From Methylophaga nitratireducenticrescens (GTDB lineage Bacteria > Pseudomonadota > Gammaproteobacteria > Nitrosococcales > Methylophagaceae): DNA of 64,000 nucleotides. Below, piece after piece: positions 1-64,000 of this stretch (positions are counted from its first letter, which is position 1; every line of letters starts with the position of its first letter). Position numbers and translations under genes: made by a program. The notes under the pieces are model-generated. The model ran no database searches and was not told the DNA's origin. It saw only the letters and a program-made list of their open reading frames with translations. Location: NCBI RefSeq assembly GCF_000260985.4, contig NC_017857.3, positions 2,294,001 to 2,358,000 on the forward strand, in the 5' to 3' direction.

Positions 1-3000
1 TTCTGGAATATCAAAACCGGCTATTTCTGACTGGGTCTGCTTACGGTCCTGTTCAGCCTGGGCTTGTTCTTCGGCCAGTGCGGCTGCAAAATCCAACTCT
101 GCCTTTGTTGGTTCTTTTGAGACTTCGGCTTCGGCTTCGGCTTCGGCTTCGGCTTCGGCTTCGGCTTCGGCTTCGGCTTCGGCTTCGGCTTCGGCTTCGG
201 CTTCGGCTTCGGCTTCGGCTTCGGCTTCGGCTTCGGCTTCGGCTTCGGCTTCGGCTTCGGCTTCGGCTTCGGCTTCGGCTTCGGCTTCGGCTTCGGCTTC
301 GGCTTCGGCTTCGGCTTCGGCTTCGGCTTCGGCTTCGGCTTCGGCTTCGGCTTCGGCTTCGGCTTCGGCTTCGGCTTCGGCTTCGGCTTCGGCTTCGGCT
401 TCGGCTTCGGCTTCGGCTTCGGCTTCGGCTTCGGCTTCGGCTTCGGCTTCGGCAGAGATTGTTTCAGTTCGATCTATTTCTGGCTCAATAATTTGTTCAC
501 TTGCCTGCATTATTTCGCTTGCTGAATCATCTTCGGTCAAAGATTCTGGCGGCAAATCATTAGTTGAATCGGCCAGCTGCTCTTCATTTAAAAGCTCTGC
601 TACCCATTCGTCAGCTTCTGATGAGGGTGTTTTATTTGGTGGAATAGTAGCTTCTACATCATCATCGGGTTGATTCGACTCGTTATCTACACTTTGATCC
701 TGATCTAAAATTTCCAATTCATTTACATGTGAAGCTAGTTCGGCCTCCTCATCAAAAACATTATCCATCTCATCGACAGGTGCTTCTAATTCTTCTGAGG
801 ATTGGAATTGAAAGCTTTCCTCTTCTGCTTCATTCTCTTCCATCGGCTCGATTGATGATAATTCAGCTTCAGCAGGAGTTTGGCTTTCATATGAGTCTGT
901 CTGTTCAGCATCATCTTCAGGCATTTGTGCAGCTAATAGCTTTTGTTGTAAGTCTTCCTCTTCAGTTAACTGAAAAGGCTCATCTTGGGTAACAGACTCT
1001 TCTGATGCATTCTCAGTATCGACCTTTTCGGCTAATGGATCAGTTTGAAGCGCAGCAATATCTGTTGCGTCGTTTGGAGATGATTGCTGAAAACGTTCAT
1101 TGGGAGTGGCTGAATCTTCTAATGTTGTTTCAGTAAATGGATTCTCCGCCTGCGTTTCATCAAGCCGTTGCTGTCTTGCTGCTTTTAATCTTTCAGTCCG
1201 CTCACGAAGTTTGGCGCGCAGCTTATCAATCTCATTAAATGGCTCTTCTGCCTTTTCCTCAAGATTATTAGTTTTGTTACCACTGTTTGCATCTTCATGG
1301 TTTGGCTGTGAGGCCATTATTCCGGCTAAGCTTTCTGTCTCATTATCTTGTGTCGCTTCGGCTTGGATTTCGGTAACAGAGTCCTCTGTTTGGCCTTCTT
1401 CAATCGAGTCGCTTTGATTGTTTAGCTCTGATTCAGTGGTATGCTGATCAGCTGAGAACGTATCATTCAATTCCATATCGGCTGGTGGAGCTTCAGCGGA
1501 GGGTTGAGCTTCTTCAGCGGGATCCTGAGAATTTTGATTAATCAATTCATCAAGCTCAACGAAATCAAGACTTTCTGGATTTGAATCATTTACTGATAAG
1601 GTTTCTTCAGCATTTTCAGTTTCTGCAGAAACTAACTCTTCAGGCTGTTCAACTGAATTTTCTGCCAGCATATCCTCTGCTGAAAATTGCTCAGCTGATT
1701 CAACCCCATCATTAATATTATCCAATGAATTCTGGCTAATCGGTTCTTCTGACTCAGTGGACTCACTGCTTTCAAGGTTTGAATCAGGTATGTCTGAAGC
1801 TTCTTCGATAGCGTTGATTTCTGCTGAATCTATATCTTCGGTAGTTTCAGCTGATTCTTCTGGTAATGTTTCAGTAGATGCAAATTGTTCTAACGTTTCA
1901 GCTGCTTCAGAATGAATATCCGAGTTCTGACTAATTGATTCTTCCTGTTCATCAGACTCTCTATTTGGCGAACCCAAATCATCTACTGATAAGGTTTCTT
2001 CAGCATTTTCAGTTTCTGCTGACACTAACTCTTCAGGTTGTTCAATTGAGTTTTCTGCCTCCATATCTTCAGCTGAGAATTGGTCGGTTGAATCAACCTC
2101 TACATCAGCACTCTCTGGCGAATGCTGGCTAATCGGCTCTTCCCACTCTGCAGACTCAATTTCCTCAGAAATTGAATCATCTACTGATGCGGTTTCTTCA
2201 TTATTTTCGATTTCTGTTGGTTCTGGCTGTACGGGTTGTTCATCGGCATTTTGTGCCGTGATTTCCTCAGACTCGATTTCCTCAAACGGCTCAGCTTTTT
2301 CGGATATATCCTCGAAATTCTGACTGGCAGACGCTTCCTGATCTTCAGCCATCTCTGCGGGCTCAACTGGATCTACAAACAGGTCTGTATCCCAGTCCGT
2401 TTTGGCTGACTCTTCAGCAAAGCTGTTTATTTCTGCCTCAGTGTTAGGTTCTGACGATTCTTCTAATGGCTGTTGGTTTTGATCAGTAGACGCTGCCTGC
2501 TCGGCTATCATCTCCTGTTCATCCATAGACGAAGCTGGTTCGGTATCAGATTGATAACCTTGTTCATTTTGTTGCAGAGTTTCTTCTAATGTTGTGTCAG
2601 CTGCATCATCACTTTCCGCCGGTTCAACCCTATCTGTTTGTTCGAAGGTTTCTGCAGTGTCTTCAGAGGTGAGCTCTGATATAACTGACTCATCCATCTC
2701 CGTCAAAAGATTGTCTAATTCAATCTGTTCAACAGGCTCATCATGCGACTCAATGGCATCGATATCAGATTCTGCTAATTTATTTTCTTCAGGGAGGCTG
2801 GTTTCTGCATCATTTTCAATAACGTTTTCGATCTCTGCTTTTTCCTGCTCAAGATCATTGGAATCACTTTCTACCGGCATGTCAGTGGCACGCATAAGAT
2901 CATCGATTTCTGTGGCCGAAATCTTATCTTTTGCGTCTGAATCCACGTCATCAAGTTGTTCAATATCTAATTCAATGTTGGCTGGCTGAACTGCCTTCGT

Positions 3001-4146
3001 TAGCCCTTGATGGGCTGAGTCATCACTTTCAAAAGCATGAAATTTCAGTTCTTGATGTTCAAAGGCTGCCACGTCGTCAGTTATTTGCTCATTACCTGCT
3101 ACAGGAATTGTGGGTTTTCCATAGATATCAGGCACCTGATTGGTCCAGGCTTTATTCAAGTGGGCCTTCATACCTTTTGGTTCAGTCGCTGCACTGACTG
3201 TGTCTGTTTCTATCTCGGTTTCCATATCTGGCTGGTTTTCTTCAACTTCCGTTTCAAGGGATGTTTTACCGTAAACATCAGGAATTACCGGATTCCAGTC
3301 GGTCTTCAGAAAATCAGCCATCCGCATCAAGCTGCTTGCCGGTTCTGGTTCTGGTTCTGGTTCATCTTCTTTGGCCTGCTCGTCCGCAGCCAAATCAAAA
3401 TCTGTCATCGAATCAGCTGGATTATTATCTGATTCAGTGGCAAGAGACTCCTCAACTATCTGGTTTTGAGCGAAAATATCATCGACATCGACTTCATCTG
3501 ATTCGGTATCTGCCAGTTCAATATCAAAAATTTCATCTGTATCGGTTAGCTCTTCGACAACATCTGTTTCGTCATCAAGCTGCTCCATCTGTTCAACAAT
3601 GGTGTCTGCATTCTCATCATCAAATACACCATCAAAATCTGCTACAGGTTCCTCTTCCGTTTCAGTATCAACTTCTGGTTCTTCTGGTAATTCAGTATCA
3701 ACCGCAGATTCCTCGGCCAGCGGCTCTTCGTCAACCGCCTCTATCTCAAGGGCATCAGGCTCCTGCTCAATATCAGCCTGCATAATGCTGAGGGTGGCGT
3801 CAGTTAGTGAGGTAATTTGGTCTGGAAAGTTATGAAGTGTTTTTTCGTCTTGCTCAGAATACAAATTAACGATTGATTTAAAAATCTCTTTTTCCCGCAG
3901 CACCAGTTCCTCGACCATTGAATCAAGTGCTTCACCACTTAAACCATAGCGCTCACTCAGTTGACTGCCTAATGCAGCCACACGTTGCTCGTAGTTATTT
4001 TTGATTAATTTGGCCGTGCGTGCCGCTGCAGCTTTGGTGCGTTTGTGTTTGCGATGCGCGCGGATCAACATCCAGATACACAAAACAGCAAAGATGGCTG
4101 CCAGCTCATAGGCCAGCCATTGGAAAACCGGATCAGTCATCGACAT
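1..4146 (-). CDS. Giant acidic, repeat-rich membrane-anchored protein (3' end outside window)
   Basis: I do not recognise a named family. 1382 codons are visible with no stop before the left edge, so the C-terminus is missing. An N-terminal membrane segment (about residues 10-28) is followed by a basic stretch ([10 protein letters not shown]), which puts the long acidic part in the cytoplasm by the positive-inside rule. Residues about 40-120 look like a folded, partly helical domain. The rest is Glu/Asp/Ser-rich and low complexity. Two segments share a PD(V/I)YGK motif, there is a short EP repeat, and a 131-codon unit is duplicated. Residues 1232-1341 are (Ala-Glu)55. ATG 4146 is chosen because it follows the upstream stop directly (TAA-ATG) and has GGAGA 10 nt upstream; a second ATG lies at 4140. 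Coupling to the vWA gene suggests a joint function. A FimV-like polar scaffold is a guess from composition and topology only. Confidence 0.8.
123..452 (-). repeat. Perfect hexanucleotide tandem repeat, 55 copies, coding (Ala-Glu)55
   Basis: Fifty-five uninterrupted copies of cttcgg on the plus strand (gaagcc on the coding strand) span 330 bp. In the frame of the acidic protein only GCC and GAA codons occur, giving alternating Ala and Glu. There is not one synonymous change, which points to recent expansion or ongoing slippage or unequal recombination. Because the unit is 6 bp, copy changes keep the frame and would only alter protein length. The true copy number could differ from this assembly. 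Confidence 0.97.
1591..1766 (-). repeat. Internal coding repeat of the acidic protein, copy A
   Basis: This stretch matches 1984-2159 at a constant offset of 393 bp (131 codons) with scattered substitutions. It codes for a block containing [20 protein letters not shown] shorter third match starts near 2182. The in-frame spacing shows that the acidic region grew by segmental duplication. Confidence 0.75.
1984..2159 (-). repeat. Internal coding repeat of the acidic protein, copy B
   Basis: Partner of 1591-1766 at an offset of 393 bp. The encoded block again contains [19 protein letters not shown], then a divergent linker, then a shared EEPISQ-type segment. Confidence 0.75.
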
Positions 4147-5940
4147 TTATAATAAGTCTCCAGGTAAAAGCTGCCGGCGACGGCTGCGATGCCAAAACCA
4201 GAATCCCATTATTAATAACAACACAATAACGGCATTACCAATAGCTAAAATGACTGTGTCAGAAAGCTGGAAGGTGGATTCCGGTATTTCTGCATTAGGC
4301 TCATCCGCAACCGGATCAATTATCACCGGTTCAAATGGCTCATCATTAACCTTTTCGGCAGCAATCGGCGTTTCTGAAGTAATTGTTAGCGACGCACCGG
4401 CGGCTTCATCAAGTAACTGAATGGGCTTGGGTTGTAAAAATACATTCCGCCCTGCCGGAGTTTCCCCCCGAATCTGCAACGATAATTGATAAGCGGTTTC
4501 AGGTTGTAAATCGGCCACTGTCAACTGCCAGGCATTTTCAGATTCAGACTGCCGTAATACTTCGTAGGGGAATTCACTGCCATCTGGTGCACTGAGTAAA
4601 GCAGAGATTTGCAGAGATTGAGGATCAATCATACTGGCATCAGCAGACATCGAAAGCCGATGACTCCGGCTATCACCGTCCAGTTGCGTCACAGTAACAT
4701 CAAACGGTAATGCGACGACATTGACTGATTGCCGTCGCTGACGCTCAAAGGTGTCACTCTTTGCGGTGATCACAATATCATTTTGTCCACTGTCAAACAG
4801 CTTGCCCAAATTTGCCATAAACGTCGCCGTCTGGTTATTCAAGGTCATTTTGTTATTGATCGGTTCACCCTGCAATGGTTGAGTGCTTAACTCTGCAGTA
4901 ACCAGTTGCAGAAAATCCTGTCGATCAATCTGTTTACCATGGTCGGTTAATTTGGCGACAATATCAAACTGCTCTCCAGCCAGAATATTATTTGGCAGAT
5001 CAATTGTTTCCATTCGCAGGTCTGTTAATACCATTACCCGGTTATCCGGATCGATATTGCCATCAATAAACCACTCTCCGGACATTGGTTTGTCGATGGT
5101 AATCAGATCAAAATGTTTTTCCTGCATCCAGCTTACTGAGGACTCATGCGTTTCATGTGATTGATTTTTTTGATCGGGTTGAACCAGTTGGGTGACGTCG
5201 GTTTCATTTTCACGAAACACCAAAATCGTCATTTCATTGACACTGGTATCAATGGTAAATCGATTATCTACAAGTGGAACCGAGTCACGTTGAGTGGCTT
5301 GTTCAAACAAATGCAGAAAAACACGTTCCAGCTCATCCGCATTATCCACCTGATGGTACCAGCCATCTGTAGCCAGTGATAATTGTTTAAGCAGTTCGTG
5401 ATCAGCATCTTCAGACAAAGCAATCGTGTGTATACGAAAGCCTTTTTGTTTTATTTGTGGCAACAACTTATTGATGATGTTCTGCCGTGATTGATCGCTG
5501 GATGCTTTTCCCTGATGCAAATCAACCAGACCATCTGATAACAGGATAATACTGCGTTGCTTGGCTGGATCAGAAGCTTTGACATTCGCTGTGGCCTTTT
5601 GCAGCGCTTGCTCAATATCGGTAAATAAACCATGAGAGTGAATTTCAGAGGATTTTTGCTGAGCACGTTGTCGCCAAGTATCGTCAGCTTTTTGTAATGG
5701 CACCAGCATGTTCACATAGCGGGCAAAAGTCCAGACACCACTTTCGGCATCACCTGGCATCAATCCACCCAATAGGCGTAAACCCGGTGCTCGTAAATTC
5801 TCAGGGTCGTTGTATTTCATACTGCCGGACACATCAATAATAATGCGCACATCTGCATTTGTTTCTGCATTTGCCAATGCTGGAATCGCAAACCAGATGA
5901 GGATGGGCAGGGCCAGTAGGAACCTAAATATTCTCTGCAT
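4147..5940 (-). CDS. von Willebrand factor A domain membrane protein (TIGR03503-like)
   Basis: A predicted exported protein of 597 aa. It has a signal peptide (residues 1-25, ending ALANA), then a vWA domain with a complete MIDAS start (DVSGS at 36-40) and a GVWTFARYVNMLVP segment that resembles the TIGR03503 family as I recall it. A long beta-rich region follows, with a single C-terminal membrane helix near residues 565-585 and a basic tail (RSRRR). vWA domains bind ligands through a metal ion; the partner here is unknown. An in-frame ATG exists at 5982, but ATG 5940 begins a proper signal peptide and has an AGG motif upstream. The stop codon abuts the start of the giant acidic protein, so the two are almost surely co-translated. 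The topology is type I: vWA domain in the periplasm, short tail in the cytoplasm. Confidence 0.85.
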   Translation of the reverse strand: MQRIFRFLLALPILIWFAIPALANAETNADVRIIIDVSGSMKYNDPENLRAPGLRLLGGLMPGDAESGVWTFARYVNMLVPLQKADDTWRQRAQQKSSEIHSHGLFTDIEQALQKATANVKASDPAKQRSIILLSDGLVDLHQGKASSDQSRQNIINKLLPQIKQKGFRIHTIALSEDADHELLKQLSLATDGWYHQVDNADELERVFLHLFEQATQRDSVPLVDNRFTIDTSVNEMTILVFRENETDVTQLVQPDQKNQSHETHESSVSWMQEKHFDLITIDKPMSGEWFIDGNIDPDNRVMVLTDLRMETIDLPNNILAGEQFDIVAKLTDHGKQIDRQDFLQLVTAELSTQPLQGEPINNKMTLNNQTATFMANLGKLFDSGQNDIVITAKSDTFERQRRQSVNVVALPFDVTVTQLDGDSRSHRLSMSADASMIDPQSLQISALLSAPDGSEFPYEVLRQSESENAWQLTVADLQPETAYQLSLQIRGETPAGRNVFLQPKPIQLLDEAAGASLTITSETPIAAEKVNDEPFEPVIIDPVADEPNAEIPESTFQLSDTVILAIGNAVIVLLLIMGFWFWHRSRRRQLLPGDLL

Positions 5941-6069
5941 AAAAACAACCTGTTTGACTTGAAAAGCGGCAGAAAATGTCATTACTGACGATTTCCTGAC
6001 GCGAATTGTTTTATTTCAAACTCAATATGCAGGTTTTATGCCGTTAGTTCAGTTATTTGCTTGCCGAGC

Positions 6070-7254
6070 TTAAAGCAGATCCAACCCACGTTGTATATCT
6101 GCTTGAATATCTTCTACATTTTCCAAACCAACTGACAAGCGTATCATGCCATCGCTGATACCTGACTCAGCGCGCGCTTCCACTGACAAACGGCCATGCG
6201 TGGTGGTAGCCGGATGGGTAATAGTGGTTTTGGTATCCCCTAAATTGGCAGTAATCGAAATAAATTGTGCTGCATTAATCAATTTCCAGGCAGCTTTCTG
6301 TCCTCCTTCTACCTCAAAGGCGATAATGCCACCAAAATCAGATTGTTGCTGTTTAGCCAACTGATGACCTGGATGCGACTCGAGCCCCGCATAAAACACC
6401 TGAATAACCTGTTTCTGCTGCTGCAGCCAATGGGCCAGTTGATTGGCATTGGCTGAATGCGCTTTCATGCGTAAATCCAGCGTTTCCAGCCCTTTCAGGA
6501 AAGTCCAGGCATTAAATGCACTCATGGTTGGACCCGCCGTACGCAGAAAACCGAAAACATCTTCTCCAACCCGTTGTGCATCACCGACTACCGCACCACC
6601 CACGCAGCGTCCTTGCCCATCTATATATTTGGTCGCCGAGTGAATGACGATATCGGCACCGAATAATAACGGTAGCTGCAAAGCCGGCGTACAGAAACAG
6701 TTATCTACAATTAACAGACAGTCATGCTGCTTAGCCAAAGTCGATAAAGCAGCTAAATCAGCAATTTCATTGAGTGGATTGGAAGGTGTTTCCAAAAATA
6801 ACGCTTTGGTATTGGGCTTGATTGCCGCTTCCCAGGCAGTCAAATCGGTTAACGGTACATAGTCCGTCTGCAAACCGAACTTGCTGAGGTATTTATCAAA
6901 CAAAACCCGGGTGGTACCAAATACACTGCGTGACGACACAATATGATCACCCGCAGCGCATAATCCCATAAAGGTGGCCAGAATAGCAGACATTCCTGAA
7001 GCCGTTGCTACACAGGATTCGCCTTGTTCCAGAGACGCTAAACGTTGCTCAAAAGTACGGACAGTTGGATTACTAAAGCGCGAATAGATATTGCCAGGTT
7101 CATCACCGCCAAACCTTGCTGCCGCCTGTTCTGCACTATCAAACACAAAACTGGAAGTTGGGAAAATCGGTTCTGAATGTTCGCCTTCGGGCGTTCTTAC
7201 CTGTCCGGCACGTACCGCACGGGTGGCAAAACCTTTATCTTTAAGATCGGTCAT
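6070..7254 (-). CDS. metZ: O-succinylhomoserine sulfhydrylase
   Basis: A 394-aa PLP enzyme of the Cys/Met metabolism family. It makes homocysteine directly from O-succinylhomoserine and sulfide, in the cytoplasm. Visible features are the N-terminal GFATRAVRAGQ segment, the YSRFSNPT substrate-binding motif, and the PLP-lysine motif HSATKYIDGQG. Length and sequence fit MetZ better than MetB or MetC, although these paralogues are close. ATG 7254 (MTDLKDKG) is preferred over the upstream ATG at 7287: it is the usual family start and has an AGAG motif about 10 nt upstream. It stands apart from its neighbours by 129 and 199 bp. purF, a frequent MetZ neighbour, is not in the window. Confidence 0.9.
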   Translation of the reverse strand: MTDLKDKGFATRAVRAGQVRTPEGEHSEPIFPTSSFVFDSAEQAAARFGGDEPGNIYSRFSNPTVRTFEQRLASLEQGESCVATASGMSAILATFMGLCAAGDHIVSSRSVFGTTRVLFDKYLSKFGLQTDYVPLTDLTAWEAAIKPNTKALFLETPSNPLNEIADLAALSTLAKQHDCLLIVDNCFCTPALQLPLLFGADIVIHSATKYIDGQGRCVGGAVVGDAQRVGEDVFGFLRTAGPTMSAFNAWTFLKGLETLDLRMKAHSANANQLAHWLQQQKQVIQVFYAGLESHPGHQLAKQQQSDFGGIIAFEVEGGQKAAWKLINAAQFISITANLGDTKTTITHPATTTHGRLSVEARAESGISDGMIRLSVGLENVEDIQADIQRGLDLL

Positions 7255-7411
7255 GACAACTCTGAAATAGCTGGAAAATCCTGCCATTCTAAAAGATAAG
7301 CTGTATTACTGACCAGCTTTATCCATATTGCTTCTTATTAAATTACAAAATGGATCAAAAATAATATGCAACGGCGAGTTAATATTGGAATAAATAAAAA
7401 TTTAGGGATTA

Positions 7412-7437
7412 ACGCTCAGCCAGTTTCAGCCGAGCGT
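7412..7437 (-). terminator. Possible hairpin downstream of btuB
   Basis: Inverted repeat acgctc / gagcgt with a 14-nt loop, just past the btuB stop. It has no clear U-tract, so it may be a weak or Rho-assisted terminator. It sits between btuB and metZ and could separate their transcription. Confidence 0.3.
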
Positions 7438-7453
7438 CATTTCAGAGACTTAC

Positions 7454-9340
7454 TTAAGGTTGATAATGAACAGATAACATCACAGCTCGCCCTTCATTAT
7501 TGTAATTATAGAAATCACCAAAAGTTTGGGCTGTTGTTATGTAATCTTTGTTGAGCATGTTTTGCCCAGTCAATCTCACCAGCCATTCATTTGAGATATT
7601 GTAAGAAACTCGTAAATCTAGTAATCCATAACCACTCAGTCGTTGAGTATTATCTACATCATTGTATGAATGATCTCTTAGTTTCCAACTAGCACCAGTG
7701 CCCCATTTATTCCATTGCTTATCTATATGCAAGTTTGCTAAACGCTTAGAACGTCGGGGTAAGACATTATCCGTATTGGCATCATCAGGTTGCAAAACTG
7801 AAGCGTCAAAGGTTATCAACCAGTCTGCTATGGATGTGTTAAATTCAAACTCAATTCCTTTGATTTTAGCCTCATCAATATTCGAAGGGGTGATCGCGCT
7901 AAATGGATTAGTTGGATCAACGGCAGCCCAGTTAATTAAATCTTTAATCTTGGTTTTATAAGTGTTTAAAGCCCAAGAGCCCCAGACGTGTTCACCTTTA
8001 ACGCCCAAGCCATACGATGTAGATCTCTCAGATTTTACATTAGGATTACCAAATGAAAATGCAGAAACTGGGTAATAAAGATCATTGAATGTCGGAACTT
8101 TGAATCCTGTGCCAGCATTGGCTATAAATTGAATTTCTTCGGATAACCAATATCCATAGTCCGCAGTTCCAGTATTTTCACTTCCAAAAGCTTCATTATC
8201 GTCGTAGCGAGCACTCAACAACCATTCATGTCGGTTGGCTTTGGCCTGCCAACTTACGAAAGCTGCTTTATTATCTCGGCTTGTTTCACCGTAATCCCCT
8301 CCAAACACACGAGCAGACTCAATTTTATCGTGATCGTAATCGACTCCTAAGTTCAACTTGTGACTATTGGATAGTGTTAATGTATTTGTCCAACTAGCAA
8401 AACGATGCTTGGTATCGTAGCGAGAACCATTAATGCCTTGCTCAACAATTAATGACCTGTCGCGAGACTCTCCTAAAACAAAAGACATTAACCACACATC
8501 ATTAACTTTTAACTGACTATTTATTCCCATAACCTGTTGAATATTGTCAGAATAAATAGGTTCCATTCCATCATATTCGTTATAGGTGCTCGCATGAATT
8601 AAGTTAGCACCAACCAACCACTTTTCACTAAGTTTGTGGGAAACGTTTAATGCAAGATTTTTATTTTGGTAGCCATCATGATCTGATGTTGATTCATCGC
8701 CATCCAATGCATCAATGCCATTAGATGTCAGATAACTATATGAGAAGTTGTATTGGGTATCATCATTACCACCACGTACACCTGCGGTTGCTTTTTGAGT
8801 ATTTTTACTTCCTAGGCCGGCGGAAAAATAAGGCTTGGTCTCACCCGGTTTGCCTTTACGAGTAAAAATCTGAATCACACCACCTATCGCCTCAGAACCA
8901 TAAATACCTGAACGAGGTCCACGAACTATTTCAATACGTTCAATTTGTTCCACAGGAAAGTCCTGTAACGCTGTGGAACCTGTTGTAGCAGACTGCCACT
9001 TCACGCCATCCACTAAAACAAGTACATGCCTGTTACTTGTACCTCGTATGAATAAACTACTGGCCTTTCCAAGACCACCGTTTTTTACCATATCAATACC
9101 TGGATAACGCGAAAGCAAAGTTGGTAAATCATTAATCTGCAAACGATCAATATCCGCACGAGTAATAACGGTATTGGGTGCCAACGCATTTTCCGTTGGC
9201 ATCCGATTAGCGGTAATCGTCATTGCATCAAGAGATTCCTGTTCAGCCAAAGCTGCAACAGAGAAGGTAGAAGTAGCCAGTGCAGCTAAGGTCAGACGTG
9301 CACAGACACGCAAAGGCGTGGCCTTTGTTGAAGGTTTCAT
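7454..9340 (-). CDS. btuB: TonB-dependent vitamin B12 (corrinoid) receptor
   Basis: A 628-aa outer-membrane receptor. It has a signal peptide (residues 1-32, ending SVAALA), a TonB-box-like segment (DAMTITANR), a plug domain with SLFIRGTSNRHVLVLVDG and RIEIVRGPRSGIYGSEAIGG, and a C-terminal beta-barrel of the usual BtuB length. The identification rests on the BtuB-like plug plus the cobalamin riboswitch immediately upstream. It imports cobalamin or other corrinoids using TonB energy. ATG 9340 is chosen over 9364 because AGGAGA precedes it and the signal peptide then starts with MKPSTK. Expression should fall when cobalamin is abundant. No btuCDF or TonB genes are in the window. Confidence 0.93.
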   Translation of the reverse strand: MKPSTKATPLRVCARLTLAALATSTFSVAALAEQESLDAMTITANRMPTENALAPNTVITRADIDRLQINDLPTLLSRYPGIDMVKNGGLGKASSLFIRGTSNRHVLVLVDGVKWQSATTGSTALQDFPVEQIERIEIVRGPRSGIYGSEAIGGVIQIFTRKGKPGETKPYFSAGLGSKNTQKATAGVRGGNDDTQYNFSYSYLTSNGIDALDGDESTSDHDGYQNKNLALNVSHKLSEKWLVGANLIHASTYNEYDGMEPIYSDNIQQVMGINSQLKVNDVWLMSFVLGESRDRSLIVEQGINGSRYDTKHRFASWTNTLTLSNSHKLNLGVDYDHDKIESARVFGGDYGETSRDNKAAFVSWQAKANRHEWLLSARYDDNEAFGSENTGTADYGYWLSEEIQFIANAGTGFKVPTFNDLYYPVSAFSFGNPNVKSERSTSYGLGVKGEHVWGSWALNTYKTKIKDLINWAAVDPTNPFSAITPSNIDEAKIKGIEFEFNTSIADWLITFDASVLQPDDANTDNVLPRRSKRLANLHIDKQWNKWGTGASWKLRDHSYNDVDNTQRLSGYGLLDLRVSYNISNEWLVRLTGQNMLNKDYITTAQTFGDFYNYNNEGRAVMLSVHYQP

Positions 9341-9413
9341 ATTGTCTCCTAGGGATACGCTCACCCGCGATCCGGATTAATAAAGTCACACAACACACGT
9401 TGGTTGTGATGAA

Positions 9414-9583
9414 CTTCAGGCCGGTCTCCGGACTCACGTTGTGGCTTGCGCCAGTACATCCGCCTTCCCACGATTAATCGCAGTGGCTGATTGGATGCAT
9501 TTTCAACGTTTACCGTTGCGGGGGCAGTGTTGGTTTTTCACCAACTTCCCGTTTAACTCTGATGGATATCAAAGCACCTGAAG
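9414..9583 (-). promoter_or_regulatory. Cobalamin riboswitch controlling btuB
   Basis: On the minus strand the conserved cobalamin aptamer is clear: P1 arm CTTCAGG (9583-9577) pairs with CCTGAAG (9420-9414). Between them are GGGAAG, TGCCCCCGCAACGGTAA, GCCACTG, GGGAAGG and the B12 box GAGTCCGGAGACCGGCC. The btuB ATG lies 73 nt downstream. The leader between has a small hairpin (9389-9408) and an AGGAGA site, which fits translational control through access to the ribosome site. That mechanism is inference. Confidence 0.97.
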
Positions 9584-9591
9584 AGGCGCGC

Positions 9592-9620
9592 ATCTTAAAT
9601 CCCCCTTGGCTTATCGTCAA
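9592..9620 (-). promoter_or_regulatory. Putative sigma-70 promoter for btuB
   Basis: On the minus strand, TTGACG (9620-9615), 17 nt spacing, then TAAGAT (9597-9592). Transcription would begin a few nucleotides before the 5' arm of the btuB riboswitch, which fits its placement. Confidence 0.6.
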
Positions 9621-9650
9621 ACCTGATAAGGGCAATAAATGATTTCCAAA

Positions 9651-9680
9651 TTGACAATATAGCTTGCTAATCCTTATTCT
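9651..9680 (+). promoter_or_regulatory. Putative sigma-70 promoter for the cobalamin operon
   Basis: A perfect TTGACA (9651-9656), 18 nt spacing, then TATTCT (9675-9680). The predicted start near 9687 coincides with the P1 stem of the plus-strand riboswitch. Confidence 0.65.
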
Positions 9681-9688
9681 GTCGGCAG

Positions 9689-9865
9689 TTTCAGGTGTCG
9701 CGAAAGTGATGAAACGGGAAGTCGGTGCATCAGATTTATAGATAAACCCGACACTGCCCCCGCAACGGTAAATGAGTTCAGATTGAACGTTAGCCACTGT
9801 ATCTATTACGGGAAGGTGTTCAACCGGTGATAGCACCGCTCATGAGTCCGGAGACCGGCCTGAAA
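9689..9865 (+). promoter_or_regulatory. Cobalamin riboswitch controlling the cob operon
   Basis: P1 arm TTTCAGG (9689-9695) pairs with CCTGAAA (9859-9865). Inside are ACGGGAAGTCGGTG, CTGCCCCCGCAACGGTAA, GCCACTG, ACGGGAAGG and the B12 box GAGTCCGGAGACCGGCC. The first gene starts at 9933 with GGAG at 9922-9925. This is the second cobalamin aptamer in 450 bp, in the opposite orientation to the first. Confidence 0.97.
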
Positions 9866-9932
9866 TATCCTGGTCTGTTGACCGAAAATGCTATTAACCA
9901 AGTTGTGCGGGTGAGCACATCGGAGAACCTCA

Positions 9933-10508
9933 ATGTCGTTATTGTCTCAACGTCAGCAACTGATCGTGGCTGCGCTTCTTGCTTTTTTAATGGTGATGAC
10001 TCGTGGTCATCATTTCGCCGATATCAATGTTTTACCCAGCGCCTCCTGGGCAGTATTTCTGCTCGCCGGATTTTATCTGGCTTCAAAATTGTGGTTTCCG
10101 GCTTTTTTAGGTCTGGCTGTTGTGCTGGATTTAATGTCGGTATATATAGGTGGCGCCAGTAATTTCTGTGTCTCGCCCGCCTATGGCTTTATGTTACCCG
10201 CATATGGCAGTTTGTGGCTGGCAGGTCGCTGGTTTCAATCCAGATACCAATTTAACTGGACTGCTCTGTTTACACTGGTGATGACGCTGGTGACGGTTAC
10301 TGCAGTTGCCGGCCTGTTCAGTGGCGGTGGTTTTTACTGGTTTTCAGGTCGTTATATCGACCCAAACATGGCTGAGTATCTGACCCGGTTTGTCCAGTCC
10401 TATCCTGGCAACCTGAGTAAATTAAGCTTTTACATCGCCATTGCCGCGGTGATTCAGATCAGCTTCCGTTTTGCGAATTTGAGCCAGCGCAGTAATCAGC
10501 TACGTTAA
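9933..10508 (+). CDS. Riboswitch-led integral membrane protein of the cobalamin operon
   Basis: A 191-aa protein with about five hydrophobic segments and no recognised enzymatic motif. Notable features are TRGHHF near residue 24, FCVSPAYGFMLPAYGSLW near residues 82-99, and a GGGFYWFSGR segment. It is the first gene after the cobalamin riboswitch and overlaps cobB by 1 nt. Position and topology suggest a role in inner-membrane movement of a corrinoid, cobalt or benzimidazole precursor. This is inference. No ATPase or binding protein accompanies it. I could not assign a family name. Confidence 0.85.
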   Translation: MSLLSQRQQLIVAALLAFLMVMTRGHHFADINVLPSASWAVFLLAGFYLASKLWFPAFLGLAVVLDLMSVYIGGASNFCVSPAYGFMLPAYGSLWLAGRWFQSRYQFNWTALFTLVMTLVTVTAVAGLFSGGGFYWFSGRYIDPNMAEYLTRFVQSYPGNLSKLSFYIAIAAVIQISFRFANLSQRSNQLR

Positions 10509-11800
10509 TGTCAAAGCAGCAGCAAACCTGCGCTGCGCTGATTATTGCTGCCCCCGCCTCAGGTCAAGGTAAAACAACCGTTACCGCGACCTTGGCGTGG
10601 CATTATCGACGTCAGGGTAAACAGGTCCGAATTTTCAAAGTGGGTCCAGACTTTCTGGACCCAATGATATTGTCTTTTGCATCAGGTCATCCGGTTTATC
10701 AAGTTGATTTATGGATGGTGGGTGAAACTCACTCCAGACAATTGATTGCCGACGCCGCCAAACAGGCAGATATCATTCTGATTGAAGGGGTGATGGGCTT
10801 ATTTGATGGCGCTCCCTCCACAGCTGATCTGGCCGCCAATTTAGGAATCCCGGTGTTAGCGGTGATTGATGCCAGTGCCATGGCACAAACATTCGCCGCT
10901 TTAGCGTTCGGCTTAGCCCACTTTCGTCAGGATGTGACGTTGACTGGCGTTCTGGCCAATCGTGTGGGCAGTGCCAGACATGCTGAAATGCTTACATCTG
11001 ATTTACCTGACGATCTGCCCTGCCTTGCTACTATGTCTCGTCAAACTGAAAGCCTGCCCAGCCGTTATCTGGGTTTGGTTCAGGCTGATGAACTCACGGA
11101 TTTGAGTGAGCGTCTGGACAGACTGGCAGATAACATTCAGCTCGATCCCAACTTTGTTTTACCGCAAATCAAACTAGACAGCGCTCCTGTCGAACATTTA
11201 TCGCCACAGTTAAAAGCTATTCGCATCGGCGTGGCCAAGGATGCAGCGTTTGCCTTTGTTTATCAGGCAAATCTGGATTGTTTAACCGCGTTGGGTGCTG
11301 AGCTGATATTTTTTTCACCGTTATCGGATACAACGCTGCCTGAGGTGGATAGCCTTTATCTGTCTGGTGGTTACCCTGAACTGCATCTGGAAACACTCAG
11401 TCAAAATATGTCGATGCGTCAGGCGATATGTGAACACATTAATGCCAATAAACCGGTTGTGGCTGAATGTGGTGGCATGCTGTATTTGTGCCGTACATTA
11501 ACCGATAAGCATGGCCAACAAGCTGAAATGTGTGGCGTGCTGGCAGCTGATGCCAAACTACAAGCCAGACTGACAGCCTTGGCTTTACAACAAGTCACTC
11601 TTGATAATCACACTTTACGTGGGCATACCTACCACCATTCCTTGTTGGAAAATCAGCCTGAGGCCATCGTCTATGCTGAATGCCCGAATGGCAATAATGT
11701 CAGTGAAGCCGTGTTTCAGCAACAACGCCTGACCGCCAGCTATATCCACTTTTATTTTCCGTCAGCCCCTGAACTCATTGCCCTCTGGTTTACCCCATGA
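10508..11800 (+). CDS. cobB: Cobyrinate (or hydrogenobyrinate) a,c-diamide synthase
   Basis: A 430-aa ATP- and glutamine-dependent amidotransferase that amidates the a and c side chains of the corrin. The N-terminal P-loop domain begins APASGQGKTTVTATLAW and continues with KVGPDFLDPM. The C-terminal class I glutamine amidotransferase-like domain has LSGGYPELHLE and the nucleophile region VVAECGGMLYLC. Length suits the CobB/CbiA family; the sequence does not tell me whether the aerobic or anaerobic substrate is used. It overlaps its neighbours by 1 and 4 nt. Confidence 0.93.
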   Translation: MSKQQQTCAALIIAAPASGQGKTTVTATLAWHYRRQGKQVRIFKVGPDFLDPMILSFASGHPVYQVDLWMVGETHSRQLIADAAKQADIILIEGVMGLFDGAPSTADLAANLGIPVLAVIDASAMAQTFAALAFGLAHFRQDVTLTGVLANRVGSARHAEMLTSDLPDDLPCLATMSRQTESLPSRYLGLVQADELTDLSERLDRLADNIQLDPNFVLPQIKLDSAPVEHLSPQLKAIRIGVAKDAAFAFVYQANLDCLTALGAELIFFSPLSDTTLPEVDSLYLSGGYPELHLETLSQNMSMRQAICEHINANKPVVAECGGMLYLCRTLTDKHGQQAEMCGVLAADAKLQARLTALALQQVTLDNHTLRGHTYHHSLLENQPEAIVYAECPNGNNVSEAVFQQQRLTASYIHFYFPSAPELIALWFTP

Positions 11801-12459
11801 GTCTGGATAAATACCGTTTTAATGAGCAGGATCGTGATGCGGTTTATCGCGCCATTGGTGAGCGTCGGGATATGCGCCATTTTATTGCTGATCCCATTGA
11901 CCAGGATATTCTGCAACGACTATTTGAAGCAGCCTGGCAGGCTCCCAGCGTAGGACTGATGCAGCCTTGGCGGGTGATTCGGATTACCGATACCGGCATC
12001 CGTAACGCTATCCATCAAATCGTTGAAAACGAAAGAGTTTTGACTGCTAAAGCGTTGGGTGAACGTGAGTCGGAATTTCTGCAGCTGAAAGTCGAAGGCA
12101 TCAAGGATTGCGCCGAAGTGCTGGTTGTTTCGTTGATGGATAAACGGGAGTCGCATGTTTTTGGTCGGCGTACCCTGCCGGAAATGGATCTGGCATCGGT
12201 ATCGTGTGCCATTCAGAATATGTGGCTGGCTGCGCGTGCCGAAGGATTGGGTATGGGCTGGGTCTCCTTATTTGATCCCAAACAATTGGCCGATTTACTG
12301 GGGATTCCTGATGGTGCCTGCCCGGTGGCGATTCTGTGTCTGGGTCATGTTGATGATTTTTACCAACAGCCCATGCTGGAGCAGGAAAACTGGCGACAAC
12401 GTCAGCCTCTGGATGAGCTTATCTTTGAAAACCGCTGGGAAAACAAAACCAAAACATGA
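11797..12459 (+). CDS. bluB: 5,6-dimethylbenzimidazole synthase
   Basis: A 220-aa nitroreductase-like flavoenzyme that breaks down reduced FMN with oxygen to form DMB, the lower ligand of cobalamin. Diagnostic segments are RRDMRHF near residue 27, APSVGLMQPWRVIRI, and the GLGMGWVSLFDP loop near the C-terminal third. It overlaps cobB and cbiB by 4 nt each. Its presence means the operon can make its own lower ligand aerobically and is not limited to imported benzimidazoles. Confidence 0.93.
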   Translation: MSLDKYRFNEQDRDAVYRAIGERRDMRHFIADPIDQDILQRLFEAAWQAPSVGLMQPWRVIRITDTGIRNAIHQIVENERVLTAKALGERESEFLQLKVEGIKDCAEVLVVSLMDKRESHVFGRRTLPEMDLASVSCAIQNMWLAARAEGLGMGWVSLFDPKQLADLLGIPDGACPVAILCLGHVDDFYQQPMLEQENWRQRQPLDELIFENRWENKTKT

Positions 12460-13364
12460 CCTTTATTATCATGCTCAGTGCTTTGATCATTGACTGGTTT
12501 GCCGGTGAACCAAAACGGTTACATCCTCTGGTCGGTTTTGGCACTTTGGTTAATAAAATCGAAGCAGGTTTTAATCACGCCAATCAGCATCGATTTCTTC
12601 AGTTTTTTGCCGGCATGCTGGCATTGGTAATTTGTGTTGTTCCTATTACTATTATTACTTATTTGATCAGCCAGATTCCGTTCTGGGGCGCCTTGTTTTC
12701 CGTTGCGCTGTTAACGCTGTGTCTGGGTCATCGCAGTCTGTTTGATCATGCCCGGCCTATTCTGCACGCCATGCAACAAGGCGATCTCGAACATGCCAGA
12801 ACATTGACCAGCCGAATTGTCAGTCGGGATAAAGAGCATATTGATGTCAATAAAGCGACCATTGAATCCGTGCTGGAAAATGGTAACGACGCCGTTTTTG
12901 GTGCGCTTTTCTGGTTTGTTATCGGTGGTGCAGCCGGAGCGGTCGCCTACCGCCTGGTCAATACGCTGGATGCCATGTGGGGCTATCGTATCCCACGATT
13001 TTTCTATTTTGGTAAAACGGCCGCTCGGTTGGATGATTTATTAAACTTTGTGCCCGCCCGACTGACCGCTTTAAGTTATGCCCTGCTTGGCAATACGCGA
13101 AAGGCATTGAGTTGCTGGAATCAGCAAGCACCATTATGGGACAGCCCAAATGCCGGCCCGGTAATGGCCAGTGGTGCGGGCGCTTTGGATGTTCAACTCG
13201 GTGGGGTCGCCTGTTATCACGGCGAATGGCATCAACGTCCCCTGCTCGGCACATCAAATATTGCTGAAGCAAACGATATTGGGCGTGCTCTAAGATTAGT
13301 GTCTAACAGTGTGTTGTTATGGCTTTCCGTTATAGGGATTGTTACGGGGATCATTTATGCTTAA
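12456..13364 (+). CDS. cbiB: Adenosylcobinamide-phosphate synthase
   Basis: A 302-aa multi-pass inner-membrane protein of the CbiB/CobD family. It attaches the aminopropanol (phosphate) arm to adenosylcobyric acid. Visible signatures are DWFAGEPKRLHPLVGFG at the N-terminus, SRDKEHIDVNKATIES, and NTLDAMWGYR near residue 170. It overlaps bluB by 4 nt and the next gene by 8 nt. Length is normal for the family. Confidence 0.93.
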   Translation: MTFIIMLSALIIDWFAGEPKRLHPLVGFGTLVNKIEAGFNHANQHRFLQFFAGMLALVICVVPITIITYLISQIPFWGALFSVALLTLCLGHRSLFDHARPILHAMQQGDLEHARTLTSRIVSRDKEHIDVNKATIESVLENGNDAVFGALFWFVIGGAAGAVAYRLVNTLDAMWGYRIPRFFYFGKTAARLDDLLNFVPARLTALSYALLGNTRKALSCWNQQAPLWDSPNAGPVMASGAGALDVQLGGVACYHGEWHQRPLLGTSNIAEANDIGRALRLVSNSVLLWLSVIGIVTGIIYA

Positions 13365-14346
13365 TCACGGCGGTCGAATTCACGCTTATGCCAAACAATA
13401 TGGTATCGCTCCCAAGGATTGGCTGGATTTATCTACTGGTATCAACCCAAACGGCTGGCCCGTTCCAGAACAGATCCCGGCAGAACTTTGGACAAGGCTG
13501 CCTGAAAACGAAGATGCTTTAATCGATCAGGCTAAAACGTATTATCAATGTGAACATATTCTGCCAGTTGCCGGATCGCAAGCTGCTATACAAATCTTAC
13601 CAACATTAAGATCCGCTTGTCGCGTCGCTATCCTTTCGCCAGCTTACGAGGAACATCGCCATTGCTGGCAGCAAGCCGGTCATGAAGTGGTCGCGCTGGA
13701 AAGTTTTGAGCTGGATCAACAGATTGATATGTTTGATGTGGTGATTGTTATTCACCCGAATAATCCGAGCGGTGAAACGTTTGATAGACAACGATTGTTG
13801 AACTGGCTGCAACGTTTGCAAATGCGTAATGGCTGGGTGATCGTCGATGAGGCGTTTCTTGATATCACACCAGAGCAAAGTCTGGCACCACTCCCCTGCC
13901 AGCATGGATTAATCATTTTACGGTCGCTGGGAAAGTTTTTTGGCCTGGCCGGTGTAAGAGTCGGGTTTGTGATCACACACCCTGATTTGTTAAAGCAAAT
14001 CGCCGAAAAATCTGGTCCCTGGCCTATTGCCTCGGTTTCGAGGTGGATTGCCTCTCAGGCATTAGCCGATAACAACTGGCATCAGCAATCCCGTCAGTAT
14101 TTACCTCAACACGCACAACGATTGGCTGATCTGCTCGGTCAATATCTTCTCCCCCCGAGCGGCGGTTGTTCCTTGTTTCAATGGGTAAAAACTAATAACG
14201 CTCCTAACATTCATCATCAACTAGCCCAGCAAGGCATTCTTTGTCGCTTATTCGATAGCCCAGCAGCCCTAAGGTTTGGCTTACCAGCATCCGAACAGGA
14301 CTGGTTGCGACTGGAAACCGCTCTGCAGCAGTTTATGCAATCATGA
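13357..14346 (+). CDS. cobC: L-threonine-O-3-phosphate decarboxylase (cobalamin arm synthesis)
   Basis: A 329-aa class I/II aminotransferase-fold PLP enzyme (CobC in Pseudomonas terms, CobD in Salmonella terms). It forms (R)-1-amino-2-propanol phosphate for CbiB. It begins [16 protein letters not shown] and has [29 protein letters not shown] and the PLP-lysine motif [18 protein letters not shown] 13357 with GGGGA at 13346-13350 is preferred to a TTG at 13339. It overlaps cbiB by 8 nt and cobQ by 4 nt. Confidence 0.9.
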
Positions 14347-15809
14347 CTGCTAAAACCCTGATGATACAAGGCACCACCTCAGATGCCGGTAAAAGCACAC
14401 TGGTGACGGCGTTATGTCGTTGGCTGGTGAAACAGGATTATTCTGTTGCGCCCTTTAAACCGCAGAATATGGCGCTGAATAGTGCTGTTACAGCAGATGG
14501 TGGTGAAATTGGTCGTGCTCAGGCCGTTCAGGCTCAGGCCTGCAATCTGCCGCCGCATATCGATATGAATCCGGTTTTACTGAAACCTAACAGTGATACC
14601 GGTGCTCAGGTCATTATTCATGGCAAAGCCATTGCCAATATGGATGCCCGCTTTTACCACGACTATAAACAAACCGCGATGACCGCCGTGTTGGAATCGC
14701 ATGCCCGTCTGATGCAGCAATATGATGTCGTGATAGTGGAAGGTGCCGGCTCACCGGCAGAGATCAATCTGCGCGATCGGGACATTGCCAATATGGGCTT
14801 TGCAGAAGCGGTAGATTGCCCGGTTATCCTGGTCGCAGATATTGATCGTGGCGGTGTCTTTGCTCACTTGGTGGGCACATTGGATCTTCTGTCAGCTTCT
14901 GAGCAACAGCGTGTTAAAGGTTTTGTGATTAATCGTTTTAGAGGCGATATCAGCTTATTACAATCCGGTCTGGACTGGCTGGAACAACGCACTGGCAAAC
15001 CGGTTTTAGGTGTGCTGCCCTATCTGCATGGGCTGCATCTGGAAGCTGAGGATGCGATTAATATTACGCAGGTGGAAAAAGCTGAAAATGTATTGAATGT
15101 TATTGTGCCGGTCATGCCACGTATCAGTAATCATACTGATCTGGATCCATTACGCCTGCACCCAAACGTAAATTTGCAATTTATCGGCCCGGATTCACCG
15201 ATACCGCCAGCTGATTTGATCATTCTGCCGGGCAGCAAACATGTCAGTGCCGATCTGCAATGGCTGGAACAGCAAGGCTGGCCCGCAGCAATTCAAAAAC
15301 ATCTGCGGTACGGTGGCAAACTGTTGGGAATTTGTGGTGGTTTTCAAATGCTGGGTCAGCAGATTGATGATCCAACCGGCGTTGAAGGTTTGCCTGGCAC
15401 TTGCAAAAAAGGTCTAGGATTACTGGATATGCACACTACCCTGCATGCCGAGAAACAATTACGGCAAAATCAGGGACAATTATTATTCAATAACGCTGCC
15501 ATCAGTGGCTACGAAATTCATGCCGGTGTCAGCGAAGGCAAAGCGTTATTGCGTCCACTGCTACAGTTATCGCATGGTCCGGATGGAGCGATTAGCGAAG
15601 ACCAACTGATTGTCGGCACTTATCTGCATGGTTTATTTGAACAGAAAACAAGCTGTGATGCCTTGCTGCAATGGGCTGGACTGAATAATGTCAGCAGCCC
15701 GGATTATCATGCTTTGCGTGAAGCAGATATTGAACGACTGGCAGAAATGGTTGAACAGCATATGGATACCACAGCACTATTGACTATTTTAAAGGCAGCA
15801 AATGGCTAA
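14343..15809 (+). CDS. cobQ: Adenosylcobyric acid synthase
   Basis: A 488-aa glutamine-dependent amidotransferase (CobQ/CbiP) that amidates the b, d, e and g side chains. The N-terminal domain has [19 protein letters not shown] and [13 protein letters not shown]; the middle has [11 protein letters not shown] and [11 protein letters not shown]. The C-terminal glutaminase-like domain has LPGSKHV, the nucleophile motif [10 protein letters not shown] and YLHGLFE. Length is typical. It overlaps cobC by 4 nt and cobU by 8 nt. Confidence 0.95.
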
Positions 15810-16320
15810 AACCCTGATCCTCGGCGGCGTAAAATCCGGTAAAAGCCGACTGGCCGAACAACGCGCTATCAACAGTAAATTAGACGTCTGCTATGTGGCG
15901 ACGGCCCGCGCTGATGACAGTGAAATGCAGCAGCGTATTGCATTGCATCAACAGCAACGTCCTGCTCATTGGACTACTGTCGAAGTGCCATTCAATCTTG
16001 CCGCTACATTGCAGCAACAGGATGATGCAGATAAATGCATTTTGGTGGATTGCCTGACCTTATGGCTGACCAATTTGCTGCTTGCCGATGATGAAAAGTT
16101 ATTAACGATTGAAATCAAACAATTACTTAAAATCCTGCCGACATTAGAAGCTGAAATCATTCTGGTCAGTAATGAAACCAGTATGGGCATTGTACCTATG
16201 GGTGAATTGACCCGACGCTTTTGTGATGAGGCCGGCCGTCTGCATCAACAACTTGCCGCGCTAATGGATAATGTCATCCTCACTGTAGCGGGTTTACCAC
16301 ATACCTTAAAAGGAAACTGA
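15802..16320 (+). CDS. cobU: Adenosylcobinamide kinase / guanylyltransferase
   Basis: A 172-aa bifunctional enzyme that phosphorylates adenosylcobinamide and activates it as the GDP derivative. The P-loop is [12 protein letters not shown] at residues 8-19. [17 protein letters not shown] and [12 protein letters not shown] follow, then [17 protein letters not shown]. Length fits CobU/CobP. It overlaps cobQ by 8 nt and abuts cobT with no gap. Confidence 0.95.
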
Positions 16321-17382
16321 ATGAGCGACTTCAAAAACTGGTTAAATTTACCCCCAAAGGCAATTGATAAAAAATCTGCAGAAATAGCCCTAGCTCGACA
16401 AGGTCAACTGACCAAACCAGCAGGCTCATTAGGTCAACTGGAGCAACTTGCAGTACACCTTGCGGCATTGCAAGGCAATATTCCACAAGCCGATCATGTA
16501 CATATCACTGTGTTTGCCGCTGATCATGGTGTGATGGCGGAAAATATTTCGGCCTTCCCACAATCTGTTACTGCTGCGATGATTCGTAATTTTGCCTCTG
16601 GCGGCGCGGCAATCAGCGTATTGACAAAATATTTGAATAGTTCGCTGGATGTCATTAATCTCGGTACGGTTACTGAATTGGAAACGATAAAAGGCGTTCA
16701 GGATCAAAAAATTGCTCATGGTACCGCCAACTTTCATCAACAGGCCGCAATGAGCGAAGCAGAATGTGAACAAGCCATCCTGATTGGACAACAGAATGTG
16801 GAATGTTGCCTACAGAAAGGTATTCAGATTTATATTGCAGGCGATATGGGGATTGGGAACACCACGTCCGCCAGTGCGATGTCTTGTGCGCTATTGAATC
16901 TACCCGCCAGCCAGTTGGCTGGTCCAGGCACCGGACTTAATGCTGAAGGCGTCTCTCATAAAGCAACTATCATTAGAGAAGCTTTGCTATTGCATAAAAG
17001 TCATTTGGATTCGCCCTTAGCTATATTGCGTTATCTGGGTGGCTTTGAAATAGCAGCAATGGTCGGCAGTTATCTGCACTGTGCCAAAACCGGCCTGCCG
17101 GTAGTGATTGATGGTTTTATCAGCAGCGTGGCCGCTTTATGTGCTGAACAAATCTGTCCTGGCAGTCGGCAGTGGTTTCTGTTCAGCCACCATAGTGCTG
17201 AACCTGGTCATAGCGCTATACTGCAATCATTAGATGCAAAACCTTTAATAAACCTCGGTATGCGCTTGGGCGAAGCCAGCGGTGCCGCAGTTGCTATACC
17301 CTTATTAAGAATGGCCTGTGCCTTGCACAATCAAATGGCGACGTTTGAAGAAGCGGCTATCGCCGGAGCCAACAACGGATGA
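16321..17382 (+). CDS. cobT: Nicotinate-nucleotide-dimethylbenzimidazole phosphoribosyltransferase
   Basis: A 353-aa enzyme that makes alpha-ribazole phosphate from DMB and nicotinate mononucleotide. Key segments are LTKPAGSLGQLE, FAADHGVMAENISAFPQ, the AGDMGIGNTTSASA motif, and DGFISSVAAL followed by SHHSAEPGH. It uses the DMB made by BluB, two genes of the same operon apart in function. It abuts cobU and overlaps cobS by 4 nt. Confidence 0.95.
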   Translation: MSDFKNWLNLPPKAIDKKSAEIALARQGQLTKPAGSLGQLEQLAVHLAALQGNIPQADHVHITVFAADHGVMAENISAFPQSVTAAMIRNFASGGAAISVLTKYLNSSLDVINLGTVTELETIKGVQDQKIAHGTANFHQQAAMSEAECEQAILIGQQNVECCLQKGIQIYIAGDMGIGNTTSASAMSCALLNLPASQLAGPGTGLNAEGVSHKATIIREALLLHKSHLDSPLAILRYLGGFEIAAMVGSYLHCAKTGLPVVIDGFISSVAALCAEQICPGSRQWFLFSHHSAEPGHSAILQSLDAKPLINLGMRLGEASGAAVAIPLLRMACALHNQMATFEEAAIAGANNG

Positions 17383-18101
17383 GACCTTTTTTAATAGCCC
17401 TGCAGTTCTTGACTATCCTGCCCGTTAGATTACAGGGCGAATTTTCAAAACAGGATATTGGCCGGTCATTATTGTTTTATCCAATGGTTGGCTTACTGAT
17501 TGGTATTGTTTTAAGCCTGTTGATCTGGAGCCTTAACGGTCAATTGTCAATGGTCTCTGCCATTCTGATATTAGCGGCCTGGGTGACTATGACAGGGGCA
17601 CTACACCTCGATGGGTTGGCTGACAGTGCTGATGCATGGTTGGGTGGTGTTGGCGATACAGCAAAAACGTTATTGATAATGAAAGACCCCGCAGCCGGCC
17701 CCATTGGGGTGGTGACACTCTTATTGGTGCTAATGATCAAGTTTGTCATGCTGACGGTTTTAGTCTCACAGCAGAACTGCTGGGCATTAATCTGGTCTGT
17801 AATATTGGCCCGCACCGCTTTACCATTATTATTTTTAACCACTGACTATGTGCGGCCCCATGGTTTGGGCAGCATTCTCAAACAACAGCAATCTGCATTG
17901 CATACCCGACGGTTGATGCTCTTCATCGGTGTATTGGCTTTATTTAGTATCGGTCTGTTTGCCCTATTGTTTGGCTTATTGATTTTTCTGTTGCTACGCT
18001 ACCTGATGGAGCGTCGATTAAATGGGTTTACCGGCGATACGGCCGGTGCGATGGTGGAACTGCTGGAAATGGCGTTACTGATATTTTTTGTTTTATTTTA
18101 G
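17379..18101 (+). CDS. cobS: Cobalamin (5'-phosphate) synthase
   Basis: A 240-aa multi-pass inner-membrane enzyme that joins adenosylcobinamide-GDP to alpha-ribazole (phosphate), closing the nucleotide loop. Signatures are FLTILPV near the N-terminus, HLDGLADSADAWLGG near residue 75 and MKDPAAGPIGVV shortly after. A hydrophobic C-terminal half and a final short helix complete the usual length. It overlaps cobT by 4 nt and is followed after 7 nt by the adenosyltransferase. Confidence 0.93.
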   Translation: MRPFLIALQFLTILPVRLQGEFSKQDIGRSLLFYPMVGLLIGIVLSLLIWSLNGQLSMVSAILILAAWVTMTGALHLDGLADSADAWLGGVGDTAKTLLIMKDPAAGPIGVVTLLLVLMIKFVMLTVLVSQQNCWALIWSVILARTALPLLFLTTDYVRPHGLGSILKQQQSALHTRRLMLFIGVLALFSIGLFALLFGLLIFLLLRYLMERRLNGFTGDTAGAMVELLEMALLIFFVLF

Positions 18102-18108
18102 GAAAATT

Positions 18109-18717
18109 ATGACTGATTCTGAAAAAAGCCAACGCCACAAAAATCGCATGCAACGCCACAAGGAAGTCGTGGATCAAAAGATCCAGAAAGCGACCAGAGA
18201 CAAAGGTTTACTGCTATGTATAACGGGCAACGGTAAAGGTAAAAGTTCATCCGGTTTTGGCATGATTGCCAGAGCGTTGGGCCATGATATGAAAGTCGGT
18301 ATCGTGCAATTTATTAAGGGGGCGATGAGTACAGGTGAAGAAGCCTTTTATCGTCGGTTTCCTGAGCAGGTCAGTTATCATGTGGTTGGCGATGGGTTTA
18401 CCTGGGATACGCAAAATCTGGAACAGGATAAAGCTTCCGCAGAAGCAGGCTGGGATATTGTTAAAACGATGTTACGGGATGAAAGTATCAACGTGGTTCT
18501 GCTAGATGAACTAAATATTGTCTTGAAAATGAAATATCTCGATGCAGATAAAGTAATAGATGATTTAGCTGCACGTCCGGCAATGCAACACGTGATTATT
18601 ACCGGTCGTGGAGCACCAGACAGCATCATTGAAGCGGCTGATACTGTCAGCCGCATTGAGGATGTCAAACATGCATTTCGTGATGGTATCCGGGCCCAAA
18701 AAGGCATAGAGCTCTAA
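18109..18717 (+). CDS. cobO: Cob(I)yrinic acid a,c-diamide adenosyltransferase
   Basis: A 202-aa BtuR/CobO/CobA-type ATP:corrinoid adenosyltransferase. It attaches the 5'-deoxyadenosyl group to cob(I)alamin or earlier corrinoids. Visible motifs are the P-loop ITGNGKGKSSSGFG, VGIVQFIKG, VLLDELNIVLK and IITGRGAP. ATG 18109 is chosen because AGGAAAATT precedes it and the family usually starts with a basic, Lys/Arg-rich N-terminus like this one; the frame is open to 18088. It is the last gene of the riboswitch operon. Names differ between organisms (btuR, cobA, cobO). Confidence 0.93.
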   Translation: MTDSEKSQRHKNRMQRHKEVVDQKIQKATRDKGLLLCITGNGKGKSSSGFGMIARALGHDMKVGIVQFIKGAMSTGEEAFYRRFPEQVSYHVVGDGFTWDTQNLEQDKASAEAGWDIVKTMLRDESINVVLLDELNIVLKMKYLDADKVIDDLAARPAMQHVIITGRGAPDSIIEAADTVSRIEDVKHAFRDGIRAQKGIEL

Positions 18718-19033
18718 AGATTTTTTTGAGGTTTTGGCTTGCTTTTTGCTGTGTCATCAAACGGTAAAGTTACTCACATTTTCTGTGGATAAGTCTGTGT
18801 TTAACTTTGGAGTTAGTCGCTAAGCTGTTCATATTTAAGCACTCTGCACAAAATGGTCAAAAAATGCTCAAATTTAAATATATGTTTATATTCAACAACT
18901 TAAGACTAGGCCTATGTTAATCAGTGAGTTAGCGACATCTGCTATATAAAGATGTGAAGATTTTGTGAAACAGGTGAATAACTTACTGTTATATAACACC
19001 GGCGAAGCTGGGATTCTGGAATATAACAGACAT
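18718..19033. other. Non-coding, A/T-rich interval between the cob operon and clpA
   Basis: About 316 bp with no convincing ORF, lying between convergent genes. It holds one perfect DnaA-type 9-mer (TGTGGATAA, 18784-18792). An 8-bp inverted pair (gtcgctaa 18816-18823 with ttagcgac 18930-18937) is about 106 nt apart. Several ttatataac-like stretches occur near 18990-19025. I see no strong terminator for the cob operon. A small RNA is possible but unsupported. Confidence 0.4.
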
Positions 19034-19064
19034 AAAAAAACCCGGTAGTAAATCACTACCGGGT
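19034..19064 (-). terminator. Rho-independent terminator of clpA
   Basis: A perfect 10-bp stem (acccggtagt 19040-19049 with actaccgggt 19055-19064) and a 5-nt loop. Read on the minus strand it is followed by seven U residues (19040-19034). It lies just downstream of the clpA stop. The plus strand lacks a U-tract after the stem, so it works mainly leftward. Confidence 0.92.
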
Positions 19065-19077
19065 CATTTGTTTAGGG

Positions 19078-21327
19078 TTACACAGACTCTGTTTCTTTTA
19101 TGATATCCAGAACCAGTTCATTATCTTTCAGGATAACTCTTACATGTCCACCATCACTGAGTTTGCCAAATAACAATTCATCAGCCAGTGGACGCTTGAT
19201 TTTTTCCTGTACCAGTCGTGCCATTGGTCTGGCACCCATTTGTACATCGTAACCATGATCTGCCAGCCATTCACGTGCATCATTATCAATTTCGATGGTC
19301 ACATTTTTATCCTGCAACAGCATTTCCAGTTCAAGCACCGCTTTATCAGCAACCCGCAGAATCGCCTCTTTCGTCAGCGGCTGGAATTGAATAATACCGT
19401 CCAGACGATTACGGAATTCAGGCGAGAAAGCACGTTTCAGCGCTTCCGTACCATCCATATGATGCTCCTGTTTGGTAAAGCCAATTGAACTGCGACTCAT
19501 TTCCTGGGCGCCCGCATTACTGGTCATTACTAATACGACATGACGGAAATCTGCTTTACGGCCATTGTTATCCGTTAGCGTTCCATGATCCATCACTTGC
19601 AATAGCAGGTTAAAGACATCGGGGTGAGCCTTTTCAATCTCATCCAACAACAACACAGCATGCGGTTGTTTGATAACTGCATCGGTTAATAACCCACCTT
19701 GATCAAACCCCACATAACCTGGAGGAGCACCAATCAGACGGGAAACCGTATGAGGTTCCATATATTCAGACATATCGAAGCGGATCAGTTCAACCCCAAG
19801 GATATGCGCCAACTGACGGGTGACCTCTGTTTTACCTACCCCGGTTGGCCCTGCAAACAGGAAAGCACCAGTCGGTTTTTCAGGATGCCCCAAACCGGAA
19901 CGTGCCATTTTAATCGCTGAACTTAATGCAGAAATCGCATCATCCTGACCGAAAATAACGTGTTTCAGGTTCGGTTCAAGATTACGTAGATTATCTTTAT
20001 CTGCATTGCTAACCGTCTTGGCAGGAATACGGGCAATCTTGGCAACGATCTGCTGAACATCCTGAATGCCAATCATTTTCTTACGTTTCGACTTTGGCAG
20101 AATGCGTTGTGCAGCACCAACTTCATCCAACACATCTATCGCTTTATCCGGCAGATAACGGTCGTTGATGTGACGGGCGGCCAGCTCTGCTGCCTGCTCA
20201 ATTGCGGCATTGGAGTAACGTACATTGTGGTGTGATTCCAAGCCAGGCTTTAAACCTTTGAGAATTTCAATGGTTTCAGCAACGGATGGTTCAGGCACAT
20301 CAATTTTCTGAAAACGTCGCGCCAAAGCACGATCATGTTCAAAAATATTACGATATTCCTGATAAGTAGTTGAACCAATGCATTTTAATTCACCATTGGC
20401 CAGCAATGGCTTAAGTAAATTGGCAGCATCCATCGCACTGTTACCCGCACTCCCCGCGCCAATCATGGTATGAATTTCATCAATAAAAAGGATGGCATGC
20501 TCCTGCTGTTTGATTTCGCGTAACAACGCTTTCAGGCGTTTTTCGAAATCACCACGATATTTGGTACCGGCCACCAGCGCTCCCATATCCAGTGAATAAA
20601 CCACTGCCTGTTCCAACACTTCTGGCACGTCGCCATCCACAATACGTTTGGCTAGGCCTTCTGCCAGTGCGGTTTTACCGACTCCGGCTTCGCCAACAAA
20701 CAAGGGGTTATTTTTACGGCGACGGCACAACACCTGTAACGTTCTTTCAATTTCGTGTGCACGACCAATTAACGGATCAATTCTACCCAGCTTCGCTTCA
20801 GCATTAAGATTGGTCGCATAAAGAGCCAACGGGCTTTTACTTTCGGAAGTCCCCTCATTAACTTCCACTTTTTCACTTTTGGGTTCTTCGGCCAGACTTT
20901 CGATACCACCGTGGCTGATGGCATTAACTACATCCAGCCGACTGACATCCTGCTTCTGTAGTAAATAAACTGCTTGAGACTGCTGTTCAGAGAAAATCGA
21001 TACCAACACATTGGCACCCGTAACCTCTTCTCCACCAGATGACTGCACATGCATTACAGCACGTTGCAAAATGCGTTGGAAAGCTAGTGTGGGCTGAGTT
21101 TCACGATCACTGTCTTCCGCCAATGTGGGCAGATTATCGGCCAGAAAATCAGTTAAATCCTGACGCAGGGTATTGATATCCACCTCGCAAGCTTTGAGCA
21201 CTGCCAGCGCTTGTCCATTTTCCAACAAGGCTAATAATAGATGTTCAACCGTCAAAAACTCATGCGACCTTTGTCGAGCATAGTTGAATGCCTGACTAAG
21301 CGTGTGTTCAAGTTCTTTACTCAGCAT
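19078..21327 (-). CDS. clpA: ATP-dependent Clp protease ATP-binding subunit ClpA
   Basis: A 749-aa AAA+ unfoldase that feeds substrates to ClpP. It has an N-terminal double ClpN repeat (residues about 1-140) and a first AAA+ module with Walker [16 protein letters not shown]. The second module has [15 protein letters not shown] and Walker [14 protein letters not shown]. The C-terminal D2-small region ends near [14 protein letters not shown]-type ClpP-binding loop is present (SSIGFTKQE). clpS lies 33-37 bp upstream on the same strand, as in many proteobacteria, and delivers N-end-rule substrates to ClpA. clpP is not in the window. Confidence 0.97.
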
Positions 21328-21360
21328 ATTGCTTATCCGCCTATTATCTTTGCAGCCATC

Positions 21361-21687
21361 TCATTCCTGTTCCATGGTGCACTGTAATGGATGCCCATGT
21401 CTTTGGGCATAACTGTTCACTTGTTCCACTTTGGCCTCAGCGATCTCAAAAGTAAAGATACCGCATAAAGCCTGTCCTTCTGTGTGCACTTGCAGCATGG
21501 TACGTGTGGCACGTTCACGTCCCATATCAAACAAGGTTTCCAAAACCTCCACCACAAAATCCATCGGTGTGTAATCATCATTCATCATGATCACCCGATA
21601 TTTGGGAGGCTGTTTTAAATCAGGTTTAGACGGCGCAACCGTAAAATCATGCTCAGCTTGCCAATCTTGATCACGTTTGTCTGCCAT
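21361..21687 (-). CDS. clpS: ATP-dependent Clp protease adaptor ClpS
   Basis: A 108-aa adaptor that binds N-degron substrates and docks on the ClpA N-domain. After a flexible N-terminus comes PPKYRVIMMNDDYTPMDFVVEVL, with the conserved NDDYTPM substrate pocket segment, and later HTEGQALCGIFTFEIAE. ATG 21687 (MADKRDQ) is preferred. A TTG at 21699 overlaps the upstream grxD stop and could also be used; neither has a strong ribosome site, so translation may be coupled to grxD. Confidence 0.95.
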   Translation of the reverse strand: MADKRDQDWQAEHDFTVAPSKPDLKQPPKYRVIMMNDDYTPMDFVVEVLETLFDMGRERATRTMLQVHTEGQALCGIFTFEIAEAKVEQVNSYAQRHGHPLQCTMEQE

Positions 21688-21695
21688 GGCAAAAA

Positions 21696-22007
21696 TCAAC
21701 TCGCTGCTTCAACCATTTGTTTGAGTTCACCATTTTCGTACAGTTCCATAATAATGTCACATCCACCAATTAATTCACCATTGATGTACAGCTGAGGAAA
21801 AGTCGGCCAGTCAGCATATCGGTGAAGATTTTCACGAACTTCCGGATCAGCCAGCACATTAACATAAGCAAATTCTGATCCACAGGCAGTCAGCGCCTGT
21901 GATGAGCGACTGGAAAATCCGCATTGTGGAAACTCAGGCGTACCCTTCATAAACAGAATTACCGGGTTTGATTCAATCGCCTGCTTGATACGCTCCATAA
22001 TATCCAT
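21696..22007 (-). CDS. grxD: Monothiol glutaredoxin (Grx4 type)
   Basis: A 103-aa CGFS-type glutaredoxin that carries or transfers iron-sulfur clusters. The motif FMKGTPEFPQCGFSSRSSQAL-like region contains the single active cysteine, then WPTFPQLYINGELIGGCDI forms the glutathione site. Length matches Grx4. It lies directly upstream of clpS on the same strand, 8 bp from the preferred clpS ATG. Confidence 0.96.
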   Translation of the reverse strand: MDIMERIKQAIESNPVILFMKGTPEFPQCGFSSRSSQALTACGSEFAYVNVLADPEVRENLHRYADWPTFPQLYINGELIGGCDIIMELYENGELKQMVEAAS

Positions 22008-22080
22008 TGTTGTTACCTCTTTATTTGGTTAGTTGTAGCAGATGGGGGCACCTGCAGTTAATTCAAGATTACGCCTTTGA

Positions 22081-22911
22081 TTAAGGTCGTTGCAATAGTC
22101 CCAACACACCGTCAAGACCACAGTGATTCAAAGCTGTATCGGCAGCTTCCTGCACTTTGGGTTTGGCATGATAAGCTACGCTCATACCCGCTTCAGCCAT
22201 CATCAACAGATCATTTGCACCATCGCCAATCGCCACTGCCTGCTGCTTTTCAATATTCAGTTCGGCGCAGCATTTAATTAAAAAATCGGCTTTGGCCTGA
22301 GCACCGCAAATATCACCGGTTACATTACCTGTGAGATAACCGTTTTCATGTTCCAGTACATTGGCCTGTGTGAATTCAAGATTCAGACGTTTTTTCAGTT
22401 TATCAGTAAAAAAAGTAAATCCACCTGAAACCAGTGCGGTTTTTATTCCGGCCTGTTGCACAGTTTTTAACATTAATTCTGCACCAGAATTGAGCATTAA
22501 GCGTTCGTTGTAAACCCGATCCAGCATATCAACAGGTAATCCTTTCAATAATGCTACCCGTTGTTTAAGCGACGTTTCAAAATCGATCTCGCCGCGCATT
22601 GCTGCCTCCGTAATCGCTGCAACCTGAGGCTTAAGATTCATAAAGTCCGCAATTTCATCGATACATTCAATGGTAATTAAGGTCGAATCCATGTCCATTA
22701 CTATCAAACGGCAATCGTTTGTTTCAAAGTCAGCGGGAAGGACATTAATATCGACAGCATACTGTTGTCGTAACATCGACAAATCTGCATGCTGGGTATT
22801 TTCAATCAATGCATAACTGTCTTGCCATTGACATTGCCCCGATAGTTTTTCAGCAATTTCACCGACCAGTTCCCGAGTAAGTTGAGGTCCCTGAACAATT
22901 ATCTGTGTCAT
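22081..22911 (-). CDS. serB: Phosphoserine phosphatase
   Basis: A 276-aa HAD-family phosphatase that forms L-serine from phosphoserine. The HAD motif I is VMDMDSTLI, with DEIADFM after it. Motif II is LVSGGFTFF and motif III the GDGANDLLMMAEAGMSV region. An N-terminal ACT-like segment of about 70 residues precedes the catalytic part, as in other gammaproteobacterial SerB. It sits between ppa and grxD on the minus strand. Confidence 0.95.
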   Translation of the reverse strand: MTQIIVQGPQLTRELVGEIAEKLSGQCQWQDSYALIENTQHADLSMLRQQYAVDINVLPADFETNDCRLIVMDMDSTLITIECIDEIADFMNLKPQVAAITEAAMRGEIDFETSLKQRVALLKGLPVDMLDRVYNERLMLNSGAELMLKTVQQAGIKTALVSGGFTFFTDKLKKRLNLEFTQANVLEHENGYLTGNVTGDICGAQAKADFLIKCCAELNIEKQQAVAIGDGANDLLMMAEAGMSVAYHAKPKVQEAADTALNHCGLDGVLGLLQRP

Positions 22912-22936
22912 GATTTTTCCAGTCTTAAAATGACAA

Positions 22937-22966
22937 ACGGCGAACTGACATACATCAGCTCGCCGT
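22937..22966 (-). terminator. Possible terminator downstream of ppa
   Basis: A 7-bp stem (acggcga 22937-22943 with tcgccgt 22960-22966) with an inner ctga/tcag pairing. On the minus strand it is followed by TTTGTCATTTT, an imperfect U-tract. It lies between the ppa stop and the serB start, so it may limit read-through. Confidence 0.5.
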
Positions 22967-23002
22967 GTGCAAAAACAGATTTAGTTATCAATTCAATGAT
23001 AA

Positions 23003-23530
23003 TTATTTCGCTTCATTTTGGTAACGTGAAACGCTGTCCACAATTTCCTGTTTGGCCGCATCAATTCCTGCCCAGCCTTCGATTTTAACCCATTTGTTCT
23101 TTTCCAAATCTTTGTAGTGTTCAAAGAAATGTGCAATCTGATTAAGCAAAAATTCCGGCACATCGTTGATGTCTTTAACATGGTCATACATTTTGTCATG
23201 AGGAACCGCAACGACTTTGGCATCTTCGCCCTTTTCATCGGTCATTTTCAGCATACCGACCGGACGGCATGCCACCACGCATCCGTTAATTAATGGAAAT
23301 GGCGTCACCACCAATACATCTACCGGGTCACCATCATCAGACAAAGTATTCGGCACATAGCCATAATTTGCCGGATAGAACATGGCTGTATTCATAAAAC
23401 GATCAACAAACAGCGCGCCAGTAGCTTTATCAACTTCATATTTAACCGGATTGGCATTTGCAGGAATTTCGATAATAACGTTGATATCTACAGGCAGATT
23501 GCTGCCTGGGCCGACTCGGTCAAGGTTCAT
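23003..23530 (-). CDS. ppa: Inorganic pyrophosphatase
   Basis: A 175-aa family I soluble pyrophosphatase. Features are [41 protein letters not shown] with the metal-binding acidic residues, and [13 protein letters not shown]. Length equals the E. coli type. The ATG has the standard MNLDRVGPG start. Its upstream side is the hairpin-rich repeat element region. Confidence 0.97.
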
Positions 23531-23617
23531 AAAGCGATTGCTCCAATAAAAAATTAGGGTAAAAAGAAACCCGCCAATTATAAAAGAAACTGCCCAAGCA
23601 TCAAAGCCGATATCTCT

Positions 23618-23639
23618 TTAGGGCTTGTTGATCTTTCAT
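23618..23639 (+). repeat. Left terminal inverted repeat of the 619-bp element
   Basis: The 22-bp arm contains agggcttgttgatctttcat. Its exact reverse complement is at 24215-24236. The match continues inward with about five mismatches over the next 14 bp. Confidence 0.92.
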
Positions 23640-24214
23640 ATCCACCACTGCTGGCGGCTATTTTTGTGTCCGACAAGGCGGAAAGCACGCAGTGTAGCCT
23701 TCCTACATAAGTGATTGACAAATGAGTCTGGAACGCATTTGAACAGCTTAGCTGGCCGCGCAGCGGTGAAATACAGGGATGTATTTCATACAACGCAGGC
23801 GGCCGCAAAAATAGTCCCAGCCCTTCGGGTTGTGACTGAAAAAGCGCCACTTATGTCCACGGATGGACAGGCCGCTATCGCTATCCCTGCTATCCCTGCT
23901 ATCGCGGCATTTGGGCATCCTTACCCACCATATGTCGGCGCGCCAGGGAGGCGCGCGCCGGTCTGCGTGGCCTACATGGATGTAGGTCAGGGGCGTGAGC
24001 AGGATACGGAAGCTTTGCTCGTCACTTATTTAGAATTACTACAAAAACGTCCGGACAAGCAATGTTCCAGACATTGCTTTTGCATACACTCCATCCATGG
24101 AGATAAACGTTTTTGAGCGCAAGCCCCCTTTGGGGTGAGATACATGGATGTATCTCACAAAAGGCGCTCCTCGTGCCTTGATTGACGCTTTTTCAGCTCA
24201 CAACAGAGGCGGAG

Positions 24215-24236
24215 ATGAAAGATCAACAAGCCCTAA
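24215..24236 (-). repeat. Right terminal inverted repeat of the 619-bp element
   Basis: Exact reverse complement of 23618-23639. It ends 2 bp before the stop codon of the TauE-family gene at 24239. Confidence 0.92.
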
Positions 24237-24238
24237 CA

Positions 24239-25048
24239 TTATCGACTGAAAAAATACGCGGCAACACAAATCAGTAATAGCGAAAAAAGGCGGCGCAACC
24301 AAACTGCAGGTAGTTGCTTCGCCAGTCGTGCACCAAACTGGGCAAAAATCACACTGGTCAGGATAATACCGAGAAATGCCTGCCAATGTACGAAGCCAGT
24401 TTGCCAGGCAGATTGCTGATTTATTTCACTGGGGGCAAACACAATGAAGCCAATCACACCGGCAATGGCGATGGGCAAACCACAACATGCAGCGGATCCA
24501 ATCGCCTGTTGAATGTTAAGACGAGCTATCAGCAGATAAGGGACAATCAATGTTCCTCCACCGATACCGACTAGCGCCGAAAAAGCACCACTAAACAAAC
24601 CATATAAACTCGAAGGCAATCGGTTTAATAATGCAGGAGATGATGCTCTGGCATTTGGTAGCCAAATACGTAATGCCATTAACAAGGCAAAGATGGCAAA
24701 GACTATCTGCAACAAATCACCGCTGATCAAACTGGCCAGCAGAGCTCCGCCAAAACTGCCGATGAGTAATCCTGGGACCAACCGGGTAACCACCAACATC
24801 GAAATATTTCCCAGTCGCCAATGCGCAAAGATAGAAGACATTGATGTTACAACAATGGTCATCAGTGAAGTGGCAACCGCCATATGGATAAGATATTGAT
24901 CCGGCAGCCCTTGTTTGCTGAAAAGCCATACCAGCACCGGTACAATTACCAGTCCCCCGCCGATACCAAACAGCCCGGCAAGCGTACCGGCCACCATTCC
25001 GGCTGCGGCATAACTTAACCATTCAATCCACATCAGCTTCACATCCAT
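24239..25048 (-). CDS. TauE/SafE-family sulfite exporter-like membrane protein
   Basis: A 269-aa multi-pass inner-membrane protein with two homologous halves. Each half begins with a Gly-rich motif: GTLAGLFGIGGGLVIVPVL near residue 21 and GAFSALVGIGGGTLIVPYL near residue 155. The family exports sulfite, organosulfonates or related anions, but the substrate cannot be told from sequence. A second start, ATG 25033 (MWIEWLSY), is equally plausible. It is divergent from the MATE gene. The 3' end abuts the repeat element but the protein looks full length. Confidence 0.9.
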   Translation of the reverse strand: MDVKLMWIEWLSYAAAGMVAGTLAGLFGIGGGLVIVPVLVWLFSKQGLPDQYLIHMAVATSLMTIVVTSMSSIFAHWRLGNISMLVVTRLVPGLLIGSFGGALLASLISGDLLQIVFAIFALLMALRIWLPNARASSPALLNRLPSSLYGLFSGAFSALVGIGGGTLIVPYLLIARLNIQQAIGSAACCGLPIAIAGVIGFIVFAPSEINQQSAWQTGFVHWQAFLGIILTSVIFAQFGARLAKQLPAVWLRRLFSLLLICVAAYFFSR

Positions 25049-25154
25049 AGGGTATGCTGTTTTTATTCGTTAAGATCATTGTTTTCCAAGCTGTATCGAC
25101 TTTTGAATCCAGGGTACCCGAAACATGACGGGCTTAAATTGATGGATAGTTAAT

Positions 25155-26474
25155 TTGACAGAACACATAGTAACGCACCGCCAGGTCTGGCGAATCGCCG
25201 GACCGATGATTATCGCCAACATCTCTACCCCACTGCTGGGAATGGTCGATACAGCGATGGTTGGCCATCTCAGTGCAGCGCATTACCTTGGCGCCGTAGC
25301 GATTGGCAGCATGATTTTCACTTTTGTCTTCTGGGGGTTTGGCTTTCTCAGAATGGCCACCACTGGCCTGACATCACAGGCTTATGGTGAAAATAGTACC
25401 GCAAAAATGCAGGCTGTATTAATGCAATCCATCTGGTTGGCATTGATAATTGCCTTGCTATTATTGCTGCTGCAGATGCCGATACGTGCTATGGCTTTGC
25501 ATCTGGTTGACAGTAGTGGTGATGTCGAACATTTTGCCGCCATCTACTTTGATATAAGGATCTGGAGCGCACCAGCGACACTTATCAATTACGCCATACT
25601 CGGCTGGCTTATTGGTCGTGAGGCGTCAAAAGCAGCTTTGCTAATGGTGCTGGTAATCAATATTACCAATATTCTGCTGGATGGCTTATTTGTCATGGGT
25701 CTGGGAATGGATGTGGATGGCGTTGCCCTGGCATCTGTTATCGCTGAATACACCGGTTTGATAATGGGGCTGGTATTACTCAATCATTACGGGCTAAGTA
25801 AAAGCGGTATTCGTTTATCACTCAGTAAGAAAGTGCTGCAACAAAGCCAGCATGGCTTAACTGTTCATGGCAATGTGATGATCAGAACCTTTTTGCTCAT
25901 CTCCTGCTTTGCTCTGTTCACCACCCAGGGCGCCCGGCAGGGCGATACCGTATTGGCTGCCAATAGTGTGCTGTTGAACTTTATTACTCTGATGGCCTTT
26001 GTACTGGATGGGTTTGCCAATGCAACCGAAGCATTAACCGGCAAGGCCATAGGGCGTAAATCCCCCTCCATGTTAAGAAAAGCCCTTAGCTTGACGGCAT
26101 TCTGGTCAGTATTAATGGCGGCTTTGTTTTCGCTGACGTATCTGCTGCTTGGCGAATGGATTATTCGATTGTTAACCGGTATAGATGCGGTCATTGACTA
26201 TGCTGATATCCATCTTATTTGGGTGATTATCGCGCCGCTGATTGCGGTATGGTCGTATTTGCTGGATGGACTTTTTGTTGGAGCAACACGCAGTCGAGAA
26301 ATGCGTAACACCATGTTGTTTTCAGCATTATGTTGCTATCTGCCAGCTTTTTACCTGCTACAGCCATTTGGCAATCACGGGTTATGGGCCGCTTTGCTCA
26401 TTTTTCTGGCAGCAAGGGGCCTTTCCCAAAGTCTCTACATAGGCGGGATAATGCGTCTTGCGGATCCGAATTAA
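25155..26474 (+). CDS. MATE-family (DinF-like) efflux transporter
   Basis: A 439-aa, twelve-helix transporter. The start HRQVWRIAGPMIIANISTP and MVDTAMVGHL are typical of the MATE DinF branch, as is GLTSQAYGE. The family exports drugs or metabolites by cation antiport; the substrate is unknown. The frame closes at a stop at 25140-25142 and the only reasonable start is TTG 25155, with GGATAG about 8 nt upstream. Its end overlaps the convergent small gene by 4 nt. Confidence 0.9.
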   Translation: MTEHIVTHRQVWRIAGPMIIANISTPLLGMVDTAMVGHLSAAHYLGAVAIGSMIFTFVFWGFGFLRMATTGLTSQAYGENSTAKMQAVLMQSIWLALIIALLLLLLQMPIRAMALHLVDSSGDVEHFAAIYFDIRIWSAPATLINYAILGWLIGREASKAALLMVLVINITNILLDGLFVMGLGMDVDGVALASVIAEYTGLIMGLVLLNHYGLSKSGIRLSLSKKVLQQSQHGLTVHGNVMIRTFLLISCFALFTTQGARQGDTVLAANSVLLNFITLMAFVLDGFANATEALTGKAIGRKSPSMLRKALSLTAFWSVLMAALFSLTYLLLGEWIIRLLTGIDAVIDYADIHLIWVIIAPLIAVWSYLLDGLFVGATRSREMRNTMLFSALCCYLPAFYLLQPFGNHGLWAALLIFLAARGLSQSLYIGGIMRLADPN

Positions 26475-26671
26475 TGATTTTTTCTGGTCTGTTGATTTCC
26501 GGGTACTAAACGGCGATCCCTTCCAGAACGCCTTTTAACATGACTCAAATCAAAACGAATCAACTCTCGTCGATCCAAGCCCTGTCGACGCTGATATCGC
26601 CGGCGATCATCATCTCCATCGATCTGACCGTATTCGGGATCCTGAACCCGCTGCTGTTTAGTCTTGCTCAT
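26471..26671 (-). CDS. Small Arg-rich hypothetical protein
   Basis: A 66-aa protein with repeated RR/DRR motifs (DDDRRRYQRRQGLDRREL, then KRRSGRDRRLV) and no membrane segment. I do not recognise the function. The charge pattern suggests nucleic-acid or ribosome contact, which is a guess. ATG 26671 (MSKTKQQ) is preferred because GGAG lies about 9 nt upstream; the open frame extends to 26731. It follows the pseudouridine synthase gene on the same strand after about 90 bp. Confidence 0.65.
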   Translation of the reverse strand: MSKTKQQRVQDPEYGQIDGDDDRRRYQRRQGLDRRELIRFDLSHVKRRSGRDRRLVPGNQQTRKNH

Positions 26672-26761
26672 TACAAACATCTCCATTGAGTTCGACAATG
26701 GATAATTACGCCGCTCAACGATCAATGTCAACTTAGTTAGGCTCTAAAAGATAAACAGACC

Positions 26762-27574
26762 CTAACAGCTAAATATTTGTTTTTTATGGGTAATAGGACA
26801 GTCAAACTGCAAACTGCTGGCTTTGAGCTGCAGCCCATCTTGGCTTTTTCTTCCATAACGCGAATCACCGCTGACCGGATGCCCGATTGATGCGCAATGA
26901 CGGCGAATTTGATGCATACGTCCCGTTTCGATTGAGACATCTAACGTTGTTCGGTTTTTATCAGCATCATAAGTACGCTTAGCGAAATGGCTGACAGCAT
27001 GTTTGCCATCCAAAGGGGAATTAACGGTCAGTTTTTGCCATTGAACGTCACCATCCACCTCAATCTCATAGTGCTTTTCAATCTTTCGTTGTTGAAACAA
27101 GGTCGATAACTGCGCCGCGGCTTTTTGCTGATGGGCAATGATCATCAAACCAAAGGCTTCCCGATCCAGACGCTGCACCAGAAAACTCTGCCGCGGTTTA
27201 TCAAAGGCAAGCTCAGATACCCGCAATAAACTGCAATGATCTCCCCACTCTGTTCCTTGTGCCAGCATTCCGGGTGGTTTGAACCAGACACTGTAACTAC
27301 CAAAATCTTGTAATAACTCAGGGGCTTCGGGGATCTGGTCCAATAAACGCTTATCGTAATATAGTCGTAACACCTCCCCAGAATTCAGGGTTTTTGTCGC
27401 TCGACGCAAACGCTGAGTACGTTTACCTTTTTGCAACCAGACAGCTCCCTTGCTCATCGCCTGCTTAATTTGCTGACGAGAAAGTTCACAGCTTTCAGCC
27501 AGCAGATCGATGGCATTTGCTGAGCCTTGCTGTACCGGGATTTTTAATTCAAAACGAACAGTATGATCAGACAT
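26762..27574 (-). CDS. RluA-family RNA pseudouridine synthase
   Basis: A 270-aa enzyme. An N-terminal S4-like RNA-binding region (about residues 15-75) is followed by the RluA catalytic domain. The active-site segment is VQRLDREAFGLMIIAHQ, where the Asp of RLD is catalytic; the family usually has RLD(R/K)xTSG, so EAFG here is a variant. RMHQIRRHCASIGHPVSGDSRYG closes the domain. The RNA target cannot be assigned: the variant motif places it outside the well-studied RluA, RluC and RluD groups. Confidence 0.88.
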   Translation of the reverse strand: MSDHTVRFELKIPVQQGSANAIDLLAESCELSRQQIKQAMSKGAVWLQKGKRTQRLRRATKTLNSGEVLRLYYDKRLLDQIPEAPELLQDFGSYSVWFKPPGMLAQGTEWGDHCSLLRVSELAFDKPRQSFLVQRLDREAFGLMIIAHQQKAAAQLSTLFQQRKIEKHYEIEVDGDVQWQKLTVNSPLDGKHAVSHFAKRTYDADKNRTTLDVSIETGRMHQIRRHCASIGHPVSGDSRYGRKSQDGLQLKASSLQFDCPITHKKQIFSC

Positions 27575-27629
27575 TTTATGAAATAGCGCTTTGGCGTAGA
27601 ATAACGATTTATTTGATTAGGTATCCGTG

Positions 27630-28088
27630 ATGTTTATACCGCAATTAAGTGCTTGCTGTCTTGCTTTTGTCATTGCCATGACAGTTCAGGCGGATGCTTA
27701 CAAGTGGGTTGATGATGATGGTGAAGTCATCTACTCACAAACCCCTCCTGTCGATAAACCCTATGAAAAAATGGGTACACCACCTCCACCATCGATGAAT
27801 CCGGAAGCGGCTAAAAAAGAAGTTGAGTTGCTGATTGAACAACAGAAAGCAACCGATGAAGCCCGGGAAGAGAGACAACAAACTCAACAGCAGGAAGAAC
27901 TTGCTGCTGAAGCTTTGGCAGAAAACTGTCGAATTGCCAACTATAATTTGCAGCAGTATCAGGACAATCCTGGTCGGCGCATGATGGACTCAGAGGGCAA
28001 TGTGACCCGCCCTACCGAAGAAGAAAGACAACAGAAAATAAGCACACTTAAACAGCAAGTTAACCAATTCTGTAAACAGGAGAAGTAA
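27630..28088 (+). CDS. DUF4124-domain periplasmic protein
   Basis: A 152-aa exported protein. It has a signal peptide (ending near TVQADA) and then the DUF4124 signature YKWVDDDGEVIYSQTPP. A charged, Gln/Glu-rich helix that may form a coiled coil follows. Function is unknown. ATG 27630 has AGG 8 nt upstream and is preferred to the overlapping GTG at 27627. The MIF-like gene starts 2 nt after its stop, so the two form an operon. Confidence 0.85.
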   Translation: MFIPQLSACCLAFVIAMTVQADAYKWVDDDGEVIYSQTPPVDKPYEKMGTPPPPSMNPEAAKKEVELLIEQQKATDEAREERQQTQQQEELAAEALAENCRIANYNLQQYQDNPGRRMMDSEGNVTRPTEEERQQKISTLKQQVNQFCKQEK

Positions 28089-28090
28089 CC

Positions 28091-28426
28091 ATGCCTTATT
28101 TAAATATTGTAACCAATCAGCCTATTACTGATGAAACAACCTTGCTTAAAGTTGCCAGTAAAACCGTAGCGCAGGCTTCTGGTAAACCGGAAAGTTATGT
28201 GATGGTGGCTGTTGAGTCCAAAACGGCGATGTCTTTTGGCGGCAGTACTGAGCCTACCGCTATTCTGGATTATCGTTCGCTTGGTCTACCTAGTGACCGC
28301 AAAGCGTTATCCGATGCTTTATGTTCGATGATTGAAGAGCAAATTGGCGTCAGTGGCAGCCGTGTATATATCAGTATGACCGACTCTGAACGACAAAACT
28401 GGGGCTGGGATCATAGTACTTTCTAA
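28091..28426 (+). CDS. MIF-like tautomerase-superfamily protein
   Basis: A 111-aa protein starting MPYLNIVTN, which exposes the catalytic-type Pro after Met removal. KPESYVMVAV and the C-terminal RVYISMTDSERQNWGWDHSTF match the macrophage migration inhibitory factor fold. Such proteins have keto-enol tautomerase activity on phenylpyruvate-like substrates; the bacterial substrate is unknown. A strong terminator follows at once. Confidence 0.9.
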   Translation: MPYLNIVTNQPITDETTLLKVASKTVAQASGKPESYVMVAVESKTAMSFGGSTEPTAILDYRSLGLPSDRKALSDALCSMIEEQIGVSGSRVYISMTDSERQNWGWDHSTF

Positions 28427-28434
28427 CAAAGTTC

Positions 28435-28469
28435 AACTGCGCTGATACGGCGTGTCAGCGCAGTTTTTT
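28435..28469 (+). terminator. Rho-independent terminator after the MIF-like gene
   Basis: An 11-bp perfect stem (aactgcgctga 28435-28445 with tcagcgcagtt 28455-28465), 9-nt loop, and six T residues. It separates the DUF4124/MIF pair from proS. Confidence 0.95.
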
Positions 28470-28497
28470 AATTCAATAATCAGGAATCACCTTTTCC

Positions 28498-30213
28498 ATG
28501 CGTACTTCGAAGCTTCTCATTTCTACTTTAAAAGAAACACCTGCAGACGCCGAAATCGTCAGCCATCAGTTAATGTTGCGGGCAGGCCTTATCCGCCGTC
28601 TGGCATCCGGTCTGTATACCTGGATGCCGATGGGCTTGCGGGTACTGCGTAAAACCGAAGCGATTGTGCGTGAGGAAATGAATAAAGCCGGAGCCCAGGA
28701 GGTATTAATGCCTTCCGTGCAACCAGCTGAACTGTGGCAGGAAAGCCAGCGCTGGGAAAAGTATGGGCCGGAATTATTACGTATCACCGATCGTCATCAA
28801 CGTGAATTCTGCTATGGACCAACTCACGAAGAGGTCATTACTGATCTGGTACGTCAGGAGATTCGCAGTTACAAACAATTACCGGTTAATTTTTACCAGA
28901 TCCAAACCAAATTCCGTGATGAAATCCGTCCACGTTTTGGTTTGATGCGCGCTCGTGAGTTTCTGATGAAAGATGCGTATTCCTTCCATGTAGATCAAGC
29001 GTCTCTTCAGCAAACCTATGATGATATGTATGCAACTTACACGCGCATTTTCCAGCGTATCGGATTGAATTTCCGTGCGGTGCTGGCAGATACCGGCAGT
29101 ATCGGCGGTAATGCCTCACATGAATTCCACGTGCTCGCCAGCTCCGGTGAAGATGCGATTGCCTTTAGCAATAACAGTGATTACGCTGCCAATGTTGAAT
29201 TGGCTGAAGCAGTCAAACCAGCAGGTGAGCGTCCTGCAGCATCTGCCACCATGCAAACCATTGATACTCCGCACAAACATACTATTGAAGCTGTCAGCAA
29301 CTTTTTAAAAGTACCTGCTTCGCAATGTCTGAAAACATTGCTGGTAGAAGGCGCTGAGAAAAACAGTGTTGTCGCTTTGGTATTGCGTGGCGATCACGAA
29401 CTTAATGAAATCAAGGCAGAAAAACATCCGTTAATTGCTGCACCTTTAACGTTCGTAACGCCTGAACAGGTGCATGAAGCCACCGGTGCCAATATCGGTT
29501 CTATCGGTCCGGTCGGCCTGAACATTCCAATGGTAGTCGATCACGCTGCTGTACATATTGCCGATTTTGTCTGTGGTGCCAATGAAGATGAAAAACACTT
29601 AACCGGTGTGAACTGGGGCCGCGATTGCCCAGAACCTGAAACCGCTGACTTACGCAATGTAGTTGCTGGTGATGCCAGCCCGGACGGCCAGGGCACATTG
29701 GAAATTGCCCGTGGTATCGAAGTGGGGCATATCTTCCAACTTGGCGAAAATTACAGCAGCAAACTCAATGCCGTGGTGTTAACCGAAACCGGACAATCCC
29801 AGGTCATTACCATGGGGTGTTACGGTATTGGGGTTTCTCGAGTGGTTGCAGCCACTATCGAACAGAACAACGATGAAAATGGCATTATCTGGCCGCAAGC
29901 CATTTCACCATTTGAAGTAGTATTGGTTCCGGTTAATGCACATAAATCACAACGGGTTCGTGATAAAGCCGAAGAAATCTATCAGCAGTTGCTTGCTGCT
30001 GGTGTCGATGTATTGCTTGATGATCGCGGCTTGCGTCCTGGTGTCGCTTTTGCCGATATGGAGCTTATCGGCATTCCACATCGCTTGATACTCGGTGAAC
30101 GAGGGCTGGATAACGGTGTGATTGAATATAAACACCGTGCGTCAGGTGAAGCAGATGAATTCGCTTTGGATAGTGTGCTTGAAGCAATTCAACAAAAGCT
30201 GGCAACACCATAA
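28498..30213 (+). CDS. proS: Prolyl-tRNA synthetase (bacterial type, with editing domain)
   Basis: A 571-aa class II synthetase. Motif 1 lies near [18 protein letters not shown], motif 2 in the [21 protein letters not shown] region, and motif 3 near [12 protein letters not shown]. Between motifs 2 and 3 sits the Ybak-like insertion (about residues 230-400) that removes Ala-tRNA(Pro). The C-terminal anticodon-binding domain starts near [10 protein letters not shown]. Length is the usual bacterial ~570. The ATG has CAGGA upstream. Confidence 0.97.
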
Positions 30214-30215
30214 AT

Positions 30216-31745
30216 ATGACATTGATTCGCCAACAAGACTTTGTACAAAGCATCGCTGATGCGTTGCAGTTTATTGCTAATTATCATCCTCAGGATTTTA
30301 TTCAGGCGATGAGCAAAGCCTATGAGCGTGAACAATCTCCGGCAGCCAAAGATGCAATAGCACAGATTCTGGTCAACTCACGGATGTGCGCCGAGAACAA
30401 CCGGCCGATTTGTCAGGATACTGGCATTGTTAATATTTTTCTCAAAGTCGGTATGCAGGTGCAATGGCAGACCGATCAAAGTCTGGAAGATATGGTTAAT
30501 GAAGGTGTGCGTCAGGCTTATCAGCATCCAGATAATGTATTGCGTGCCTCTATCGTCGCCGATCCGATTGGCACTCGTAAAAACACCGGTGATAACACAC
30601 CAGCGGTGATTTATACCGAATTGGTGCCCGGCAACAAGATAGAAATTGATATTGCCGCCAAAGGGGGTGGCAGTGAAAATAAAGCAAAATTCACTATTTT
30701 GAATCCGAGTGACAGTCTGGTGGATTGGGTGCTGGAAACCGTTCCCAAAATGGGCGCCGGCTGGTGCCCGCCTGGCATGCTGGGTATTGGCATTGGCGGC
30801 ACTGCAGAAAAAGCCATGCTAATGGCGAAACAAAGCCTGATGGAAGATATTGATATTCAGGATCTGCTGGATCGTGGACCAGAAACAGCGACGGAAAAGT
30901 TGCGGATTGAGTTATATGAAAAGGTAAATCAACTGGGAATTGGCGCCCAGGGTTTAGGCGGTCTGACGACAGTGCTGGACATCAAAATCAAGGATTATCC
31001 GACCCATGCGGCTTCGCTTCCCGTTGCCATGATTCCTAATTGTGCCGCCACCCGTCATGTGCATTTCACGCTGGATGGTTCGGGTCCGGCAGTATTCACC
31101 CCACCCTCGTTAACCGACTGGCCGGAAATTACCTGGCAGGCCGCTGAAAATACCCAGCATATCAATCTCGATACAATAACGCATGATGAGATCAAACAGT
31201 GGCAACCGGGTGATACCTTATTACTCACCGGCCACTTTTTAACCGGTCGCGATGCGGCGCATAAAAAAATTGCCGACTTGCTGGATCTTGGTGAGCCATT
31301 GCCAGATGGCCTGGATTTCCATAATCGTTTTATCTACTACGTTGGACCGGTGGATCCGGTTAAAAATGAAATTGTCGGTCCGGCGGGTCCCACCACGGCG
31401 ACCCGGATGGATAAATTTACTGAAACCATGCTAGCTAAAACAGGTCTGTTAGGCATGATAGGTAAGGCCGAACGCGGTGAACAAACCGTCGATTTAATCA
31501 AAAAATATCAATCAACCTATCTGATTGCGGTAGGAGGTGCCGCTTATCTGGTATCAAAGGCGATTAAAGCTTCACGATTAGTGGCGTTTGAAGAGTTGGG
31601 CATGGAAGCTGTGCGAGAATTCTATGTAGAAAATATGCCAGTCACTGTGGCTGTTGATAGTCGCGGAAGCTCGGTACATCATACTGGTCCTCTGGAATGG
31701 CAGCAAAAAATTGCTGGTATTCCATTTATAACGACAATTAATTAG
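30216..31745 (+). CDS. fumA: Class I (iron-sulfur) fumarate hydratase
   Basis: A 509-aa homodimeric-type fumarase with a 4Fe-4S cluster, interconverting fumarate and malate in the TCA cycle. The N-terminal domain has NRPICQDTGIVNIFLKVG and KGGGSENKAKF; the middle has MIPNCAATRHVHF. The C-terminal domain has GPAGPTTATRMDKFT. The enzyme is oxygen-sensitive. The gene starts 2 nt after the proS stop, so they are probably co-transcribed. The single-polypeptide form could also be annotated as fumB; substrate specificity (fumarate versus tartrate) is inferred. Confidence 0.93.
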   Translation: MTLIRQQDFVQSIADALQFIANYHPQDFIQAMSKAYEREQSPAAKDAIAQILVNSRMCAENNRPICQDTGIVNIFLKVGMQVQWQTDQSLEDMVNEGVRQAYQHPDNVLRASIVADPIGTRKNTGDNTPAVIYTELVPGNKIEIDIAAKGGGSENKAKFTILNPSDSLVDWVLETVPKMGAGWCPPGMLGIGIGGTAEKAMLMAKQSLMEDIDIQDLLDRGPETATEKLRIELYEKVNQLGIGAQGLGGLTTVLDIKIKDYPTHAASLPVAMIPNCAATRHVHFTLDGSGPAVFTPPSLTDWPEITWQAAENTQHINLDTITHDEIKQWQPGDTLLLTGHFLTGRDAAHKKIADLLDLGEPLPDGLDFHNRFIYYVGPVDPVKNEIVGPAGPTTATRMDKFTETMLAKTGLLGMIGKAERGEQTVDLIKKYQSTYLIAVGGAAYLVSKAIKASRLVAFEELGMEAVREFYVENMPVTVAVDSRGSSVHHTGPLEWQQKIAGIPFITTIN

Positions 31746-31755
31746 AGAAATTATT

Positions 31756-32208
31756 ATGGGTATTTGCATCACTTTACATTTACTGGCTTCGGTTATATGG
31801 GTGGGCGGAATGTTTTTTGCGTATATGTTTTTACGCCCCGCCGCCGGTATTCTACTTGAACCACAACAGCGGCTTCCTCTCTGGGAGAATGTTTTCAAAC
31901 GTTTTTTCCCCTGGGTATGGGCTTCAATTATCGTCATTCTAGTCACTGGTTTTGGAATGATTTTTTTACTTGGAGGAATGGGCTCTGTAGGCATGTATGT
32001 GCATATCATGCTGCTTTTAGGAATTTTGATGATGCTATTGTTTATGCATATCTTTTTTAACCCTTTCCGCAAGCTCAAATGGGCAATTAATGAACATGAC
32101 TGGATTGCCGCAGCCAATGCGCTGGATAAAATTCGTAAATTTATTCGGGCAAACCTCATTCTGGGTTTAATTGTTATTGTCATTGGTTCGGCTGGCCGTT
32201 ATTTTTAA
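31756..32208 (+). CDS. CopD-family integral membrane protein
   Basis: A 150-aa protein with four membrane segments. It has HLLASVIWVGGMFFAYMFLRP at the start and MYVHIMLLLGILM in the third segment, with conserved His residues that could bind heme or metal. It resembles the CopD domain found alone in many gammaproteobacteria. The link to copper is by family only. It lies 10 nt after the fumarase gene. Confidence 0.8.
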   Translation: MGICITLHLLASVIWVGGMFFAYMFLRPAAGILLEPQQRLPLWENVFKRFFPWVWASIIVILVTGFGMIFLLGGMGSVGMYVHIMLLLGILMMLLFMHIFFNPFRKLKWAINEHDWIAAANALDKIRKFIRANLILGLIVIVIGSAGRYF

Positions 32209-32213
32209 TCCCC

Positions 32214-32914
32214 ATGGTACATAAGCTTTTTTTATTTTATTGTTGTCGCTCCTGCTGACTGGCAAATCGGTGGCAAATGATATTAAACAGGTTCGTAACA
32301 GTGATGGTGTGGTGGAATTTAGCAATGCCGATGTCGATGTCCGCAAACCAACGTCCATCAACAGCAATAAAACCATCATCTATAAGTCGCTTTCCAATGA
32401 CGGCGAAAGCTTCAGTTTTTCAGATAAGAAACCGTTAAATGGTGATTTTGAGGTTCTGGCTTATGAATGTTATGCCTGTAATCCCACTTCAAAGATAAAT
32501 TGGCATACCATCAGTCTGAATACTGCCGATTATGCTGACACGGTCAGAACCATGGCCAAAAAATATAACATTGATGCCGCTCTGGTTCGTGCAGTGATTC
32601 ACGCCGAATCTGCTTTTAATGCCAAAGCTTTATCCAAAAAAGGCGCACAAGGTTTGATGCAACTGATGCCGGGGACTGCCAAAGATCTGGGTGTCACCAA
32701 TGCGTTTGATATTCAGCAAAATATTGAAGGTGGCGTGAAATATTTGGCAGGCCTGCTTGATACATTTAACGGCGATATTAAACTGGCTACTGCTGCCTAT
32801 AATTCTGGTCCTGGTGCGGTCAAGCGCTACAAAGGTATTCCGCCATTTGCTGAAACCGAAGTTTATGTGGAACGCGTTGGCATCTTGCATCAGCGTTATA
32901 GACAAGAAAGTTAA
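32214..32914 (+). CDS. Lytic transglycosylase with a frameshifted signal peptide
   Basis: The mature part is a soluble lytic transglycosylase-type enzyme that cleaves peptidoglycan in the periplasm. The catalytic Glu is in HAESAFN; GAQGLMQLMPGTAKDLG and TAAYNSGPGAVKRY follow. An N-terminal DUF4124-like stretch and a Cys pair (YECYACNP) come before it. The frame containing the enzyme has no ATG and its signal peptide is cut off by a stop at 32222-32224. ATG 32214 opens MVHKLFL in the other frame and reaches U-UUU-UUA (32228-32234). A -1 shift there gives MVHKLFLILLLSLLLTG, then KSVA, a normal signal peptide. Alternatives are TTG starts at 32240/32243, a sequencing error in the T7 run, or a real mutation. 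The upstream stop ends 6 nt before ATG 32214. Confidence 0.8.
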
Positions 32915-32972
32915 TCGACAAACACAAGTTTACTGCTAATTTCTATAACGACACTTATCAGGGATCGATTGC

Positions 32973-33689
32973 TTGGCTAAATTTGTCTTATTTCAAAAAC
33001 GTCATCTGTGGTTCCCCACAATATGGGGAACCTTACTAATTTTAGTATTGCTGGCCATTAGTTGTCTGCTTATATTGAGACAACTGGCCGTTATACTTGC
33101 CCCCACCGCCCCCGTCCCTGATCGTACTTATCTGGTAGTAGAAGGCTGGCAGGATGAAGACAGTTTGTTATCGGCCTTAGCTATATTTAACGCCGAAGGG
33201 TATCACTACATGATTACTGCTGGCGGACCAAATAAGCGTTTTTTAAGCCCAGAACATGCCTCCTATGCCGAACAGGCTGGTGCATTCATGCTGGAACAGG
33301 GTCTGGATGCCGAAAAACTGATTGTGATTTCGGCCCCGGAATCCGCACAGGAACGCACCTATCTCAGTGCGGTGATGGTACGAGAATGGCTGGCTCTCAA
33401 CGGCACTGACTTAACCCAACTCAACGTTCATACCAGTCATGTGCATGCTCGACGCACTCGCAGCCTTTATCAAAAAGCCTTTCCCGATTTTAAAATAGGT
33501 ATTTATGCCACTGTCCCTGATAGTTTTGAACTTCACCAATGGTGGCAGACCAGTGATGGTGCAAAATCAGTGATCACTGAACTGATTGGCAATGTGTGGG
33601 TAGCGTGTTGTTTTCATCCCGGTGAACCCGGCTCACATTATGAAAAATGGGCTGTTGAAAAAAGCGAGCAACCTTCAGATCCCAGGTAA
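32973..33689 (+). CDS. YdcF/SanA-like DUF218 membrane protein
   Basis: A 238-aa protein with one N-terminal membrane anchor (residues about 16-42) and a DUF218 domain outside it: YLVVEGWQDEDSLLSALAIF, then ITAGGP, then RTYLSAVMVREWL and TSHVHARRTRSLYQKAF. The family is linked to envelope and vancomycin-sensitivity phenotypes in E. coli (SanA, YdcF), but its chemistry is unclear. The start is TTG 32973 with AGGGA about 8 nt upstream. It overlaps the convergent protease gene by 15 nt. Confidence 0.82.
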   Translation: MAKFVLFQKRHLWFPTIWGTLLILVLLAISCLLILRQLAVILAPTAPVPDRTYLVVEGWQDEDSLLSALAIFNAEGYHYMITAGGPNKRFLSPEHASYAEQAGAFMLEQGLDAEKLIVISAPESAQERTYLSAVMVREWLALNGTDLTQLNVHTSHVHARRTRSLYQKAFPDFKIGIYATVPDSFELHQWWQTSDGAKSVITELIGNVWVACCFHPGEPGSHYEKWAVEKSEQPSDPR

Positions 33690-34196
33690 ACTAAGGGTCA
33701 GCGTGCCATCACGTTGCGTCATCTCCAGATGCTTCATAAAGCTCATACCAAGCAACACAATATCATCCGACATATGTGGATTGATGTGTGCCTGGATATG
33801 TTGCAGGGTGATACCGCCCAGTTGCACAGTATCCAATTCTGTCGCATAAACAGGAACCACACCATTTGCAGTTGTTACCATGGCCTGCCGCCCCTGCTTT
33901 AATCCCGCTTTACTGGCGATAGTCGCTGGTACACTGATATTGGTCGCCCCCGTATCCAACAAAAATGTCACTTCATACCCATTGATAAATCCTGGCGCGA
34001 CATAATGTCCAGCCTGATTTCTCAACAAAACCACATCAGTAGCTCCCGCCCCCGTCTCCACCAAATGCCGGTTTGGGTTATTTTTCTGCTCAATAAAACC
34101 ATTAAAAAATAAGGTCAATGATCCCATTAATAATAACCAGAAAATAAGGGTGAATGCTTTAGCTGAGCCTTGTTGATGTGCTGGATTCATTTTCAT
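33675..34196 (-). CDS. Retropepsin-like aspartic protease (TIGR02281 family)
   Basis: A 173-aa membrane-anchored protein. One N-terminal helix (residues about 13-33) is followed by a periplasmic retropepsin-like domain with the active motif FLLDTGATNISV and the hydrophobic VLLGMSFMKHLE strand. Only one DTG is present, so it would need to dimerise like retroviral proteases. The function in gammaproteobacteria is unknown to me. It overlaps the DUF218 gene tail to tail. Confidence 0.85.
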   Translation of the reverse strand: MKMNPAHQQGSAKAFTLIFWLLLMGSLTLFFNGFIEQKNNPNRHLVETGAGATDVVLLRNQAGHYVAPGFINGYEVTFLLDTGATNISVPATIASKAGLKQGRQAMVTTANGVVPVYATELDTVQLGGITLQHIQAHINPHMSDDIVLLGMSFMKHLEMTQRDGTLTLSLPGI

Positions 34197-34304
34197 TTAA
34201 GTTAATTCAGTTAAGGTAAAACCAATTTAATATAACCGTGGTCAGAGATTCACATTATGCGGACAAGCCACTTAAATTACATCCAAACCTGGAGATATTA
34301 ACAA

Positions 34305-34985
34305 ATGAACACACGCAGCCTGATGGATAAACTTTTACAAACTGGCCAGCAATTTCTGGACCAGCAAAATAATGGTTCCAATAGCGGTGACAATAAAATT
34401 GGTCAGTTTTTAACGGGTGCTGGTGGTGGCGCTTTGGCCGGAACAGCGGTAGGTCTTCTGCTAGGCAATAAAAAAGCACGCAAAATGGGTGGCAGTGTCT
34501 TGAAATATGGCGGTGTGGCGGCATTGGGTGCTGTTGCATTTAAAGCCTATCAGAGCTGGCAGCAAAACAATCAACAAACAGCACCTCAAGCCATACCACA
34601 AACCATAGACCGCTTACCCGCTCCAGAAGCTGAATTGCATAGTCAGGCAATACTGCAAGCCATGATTGGTGCCGCCAAAGCTGATGGGCATATTAATGAT
34701 CAGGAACGTTTGTTAATTGATCAGCAAGTTGCCCAAATCACTGATGATCCTGAGCTACAGCATTGGATAGATTCTGAGTTAAAAAAACCGGTTAATCCTG
34801 CTGAAATTGCCAAATTGGCGTCTACACAGGAAATGGCCGCTGAAATGTATCTGGCCAGTTTGATTATGATTGATGAAGATAGTTTTATGGAAAAAGTGTA
34901 TCTGGATGAGCTTGCACGTCAGCTTAAACTTGATGAGTCTTTAAAGGCCGAAATCCATCAAGCTAAAAAGAACGCTGTCACATGA
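34305..34985 (+). CDS. YebE-like DUF533 inner-membrane protein
   Basis: A 226-aa protein with a Gly-rich hydrophobic part (GAGGGALAGTAVGLLLG, then VAALGAVAFKAYQSW) and a C-terminal TerB-like helical domain with DGHINDQERLLIDQQV. This matches the DUF533/YebE family of tellurite-resistance-like proteins, linked to envelope stress in E. coli. The next gene begins 12 nt after its stop, so the two are likely coupled. Confidence 0.88.
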   Translation: MNTRSLMDKLLQTGQQFLDQQNNGSNSGDNKIGQFLTGAGGGALAGTAVGLLLGNKKARKMGGSVLKYGGVAALGAVAFKAYQSWQQNNQQTAPQAIPQTIDRLPAPEAELHSQAILQAMIGAAKADGHINDQERLLIDQQVAQITDDPELQHWIDSELKKPVNPAEIAKLASTQEMAAEMYLASLIMIDEDSFMEKVYLDELARQLKLDESLKAEIHQAKKNAVT

Positions 34986-34997
34986 TATGCTTACTGC

Positions 34998-36566
34998 ATG
35001 TCATTTCTACCCTCCCTGTTCATTGTGTTGCTGGGCACAAGTTATGCACAGTCAACACCATTTTTTGATCCTGTTTCAGCAGAAATTGTACAACTTCCAC
35101 TGACCAGTGGAAATTGTACAAACTGCAATCTATCGGAGCAGGCTAAATGGTATTTTGACGAAGAAATTATTGCTTCCCTACCAACGCCAGCTTCTGCATC
35201 AGTCAGCTTTCCCAAATGGTTGGAAAAACCGGCTGAAATTAATGACAATATACCCATATGGATTGCTTCCCCTACATTAATTGAGTCAGCCAGGCTCAAT
35301 AAATCAGGTAAATCACTTCTTCTGGATGACGGCACACAAGTCAATTTTGAAACAATAGCTAAAATTCCACAAAATCAGTCATTCTGGAATAAAAATACCA
35401 CCGAGTTTTTTAAAAATCGCGATATCCGTTTACGCGGCAAAATGACTGATGATGCGTTTATCGCACGCACCGTCTGGCCCCTGGATTTTGCCATTAACAA
35501 TTATCAGTTATTGCCACTCAGCGAAGATGAAAATTTGCAAACTCTGGTTCAGGCTGATGATGGCGGCGTACAACAACCACATCAAAATCGTCTGTTGTGG
35601 GAGCGAACGCCCGGCTCTGCCATGGAGGCTGCTGGTAAACAGGTTTTAGGCTTGATGCTTAATGGTGCTCAGGGAGATGATCATGAAGCTCTGGCAGGGC
35701 ATTTTGCAGTAGTGACCGGCCAGTTCGGTGATAATGGCAGTTACTCTGGCTGGCTGGTCAATAATTTTTACAATCTGGAAACCATCAGTGAAAAAGGCAT
35801 TATTGCTGCGGTCACCCCAATGGATAATTATCTGGCAGACCTCAATGCCGGACAAAATTATTATCGGCCGTCTTACATGCTGGTAGCTACGCTTAAAAAT
35901 GGTCAGCCAGCAGCAGAATTTCAACAATCCATTAATCAGGTAATGAATTATTTCTATCGGGGTTATTTTATTTATAACCACGCAGACGCCAACTGTACTG
36001 GAATCAGCATAGATACCCTGCGTGCATTGGATTGGAATATCCCCACACGTGGCATAAACGGCTATGTTCAGGCGATTGGTGCCTATTTTTATACGGCTAT
36101 TATTGAAATGGATCTGAATGCAGCCAGACAGATTTATGATTATCTGACGACCGAAACCACTCGCCTGTTACCAGCCGTAGCATTTGATGCTATTGGGGAA
36201 GATTTACTACGTTTAACAAACGGTCAAGCAACACGATCGCTTTCTAACTACGAAAAAATTCTTGCTGATTCTATTGAGGCCATCTGGTTTGTCCGAATAC
36301 CGCAAATACCATCAAGTCGGGTCTATGGTGATGCACCGGTATACAGTTTTAGCGAATATCTGGAAACGGCACCGGCCGATAGGGATGAATGGGTTACTCT
36401 TGAATTAGCTGAACGTAATATCGCAGCTTCTTTTCATGAGCAACCACCTGTTAATCCAAAACCACACCCTATTCCCTGGCCAATAGTATTGATTTTATTT
36501 GGTTTAAGCGGTTTTATCATTTTGGTGTTTCGCCGTTTGATAAAACACTTTTCCCGACGAAAATAA
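34998..36566 (+). CDS. Unrecognised exported membrane protein with His and Asn-Cys motifs
   Basis: A 522-aa protein with a signal peptide (ending near SYAQS) and one C-terminal membrane helix (about residues 493-512) followed by basic residues. The middle has AGHFAVVTGQFG, with a conserved-looking His, then YNHADANCTGISIDTLRAL, with an Asn-Cys pair. This His/Asn-Cys arrangement resembles DUF4105-type or permuted NlpC/P60-like hydrolases, so a thiol peptidase or acyltransferase is possible. I cannot name the family with certainty. The frame closes at 34983, so ATG 34998 is the only start; no good ribosome site is visible, which again suggests coupling to the YebE-like gene. Confidence 0.8.
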   Translation: MSFLPSLFIVLLGTSYAQSTPFFDPVSAEIVQLPLTSGNCTNCNLSEQAKWYFDEEIIASLPTPASASVSFPKWLEKPAEINDNIPIWIASPTLIESARLNKSGKSLLLDDGTQVNFETIAKIPQNQSFWNKNTTEFFKNRDIRLRGKMTDDAFIARTVWPLDFAINNYQLLPLSEDENLQTLVQADDGGVQQPHQNRLLWERTPGSAMEAAGKQVLGLMLNGAQGDDHEALAGHFAVVTGQFGDNGSYSGWLVNNFYNLETISEKGIIAAVTPMDNYLADLNAGQNYYRPSYMLVATLKNGQPAAEFQQSINQVMNYFYRGYFIYNHADANCTGISIDTLRALDWNIPTRGINGYVQAIGAYFYTAIIEMDLNAARQIYDYLTTETTRLLPAVAFDAIGEDLLRLTNGQATRSLSNYEKILADSIEAIWFVRIPQIPSSRVYGDAPVYSFSEYLETAPADRDEWVTLELAERNIAASFHEQPPVNPKPHPIPWPIVLILFGLSGFIILVFRRLIKHFSRRK

Positions 36567-36602
36567 AACCGTTTGGCAATTGAGAGCAACCAACTTTCCT
36601 TT

Positions 36603-39335
36603 TTAACTGGCTGTTTCTTCAACGTTATGATGGTTGCTCATAAATCGACGTAGCCATTTTTCCAGCTCTAAAATTAAATACATAACAATACCCACCGCAA
36701 TGATCTCGGTACCATGGCGTAAACCAATTGGTGTTGATTCAAATAACGTGTTCATAAATGGCGCGTAAGTAAAATTCAGCTGCAATAAAATGACCATTCC
36801 AATAGAAATAAATACTATAGGCGCGGTGAACCAGCGTTTGATTGACCAGGATGCACTGTTTAAACAACGCACATTGAACAGATAAAATACTTCCATCACC
36901 ACTAGAGTGTTGACTGCATAAGTTCGGGATTGTTCGATTGACGCCCCCTGAGACTGGGTCCATAAAAACATGCCATAAACCCCAAGCACAAAAAGTAACG
37001 ACACAAAGCTGATACGCCACACCAGAAAACCGGAGAGCATTTTTTCGTCTCGCTGTCTTGGTTTATGCTTCATGGCATTCTCTTCACCCGGTTCAAAGGC
37101 CAGAGATAACGCCAAAGCGATTGAGCTGACCATATTGATCCACAATATCTGTAATGGTGTAATTGGTAAGGTCATGCCAGCCATTACTGCCGCAATAATA
37201 CTTAATGATTCGCCACCGTTAATGGGCAGTAAAAATAAGATGGCTTTCTTCAGGTTGTCATAGACAGTACGTCCTTCTCGCACAGCTCTGGCAATCGATG
37301 CAAAGTTATCATCGGCTAACACCATTTCCGCCGCTTCCTTGGCCGCCTCTGTTCCACCGTGCCCCATTGCTATTCCGACATCCGCTCGTTTCAATGCCGG
37401 AGCATCATTTACCCCATCTCCCGTCATCGCAACAACATGGCCATTGGCCTGTAAAGCACTGACTAATCTTAATTTATGTTCCGGTGCAGTACGGGCAAAA
37501 ACATCCGTTTGGTTAACAGCATGTTGCAATTCTGCATCACTGAGTTGTGTGAGATCGTGCCCGGTCAGCACTTTATCCGTATTATGCAGACCCAGTTTCG
37601 CTGCAATCGAACTGGCTGTTGCGGCATGGTCTCCAGTGATCATTTTGACCTGAATACCGGCTTTATGGCATTCACTGACAGCGGTAATGGCCTCTTCTCG
37701 GGGAGGGTCAATCAGCCCGATCAAGCCCAGTAACACCAGTCCCTGATCTAAATCTTCAAACTGCAGTTCACCGGTATGTTGTTCTACCGTTTTAGTGGCT
37801 ACGGCCAGCACACGCTGCCCTTCCGCTGCAATTTTTTCAATCTGTACATGCCAATAACCCTGATCGACTTCAACATCGCCTTGTTCAGTTCGCTGAAATT
37901 GGCAAAGCTCGATGAGTTTTTCCGGTGCACCTTTTACAGCAATAAAATCATGTCCCTGATGATCATGATGCAAGGTGGCCATAAAACGATGTGCGGTATC
38001 AAACGGGATAACATCACGTCGTGGGTAAAATTGTTTCAGCTCCTCCAGCGTAAAATCCGCCTTTAATGCGGCGGTAAGCATCGCTGCTTCCATCGGATCG
38101 CCTTCGGCCAGCCAGTCATCATCACGTCGCTTTAATGCCGAATCATTGCAAATAGCGGCACAGCGTAAAAGCAACGTTAAGATTTCGTGCTGTTCGGTTT
38201 CAATGGCCTGCTCATCAATAGTAAACTCGCCCGCTGGAGAATAGCCCACACCAATGACGCTATAGTTATTTGCGGAGCTCATCACAGTGGAAACAGTCAT
38301 TTCATTGCGGGTTAAGGTACCGGTTTTATCAGAGCAGATAATGGATACCGCGCCCAGCGTTTCTACTGCTGGCAGCCGTCTGATAATGGCGTTACGGCTG
38401 GCCATTTTTTGTACACCAATCGCCAGCGTGATGGTCAGAATAGCGGGTAAACCTTCAGGAATACCCGCTACGGCCACACCAACCACAATCATAAACATCT
38501 CGATAGCCGGTGTCTGGTTCAACCAGTAACCATAACTGAATACCAAACCGCCAATCACCATAATGACCAGAGTCAGCCAGCGAGAAACAACGGAAATTTG
38601 TTGTAACAACGGTGTAGTGAGATTTTCGATATCAGAAATCATACCGCTGATACGGCCAATTTCAGTGTGTGCTCCGGTCGCAACCACCACACCATGTCCC
38701 TGACCTGAAGTGACTAAAGTGCCTGAATACGTCATACACAGCCTGTCACCTAATACGGCATCACTTGCTACGGGTTGATGATGTTTTTCAACAGCGACTG
38801 ACTCACCAGTTAACACCGCTTCCTGAATTTGCAAACCTTTTGCACTGAAAAGTCGCATATCAGCAGGCACCTTATCGCCAGGCTCCAACACCACCACATC
38901 ACCGGGAACCAGCTGATCGGCTTCAATCCGCAGGCGATGCCCACTGCGAATTACTGTTGCATGAGGCGCCAGCATATCTTTAATAGCATCAAGCGCTTTT
39001 TCGGCTTTTCCTTCCTGAATAAAGCCAATTAGCGTGTTTAAAATGACAACCGCAAGAATTACCCAGAAATCTATCCAATGACCCAGCAAAGCGGTAAGCA
39101 ACGCCGCAGCTAACAACACATAAATGATCAAATTGTGCAGCTGAGCAAATAACCTGGCTATTGCTGAACGCCCTTTAACCCTAGGCAAATGATTTTCACC
39201 AAATAGCTGCAAACGTTGTTCAACGGTTTCGGAATCCAAACCATGCTTGTCACTCTCGAGTAGTGACAAACTTTCCTCTGAACTAAGGTGGTGCCAGGAC
39301 TTTTCGAATGGTTGATTCTGCATATGCTGTTTCAT
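36603..39335 (-). CDS. P-type cation-transporting ATPase (P2 type)
   Basis: A 910-aa pump with the classic order: N-terminal cation-ATPase segment (SWHHLSSEESLSLL), actuator loop LTGESVAVEK, transmembrane motif IPEGLPAI (residues 292-299), phosphorylation motif DKTGTLT with Asp336, nucleotide-binding KGAPEKLIEL, and hinge TGDGVNDAPALKRADVGIAMG. The PEGLP motif places it with Ca2+- or monovalent-cation pumps, not with heavy-metal CPx pumps. The ion is undetermined. ATG 39335 has GGAG upstream. A perfect FNR-type box about 80 nt upstream suggests induction at low oxygen. Confidence 0.93.
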   Translation of the reverse strand: MKQHMQNQPFEKSWHHLSSEESLSLLESDKHGLDSETVEQRLQLFGENHLPRVKGRSAIARLFAQLHNLIIYVLLAAALLTALLGHWIDFWVILAVVILNTLIGFIQEGKAEKALDAIKDMLAPHATVIRSGHRLRIEADQLVPGDVVVLEPGDKVPADMRLFSAKGLQIQEAVLTGESVAVEKHHQPVASDAVLGDRLCMTYSGTLVTSGQGHGVVVATGAHTEIGRISGMISDIENLTTPLLQQISVVSRWLTLVIMVIGGLVFSYGYWLNQTPAIEMFMIVVGVAVAGIPEGLPAILTITLAIGVQKMASRNAIIRRLPAVETLGAVSIICSDKTGTLTRNEMTVSTVMSSANNYSVIGVGYSPAGEFTIDEQAIETEQHEILTLLLRCAAICNDSALKRRDDDWLAEGDPMEAAMLTAALKADFTLEELKQFYPRRDVIPFDTAHRFMATLHHDHQGHDFIAVKGAPEKLIELCQFQRTEQGDVEVDQGYWHVQIEKIAAEGQRVLAVATKTVEQHTGELQFEDLDQGLVLLGLIGLIDPPREEAITAVSECHKAGIQVKMITGDHAATASSIAAKLGLHNTDKVLTGHDLTQLSDAELQHAVNQTDVFARTAPEHKLRLVSALQANGHVVAMTGDGVNDAPALKRADVGIAMGHGGTEAAKEAAEMVLADDNFASIARAVREGRTVYDNLKKAILFLLPINGGESLSIIAAVMAGMTLPITPLQILWINMVSSIALALSLAFEPGEENAMKHKPRQRDEKMLSGFLVWRISFVSLLFVLGVYGMFLWTQSQGASIEQSRTYAVNTLVVMEVFYLFNVRCLNSASWSIKRWFTAPIVFISIGMVILLQLNFTYAPFMNTLFESTPIGLRHGTEIIAVGIVMYLILELEKWLRRFMSNHHNVEETAS

Positions 39336-39353
39336 CGGTAACTCCAGACAACG

Positions 39354-39383
39354 CTCACAACCTTAGCATAACCTGGTTGTGAG
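39354..39383. promoter_or_regulatory. 30-bp palindrome in the P-type ATPase leader
   Basis: Perfect 9-bp arms ctcacaacc (39354-39362) and ggttgtgag (39375-39383) with a 12-bp centre. It lies 19 nt before the ATPase ATG. It could be an operator or a leader hairpin; the regulator is unknown. Confidence 0.55.
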
Positions 39384-39411
39384 TTAAGCCTAAGTAACAA
39401 AGTGGTTTGTT

Positions 39412-39425
39412 TTGATCTACATCAA
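39412..39425. promoter_or_regulatory. Perfect FNR/Anr-type box
   Basis: TTGATCTACATCAA matches TTGAT-N4-ATCAA exactly. If it acts as a class II site on the ATPase promoter, transcription would start near 39377, about 42 nt before the ATG. It might equally affect the divergent gene at 39471, whose AUG-less start is only 46 nt away. Confidence 0.75.
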
Positions 39426-39470
39426 GCTGCACAATAAGCAGATTCTGTCTTTGTCTAGGAGAAAATCGTC

Positions 39471-40244
39471 ATAAACACTATTAGTCTTTTAGGGAGCGGC
39501 TGGTTGGGCTTACCACTGGCAACTCAACTATATAAACAAGGCTTTCATGTAAAAGCTTCAACTCGACATCGTGAAAGATTCTCTGAAATTGCTACAGCTG
39601 GCGCCAGCGCATTTTATGTTGATATTGACCAGTTATCCGATATCCAAGAATTTTTGCATAGCGAAATTCTGATCATCAACATCACCTCTAAAAATCAAAC
39701 TGGTTTTGCTGATCTTATCCAGCAAATTGAAAAATCGCCAATTCAAAAAGTATTGTTTATTAGTTCTAGCTCGGTATATCAAAACCTGAATCGTGAAGTC
39801 AGCGAAGATGAAAAAGCTGAAGATCACAGCAGTGTGTTATGGCACATTGAACAACAATTTCAAGCTAGCCAACATTTCCAAACAACCATCTTACGTTTCA
39901 GTGGTTTGATTGATAAAAGACGTCATCCTGGCCGGTTTTTTCGCAATGGCCGCAGTGTGCCTCAAGCAGATGCCCCGGTGAATTTGATTCATCTGGATGA
40001 TTGTTTAGGTATTATCAATGCTATTTTGCAGCAACAAGCTTGGGGTGAAATATTTAATGGCTGTGCTGATACTCACCCGACTAAGCGGGAGTTTTACAGT
40101 TATGCGAGACAGTTAATGGGATTGTCATCACCAGAATTCGATAGCGAAAGCGATATCAAGTACAAAATAATAAGCAACCAGAAAGTTAAGAGGAAATTAA
40201 ACTATCAGTTTCAACACCCTGATTTAATAAAGATTAACTTCTAA
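39471..40244 (+). CDS. YeeZ-like NAD(P)-binding Rossmann protein
   Basis: A 257-aa atypical short-chain dehydrogenase/epimerase-like protein. The cofactor motif is LLGSGWLGLPLA at the extreme N-terminus; SSSSVYQ and LRFSGLIDKRRHPGRFF follow. YeeZ-like proteins have no settled function. The first canonical start, TTG 39504, would cut off the dinucleotide motif. The frame is closed at 39456. AGGAG (39457-39461) sits 9 nt before ATA 39471, giving (I/M)NTISLLGSGWLG. So initiation at AUA is proposed; ATC 39465 or a base error are alternatives. It overlaps the next gene by 1 nt. Confidence 0.82.
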   Translation: MNTISLLGSGWLGLPLATQLYKQGFHVKASTRHRERFSEIATAGASAFYVDIDQLSDIQEFLHSEILIINITSKNQTGFADLIQQIEKSPIQKVLFISSSSVYQNLNREVSEDEKAEDHSSVLWHIEQQFQASQHFQTTILRFSGLIDKRRHPGRFFRNGRSVPQADAPVNLIHLDDCLGIINAILQQQAWGEIFNGCADTHPTKREFYSYARQLMGLSSPEFDSESDIKYKIISNQKVKRKLNYQFQHPDLIKINF

Positions 40245-40702
40245 TGAAAAACCAACTTTGTCCGTGCCAAAGTCAATCTATTTATGATGAGTGTTGTGGC
40301 TTTCTGCATCAAGGCAAACAGGTTGCGACCAACGCTGAGCAATTAATGCGTTCACGCTACAGTGCGTTTGTGATGCACAACACGAGCTATTTACAAACAA
40401 CGATACACCCCTCACAACGACAGCCAGATGATTTGCTTAATTTGCAGCAAACGATGGAAACCACCCAATGGTTAGGTTTAATCATTTTGGAGCATACCGA
40501 AACTGGCGATCAAGCTGAGGTCGATTTTATTGCTTTTTATGTCGATAAACCTATCGGACAGTTACACGAACGCTCACGATTCTCTCGCCAACAAGGTCAA
40601 TGGTTTTATCTGGATGGCGAGTTTTTACCACCGATAAAATTGGGTCGCAACGAGAATTGTGTTTGTGGCAGTGGCAAAAAACTTAAACGCTGTCATGGAT
40701 AA
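40244..40702 (+). CDS. YchJ-family SEC-C motif protein
   Basis: A 152-aa UPF0225/YchJ protein. An N-terminal Cys cluster (CPCQSQSIYDECCGFLHQG) and a C-terminal SEC-C zinc motif (ENCVCGSGKKLKRCHG) flank an NTF2-like middle with MRSRYSAFV. SEC-C motifs bind zinc and often contact proteins such as SecB. The function is not established. It starts within the stop codon of the Rossmann gene (TAATG) and ends 4 bp from the convergent acyltransferase. Confidence 0.92.
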   Translation: MKNQLCPCQSQSIYDECCGFLHQGKQVATNAEQLMRSRYSAFVMHNTSYLQTTIHPSQRQPDDLLNLQQTMETTQWLGLIILEHTETGDQAEVDFIAFYVDKPIGQLHERSRFSRQQGQWFYLDGEFLPPIKLGRNENCVCGSGKKLKRCHG

Positions 40703-40706
40703 CAGG

Positions 40707-42422
40707 TTAAGCCTTTGCTTCCCCCAGATAACGTTTTCGTTTAGCTGGTTTTAATTGCTGGAGATCGACCATCACCAGTCCATCGATACAGTTACCGAAG
40801 TTGGCATCGATATTAAAATCGATAAACCGCACACCACTTGGCTCACAAATATCGGCGTATTGTTTATAAAGCATCGGCACCGTTACATTCATATGCGCCA
40901 ATTGCTCACGCATCGCCGTGAAATCACTCTCGGCATTTTGGTTAACTAATGTTGCATTTACCCGTTGTTGTATTTCAATATCAAACACTGAAGGTACTCT
41001 GGCGGTCGCCAAGGTTTCTGTATCAGCAAAATGTTTTTGATAAAAACTGACAATCAACGCCTTGGCAAAATCAGGATAGGTATTACTTAAACTGACCGGT
41101 CCAAACAGATAACGCACCTCTGGATAACGTTTTAGATAGGCACCGATGCCATACCATAAATAATCCAGACTGCGCTTACCCCAGTATTTGGGACTGACAA
41201 AGCTGCGGCCTAATTCAATACTCACTGGAAAATAATTCTGCATCGCTGAATTAAATTGAAACAGCTCACTGGTATAGATATCTCGCCCAGCAGACATAAT
41301 GCGTGCGACTTCACCAATTCGATAAGCATCGGCTATCTCCAGCTCTTGCTCATCCCACAGGATTAAATGTCGGTAATCCCGATCATAATGATCTAAATCA
41401 CGTCTTTTACCCGTTCCTTCTCCAACCTGCCTGAAGGTAATTTCCCGTAACCTGCCAATCTCCTGCATCACAGCTGAATTTGATTGATGATCAAACAGAT
41501 ATATTTTTTTATTGTCGGCCGTTTCGCCCAACAATTCAGCTTGCTGTAATTCTTTTTTGATTGCCCGACGTTCCTGGGGATGGGCAATCGTCTGCTCAGT
41601 GACAAACAGCGGTTTTTTACCTTTGGCCAGTCGATATAAATGACGTCTTAATAACTTGGCTTTTTCGGCCTTTATCAGCGGCAACTGTTCAATTTGCTGA
41701 TAGGCAATGGACTCCCCTACTCGCATCGAGATGGTTTTGGAGTTTTTATTAAACATTTCATGTGCCAGCATCATGCCTGACAATGGCTTATAAACCATCG
41801 AGGCGCTATAGAATAGCGAAGAGTTTCTGGCTTCAACATATATCGGCAAAATGGGCGATTGCGTTTTTTTGGCAAAATTTAAAAACCCGCTGTTCCATTT
41901 ACCATCACGAACACCACCGGGCCGGATACGTGACACTTCTCCAGCTGGAAACACAATTACTGCCTCATCATTGTTCAGACATTCAACAATCCTGGCAATA
42001 CTACTTTTACGGGTAGATTTGGAGAGATTATCAACCGGCAGAAACAAGGAACTTAATGCCGAAAAGTTCAGCAGCATGTCATTGGCAACAATTTTCACAT
42101 CACGCCTGACTTCACCCACCAGTTTTAGTAAACATAATCCATCTAACGCACCTAATGGATGATTGGCGACAATCACCACGCGGCCAGTGGCTGGAATATT
42201 ATTTCGGTGGCGATGGGTAATGCTATAACTGAAATTGAAGTAATCCAGTACTTCATCAATAAAATCAAAACCTTCAAGCTGTTTATGCTGCTCCAGGAAA
42301 CGATTGACTTCCTGTTCGTGAGTGATTTTTCGGAGAAAGCCTAACGTCGGTTTTCTGACCCAAGGTTTTTGATTTTGAAAATTGGGAAATTTTTGTTGAA
42401 CAGCTTGTTCAATATTGAGCAT
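40707..42422 (-). CDS. olsF: Bifunctional ornithine lipid synthase-like acyltransferase
   Basis: A 571-aa two-domain protein. The N-terminal half is a PlsC-type acyltransferase with VANHPLGALDGLCLL (HX4D box) and FPAGEVSRIRPGG. The C-terminal half is an N-acyltransferase of the OlsB/GNAT kind with REITFRQVGEGTGKRRDLD and ELGRSFVSPKYWG. This architecture and length match OlsF, which makes phosphorus-free ornithine lipids from ornithine in two acylations. The assignment is by architecture; a related hemolysin-like acyltransferase of other specificity is possible. It lies 117 bp downstream of panD on the same strand. Confidence 0.75.
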   Translation of the reverse strand: MLNIEQAVQQKFPNFQNQKPWVRKPTLGFLRKITHEQEVNRFLEQHKQLEGFDFIDEVLDYFNFSYSITHRHRNNIPATGRVVIVANHPLGALDGLCLLKLVGEVRRDVKIVANDMLLNFSALSSLFLPVDNLSKSTRKSSIARIVECLNNDEAVIVFPAGEVSRIRPGGVRDGKWNSGFLNFAKKTQSPILPIYVEARNSSLFYSASMVYKPLSGMMLAHEMFNKNSKTISMRVGESIAYQQIEQLPLIKAEKAKLLRRHLYRLAKGKKPLFVTEQTIAHPQERRAIKKELQQAELLGETADNKKIYLFDHQSNSAVMQEIGRLREITFRQVGEGTGKRRDLDHYDRDYRHLILWDEQELEIADAYRIGEVARIMSAGRDIYTSELFQFNSAMQNYFPVSIELGRSFVSPKYWGKRSLDYLWYGIGAYLKRYPEVRYLFGPVSLSNTYPDFAKALIVSFYQKHFADTETLATARVPSVFDIEIQQRVNATLVNQNAESDFTAMREQLAHMNVTVPMLYKQYADICEPSGVRFIDFNIDANFGNCIDGLVMVDLQQLKPAKRKRYLGEAKA

Positions 42423-42539
42423 ATGGTTTCTCTGGTAACTTCATGCTGCAAAGTCTAGAGAACACCTATGACAAAAAAATAACGGTTTGATGACTGTTCG
42501 GTGACAGTCTCGCAAACCTTTATATCTGGAGGGTTTTAA

Positions 42540-42920
42540 TCAGGCTGCTTGAACAGGGATGGCATGACGCATATGGGTAATATCATTATTTTCATTGAGA
42601 TATACCAGCGTCGGTTTAAAGCTTTTCAGTTCTTCTGCATCCATTGCGGTATAGGCACAGATAATAATCCGATCACCCGGAGAGGCTTTATGTGCCGCAG
42701 CACCGTTAACTGAAATGATATTAGAACCGTCTTCAGCACGAATGGCATACGTCACGAAACGTTCGCCATTAGCGACGTTGTAAATATGAATTTGTTCATA
42801 CTCGTGAATGCCGGCGGCTTCGAGTAATTTGCCATCAATCGCGCATGAACCCTCATATTCCAGTTCAGAATGGGTTACACAGGCACGATGTAATTTAGCT
42901 TTTAACAGTGTCAGATGCAT
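42540..42920 (-). CDS. panD: Aspartate 1-decarboxylase
   Basis: A 126-aa pyruvoyl enzyme that makes beta-alanine from aspartate for pantothenate. It is made as a proenzyme cleaved at Gly24-Ser25, seen here as YEGSCAID. That numbering fixes the start at ATG 42920 ([13 protein letters not shown]), not the upstream ATG at 42968. [21 protein letters not shown] is also conserved. It lies after panB and panC and completes the pathway from aspartate and ketoisovalerate, apart from panE, which is not here. Confidence 0.96.
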
Positions 42921-42971
42921 AGCTGGCAAAATTCCGTTAGTAAGCCGTATATTATCGCTTTTTAACAATGC

Positions 42972-43826
42972 TCAAGCAAGGTTACAGGCAATATTGTCAA
43001 TCAACCGTACACTGCCCACACGTCCCGCCGCCAGTAACCGCAACTTTTTATCCACTTCAGGATTAACCAATTGCAAATCTTCTGCCCGACGAATATCAAT
43101 ATAATCCAATGTAAACCCGGAAGCAGTTAATTGCGTATGGGCTTGAGCCAGTAAAGCCGAATAGTCCTGGTTGCCAGACTCCAGCTGTTGTTTGAGTTCA
43201 AGCAGATTTGAATACAACGCTGCGGCTTGCTGTTTCAGCATTTCGTTTAAATGCTGATTACGTGAACTCATCGCCAGACCATTATCTTCTCTTACAGTAG
43301 CTGCGCCCACGATTTTAATCGGCAAGTTCAAATCAGCCACCAGTTTACGAATCAGCAATAATTGCTGGTAATCCTTTTCACCAAACACCGCAACATCGGC
43401 CTGCACTATATTGAAGAATTTGGTGACGACGGTGGCAACACCATCAAAGTGTCCGGGACGCTCCAGGCCACAGAGCTTGTCATCCATACCGGGCACATGG
43501 ATAAAGGTATGAAAATCCTTGCCCTGTGGATACATCACCTCATTATCAGGCGTAAATAACAGATTACAGCCCACCTGAGTCAGCTTTTCAATATCTGCCT
43601 GCAACGTCCGGGGATAGTTGGCTAAATCCTGTTTGTCATCAAACTGCAATGGATTAACAAAAATACTGACCACCACTTTGTCAGCCAGGGTCTGAGCTTT
43701 TTTGACCAGAGAAATATGCCCGTCATGAAGGTTTCCCATGGTCGGCACAAAGGCAATAGTCTGATGTTCAGCACGCCAGGTCTTTATCTGACCACGCAGG
43801 CCCAGAATCGATTCAACAATTTGCAT
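42972..43826 (-). CDS. panC: Pantothenate synthetase
   Basis: A 284-aa enzyme joining pantoate and beta-alanine with ATP. PTMGNLHDGHISLVKKA carries the HIGH-like motif, and FGEKDYQQL and AMSSRNQHLN follow. Length is typical. It abuts panB (1-nt overlap) and precedes panD. Confidence 0.97.
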   Translation of the reverse strand: MQIVESILGLRGQIKTWRAEHQTIAFVPTMGNLHDGHISLVKKAQTLADKVVVSIFVNPLQFDDKQDLANYPRTLQADIEKLTQVGCNLLFTPDNEVMYPQGKDFHTFIHVPGMDDKLCGLERPGHFDGVATVVTKFFNIVQADVAVFGEKDYQQLLLIRKLVADLNLPIKIVGAATVREDNGLAMSSRNQHLNEMLKQQAAALYSNLLELKQQLESGNQDYSALLAQAHTQLTASGFTLDYIDIRRAEDLQLVNPEVDKKLRLLAAGRVGSVRLIDNIACNLA

Positions 43827-44620
43827 TAATACTGTTGCTCAGCTGTGGGAAACTCACCATTTTTAACGGCTTCCACATAACGACTTATTGCTGCAGGGAT
43901 GTGACCACTGTCGGCCAGGAAATCATAACTGAAACGCGGACGTTTACCAGCAGTGATACCTAACATATCGTGCAATACCAAAACCTGTCCATCACAGTCA
44001 GCTCCAGCGCCAATGCCAATAACAGGAATCGTAAGCGCTTCACTGATAATCTTCGCCAATGCCGCAGGGACGCATTCCAATACCAGCATATCGGCACCCG
44101 CTTTTTCCAAACTAATTGCATCCTGCAGAATTTTATCTGCAGTAGACTGCTCTCTTCCCTGAACCAGATAACCACCCAGCTTATGCACTGACTGAGGTAA
44201 TAACCCCAGATGCCCACAAACCGGAATGCCACGCTGGGTTAAGGCGGTGATTAAGTCAACCAGCTCTGCTCCACCTTCCAGTTTGACCATCTGCGCCCCG
44301 CCTTCGGCCATTAATCGGGCTGCATTGTGCAAAGCCTGATCAATATTGGCATAGCTCATAAATGGCATATCAGTGATCACAAACAGACGCTCACTGCCAC
44401 GAACCACATTGGCAGTATGGTAAATCATGTGGTCAATGGTAACCGGTAAAGTACTTTCCTGCCCCTGAATAACCATACCCAGTGAATCACCAACCAATAC
44501 AATATCCACCCCGGCCTGTTCAAGAACGTGACTAAAGCTTGAATCATATGCCGTCAGCACGGCGATTTTTTTATGCTCGGCTTTCATTTTACGCAGCTGA
44601 TTGAGACTGGTACGGCTCAT
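43826..44620 (-). CDS. panB: 3-methyl-2-oxobutanoate hydroxymethyltransferase
   Basis: A 264-aa TIM-barrel enzyme that adds a hydroxymethyl group from 5,10-methylene-THF to ketoisovalerate. LTAYDSSFSHVLEQAGVD, LVGDSLGMV and GHLGLLPQSV are family motifs. ATG 44620 (MSRTSLNQL) is preferred because it overlaps the dNK stop as ATGA and matches the family length; the frame is open to 44680. Confidence 0.96.
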   Translation of the reverse strand: MSRTSLNQLRKMKAEHKKIAVLTAYDSSFSHVLEQAGVDIVLVGDSLGMVIQGQESTLPVTIDHMIYHTANVVRGSERLFVITDMPFMSYANIDQALHNAARLMAEGGAQMVKLEGGAELVDLITALTQRGIPVCGHLGLLPQSVHKLGGYLVQGREQSTADKILQDAISLEKAGADMLVLECVPAALAKIISEALTIPVIGIGAGADCDGQVLVLHDMLGITAGKRPRFSYDFLADSGHIPAAISRYVEAVKNGEFPTAEQQY

Positions 44621-45276
44621 GAGCTTTTCTCTTTCACTGGCAAAGGATTGTAATACTGGCGACCACTCTGGATAGTACAAATTTGATCCAGTAACTGCTG
44701 ATAATCGGCTTCACTTTTCACTAAATCAATTTGCTCAGCATTAACGATTAATAGTGGAGAAGCATCGTAATAATGGAAAAAGTCAGCATAGGAATCGGCC
44801 AATCGTTTCAGATAAGCATCCTCAACATGCTGTTCATAACTGATACCACGCTGCGAAATCCGGTTTTTCAGGATCGGCAGTGAGGCTTGCAGATAAATCA
44901 CCAGATCCGGCGTCCGATGGTGCATGGTCAAATTATCGTAAACCATGTTGTATAAGGCCAGTTCATCATCATCGAGAGATATCTGGGCAAACAAACGGTC
45001 TTTTTCCAGCATGAAATCAGCAACATGCAATGAGGTGAATAAATCATCCTGTTGCAGTGTTTTAGCTAATTTGACACGTTGCATCAAGAAGCTCAATTGC
45101 GTGGGTAATGCCGATTGTTTGGGGTGCAGGTAATAACGTTCCAGAAAGGGATTCTGTTCCGGTGCTTCCAACAAGGTGTTGCCAGAAAAGCTGTCAGCCA
45201 ACCTTTTAACCAGATGGGTTTTGCCGACACCAATAGGACCTTCGACAACAATATAGCGATGTGGCAATGTTTTCAT
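44617..45276 (-). CDS. Deoxynucleoside kinase (dAdo/dGuo kinase-like)
   Basis: A 219-aa kinase with P-loop VEGPIGVGKTHLVKRLA, the LEAPEQNPFLERYY segment and a DLVIYLQAS motif. It salvages deoxynucleosides by 5' phosphorylation. Substrate preference is undetermined. It overlaps folK by 4 nt upstream and panB by 4 nt downstream, so it is embedded in a vitamin operon. Confidence 0.9.
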   Translation of the reverse strand: MKTLPHRYIVVEGPIGVGKTHLVKRLADSFSGNTLLEAPEQNPFLERYYLHPKQSALPTQLSFLMQRVKLAKTLQQDDLFTSLHVADFMLEKDRLFAQISLDDDELALYNMVYDNLTMHHRTPDLVIYLQASLPILKNRISQRGISYEQHVEDAYLKRLADSYADFFHYYDASPLLIVNAEQIDLVKSEADYQQLLDQICTIQSGRQYYNPLPVKEKSS

Positions 45277-45761
45277 AAGCTAATTTTATCCACTTGTTGT
45301 AAATCACCTTGCGGGCAGGAGAGCAATATTTGCTGCAAAGCACCTATGCCGGGAATCTCAATATCCGGTGCTATTTCGGCCAATGGATATAACACAAATG
45401 CCCGCTCATGCATGCCTGGGTGCGGTATTGTCAGTCGCTCATCATCTAATATTTGATCACCGTAGAGCAAAATATCCAAATCCAGCGTCCGTTCACCCCA
45501 ATGCCGCTTTCGTTCGCGTCCATGGAGTTGTTCAACAGATTGTAAAGCATCAAGTAACTGATGTGGACTGAGAGCGGTTTCCAGTGAGATCACCGCATTA
45601 ATGTAATCTGGCTGATCGGCTGGACCCATAGGCGGGCTCTGATACAATGAGGATACTGTGATGATGGTGATTCCGGCTAATGAGTGTAAATCATTTATTG
45701 CCGTTTTAATCTGTTGCACGGGGTTTTGCAGATTACTGCCGAGTCCAATATAAACTAGCAT
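45273..45761 (-). CDS. folK: 6-hydroxymethyl-dihydropterin pyrophosphokinase
   Basis: A 162-aa folate-pathway kinase. YIGLGSNLQNPVQQI, SSLYQSPPMGPADQPDYINA and RWGERTLDLDILLYG-type motifs (here HWGERTLDLDILLYG) are plain, with IPHPGMHERAFVLYPL at the end. It overlaps pcnB by 1 nt and the kinase by 4 nt. pcnB-folK-panB order is common in gammaproteobacteria. Confidence 0.97.
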   Translation of the reverse strand: MLVYIGLGSNLQNPVQQIKTAINDLHSLAGITIITVSSLYQSPPMGPADQPDYINAVISLETALSPHQLLDALQSVEQLHGRERKRHWGERTLDLDILLYGDQILDDERLTIPHPGMHERAFVLYPLAEIAPDIEIPGIGALQQILLSCPQGDLQQVDKISL

Positions 45762-47134
45762 TATTCAACTTTTTTATTAGCAGGTTTACGTCGACGGCGA
45801 CGGCGGGGTTTACGTTTATCTGTCTCTCCGCCGCTACCTAAAGCGTTAACCATTTCGGTCTGCGTAGTAGCAGATGTCTGCTGAAAGGTAGTCCACCAGT
45901 CAGTCAGCTCTTGCAGAGGTTCACCGGATTGAGCCCGCAATGCCAGAAAGTCGTAACCAGCACGAAACTTGGGATGTAACAACAGAGTAAAAGCCCGTTT
46001 TCCCTGGCGACGTGTCAATCGTGGTTGCATGGTCCAGATATCACGAGTGACCAGGCTGAAACGTTTGGGTATAGCAACCGTTTGTATCTGCTCAGACAAC
46101 ACCTCTCCAGCAGCACGTTGCATCGCCGGAATTTCGGGCATTTCGTTACTCAGTTCAAGCCAACGTTGCCGTAATGGCTCCCATAATAAAGCAGCGAACA
46201 GAAACGCGGGCGTAACCGGTTTATTGTCAGCCAGTCTTTTATCGGTATTTTCCAGCGCTTTCATCAGCAACGTACGTGGAAAACCGTTATTTTCCTGATG
46301 TAATAAGGCTGCGGTTTGGGGATAAAGATGATCAAACACACCGTAGTGACAAAGTAACTCGTGAGTTACTGCCGCCTGACCACTTAAATATAGCTTTAAG
46401 GTTTCATCAAATAATCTTGCCGGAGGAATGTCGCTGAGTAATGGAGCCAGATCCACAATTAATTGTTCGGTCTCAGCTTCCAGTTTTAGCCCTAATTTGG
46501 CCATAAAGCGTAAAGCTCGTAGCATTCTCACAGGATCTTCACGATACCTGACCGGTTTATCACCAATTAACCGAATCAAACCTGCCTGCAGATCGGCAAT
46601 ACCGCCGGTGTAATCGACAATCGAAAAGTCACGAATGTTGTAGTACAGGGCGTTAATGGTGAAATCACGTCGCCACGCATCCTGCTCTAATGTGCCGTAC
46701 ACATTATCCTGCATGATACGACCTTGCTTATCGACATGATTTTTAGCTTCAGGAGGCGCTCGGAAAGTGGCTACTTCAATAATCTCATCACGCCCAAAGC
46801 GCACGTGAACCAGTTTGAAACGACGACCAATTAACTGGCTGCGACGAAATAACCGATGCACCTGCTCCGGCAGAGCATTGGTAGAGATATCAAAATCCTT
46901 AGGTTCATAACCCAATAACAAATCCCGTACACAGCCCCCCACCAGATAGGCCTCAAAGCCAGCATCTTTAAGGGTATAAAGCACTTTTAAGGCACTGGGA
47001 CTGATTAACTGTCGGGAAATATTATGATCAGAGCGCTGCACAATAAGTGGTGCGGCTCCCTCGGCAGCGGCGCGGCTTTTTTTACCGGCTTTGATCCGTT
47101 TGAATGAATTGATGAGTGAATTTATCGAAAGCAT
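45761..47134 (-). CDS. pcnB: Poly(A) polymerase I
   Basis: A 457-aa nucleotidyltransferase that adds 3' poly(A) tails and promotes RNA decay. The class II catalytic segment is YLVGGCVRDLLLGYEPKDFDI; RRDFTINALYYN and RYREDPVRMLRALRF follow. The C-terminal tail is strongly basic (KRKPRRRRRRKPANKK). PcnB and CCA-adding enzyme are related; the length, arginine tail and the folK neighbour favour PcnB. Confidence 0.94.
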   Translation of the reverse strand: MLSINSLINSFKRIKAGKKSRAAAEGAAPLIVQRSDHNISRQLISPSALKVLYTLKDAGFEAYLVGGCVRDLLLGYEPKDFDISTNALPEQVHRLFRRSQLIGRRFKLVHVRFGRDEIIEVATFRAPPEAKNHVDKQGRIMQDNVYGTLEQDAWRRDFTINALYYNIRDFSIVDYTGGIADLQAGLIRLIGDKPVRYREDPVRMLRALRFMAKLGLKLEAETEQLIVDLAPLLSDIPPARLFDETLKLYLSGQAAVTHELLCHYGVFDHLYPQTAALLHQENNGFPRTLLMKALENTDKRLADNKPVTPAFLFAALLWEPLRQRWLELSNEMPEIPAMQRAAGEVLSEQIQTVAIPKRFSLVTRDIWTMQPRLTRRQGKRAFTLLLHPKFRAGYDFLALRAQSGEPLQELTDWWTTFQQTSATTQTEMVNALGSGGETDKRKPRRRRRRKPANKKVE

Positions 47135-47185
47135 AAGGTGCGAATAATACCATGCTTAAAGGCGATATCTGGAAATTGCATCAAT

Positions 47186-47758
47186 TTATCTCATTGCCCG
47201 GCGAACCGGTGCAAATGACTGTCGATGAATTGGTGAAGGACCTAAATCGATTAATGCTTGTTGATGTTGTACCGTTGGATAGCCTTTATGTTTAGCCAGA
47301 CCATAACCGGGATAAAGTTGATCCAAAACCAACATCTCACGATCTCTGGCAACCTTTGCTAATATTGAAGCAGCCGCTATGGACGGCTCACTTAGATCAC
47401 CTTTAATGATGGTAGTGACCGGACAGTTTAATTGCGGAGCATAATTACCATCAACCAGGGCATGTTCAAGCTCATAAGGTAAAGCTGCCACTGCACGTTG
47501 CATCGCCAATAAGCTGGCTTGCAAAATATTCAATTGATCAATTTCTTCCACTTCTGCCCGGCCCAACGCCCACGCATAAGCATATTCTTCAATTAACGGT
47601 ACAAGTTGTTCGCGGCGTTTTTCACTGAGCTTTTTAGAATCGGTCAATCCTGTAATAGGTTTATTAGGATCGAGTATGACTGCTGCGGTCACCACTGGCC
47701 CTGCCAAAGGCCCCCTGCCAACTTCATCTATTCCAGCAATTAAGACAACTGACTGCAT
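47186..47758 (-). CDS. rnhB: Ribonuclease HII
   Basis: A 190-aa enzyme that nicks RNA in RNA/DNA hybrids, including single embedded ribonucleotides. [33 protein letters not shown] and [14 protein letters not shown] carry the conserved acidic and Lys residues. It follows lpxB with a 1-nt overlap, an order shared with E. coli. Confidence 0.96.
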
Positions 47759-48888
47759 TAAATCAAACTCAGTACAAGTTTTGCAGCATTCACCGCCCCA
47801 CCAGGTGGGCCAAGTGCTTGTTTGACCTGCTGACGAATGTTTTCAGCGTGCTGCTGCCGTTGGGGATGAGTAAGCAAATCCATTAGCTGCTGCTCCAATC
47901 GAACTGGCGTAACGTCATCCTGGAGCAATTCTTTAATTGCCGGCTGTTTTGTCACAATATTGCATAACCCAACATACGGGATTTTCACCAGGCGTTTGAG
48001 TATCCGGTAACTCCATGGAGAAACTTTATAGGTAATAAAATGAGGAACACCCAGCAATGCAATTTCTAGCGTCACTGTTCCCGAGGCTGCGACAATGGCA
48101 TCACAGGTCTGAATAACCTCATAAAAATCATTCTTGATAACGCTTATATTTAAACGTGATCCAGCCAAATATTGTTGCAGAAAGCTTTCCTCAATACCTG
48201 GGGCCTGAGGAATCACTATCTGAATTGGAAAATACCGTTTTTCAATACGTTCAGCAGCTTCCAGCATTACTGGCAATAAGACTGATATTTCACTGCGACG
48301 ACTGCCGGGAAATAAACCAATAACCCTAATATCCTTATCTAATGAGAACTTTTCACGTGCTGCAGGTTTGGACAACTCAGTATGTACAGCGTCTACTAAA
48401 GGATGCCCTACACAGGTAACTGCAACGTCTGCCTTCTCATATATTTCCTGTTCAAATGGAAATAAAACAGCCATATGATCAACAGCACGTTTGATTTGTT
48501 CGATGCGCCCTGCCCGCCAGGCCCAGATTTTCGGGCTGATGTAATACAAAACTTTAATGCCGAGTTTCTTGGCCTGTTTTGCCAGTTTAAGATTAAAGCC
48601 GGGATAATCGATCAGGATTAGCAAATCCGGTGGTTGACGACGTAATTCGGCAACCACCTGATTAAAAATGTTTTTGATTTTGGGGTAACGCTTAATAACC
48701 TCCACCAAGCCCATCACCGCCAATTCAGCAAAGTCAATACCGATATCGGCACCAGCAGCCCGCATTTTGTCACCACCAATACCCGTTATATAGATTGAGG
48801 GTTGCTGCTGCTTTAATGCAGCCACCAGGCGAGCGGCATGAGCTTCGCCCGAGGCCTCACCAGCCACAATGTAAATATGATTACTCAC
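47758..48888 (-). CDS. lpxB: Lipid-A-disaccharide synthase
   Basis: A 376-aa peripheral membrane glycosyltransferase that joins UDP-2,3-diacylglucosamine and lipid [39 protein letters not shown] and [11 protein letters not shown] are diagnostic; FPGSRRSEI follows. The start codon is GTG 48888. lpxA, lpxD and fabZ are not in the window. Confidence 0.97.
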
Positions 48889-48898
48889 GAATACTGGC

Positions 48899-50005
48899 TC
48901 AGTCTTCTACATACCCGGTTAATTCAAGTCCAAAACCGGAAACACCGGTTAACTTGGTTGGAGTGCCAATCACCCGCATTTTACGTATGCCCAAATCAGC
49001 AAGGATCTGCGCGCCAACACCAAAGGTTCTCAAATCCCAGCTGGCTTTAAAGGGCGCGGCTTCACCTTGATCCTGCTGCTGATAACGGGCAATTTTTGCA
49101 GCCAGTTGTTTGTTCTGTTCTGGCTGTCGTAATACCACCAGAACACCTTTTCCGGCTTGCTGGATTCGTTGCATCACATCCGGTAAAGGCCAATGGGTGG
49201 GTTCACGTTTTGATGCCAGTAAATCCCCTAGAGGATCAGCCATATGCACACGTACCAATGTTTCCTGTTCTGCATCAATTTCACCATATACTAAAGCCAG
49301 ATGGGTTTGACCACTTACATCATCCTGATAACTGTGCAAGGTGAAATCACCATATTCGGTTGGAAATTCACAGGTCGACATGGCTTTAATCGTCATTTCG
49401 TTTTGCAAACGGTAACTAATCAAATCGGCAATTGTGCCAATCTTTAACTGATGGGTTTGGGCAAACTTTTCCAAATCCGGACGACGCGCCATGGTGCCAT
49501 CATCATTAAGAATTTCAACAATAACAGCTGCAGGCGTGCAGCCTGCCAGATAAGCCAAATCACAACCAGCCTCGGTGTGACCTGCTCGGGTTAACACGCC
49601 ACCAGGTTGGGCTTTTAATGGAAAAATATGTCCGGGTTGCACGAGGTCTTCAGGTTTGGCTTTGGGCGCTACGGCTTTTTTTATGGTTAATGCACGATCG
49701 GCTGCAGAAATACCGGTTGTCACACCATCAGCCGCTTCAATTGAAACAGTGAAGTTGGTAGCATAAGGTGTTTTATTATCGGTCACCATTAGTGGCAAAC
49801 GTAATTGTCGGCAGCGATCTTCAGTCAATGTCAGACAGATTAATCCACGACCAAATTTGGCCATGAAATTAACAGCGTCTGCGCTAACTTTATCGGCGGC
49901 CATTATTAAATCACCTTCATTTTCGCGATCTTCATCATCCATGATAATGACCATTTTACCTTGCTTGAGGTCGTCGATAATTTCCCGGGTGTTGTTGATT
50001 TGCAT
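48899..50005 (-). CDS. ribBA: 3,4-DHBP synthase fused to a degenerate GTP cyclohydrolase II domain
   Basis: A 368-aa protein. The N-terminal RibB domain (about residues 1-200) is intact: [26 protein letters not shown], and it forms the four-carbon unit of riboflavin from ribulose 5-phosphate. The C-terminal half aligns to RibA ([32 protein letters not shown]) but lacks the three zinc-binding Cys residues expected in GTP cyclohydrolase II. So it probably has only RibB activity, and a separate ribA should exist elsewhere. The ATG directly follows the ribE stop. Confidence 0.93.
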
Positions 50006-50647
50006 TTAGCGAATAAAACCCTGTTGAGTAAGAAAATCCCGGCTGATGGTGGAGCCGGTCTGAGGTAGCAGACGTTCCAGATAACGAGCAATCAGATCCA
50101 CTTCCAGGTTGACTCGGGTGCCGGGCTGATAATATTTAATGATGGTTTCTTCAAGTGTATGCGGGATGATATTGATATCAAAACCACCTTCGAAAATACT
50201 ATTTACGGTGAGACTGACACCATCGATGGAAATGGAGCCTTTTTCAGCAATATATCGTGTCAGATCGGCAGGCACTTTTATGCGATATTGCCAGGATCTT
50301 GCCGAGGCGGCTTTACTGATAACCTCACCTAAACCATCGACATGACCACTGACAAAATGTCCACCCAGTCGGTCACCTACCGCAAGGGCTTTTTCCAGGT
50401 TAGCTTCACTACCGGTTGTTAATTGCCCCAGACTTGTACGTTGTAAGGTCTCCTGAGAAACATCGAACTGTAAATGATTTGCCGACATTTCAACCACGGT
50501 AAGACATACGCCATTGACGGCGATACTATCGCCCAGTTTTACGTCAGTCAGCTCCAGTTTGGCCGGATCAATATGCAAACGAAGATCCCCGCCGCGTGAT
50601 TCCAGTGATTTCAGCTGGCCTACAGCCGCGATAATACCTGTAAACAT
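50006..50647 (-). CDS. ribE: Riboflavin synthase alpha subunit
   Basis: A 213-aa lumazine-binding enzyme with two repeated barrels, which dismutates 6,7-dimethyl-8-ribityllumazine to riboflavin. MFTGIIAAVGQL, DSIAVNGVCLTVVE and KGSISIDGVSLTVNSI show the duplicated motif. It lies between ribD (2-nt gap) and ribBA (adjacent). Some annotators use ribC for this gene. Confidence 0.95.
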   Translation of the reverse strand: MFTGIIAAVGQLKSLESRGGDLRLHIDPAKLELTDVKLGDSIAVNGVCLTVVEMSANHLQFDVSQETLQRTSLGQLTTGSEANLEKALAVGDRLGGHFVSGHVDGLGEVISKAASARSWQYRIKVPADLTRYIAEKGSISIDGVSLTVNSIFEGGFDINIIPHTLEETIIKYYQPGTRVNLEVDLIARYLERLLPQTGSTISRDFLTQQGFIR

Positions 50648-50649
50648 AT

Positions 50650-51747
50650 TTAAAAAGCCTCGTTGTACTCTGGGACAGCAGTAATACGCCAGTCCTGACC
50701 AATTGCCCGTATATCGGTAATGTGTAATTGAATATTTTGCGCCATGCGATCCATGCCGGGCAGATGAAATACTGCTCTGGCTGCATCCCCCATCAGTTTT
50801 GGTGCCACATAAAAAATCATTTCATCAATTAACTGTGAACGTAACAATGCACCATTTAACACTGCCCCCGCTTCAACCATTACTTCATTAATTTCACGCT
50901 TGGCCAGTACTGCCAGCATGCCGCTCAAATCAACCTGATTATTTGGTGCAGGTAATACAAGGGTTTCCACATCAGCGCGCACCATTCGCTCACATGCGGT
51001 AAACAACAATACTTTAGCGTCATTGAGGATCCGGGCTGAAGTCGGCATACGTAGCTCACTGTCGACAATAACTTTTAACGGTTGCCGAATGCTCTCACCA
51101 TGGGGATACCAATCATCTACATGACGAACGTTAAGTAACGGATCATCTGCCAGCACCGTACCGACACCTGTCAGGATCGCTGAGCTCCGCGCACGGAGTT
51201 TCTGTACATCGGCTCGTGCTTCAGGACCGGTTATCCATTTACTTTCTCCTGAAGCCATTGCTGTACGACCATCAAGGCTCATCGCTATTTTACTTCGCAC
51301 AAAAGGTCTGCCAAGGCGCATACGTTGAATGAAACCTGGATTTAATTGTTCCGCTTGGGATTGCAAAATCCCCTGATGAACTTCAATACCCGCCTGTTCG
51401 ATACGCTTAATACCCGTTCCAGAAACAACCGGATTCGGATCAGTCATTGCCACAAATAAACGTTTAATTCCCGCGCGGATTAAAGCATCAGCACATGGCG
51501 GAGTTCGTCCGAAATGACTGCAGGGCTCAAGGGTTACATAACAATCAGCGCCTTCTGCATCATGTCCGGCATCATGCAGAGCATTTATCTCGGCATGAGC
51601 TTCACCGGCGCGATGATGCCACCCCTGGCCGATTATCTGATCATTTTTAACAATCACACAGCCAACGCGTGGGTTAGGATCTGCTGTATATAACCCTTTC
51701 CAGGCAAGTTGTATTGCCTGTGCCATAAATTGTTCGTGTTGGCTCAT
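50650..51747 (-). CDS. ribD: Bifunctional riboflavin deaminase/reductase
   Basis: A 365-aa enzyme that deaminates and then reduces the pyrimidine intermediate. The zinc-binding deaminase motif is HAEINAL followed by TLEPCSHFGRTPPC. The reductase domain has RPFVRSKIAMSLDGRTAM and the later VEAGAVLNGALL. ATG 51747 (MSQHEQFMAQAIQLA) is chosen with GGAGG 8 nt upstream, not the GTG at 51762. It heads ribD-ribE-ribBA. Confidence 0.96.
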   Translation of the reverse strand: MSQHEQFMAQAIQLAWKGLYTADPNPRVGCVIVKNDQIIGQGWHHRAGEAHAEINALHDAGHDAEGADCYVTLEPCSHFGRTPPCADALIRAGIKRLFVAMTDPNPVVSGTGIKRIEQAGIEVHQGILQSQAEQLNPGFIQRMRLGRPFVRSKIAMSLDGRTAMASGESKWITGPEARADVQKLRARSSAILTGVGTVLADDPLLNVRHVDDWYPHGESIRQPLKVIVDSELRMPTSARILNDAKVLLFTACERMVRADVETLVLPAPNNQVDLSGMLAVLAKREINEVMVEAGAVLNGALLRSQLIDEMIFYVAPKLMGDAARAVFHLPGMDRMAQNIQLHITDIRAIGQDWRITAVPEYNEAF

Positions 51748-51834
51748 TGGGAGTGCCTCCACCGATTATCGTTCGTTATGATTGTAATCGCATTCGAATG
51801 ATGCGTTGGCACAAACTGGTGCTGATAGTAAGAT

Positions 51835-52308
51835 TCAGCTGTCTTTATCAGATAATGCACGATTTTCCATACGTTCAATTTCTTCCCGAAACGCATTCAC
51901 ATCCTGAAAGCTTCGATAAACAGAAGCGAATCGGACATATGCTACTTCATCCAGTTCACGTAATGCATCCATTACCCAATCACCCACCAGACGACTTTGC
52001 ACTTCTCTTTCACCCGTTGCCCATAACCGTCGAGTGATGGTTTTTACTGAATGGTCAATCGCATCAGTGCTGACAGGACGTTTTTCCAAAGCACGCATTA
52101 TCCCAGCACGTAATTTATTTTCGTCAAACGCTTCACGGGTGGCATCGCGCTTAATCAACCTTGGCAAACTCAGCTCAGCGGTTTCATAAGTGGTAAACCG
52201 CTCATTACATTCCTGACACATACGACGACGTCGAATCGCATCCCCCTCGGAAGAAAGGCGCGAATCAACGACTTTAGAATCTTCAGCTCCGCAAAACGGG
52301 CAACGCAT
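51835..52308 (-). CDS. nrdR: Transcriptional repressor NrdR
   Basis: A 157-aa ATP/dATP-sensing repressor of ribonucleotide reductase genes. The zinc ribbon is [18 protein letters not shown] with a second CQECNERF pair, then the ATP-cone domain with [15 protein letters not shown]. It lies between glyA and ribD, as in many gammaproteobacteria. No nrd genes are in the window. Confidence 0.97.
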
Positions 52309-52322
52309 CAGTCAGCTCAAAC

Positions 52323-53576
52323 TTATGAATAAACTGGCAATCGTTTACAGATCGTCGTGACTTTGTCACGAATAGCTGCAATCACTTTTTCATCACCATG
52401 ACTATCAATAACATCACACATCCAGCCAGCCAAATCGGTGCAATCCTGCTCGCTGAAACCACGTGTGGTAACCGCAGGTGTTCCGACACGGATGCCTGAT
52501 GTCACAAAGGGTGATTGCGGATCGTTAGGCACAGCATTTTTATTGACCGTAATATGGGCATTACCCAACCAGGCATCGACTTCTTTACCGGTCAGTCCCG
52601 CTTCAATAAAGCTGACCAGGAACAAATGGTCATCGGTTCCTTTAGAAATCACATCATAGCCACGGGCCATAAAGACTTTGGCCATCGCCTGAGCGTTTTT
52701 GACGACTTGCTGTTGATAGGTTTTGAACTCCGGTAACATTGCTTCTTTAAACGCCACCGCTTTTGCCGCAATCACATGCATTAACGGGCCCCCCTGAAAT
52801 CCCGGAAAGACAGCGGAGTTCAGTTTTTTCTCAAGCTCGGGATTGGATTTTGCCAAAATCAAACCACCACGTGGACCTCTTAATGTTTTATGAGTGGTAG
52901 TTGTGGTCACATCAGCAATTTGTACCGGATTTGGATACAGTCCAGCGGCTACCAATCCCGCAACATGGGCCATATCAACCAGTAAATATGCACCTACTGA
53001 GTCAGCAATATCACGGAATTTTTGCCAATCGATAAGACGTGAGTAGGCTGAAAAACCTGCAACGATCATTTTTGGCTGGTGTTCTTTAGCCAGTTTCTCG
53101 ACTTCATCGTAGTTAATTTCACCAGAATCAGAGCTGATACCGTAAACCACAGAATTATAAATTTTTCCAGATGCACTGACTTTGGCGCCGTGGGTCAAGT
53201 GCCCACCATGAGCCAAACTCATTCCAAGAATGGTGTCACCTGGTTGCAATAAAGCCAGATAAACGGCAGCATTTGCTTGAGAACCAGAATGTGGCTGCAC
53301 GTTAGCGTAATCAGCTCCGAATAAAGTTTTTGCCCGTTCAATTGCCAAAGTTTCAGCTGTATCAACGTGCTCACAACCACCATAGTAACGTTTGCCGGGA
53401 TAACCTTCAGCGTATTTGTTGGTTAACAATGAGCCCTGAGCTTCCATTACCCGTGGGCTAGTATAGTTCTCAGAGGCAATTAATTCGATGTGATCTTCCT
53501 GACGTTGTTCTTCTGCTGCAATTGCTTGAAACAACTCGTCATCAAAATCAGCGATGCTCATGTTTTTTTTATACAC
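52323..53576 (-). CDS. glyA: Serine hydroxymethyltransferase
   Basis: A 417-aa PLP enzyme that interconverts serine and glycine and charges THF with one-carbon units. [18 protein letters not shown], the HGGHLTHG segment and the PLP-lysine motif [14 protein letters not shown] are clear. GTG 53576 is proposed as the start: it gives [18 protein letters not shown], which aligns with the E. coli start, and AGGGG lies 6 nt before it. ATG 53561 lacks a good ribosome site, and the frame is open to 53636. In a methylotroph this enzyme may also serve one-carbon assimilation (inference). Confidence 0.95.
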
Positions 53577-53680
53577 AGTTTTCCCCTGTAGCGGCTGTAA
53601 ATGCCCGCATATTGTATCCCACAACGCACGCAGCATCTATGTAAGAATAGTTTTTTCGTTACGCAAAAAGAGGAATCATC

Positions 53681-54544
53681 ATGAAAATAGGCATTCTTGG
53701 CGGAGGCTTGATGGGCAAGGCGCTTGCAGAACACCTTCTCAATCAGAAATGTGAATTGAGCATTTATAACCGAAGCATTGAAAAGATCGCAGATTTAAGT
53801 AGCCAAGGCGCCCGAATTTGTGGGACTGCGAGTGAAGCTGTTGAGCAAAGCGAGATAGTTATTTTACTGCTAAGCGATGCTGATGCGATTGCTACTGTTT
53901 TGGACAGTGTTGAGCCCAACGCATTTATTGATAAGTTATTTATTCAAATGGGTACGATTGCACCAAAGCAATCTCAGCATATTGAAACCCAGCTAAGCAG
54001 TGCCGGAGCAGCTTATCTCGAATGCCCGGTGTTAGGGAGTTTACCGGAAGCCCGTAGCGGCAAACTGATTCTGATGGCCGCTGGAATGGAAGATAATTAT
54101 CGTCAGGCACTTCCCCTGTTGAAAATAATCGGTGAAACACCGCGTTATATCGGTGCAACAGGCCGGGGAGCTGCTGTTAAGTTAGCGATGAATCAGTTAA
54201 TTTCTGGTCTGACTGTCACATTTTCATTAAGTCTGGCGTTAATTGAAGAATATCAGATTGATGTTGAACAATTTATGCAGATTGTCCGCGAAAGCGCTCT
54301 TTATGCGCCAACTTTTGATAAAAAACTGGACCGTATGCGCAACCGGAATTTTAGCGAGCCCAATTTTCCAACCAAACATCTGGCAAAAGATACTCAATTG
54401 TTTCTTGAAGTCGGGGAACAACTGCGGCTTGACACAACCGCTTTACAAGGCGTCAGTCGACTGCTGGATAAAACCATCTCAATGGGCTTGGACAATACTG
54501 ATTATTCGGCAATATATGCCGCGATTTCGCCTGATAGAAAATAA
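53681..54544 (+). CDS. NAD(P)-dependent oxidoreductase (3-hydroxyisobutyrate dehydrogenase-like)
   Basis: A 287-aa beta-hydroxyacid dehydrogenase-family enzyme. The cofactor motif is IGILGGGLMGKALAEHLL, then ECPVLGSLPEARSGKL in the substrate-binding region, and a catalytic-type Lys in RGAAVKLAMNQL. It resembles the glyoxylate/succinic semialdehyde reductase group. The substrate is undetermined. It is the only plus-strand gene between 40707 and 63142 and has its own terminator. Confidence 0.88.
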   Translation: MKIGILGGGLMGKALAEHLLNQKCELSIYNRSIEKIADLSSQGARICGTASEAVEQSEIVILLLSDADAIATVLDSVEPNAFIDKLFIQMGTIAPKQSQHIETQLSSAGAAYLECPVLGSLPEARSGKLILMAAGMEDNYRQALPLLKIIGETPRYIGATGRGAAVKLAMNQLISGLTVTFSLSLALIEEYQIDVEQFMQIVRESALYAPTFDKKLDRMRNRNFSEPNFPTKHLAKDTQLFLEVGEQLRLDTTALQGVSRLLDKTISMGLDNTDYSAIYAAISPDRK

Positions 54545-54555
54545 TCCTCATAAAC

Positions 54556-54582
54556 AAAAACGCCCTCTTTGGAGGGCGTTTT
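54556..54582. terminator. Bidirectional terminator between the oxidoreductase and purA
   Basis: aaaacgccctc (54557-54567) pairs with gagggcgtttt (54572-54582), loop tttg. Runs of A upstream and T downstream give U-tracts in both directions, which suits the convergent pair. Confidence 0.93.
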
Positions 54583-54601
54583 ATTGTATTTTTAGCTAAT
54601 T

Positions 54602-57080
<2,479 letters not shown>

Positions 57081-57085
57081 GTAAA

Positions 57086-57283
57086 TTAATTAACCCAGTA
57101 TAAAATCAGCACGCCAGCGACCATGCTCAGCAACCCCGTTATACGTAGATGCTGATCTGTCATCGAAACAACCTGGAGCAACACTCGCTTTAATGCTGCG
57201 GGGTTTATAAATGGTAAAACCCCTTCAATAATCAACATTAATGCTGTAGCAAGCCAGAGGCTGTGAATCAGCGAATCATTCAC
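57086..57283 (-). CDS. DUF2065 small membrane protein (YjeT-like)
   Basis: A 65-aa protein with two hydrophobic segments (about residues 5-27 and 45-63) and the family motif EGVLPFINPAALKR. It overlaps hflC by 4 nt (ATGA), as E. coli yjeT follows hflC. Function is unknown; association with the HflKC complex is suggested by position only. Confidence 0.92.
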   Translation of the reverse strand: MNDSLIHSLWLATALMLIIEGVLPFINPAALKRVLLQVVSMTDQHLRITGLLSMVAGVLILYWVN

Positions 57284-58152
57284 TGCTCCAATGTATTCAG
57301 GTCACTAAAACTGCTAAAGAAGTCACCTTTGGGTTCAATGACCAGCATGTCTTCCCCTTGGAAGATATGCTTATAGGCCCCTAAACGGCGATAGAATGAA
57401 TAAAAGTTTTCATTTTGACTGTAGGCATCCGCATAAATTTGGGTTGCTATTGCATCACCTTCACCTCGCAACATTTCAGACTGGCGATTGGCTTCTGCTA
57501 AAATAACAGTACGTTGTCTATCTGCATCTGAACGAATTTTTTCCGCTTCTTCTGCACCGCGTGATCGTAAATCTTTCGCTACCCTTTCACGTTCAGCTTC
57601 CATCCGTGTATAGACTGATGAACTGACTTCAGTGGGCAAGTCAATACGTTTAATACGAACATTAACGACTTCAATGCCAAACTCATTTGAAATCCGGTTT
57701 GCCTCATCCATCAAACCACTGACCATTTCTGAACGTTCGCCAGAAACTACTTCCTGAATAGTCCGCCGTCCAAATTCGGCACGTAAACCGTCTTTAATGA
57801 TTTGTGATATCCGTAATTTGGCACTTTCTTCATCTCCACCCATAGAGGTGAAGTAGTCGGCAACATTTGAAATTCGCCAAAGGATAAAAGAATCCACAAT
57901 AACGTTTTTCTTTTCACCCGTCAGGTAACGTGCTGGAGTAGCGTCAAGACTGAGAATACGACCATCAAAACGACGAACCTCATTAACAAAGGGAATTTTG
58001 AAATGAATGCCCGGCTCAAAATCAGCATGCTCAATTTGACCTAAACGCAACAATATAACGCGTTCACGTTCATCCACAAAAAAGATAGCTGAACTCAGTG
58101 TGATCAATGCCAGAACAACAATAAAAATAATAGCAGTAAATTTAGAACTCAT
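57280..58152 (-). CDS. hflC: HflC modulator of FtsH protease
   Basis: A 290-aa SPFH-domain inner-membrane protein with one N-terminal helix and a large periplasmic domain. FVDERERVILLRLGQI, RDSFILWRI-type (here VDSFILWRISN) and DLRSRGAEEAEKIRSDADRQRTV lead to a coiled-coil region. With HflK it encloses FtsH and tunes its access to membrane proteins. It follows hflK after 2 nt. Confidence 0.96.
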   Translation of the reverse strand: MSSKFTAIIFIVVLALITLSSAIFFVDERERVILLRLGQIEHADFEPGIHFKIPFVNEVRRFDGRILSLDATPARYLTGEKKNVIVDSFILWRISNVADYFTSMGGDEESAKLRISQIIKDGLRAEFGRRTIQEVVSGERSEMVSGLMDEANRISNEFGIEVVNVRIKRIDLPTEVSSSVYTRMEAERERVAKDLRSRGAEEAEKIRSDADRQRTVILAEANRQSEMLRGEGDAIATQIYADAYSQNENFYSFYRRLGAYKHIFQGEDMLVIEPKGDFFSSFSDLNTLEQ

Positions 58153-58154
58153 GA

Positions 58155-59363
58155 TTAACGTCCTCCCCGACTACGCGATCCATCCTGAGCAGAGGAATTT
58201 GTGGTGGATGTAGTGTTGTTATTAGTTGCCGGATAATTCAGGTTATTTAAATCCACTCGAGGAGCACTATTACTGCTGCTACGCATTCTATCCAAAGGCA
58301 AATAAAGAACATTGTTTCCACCACTATCAATATCTACCATCACTTTCTGACTGCGGCTGTAGACTGACTCCATAGCATCAATATAGAGACGTTCCTGGGT
58401 TATTAACGGGGCTTTCTCATATTCGGTCATAACCTGAACAAAACGGCTGGCTTCACCATTCGCTTTTGCAACCACCTGACTCTTATAAGCTTCGGCTTCC
58501 TGAATGTCACGGAAAGCCTGTCCACGAGCTCGAGGAATAATATCATTTGCATAAGCTTCGGCTTCATTTTTCTGTCTGACTTCATCTTCACGCGCTTTGA
58601 CCACGTCTGCAAAAGCTGACTGAACCTGCTCAGGCGGTTGAACATCCTGCATACTGACACTGGTAACTGTCAAACCGGTAGCATGTGCATCCAGCATGGC
58701 TTGCAAGCGTTGTTCAGTACGGGTGGCAACTTCACTCCGTCCCTCAGTTAATACAAAGTCCATTGTCGATTGACCAACAACTTCACGAACGGCACTTTCC
58801 ATCATTTGACGGAGAATGGTGTCTGGAGTACGCACATTAAAAAGATATTGCGCCGCATCGTTAATGCGATATTGGCCAGCGATCTTTAAATCCACAATAT
58901 TTTCGTCATTGGTCAACATCAAAGACTCAGACAAAACATTGCTTTCTGGTCTGCCTCCTGCTGAACGATAACCAATCTCAACTGAACGTATTTTGGCAAC
59001 ATCGACCACCTCAACCTTATCTATTGGATAAGGAAAATGCCAATGAGGACCAGGCATGGAAGTGTGACTGTACTGACCAAAGCGTAAAACGACACCACGC
59101 TCAGCAGGTTCGACAATGTAAATGCCGGATAACAACCACACCAATAAGATAATAGTGGCGATTAAGCCTGCACCAATAGATCCGGCTTTATTGTTACCTT
59201 CTGGCGGTTGAGAATTATTCCCACCACCTTTGCCGCCAAACATCCCGGCAAACTTACGCTGTAGATTTTTTACTACTTCATCCAGATCAGGGGGGCCTTC
59301 ATTGCCGCCACCACGCTTACCCCATGGGTCTTTATCACCACTACCGGGTTCATTCCAAGCCAT
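58155..59363 (-). CDS. hflK: HflK modulator of FtsH protease
   Basis: A 402-aa SPFH protein. It has a Gly/Pro-rich cytoplasmic N-terminus (MAWNEPGSGDKDPWGKRGG), one membrane helix near residues 68-88, and a periplasmic SPFH domain with EPAERGVVLRFGQY. A Ser/Asn/Thr-rich tail closes it. ATG 59363 has GGAG 6 nt upstream and matches the family start; an ATG lies at 59375. It is co-operonic with hflX upstream (94-bp gap) and hflC. Confidence 0.96.
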   Translation of the reverse strand: MAWNEPGSGDKDPWGKRGGGNEGPPDLDEVVKNLQRKFAGMFGGKGGGNNSQPPEGNNKAGSIGAGLIATIILLVWLLSGIYIVEPAERGVVLRFGQYSHTSMPGPHWHFPYPIDKVEVVDVAKIRSVEIGYRSAGGRPESNVLSESLMLTNDENIVDLKIAGQYRINDAAQYLFNVRTPDTILRQMMESAVREVVGQSTMDFVLTEGRSEVATRTEQRLQAMLDAHATGLTVTSVSMQDVQPPEQVQSAFADVVKAREDEVRQKNEAEAYANDIIPRARGQAFRDIQEAEAYKSQVVAKANGEASRFVQVMTEYEKAPLITQERLYIDAMESVYSRSQKVMVDIDSGGNNVLYLPLDRMRSSSNSAPRVDLNNLNYPATNNNTTSTTNSSAQDGSRSRGGR

Positions 59364-59457
59364 GCACCGCTCCAAAATTTAATTTATGATTTTCAATGTC
59401 GAAACCGAATGAATCTATTTTACGGACATGGTTGCCGATAGCAACCAAAAGTCCGTT

Positions 59458-60603
59458 TTAATTGACTGATTCAATCGCTGAGAGTTGCTCAGGAAAATAT
59501 TCTTGTAATGCCATCCTCAGTAGATCCAGGCCTTCGCCTATTTGCGCAGAAAGCCAGATACGACGTATTTTTCCTTGCTGATCCCGTTCAATTTTTGGCT
59601 GAACATTTTCCAGGCGATCAATTTTGTTATAAATAATCAATTGCGGTAACTCGTCAGCACCTATCTGCTGCAGAACATCGTCTACATGTTTCATCAACTC
59701 ATCCCTGTCGAGGGCAGCTGCGTCTACAACATGTAATAGCAGAGAAGCATCCCGTGTTTCTTCCAAAGTGGAACTGAAAGATTCAACTAAATCATGCGGT
59801 AACTGGCGAATGAATCCGACTGTATCAGCAATTATCAGTGGTTCCGTATCTGCTAATCTTAATCGACGCAATGTAGGATCCAATGTCGCAAACAAACGAT
59901 CATCAGCATACACATCAGAAGCCGTCATTCGATTAAAAAGCGTTGATTTACCTACGTTGGTATAACCCACCAAAGAAACAACAGGTATCCCCGAACGTTG
60001 TCTGGAACGTCTTCCCTGATCTCGTTGTGAGCGGACTTTATCAAGACGCTTTTTAAGTGACTTTATTCGTTGCCCAAGCAGCCTTCTATCTGTTTCTAAT
60101 TGTGTTTCACCGGGACCACGTAAACCAATACCACCTTTTTGTCTTTCCAAGTGAGTCCATCCACGAACCAGCCGGGTGGAAAGGTGCTGCAATTGTGCGA
60201 GTTCAACCTGGAGTTTACCTTCATGCGAGCGGGCTCTTCGAGCAAAGATGTCCAGAATCAGGCCGGTACGGCCTAATACCCTGCACTTTAACCTCTGTTC
60301 AAGATTTCGTTCCTGGCTGGGGGATAGTTCGTGGTTAAAAATCACTACAGCAGCGTCATTGGCTGCTACAAGTTCAGCTATTTCTTCTACCTTGCCAGAA
60401 CCGGCGAAGTACTTTGAATCAGGACGCTGACGTTTGCCATGTACTACGGCTGATATATTGGTACCTGTTGAATTAACCAGTTCGAGGAACTCCTGTTGTT
60501 TTTCATCAAAACCCCGATCATTAAAATCAAGGTGAACTAAAACAACTGATTCCTGTTCGGAATTCTCTTCAAATGCTGCATTGCTATCAGGCCGATCAAA
60601 CAA
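59458..60603 (-). CDS. hflX: Ribosome-associated GTPase HflX
   Basis: A 381-aa GTPase that splits stalled 70S ribosomes. The N-terminal domain has GSGKVEEIAELV and the Gly-rich GLRGPGETQLETDRRLL segment. The G domain has G1 LVGYTNVGKSTLFN, G3 DTVGFIRQLPHDLVESF and G4 NKID. Length is a little short of E. coli but complete. It follows hfq after 13 nt. Confidence 0.96.
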   Translation of the reverse strand: MFDRPDSNAAFEENSEQESVVLVHLDFNDRGFDEKQQEFLELVNSTGTNISAVVHGKRQRPDSKYFAGSGKVEEIAELVAANDAAVVIFNHELSPSQERNLEQRLKCRVLGRTGLILDIFARRARSHEGKLQVELAQLQHLSTRLVRGWTHLERQKGGIGLRGPGETQLETDRRLLGQRIKSLKKRLDKVRSQRDQGRRSRQRSGIPVVSLVGYTNVGKSTLFNRMTASDVYADDRLFATLDPTLRRLRLADTEPLIIADTVGFIRQLPHDLVESFSSTLEETRDASLLLHVVDAAALDRDELMKHVDDVLQQIGADELPQLIIYNKIDRLENVQPKIERDQQGKIRRIWLSAQIGEGLDLLRMALQEYFPEQLSAIESVN

Positions 60604-60616
60604 TCAATAAACTCCC

Positions 60617-60841
60617 TTATTCTTCTTGGGTTATCTGAACATTTCTTGCAGGCACAATAGTCGAAATGGCATGTTTATAGACCATTTGATTAACTGAATT
60701 CTTCAGTAAAATTACAAATTGATCGAAGGAATCAATCTGGCCCTGTAGTTTAATACCATTTACCAGATATATTGAAACTGAAACATTTTCTCGACGTAAT
60801 GCATTTAAAAAAGGATCCTGCAAGGATTGGGCTTTAGCCAT
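60617..60841 (-). CDS. hfq: RNA chaperone Hfq
   Basis: A 74-aa Sm-like hexameric chaperone that pairs small RNAs with mRNAs. The start [18 protein letters not shown], the [13 protein letters not shown] Sm1 region and the Sm2 motif [10 protein letters not shown] are intact. It lacks the long C-terminal tail of E. coli Hfq, as is usual in this group. ATG 60841 has GGAG 6 nt upstream; the much longer frame upstream to 61009 overlaps miaA and is not coding. Confidence 0.97.
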
Positions 60842-60917
60842 TGTCGACTCCATCGTTGTTATTATTGTTAAAACTTCAAGTTGTATATTAGGCATTCTAA
60901 AAGGCTGCACAGAATCG

Positions 60918-61874
60918 TCAAGCATTATCGGATTCAGCCAGCTTGTAACATATAAAATCCAATACCTGCTGTTCTGGTAAATCTGTACCACTGTCAAACC
61001 AGACACCATCTTTTTGGGCTCTTAACCAAGTCAGCTGACGTTTCGCCATTTGCCTTGTAGCAATAATTGCTTTTTCAATAAAGGTGGCTTCGTCATACTC
61101 TGCGCGCAGAAAAGACCATGCCTGTCGGTAGCCTACAGCACGAATTGATGGCAATCCTTGATGCAAATCTTCACGCCGATACAGTTTTCTGACTTCATCA
61201 ATAAATCCGGCTTGCATCATTGTTTCGTATCTTTTAGCGATTCGTTGATGAAGAATTTTTCGATCGAAAGGCGATAGAATTATTTTTATGACTTCATAGG
61301 GCAATAAAAAATCTGAATCTTTGGTTAATTCAGTCAATGATTTTCCAGAAATCTCATAAACTTCCAAGGCACGTAATAATCTTTGCGGATCATTATTATG
61401 AATACGTTTTGCCGAAACAGGATCTATTTCTGCCAGCCGATTATGCAAATACGTCAAGCCAAATTGCTGAAGCTCATTCTCCAGTTTTGACCGGACTTGG
61501 GTGTCAGCTTCTGGTAAGTCTGCAATGCCATATTGTAATGTTTTAAAATACAGCATTGTTCCACCAACCAATAATGGAATTTTTCCCCGTTGCGAGATAT
61601 CAGCCATTAACGCCAACGCTTCCTGACGAAATCTTCCCACAGAATAGGCCTCTGTAGGATCCAGAATATTCACCAGGTGATGGGGATACTTCTGCAGAGT
61701 CAATGCATCCGGTTTGGCTGTGCCAATATCCATTTGTTTATAAACAAGAGCAGAATCCACACTGATAATTTCTACGGGTAGATTCTGAGCCAGAAATAGT
61801 GCCAGATCTGTTTTACCTGCGGCCGTCGGACCCATTAAAAAAATGGCTGGAGGCACAGCTTGACCAGACAACAA
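60918..61874 (-). CDS. miaA: tRNA dimethylallyltransferase
   Basis: A 318-aa enzyme that adds a dimethylallyl group to A37 of tRNAs reading UNN codons. The P-loop is [33 protein letters not shown] and [17 protein letters not shown] follow. [14 protein letters not shown] marks the tRNA-binding end. miaA-hfq-hflX order is classical. It lies 8 bp after rho. Confidence 0.96.
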
Positions 61875-61882
61875 ATCGATAA

Positions 61883-63142
61883 TTACCCTTGCTTCATTGA
61901 GTCAAAAAACTCAACATTGGTTTTGGTCGATTTTAGCCTATCCATCAGAAATTCCATTGCTTCAATAGGTTCCATTGGAGCCAGAATCTTACGTAAGATC
62001 CACAGCTTCTGAAGATCTTCTTCATTAGTCAGTAATTCTTCACGGCGTGTGCCTGAACGCGTAACATTAATCGCAGGATAAATACGACGATCAGCCAATT
62101 TCCGTTCAAGTAACACTTCCATATTACCTGTGCCTTTGAATTCTTCGAAAATAACCTCGTCCATACGTGATCCTGTTTCAATCAGGGCCGTTGCGATAAT
62201 GGTTAAACTTCCACCTTCTTCTATATTTCGGGCCGCGCCAAAGAAACGTTTGGGACGTTGCAGAGCATTTGCATCGACACCGCCAGTAAGGACCTTCCCG
62301 GATGAGGGTGATACTGTATTATATGCACGCGCTAAACGGGTGATTGAATCTAACAGAATAACGACGTCATGCTTATGTTCTACAAGGCGCTTCGCTTTCT
62401 CAATGACCATTTCTGCAACTTGCACGTGTCGTGTTGCCGGTTCGTCAAAGGTACTTGAGACAACCTCTCCTCTTACAGAACGTTGCATCTCTGTGACTTC
62501 TTCCGGACGTTCATCAATCAATAATACAATCAGATCGCTTTCAGGATAATTTGAGGCGATTGATTGAGCTATTGATTGCAAGATCATGGTCTTGCCAGAT
62601 TTTGGTGGCGCGACAACCAAACCACGTTGCCCTTTACCAATTGGTGCAGCCAAATCGATAATACGAGCTGTCAAATCCTCAGTACTGCCATTGCCGCGCT
62701 CAAGATTAAATCTTTCATTGGCAAACAATGGCGTGAGGTTTTCAAATGGGACTTTGTTACGGGAGTTTTCTGGTTTTTCGTAGTTGATCTCATCAACTTT
62801 CACTAGAGCAAAATAACGTTCACTGTCTTTAGGTGGACGAATTTTACCTTTAATGGTATCACCAGTTCTTAAGTGAAATCGGCGGATTTGGCTGGGTGAA
62901 ACATATATATCATCAGGTCCAGCTACATAGGAGTCTTCAGGTGAACGTAAGAAGCCAAAACCATCCGGTAATAATTCTAAAACGCCCGTAGTGTAGACGT
63001 CATCCCCTTGTTTGGCATGTGCTTTAACAAGTGCAAATATTAGTTCTTGTTTTCGATTACGGGCAAGGCCCTCAAGATTCATGGAAAGTGCAAGTTCCAT
63101 TAATTCAGCAGCGGACTGCTTTTTCAGTTCTGTCAGATTCAT
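61883..63142 (-). CDS. rho: Transcription termination factor Rho
   Basis: A 419-aa hexameric RNA helicase. The N-terminal RNA-binding domain has [20 protein letters not shown]; the ATPase domain has Walker [17 protein letters not shown], Walker B-like [17 protein letters not shown], the Q-loop [15 protein letters not shown] and the arginine finger region RSGTRREEL. Length matches E. coli. Its leader (63143-63240) contains a short G+C hairpin near 63186-63200, possibly part of autoregulation. That last point is weak. Confidence 0.98.
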
Positions 63143-63391
63143 GTATTACCTAAAATGGGTTTTAAAATCAGGATTACCTTGGATGCGCGCGGGGAGCGCG
63201 ATTATATGAAGTATGGGAGGTTTAACCAGAAAATTGTCAGTAAGATTATCAGTATTTATTAAAATCGTCCAGCACTTTTAGGAAAAAACTCCCTAAATAT
63301 ATAAACACCTTCGCTAATAGTCTATTTATGAAACTTATACTACATTGGTTTTGTTCTAAATAGGTAAAATCAATTTTCAAGGGTTCAGCCA

Positions 63392-63955
63392 ATGAAACAG
63401 ATGTCTGCATTTTCCGTGATAAGTTTTGTACTAGTTTTACTGTCAGGTTGTAGTAATATCCCAAAGCAAATCACGACCGCTCCGAGTAACGATCTACAAC
63501 TTAACGAAATCCAGGGACATATTGAAAACTTTGCTAATCAGAATGTTCGCTGGGGTGGTGAAGTAGTCAGTGTGGAAAATAATAATGATGCATCGATTCT
63601 GCAAATTGTTCAATATCCACTTAACCATTACGGTAAACCAATTATAAATCACTCAAGTGATGGCCGTTTTCTGGCAAAAACAACAGAATTTATTGATCCT
63701 GTTGTTTACAAAAAAGGAACCTTACTGACTTTTACCGGCACACTAAATGGAGAGGATACAAGAAAAGTAGACCAGAAAGAGCTGATCATGCCTGTATTAG
63801 AAGTTTCATCGATGTATAAGTGGCAACCGTATCAGCCGATTCAGCGAGATCCTTTTTATGATCCGTTCTTTTATAACGGTTTTTATCCCTATTATGGTTA
63901 CCACAATAGATATTGGCACCATCCACGATTTGGTTATCCTTACTATTATTGGTAA
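63392..63955 (+). CDS. Slp-family outer-membrane lipoprotein with an aromatic tail
   Basis: A 187-aa lipoprotein. The signal peptide ends in a lipobox (VLLSGCSN, Cys near residue 20). The Slp domain has NQNVRWGGEVVSVENNND and YPLNHYGKPI, and SSDGRFLAKTTEFIDP. Slp proteins are starvation- or acid-related outer-membrane lipoproteins in E. coli. The last 40 residues are rich in Tyr, Pro, Phe, His and Trp (ending YPYYYW), which is unusual. It diverges from rho with 249 bp between the starts. Confidence 0.9.
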   Translation: MKQMSAFSVISFVLVLLSGCSNIPKQITTAPSNDLQLNEIQGHIENFANQNVRWGGEVVSVENNNDASILQIVQYPLNHYGKPIINHSSDGRFLAKTTEFIDPVVYKKGTLLTFTGTLNGEDTRKVDQKELIMPVLEVSSMYKWQPYQPIQRDPFYDPFFYNGFYPYYGYHNRYWHHPRFGYPYYYW

Positions 63956-64000
63956 ATAGATCAAGTTCTATGAAAGATTTATTTTTTGGCACATCAAATA

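Follow-up and report, generated by a model that had tools for sequence, protein, structure and literature searches.

A Methylophaga MITE with CsrA-site-like hairpins, some of them common to the trailers of rRNA operons

The window analysed here is a stretch of 64,000 nucleotides from a Methylophaga genome (G000; 3.135 Mb in one contig), in which a 619-bp palindromic element lies between the gene for an inorganic pyrophosphatase and that for a TauE/SafE-type exporter (Table 1). The first-pass annotation had taken it for an inverted-repeat element, and its two ends do pair with one another as that description demands. When folded as RNA, both strands are far more stable than shuffled sequence (z-scores of −9.5 and −9.4; 20 shuffles each). 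Only short ORFs are found inside the element, which has no transposase of its own; two of these, lying wholly or mostly within it (23578–23850 on the minus strand and 23715–24116 on the plus strand; 90 and 133 aa, respectively), are probably chance frames. A scan of 23531–24300 gave no promoter-like site within the element and a single one (0.8 expected) outside it, at 23577–23604, and no terminator-like site (1.1 expected). The Rfam scan of the element returned chance-level matches only, and a tRNA scan across the window found no tRNA.

The element is rich in hairpins that present GGA in the loop. Counting perfect stems of at least six pairs with loops of 4–5 nt, GGA occupies the loop, on one strand, in all six hairpins of the element vs 4 of 51 elsewhere in the window (Fisher p = 5.8 × 10−6), and with stems of at least five pairs in 7 of 8 vs 14 of 157 (Fisher p = 1.5 × 10−6), both p-values being after the fact because the element had been singled out for its GGA loops. 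The five plus-strand stems with GGA in the loop that had been reported (hairpins d, f, i, j and p) and the two on the minus strand (m and n) are all present; three imperfect hairpins (b, h and that at 24162–24178) were additionally read by eye from the letters. The GGA hairpins are confirmed as a real feature, for which chance is no explanation. Within hairpin d, ATACAGGGATGT at 23771–23782 agrees at every position with the CsrA SELEX consensus RUACARGGAUGU, as printed in PMC7652899, and hairpin p is one position off it; the first-pass annotation, which had called the hairpin at 23768–23787 identical to the consensus and that at 24135–24158 one base different, was correct on both counts. The SELEX ligands mostly have no more than four contiguous pairs (PMC7652899); the stems of the element, with 5–10 pairs, are longer than most of them, and several of its pentaloops have C instead of A two bases before the GGA. 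On the resemblance of their loops to this consensus, the hairpins are predicted to bind CsrA.

Table 1. Features of the element and its flanks (window positions)
Feature	Position	Strand	Remarks
Inorganic pyrophosphatase gene (PF00719), flank	23003-23530	-	
Left terminal inverted repeat	23618-23653	+	36 nt, 89% complementary to right end
Core hairpin without GGA (TGTAG-CCTTC-CTACA)	23693-23707		Internal control for loop change
GGA hairpin b (CAAATGAGT-CTGGA-ACGCATTTG, one mismatch)	23719-23741	+	Optional insert 1; GGA kept 29/30
GGA hairpin d (TGAAATACA-GGGA, perfect)	23767-23788	+	GGA kept in 22/24 instances
GGA hairpin f (TGTCCA-CGGA, perfect)	23854-23869	+	Optional insert 2; GGA kept 24/25
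GGA hairpin h (one mismatch in window copy)	23913-23926	-	GGA kept 6/7
GGA hairpin i (GCGCGCC-AGGGA, perfect)	23938-23956	+	GGA kept 22/22
GGA hairpin j (CCTACA-TGGA, perfect)	23971-23986	+	GGA kept 28/28
Hairpin l, opened by insert with hairpins m and n	24041-24115		Arms 24042-24050 and 24107-24115
GGA hairpin m (AAGCAATGT-CTGGA, perfect)	24057-24079	-	GGA kept 27/28
GGA hairpin n (CTCCA-TGGA, perfect)	24089-24102	-	GGA kept 26/27
GGA hairpin p (GTGAGATACA-TGGA, perfect)	24135-24158	+	GGA kept 43/47
Weaker GGA hairpin (AGGCAC-GAGGA, one G-T pair)	24162-24178	-	Core part; in 4/14 core-length copies
Right terminal inverted repeat	24201-24236	-	36 nt, pairs with left end
TauE/SafE-type sulfite exporter gene (PF01925), flank	24239-25048	-	Gene end adjoins element

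Blast gave 141 pieces of the element in G000, and its ends, allowing up to three mismatches, were matched 126 times, vs none for a reversed-pattern control. The stretches fetched around these matches contain 51 copies with paired ends: 14 are shorter than 150 bp, 18 measure 150–280 bp and 19 are longer; TA stands at both outer edges in 25, and 21 hold recognised GGA hairpins, 74 altogether. A transposase gene (DUF4096, DDE_Tnp_1) at 466051–466809 sits beside a left end with one mismatch (at 465959), the right end next to it being diverged; its assignment to the IS4/5 type comes from the Pfam names. The many copies, the matching ends and this candidate transposase support the earlier suggestion of a mobile element of MITE type, and we consider the element to be a MITE moved by a candidate IS4/5-type transposase. 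REP/RAYT elements combine a GTAG tag with a RAYT transposase; that identity was set aside on the size of the element, its TA edges and the IS4/5-type gene. One end pair (L092), 794 bp apart, was rejected as a copy, its two ends being unrelated. A second, two-frame transposase family of the same type occupies six places in G000 (2851250–2851974 and 1492681–1493405 are examples), several of them closely similar copies.

The 20-base end of the element matches many Methylophaga records. No transposase ORF was evident beside its single-ended matches in Colwellia, Shewanella sp. KJ10-1, Pseudoalteromonas and Thalassotalea, as judged by eye over ~1 kb at each match (a Methylophaga locus, L168, was also examined in this way). 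In Rheinheimera oceanensis, there is a complete small IS (L183, 1885–2764), whose ends differ from the MITE end by four mismatches and whose 253-aa DDE transposase is 65% identical to the Methylophaga gene. The intergenic site of the window element was compared across genomes at 24 loci, six of which (L331–L336) were read, the other 18 having a weak exporter flank or none. A close relative, G017, with a 96% identical flank, keeps only a 58-bp remnant of the element; the G021 copy is ~300 bp long, includes a run of N and has insert 1; in G016, G020 and G018 there is no element, the exact join being unproven there because of divergence in the flanks.

The copies are modular in make-up. The core of the MITE, of ~266 bp, is palindromic and nearly symmetrical, and the longer copies have inserts at at least three places. 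Most insert hairpins have a GGA loop, those seen to lack one being CAGC-TTA-GCTG and CCCC-loop-GGGG. The 11 main GGA hairpin types sit in these optional inserts, and all 14 copies of core length (260–270 bp) in G000 are devoid of them. Across 103 unique copies from G000 and its relatives, there are 22 distinct perfect hairpins with GGA (91 instances) and 16 distinct ones without (37 instances, 23 of these on the core stem ATGTAG); the hairpin type at 24162–24178 has perfect stems twice among the unique copies. The simpler view offered at first pass, that palindromes merely happen to contain GGA, is at odds with the number of distinct stems, with their place in inserts that core-length copies lack, and with the occurrence of like hairpins, showing compensatory stem changes, in the trailers of rRNA operons (see below).

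Over the 11 GGA hairpin types, the GGA is kept in the loop, to within one base, in 251 of 264 instances. Per site, variation amounts to 18/792 for the GGA, 33/264 for the base just before it and 165/4172 for the stems, and the loops of two core hairpins vary at 134/571 sites in the same count. Gapped, N-bearing and <70% identical matches were excluded from it, as were copies sharing a 40-nt context; hairpin o (loop CTTT) had no accepted instance, and the search set took in two trailers (L062 and L069) and loci L120, L216 and L217. Omitting these five loci and counting only changes seen in one copy, we find 9/765 for the GGA, 12/255 for the base before it, 73/4042 for the stems and 67/3294 for the flanks: variation of the GGA is below that of the preceding base (p = 0.0015) and not clearly below that of the stems (p = 0.29) or the flanks (p = 0.14), on a measure that is rough, the variable core loops having given 1/571. 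Since the copies are related, p-values for the first of these two counts are not probabilities of independent events. That one-copy changes do not affect the GGA clearly more slowly than stems or flanks suggests that the GGA loops in the MITE copies are an inherited design.

Among pairs that are Watson–Crick in the reference (13 hairpin types, including two core controls and the trailers L062 and L069), single changes break the pair in 94 cases and convert it to G–U in 49, and two-sided changes keep it in 22 and break it in four; a further 36 stem cells are non-pairs in the reference and pair in another copy. Taken together, stem changes among the copies look more like decay than upkeep. The refuting outcome named at first pass, copies that do not conserve the GGA loops, was not observed; in the stems, breaks outnumber the two-sided changes that keep a pair. 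Such decay is what would be expected of a plain MITE, in which the hairpins are DNA palindromes and the loop GGA is a chance inheritance spread by copying, and the same account would be comfortable with recent changes that strike GGA and flanks about equally, with MITE hairpins that show no sense bias (see below) and with a close relative in which this site has lost the array. It is less comfortable with GGA loops in 22 distinct, unrelated stems, and with a neighbouring base that changes more freely than the GGA itself; moreover, the same loop rule operates in the rRNA trailer units, there with compensatory stems and a sense bias. We regard a plain MITE as unlikely.

The first-pass annotation also envisaged a dispersed regulatory layer, in which transcribed copies of the element titrate CsrA. 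A csrA gene, for a protein of 61 aa, is present in G000, and Rfam models for CsrB, RsmY and RsmZ gave no match there (CsrB was seen in E. coli as a control; RsmY and RsmZ had no above-cut-off control). A genome of this kind, with 74 GGA hairpins in 21 copies and GGA kept throughout most instances, might have MITE copies under selection as an active, mobile sponge. Relative to the flanking ORFs, however, the GGA hairpins number 45 in sense and 76 in antisense orientation, and sense hairpins predominate in 13 hairpin clusters and antisense ones in 21, with two tied (p = 0.23), in a test confined to strand counts, with ORF-based gene calls, on the 36 of 91 clusters whose two flanking ORFs run in one direction. 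Of the nine recognised loops of the window element, read-through would display the three on the minus strand, because both neighbours run in that direction. Against selected sponges there also stand the GGA, which changes no more slowly than the flanks to any clear extent, the array, which is full, partial, a remnant or absent at one site in six genomes, and the element, which has no promoter-like site inside it. A layer of MITE sponges is thus quite improbable, and the copies look like mainly passive carriers; a copy that lies downstream of a promoter could present extra predicted CsrA decoy sites. What survives of the first-pass interpretation is a MITE with CsrA-like loops in its inserts that are not incidental.

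Two of the places that match the element (L062 and L069) are behind rRNA operons, with 5S and 23S confirmed, and one of them is only 241 bases past the right end of the window. Trailers with tandem TLR-like units and sense GGA hairpins were observed at 2358199–2358793 of contig C1 of G000 (L300) and at 2897739–2898333 (L277), the former starting just beyond window position 64000. The order within a trailer unit is a hairpin with a CNGGA loop, a spacer, a second GGA-loop hairpin and AAAGTAGGTCA, as in the 3' region of 5S, and there are terminators. In L277, the one trailer examined for such repeats, 27 nt of the 5S end, AAAGTAGGTCACTGCCAGGCTTTAATA, recur in one downstream unit and a shorter piece in another; this agrees with the definition of a TLR (PMC8144298), in which 18–19 bp from the 3' end of the preceding stable RNA gene are repeated. 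Within 700 nt, the 11 distinct trailers that have 5S in view contain 33 hairpins, of which 20 have a sense GGA loop, three an antisense one and 10 none, the sense excess having p = 0.0005 for hairpins that are not independent. GGA hairpins of any kind occur in six of the 11 trailers and are missing from five, in a set that leans towards trailers of this kind because its loci had been selected for their similarity to the G000 trailer. The trailers of 29 other gammaproteobacterial genomes (600 nt each, with two stretches of <100 nt) contain 42 hairpins, three with sense GGA, five with antisense GGA and 34 without; the proportion with GGA is thus 23 of 33 in Methylophaga vs 8 of 42 (p = 1.4 × 10−5). 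On the latter count, a general rule that gammaproteobacterial rRNA trailers carry GGA hairpins was rejected.

The trailer hairpin that precedes AAAGTAGGTCA shows covariation among 23 units from the genus, with the GGA nearly fixed: GGA is present in 22 of the 23 rows, and the stem changes on both sides. The alignment was built without structure from units chosen by AAAGTAGGTCA as anchor; it retains 23 of 31 rows, the eight left out being a duplicate and seven rows that were chance matches or the left arm on the opposite strand, and 15 of its units are from loci where a 5S gene was seen and eight from loci with no clear 5S in reach. In it, 90.7% of cells are paired, vs 62.3% when shuffled and 27–39% when slid, and 65 cells have two-sided changes, vs 19.5 when shuffled; the numbers of pairs with two-sided change and of further pair types did not exceed those of the shuffles.

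Part of the MITE is homologous to these trailers. The stretch 24041–24115 matches the L277 and L300 trailers at 88% identity over 75 bp and that at L278 at 83%, 5S being in view at all of them, and stretches of up to 24041–24163 are 76–78% identical over 114–126 bp to units at L279, L281 and L283, which have the same end repeat and no clear 5S in reach. This homology argues that at least one MITE insert and the trailer units share ancestry. At E ≤ 0.01, the matches of the element to trailers cover positions 424–546 of its 619, plus one weak piece at 142–182, and no clear counterpart in the trailers was seen for hairpins b, d, f, h, i and j; AAAGTAGGTCA is found on neither strand of the element, where only GTAGGTCA occurs, and the window element is not itself a TLR by the definition given above. 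Trailer units are also present in G002, G005, G014 and G022, species with 0–2 matches to the window element, which suggests, without proving it, that the trailers are the older home of the units. The direction of hairpin transfer between trailers and MITE is, to this extent, something that we infer. In genome G029, a decayed copy of 24041–24115 directly follows a tRNA gene (L120, 1384–1576), as E. coli TLRs do.

A genome from another family of the same class, G048, has ten matches (L258–L267), at 93–95% identity, to 23962–24017, the 56 bp that contain hairpin j. They lie in a different small, MITE-like repeat, whose ends resemble TAACTACTCAG in 7 of 10 cases and CTGAGCAGTTAC in 9 of 10. GGA loops are seen in 17 of 22 hairpins inside the repeat vs 14 of 51 outside; the loci were found through the shared hairpin, which accounts for nine of the 17, and leaving it out gives 8 of 13 vs 14 of 51 (p = 0.046). 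From these counts, and on weaker evidence than for the Methylophaga element, GGA hairpins appear to recur in another element. In one of the G048 hairpins, the stems differ between copies and ATGGA stays. That such loops act as DNA rather than RNA, being recognised in single-stranded or extruded form in replication, in transposition or by a nucleoid protein, might be argued from the GGA loops on both strands, the extreme palindromes that these elements form and the GGA loops of the G048 repeat, but is very unlikely in view of the sense bias in the rRNA trailers and of the base before the GGA, which need not keep the palindrome.

We return to the MITE with CsrA-site-like inserts, and advance the following scheme with moderate confidence, lowered slightly by the fact that the longest trailer homology is to units with no 5S in view. 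An IS4/5-type transposase would move the MITE, the palindromic core of which, ~266 bp long, would have taken up hairpin-rich inserts; the loops of the insert hairpins are predicted to be sites of CsrA/RsmA type, and at least one insert shares ancestry with the TLR-like units found in the 3' trailers of rRNA operons in Methylophaga. The trailer hairpins would be read out with the rRNA, by transcription past the first terminator, and would probably bind CsrA; being both read out with rRNA and bound by CsrA, they would titrate CsrA in step with rRNA synthesis. The trailer RNA is a better candidate for function than the MITE copies, and the RNA units behind Methylophaga rRNA operons are a candidate for growth-rate-coupled titration of CsrA outside the Enterobacteriales. 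Transposons carry such hairpins with them, and the decoy sites of a global regulator could spread by that route. A bolder version, to which we attach little credence, would have the transposon family take CsrA-binding hairpins from the trailers and scatter them as mobile decoys, with unrelated repeats in another gammaproteobacterial family doing likewise; if true, such decoys would give each genome its own tunable, dispersed buffer for CsrA.

Several known systems invite comparison. Like the sponge RNAs CsrB/CsrC and RsmX/Y/Z, the element has an array of GGA loops matching the CsrA consensus; it differs from them in having neither a promoter-like nor a terminator-like site, and in carrying GGA on both strands. 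The TwoAYGGAY RNA (RF01731), which is proposed to bind CsrA (PMC4333381), likewise has hairpins with AYGGAY loops; its Rfam model gave no match in the region of the window element and, at one of two places scanned in G048, a match of 42.6 bits, vs a cut-off of 43, some 0.5 kb from the shared repeat. QMITE1 and QMITE2 of Coxiella are MITEs of about 50 copies, a number similar to that found here, and give rise to small RNAs; CsrA, RsmA and GGA have no occurrence in the main text of the article (PMC5896051). sRNAs from MITEs are also mentioned in a review of MITEs, in the available text of which Csr and Rsm have no occurrence (PMC10969869), and among the matches listed for openly licensed PMC papers there was neither a MITE with CsrA sites nor Methylophaga trailers of the present kind. 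A similar arrangement is that of RrA, RrB and RrF of E. coli, TLR-type RNAs located downstream of 5S and between terminators, which repeat the 5S 3' end and have GGA in loops (two of five GGA being in hairpin loops); RrB binds CsrA in gel shifts, and removal of RrA/B/F has modest effects, as described in PMC8144298. The Methylophaga trailers similarly follow 5S, repeat its end and present GGA loops, whereas they differ from the E. coli RNAs in holding several units and more GGA hairpins, and in having related hairpins that also reside within a transposon.
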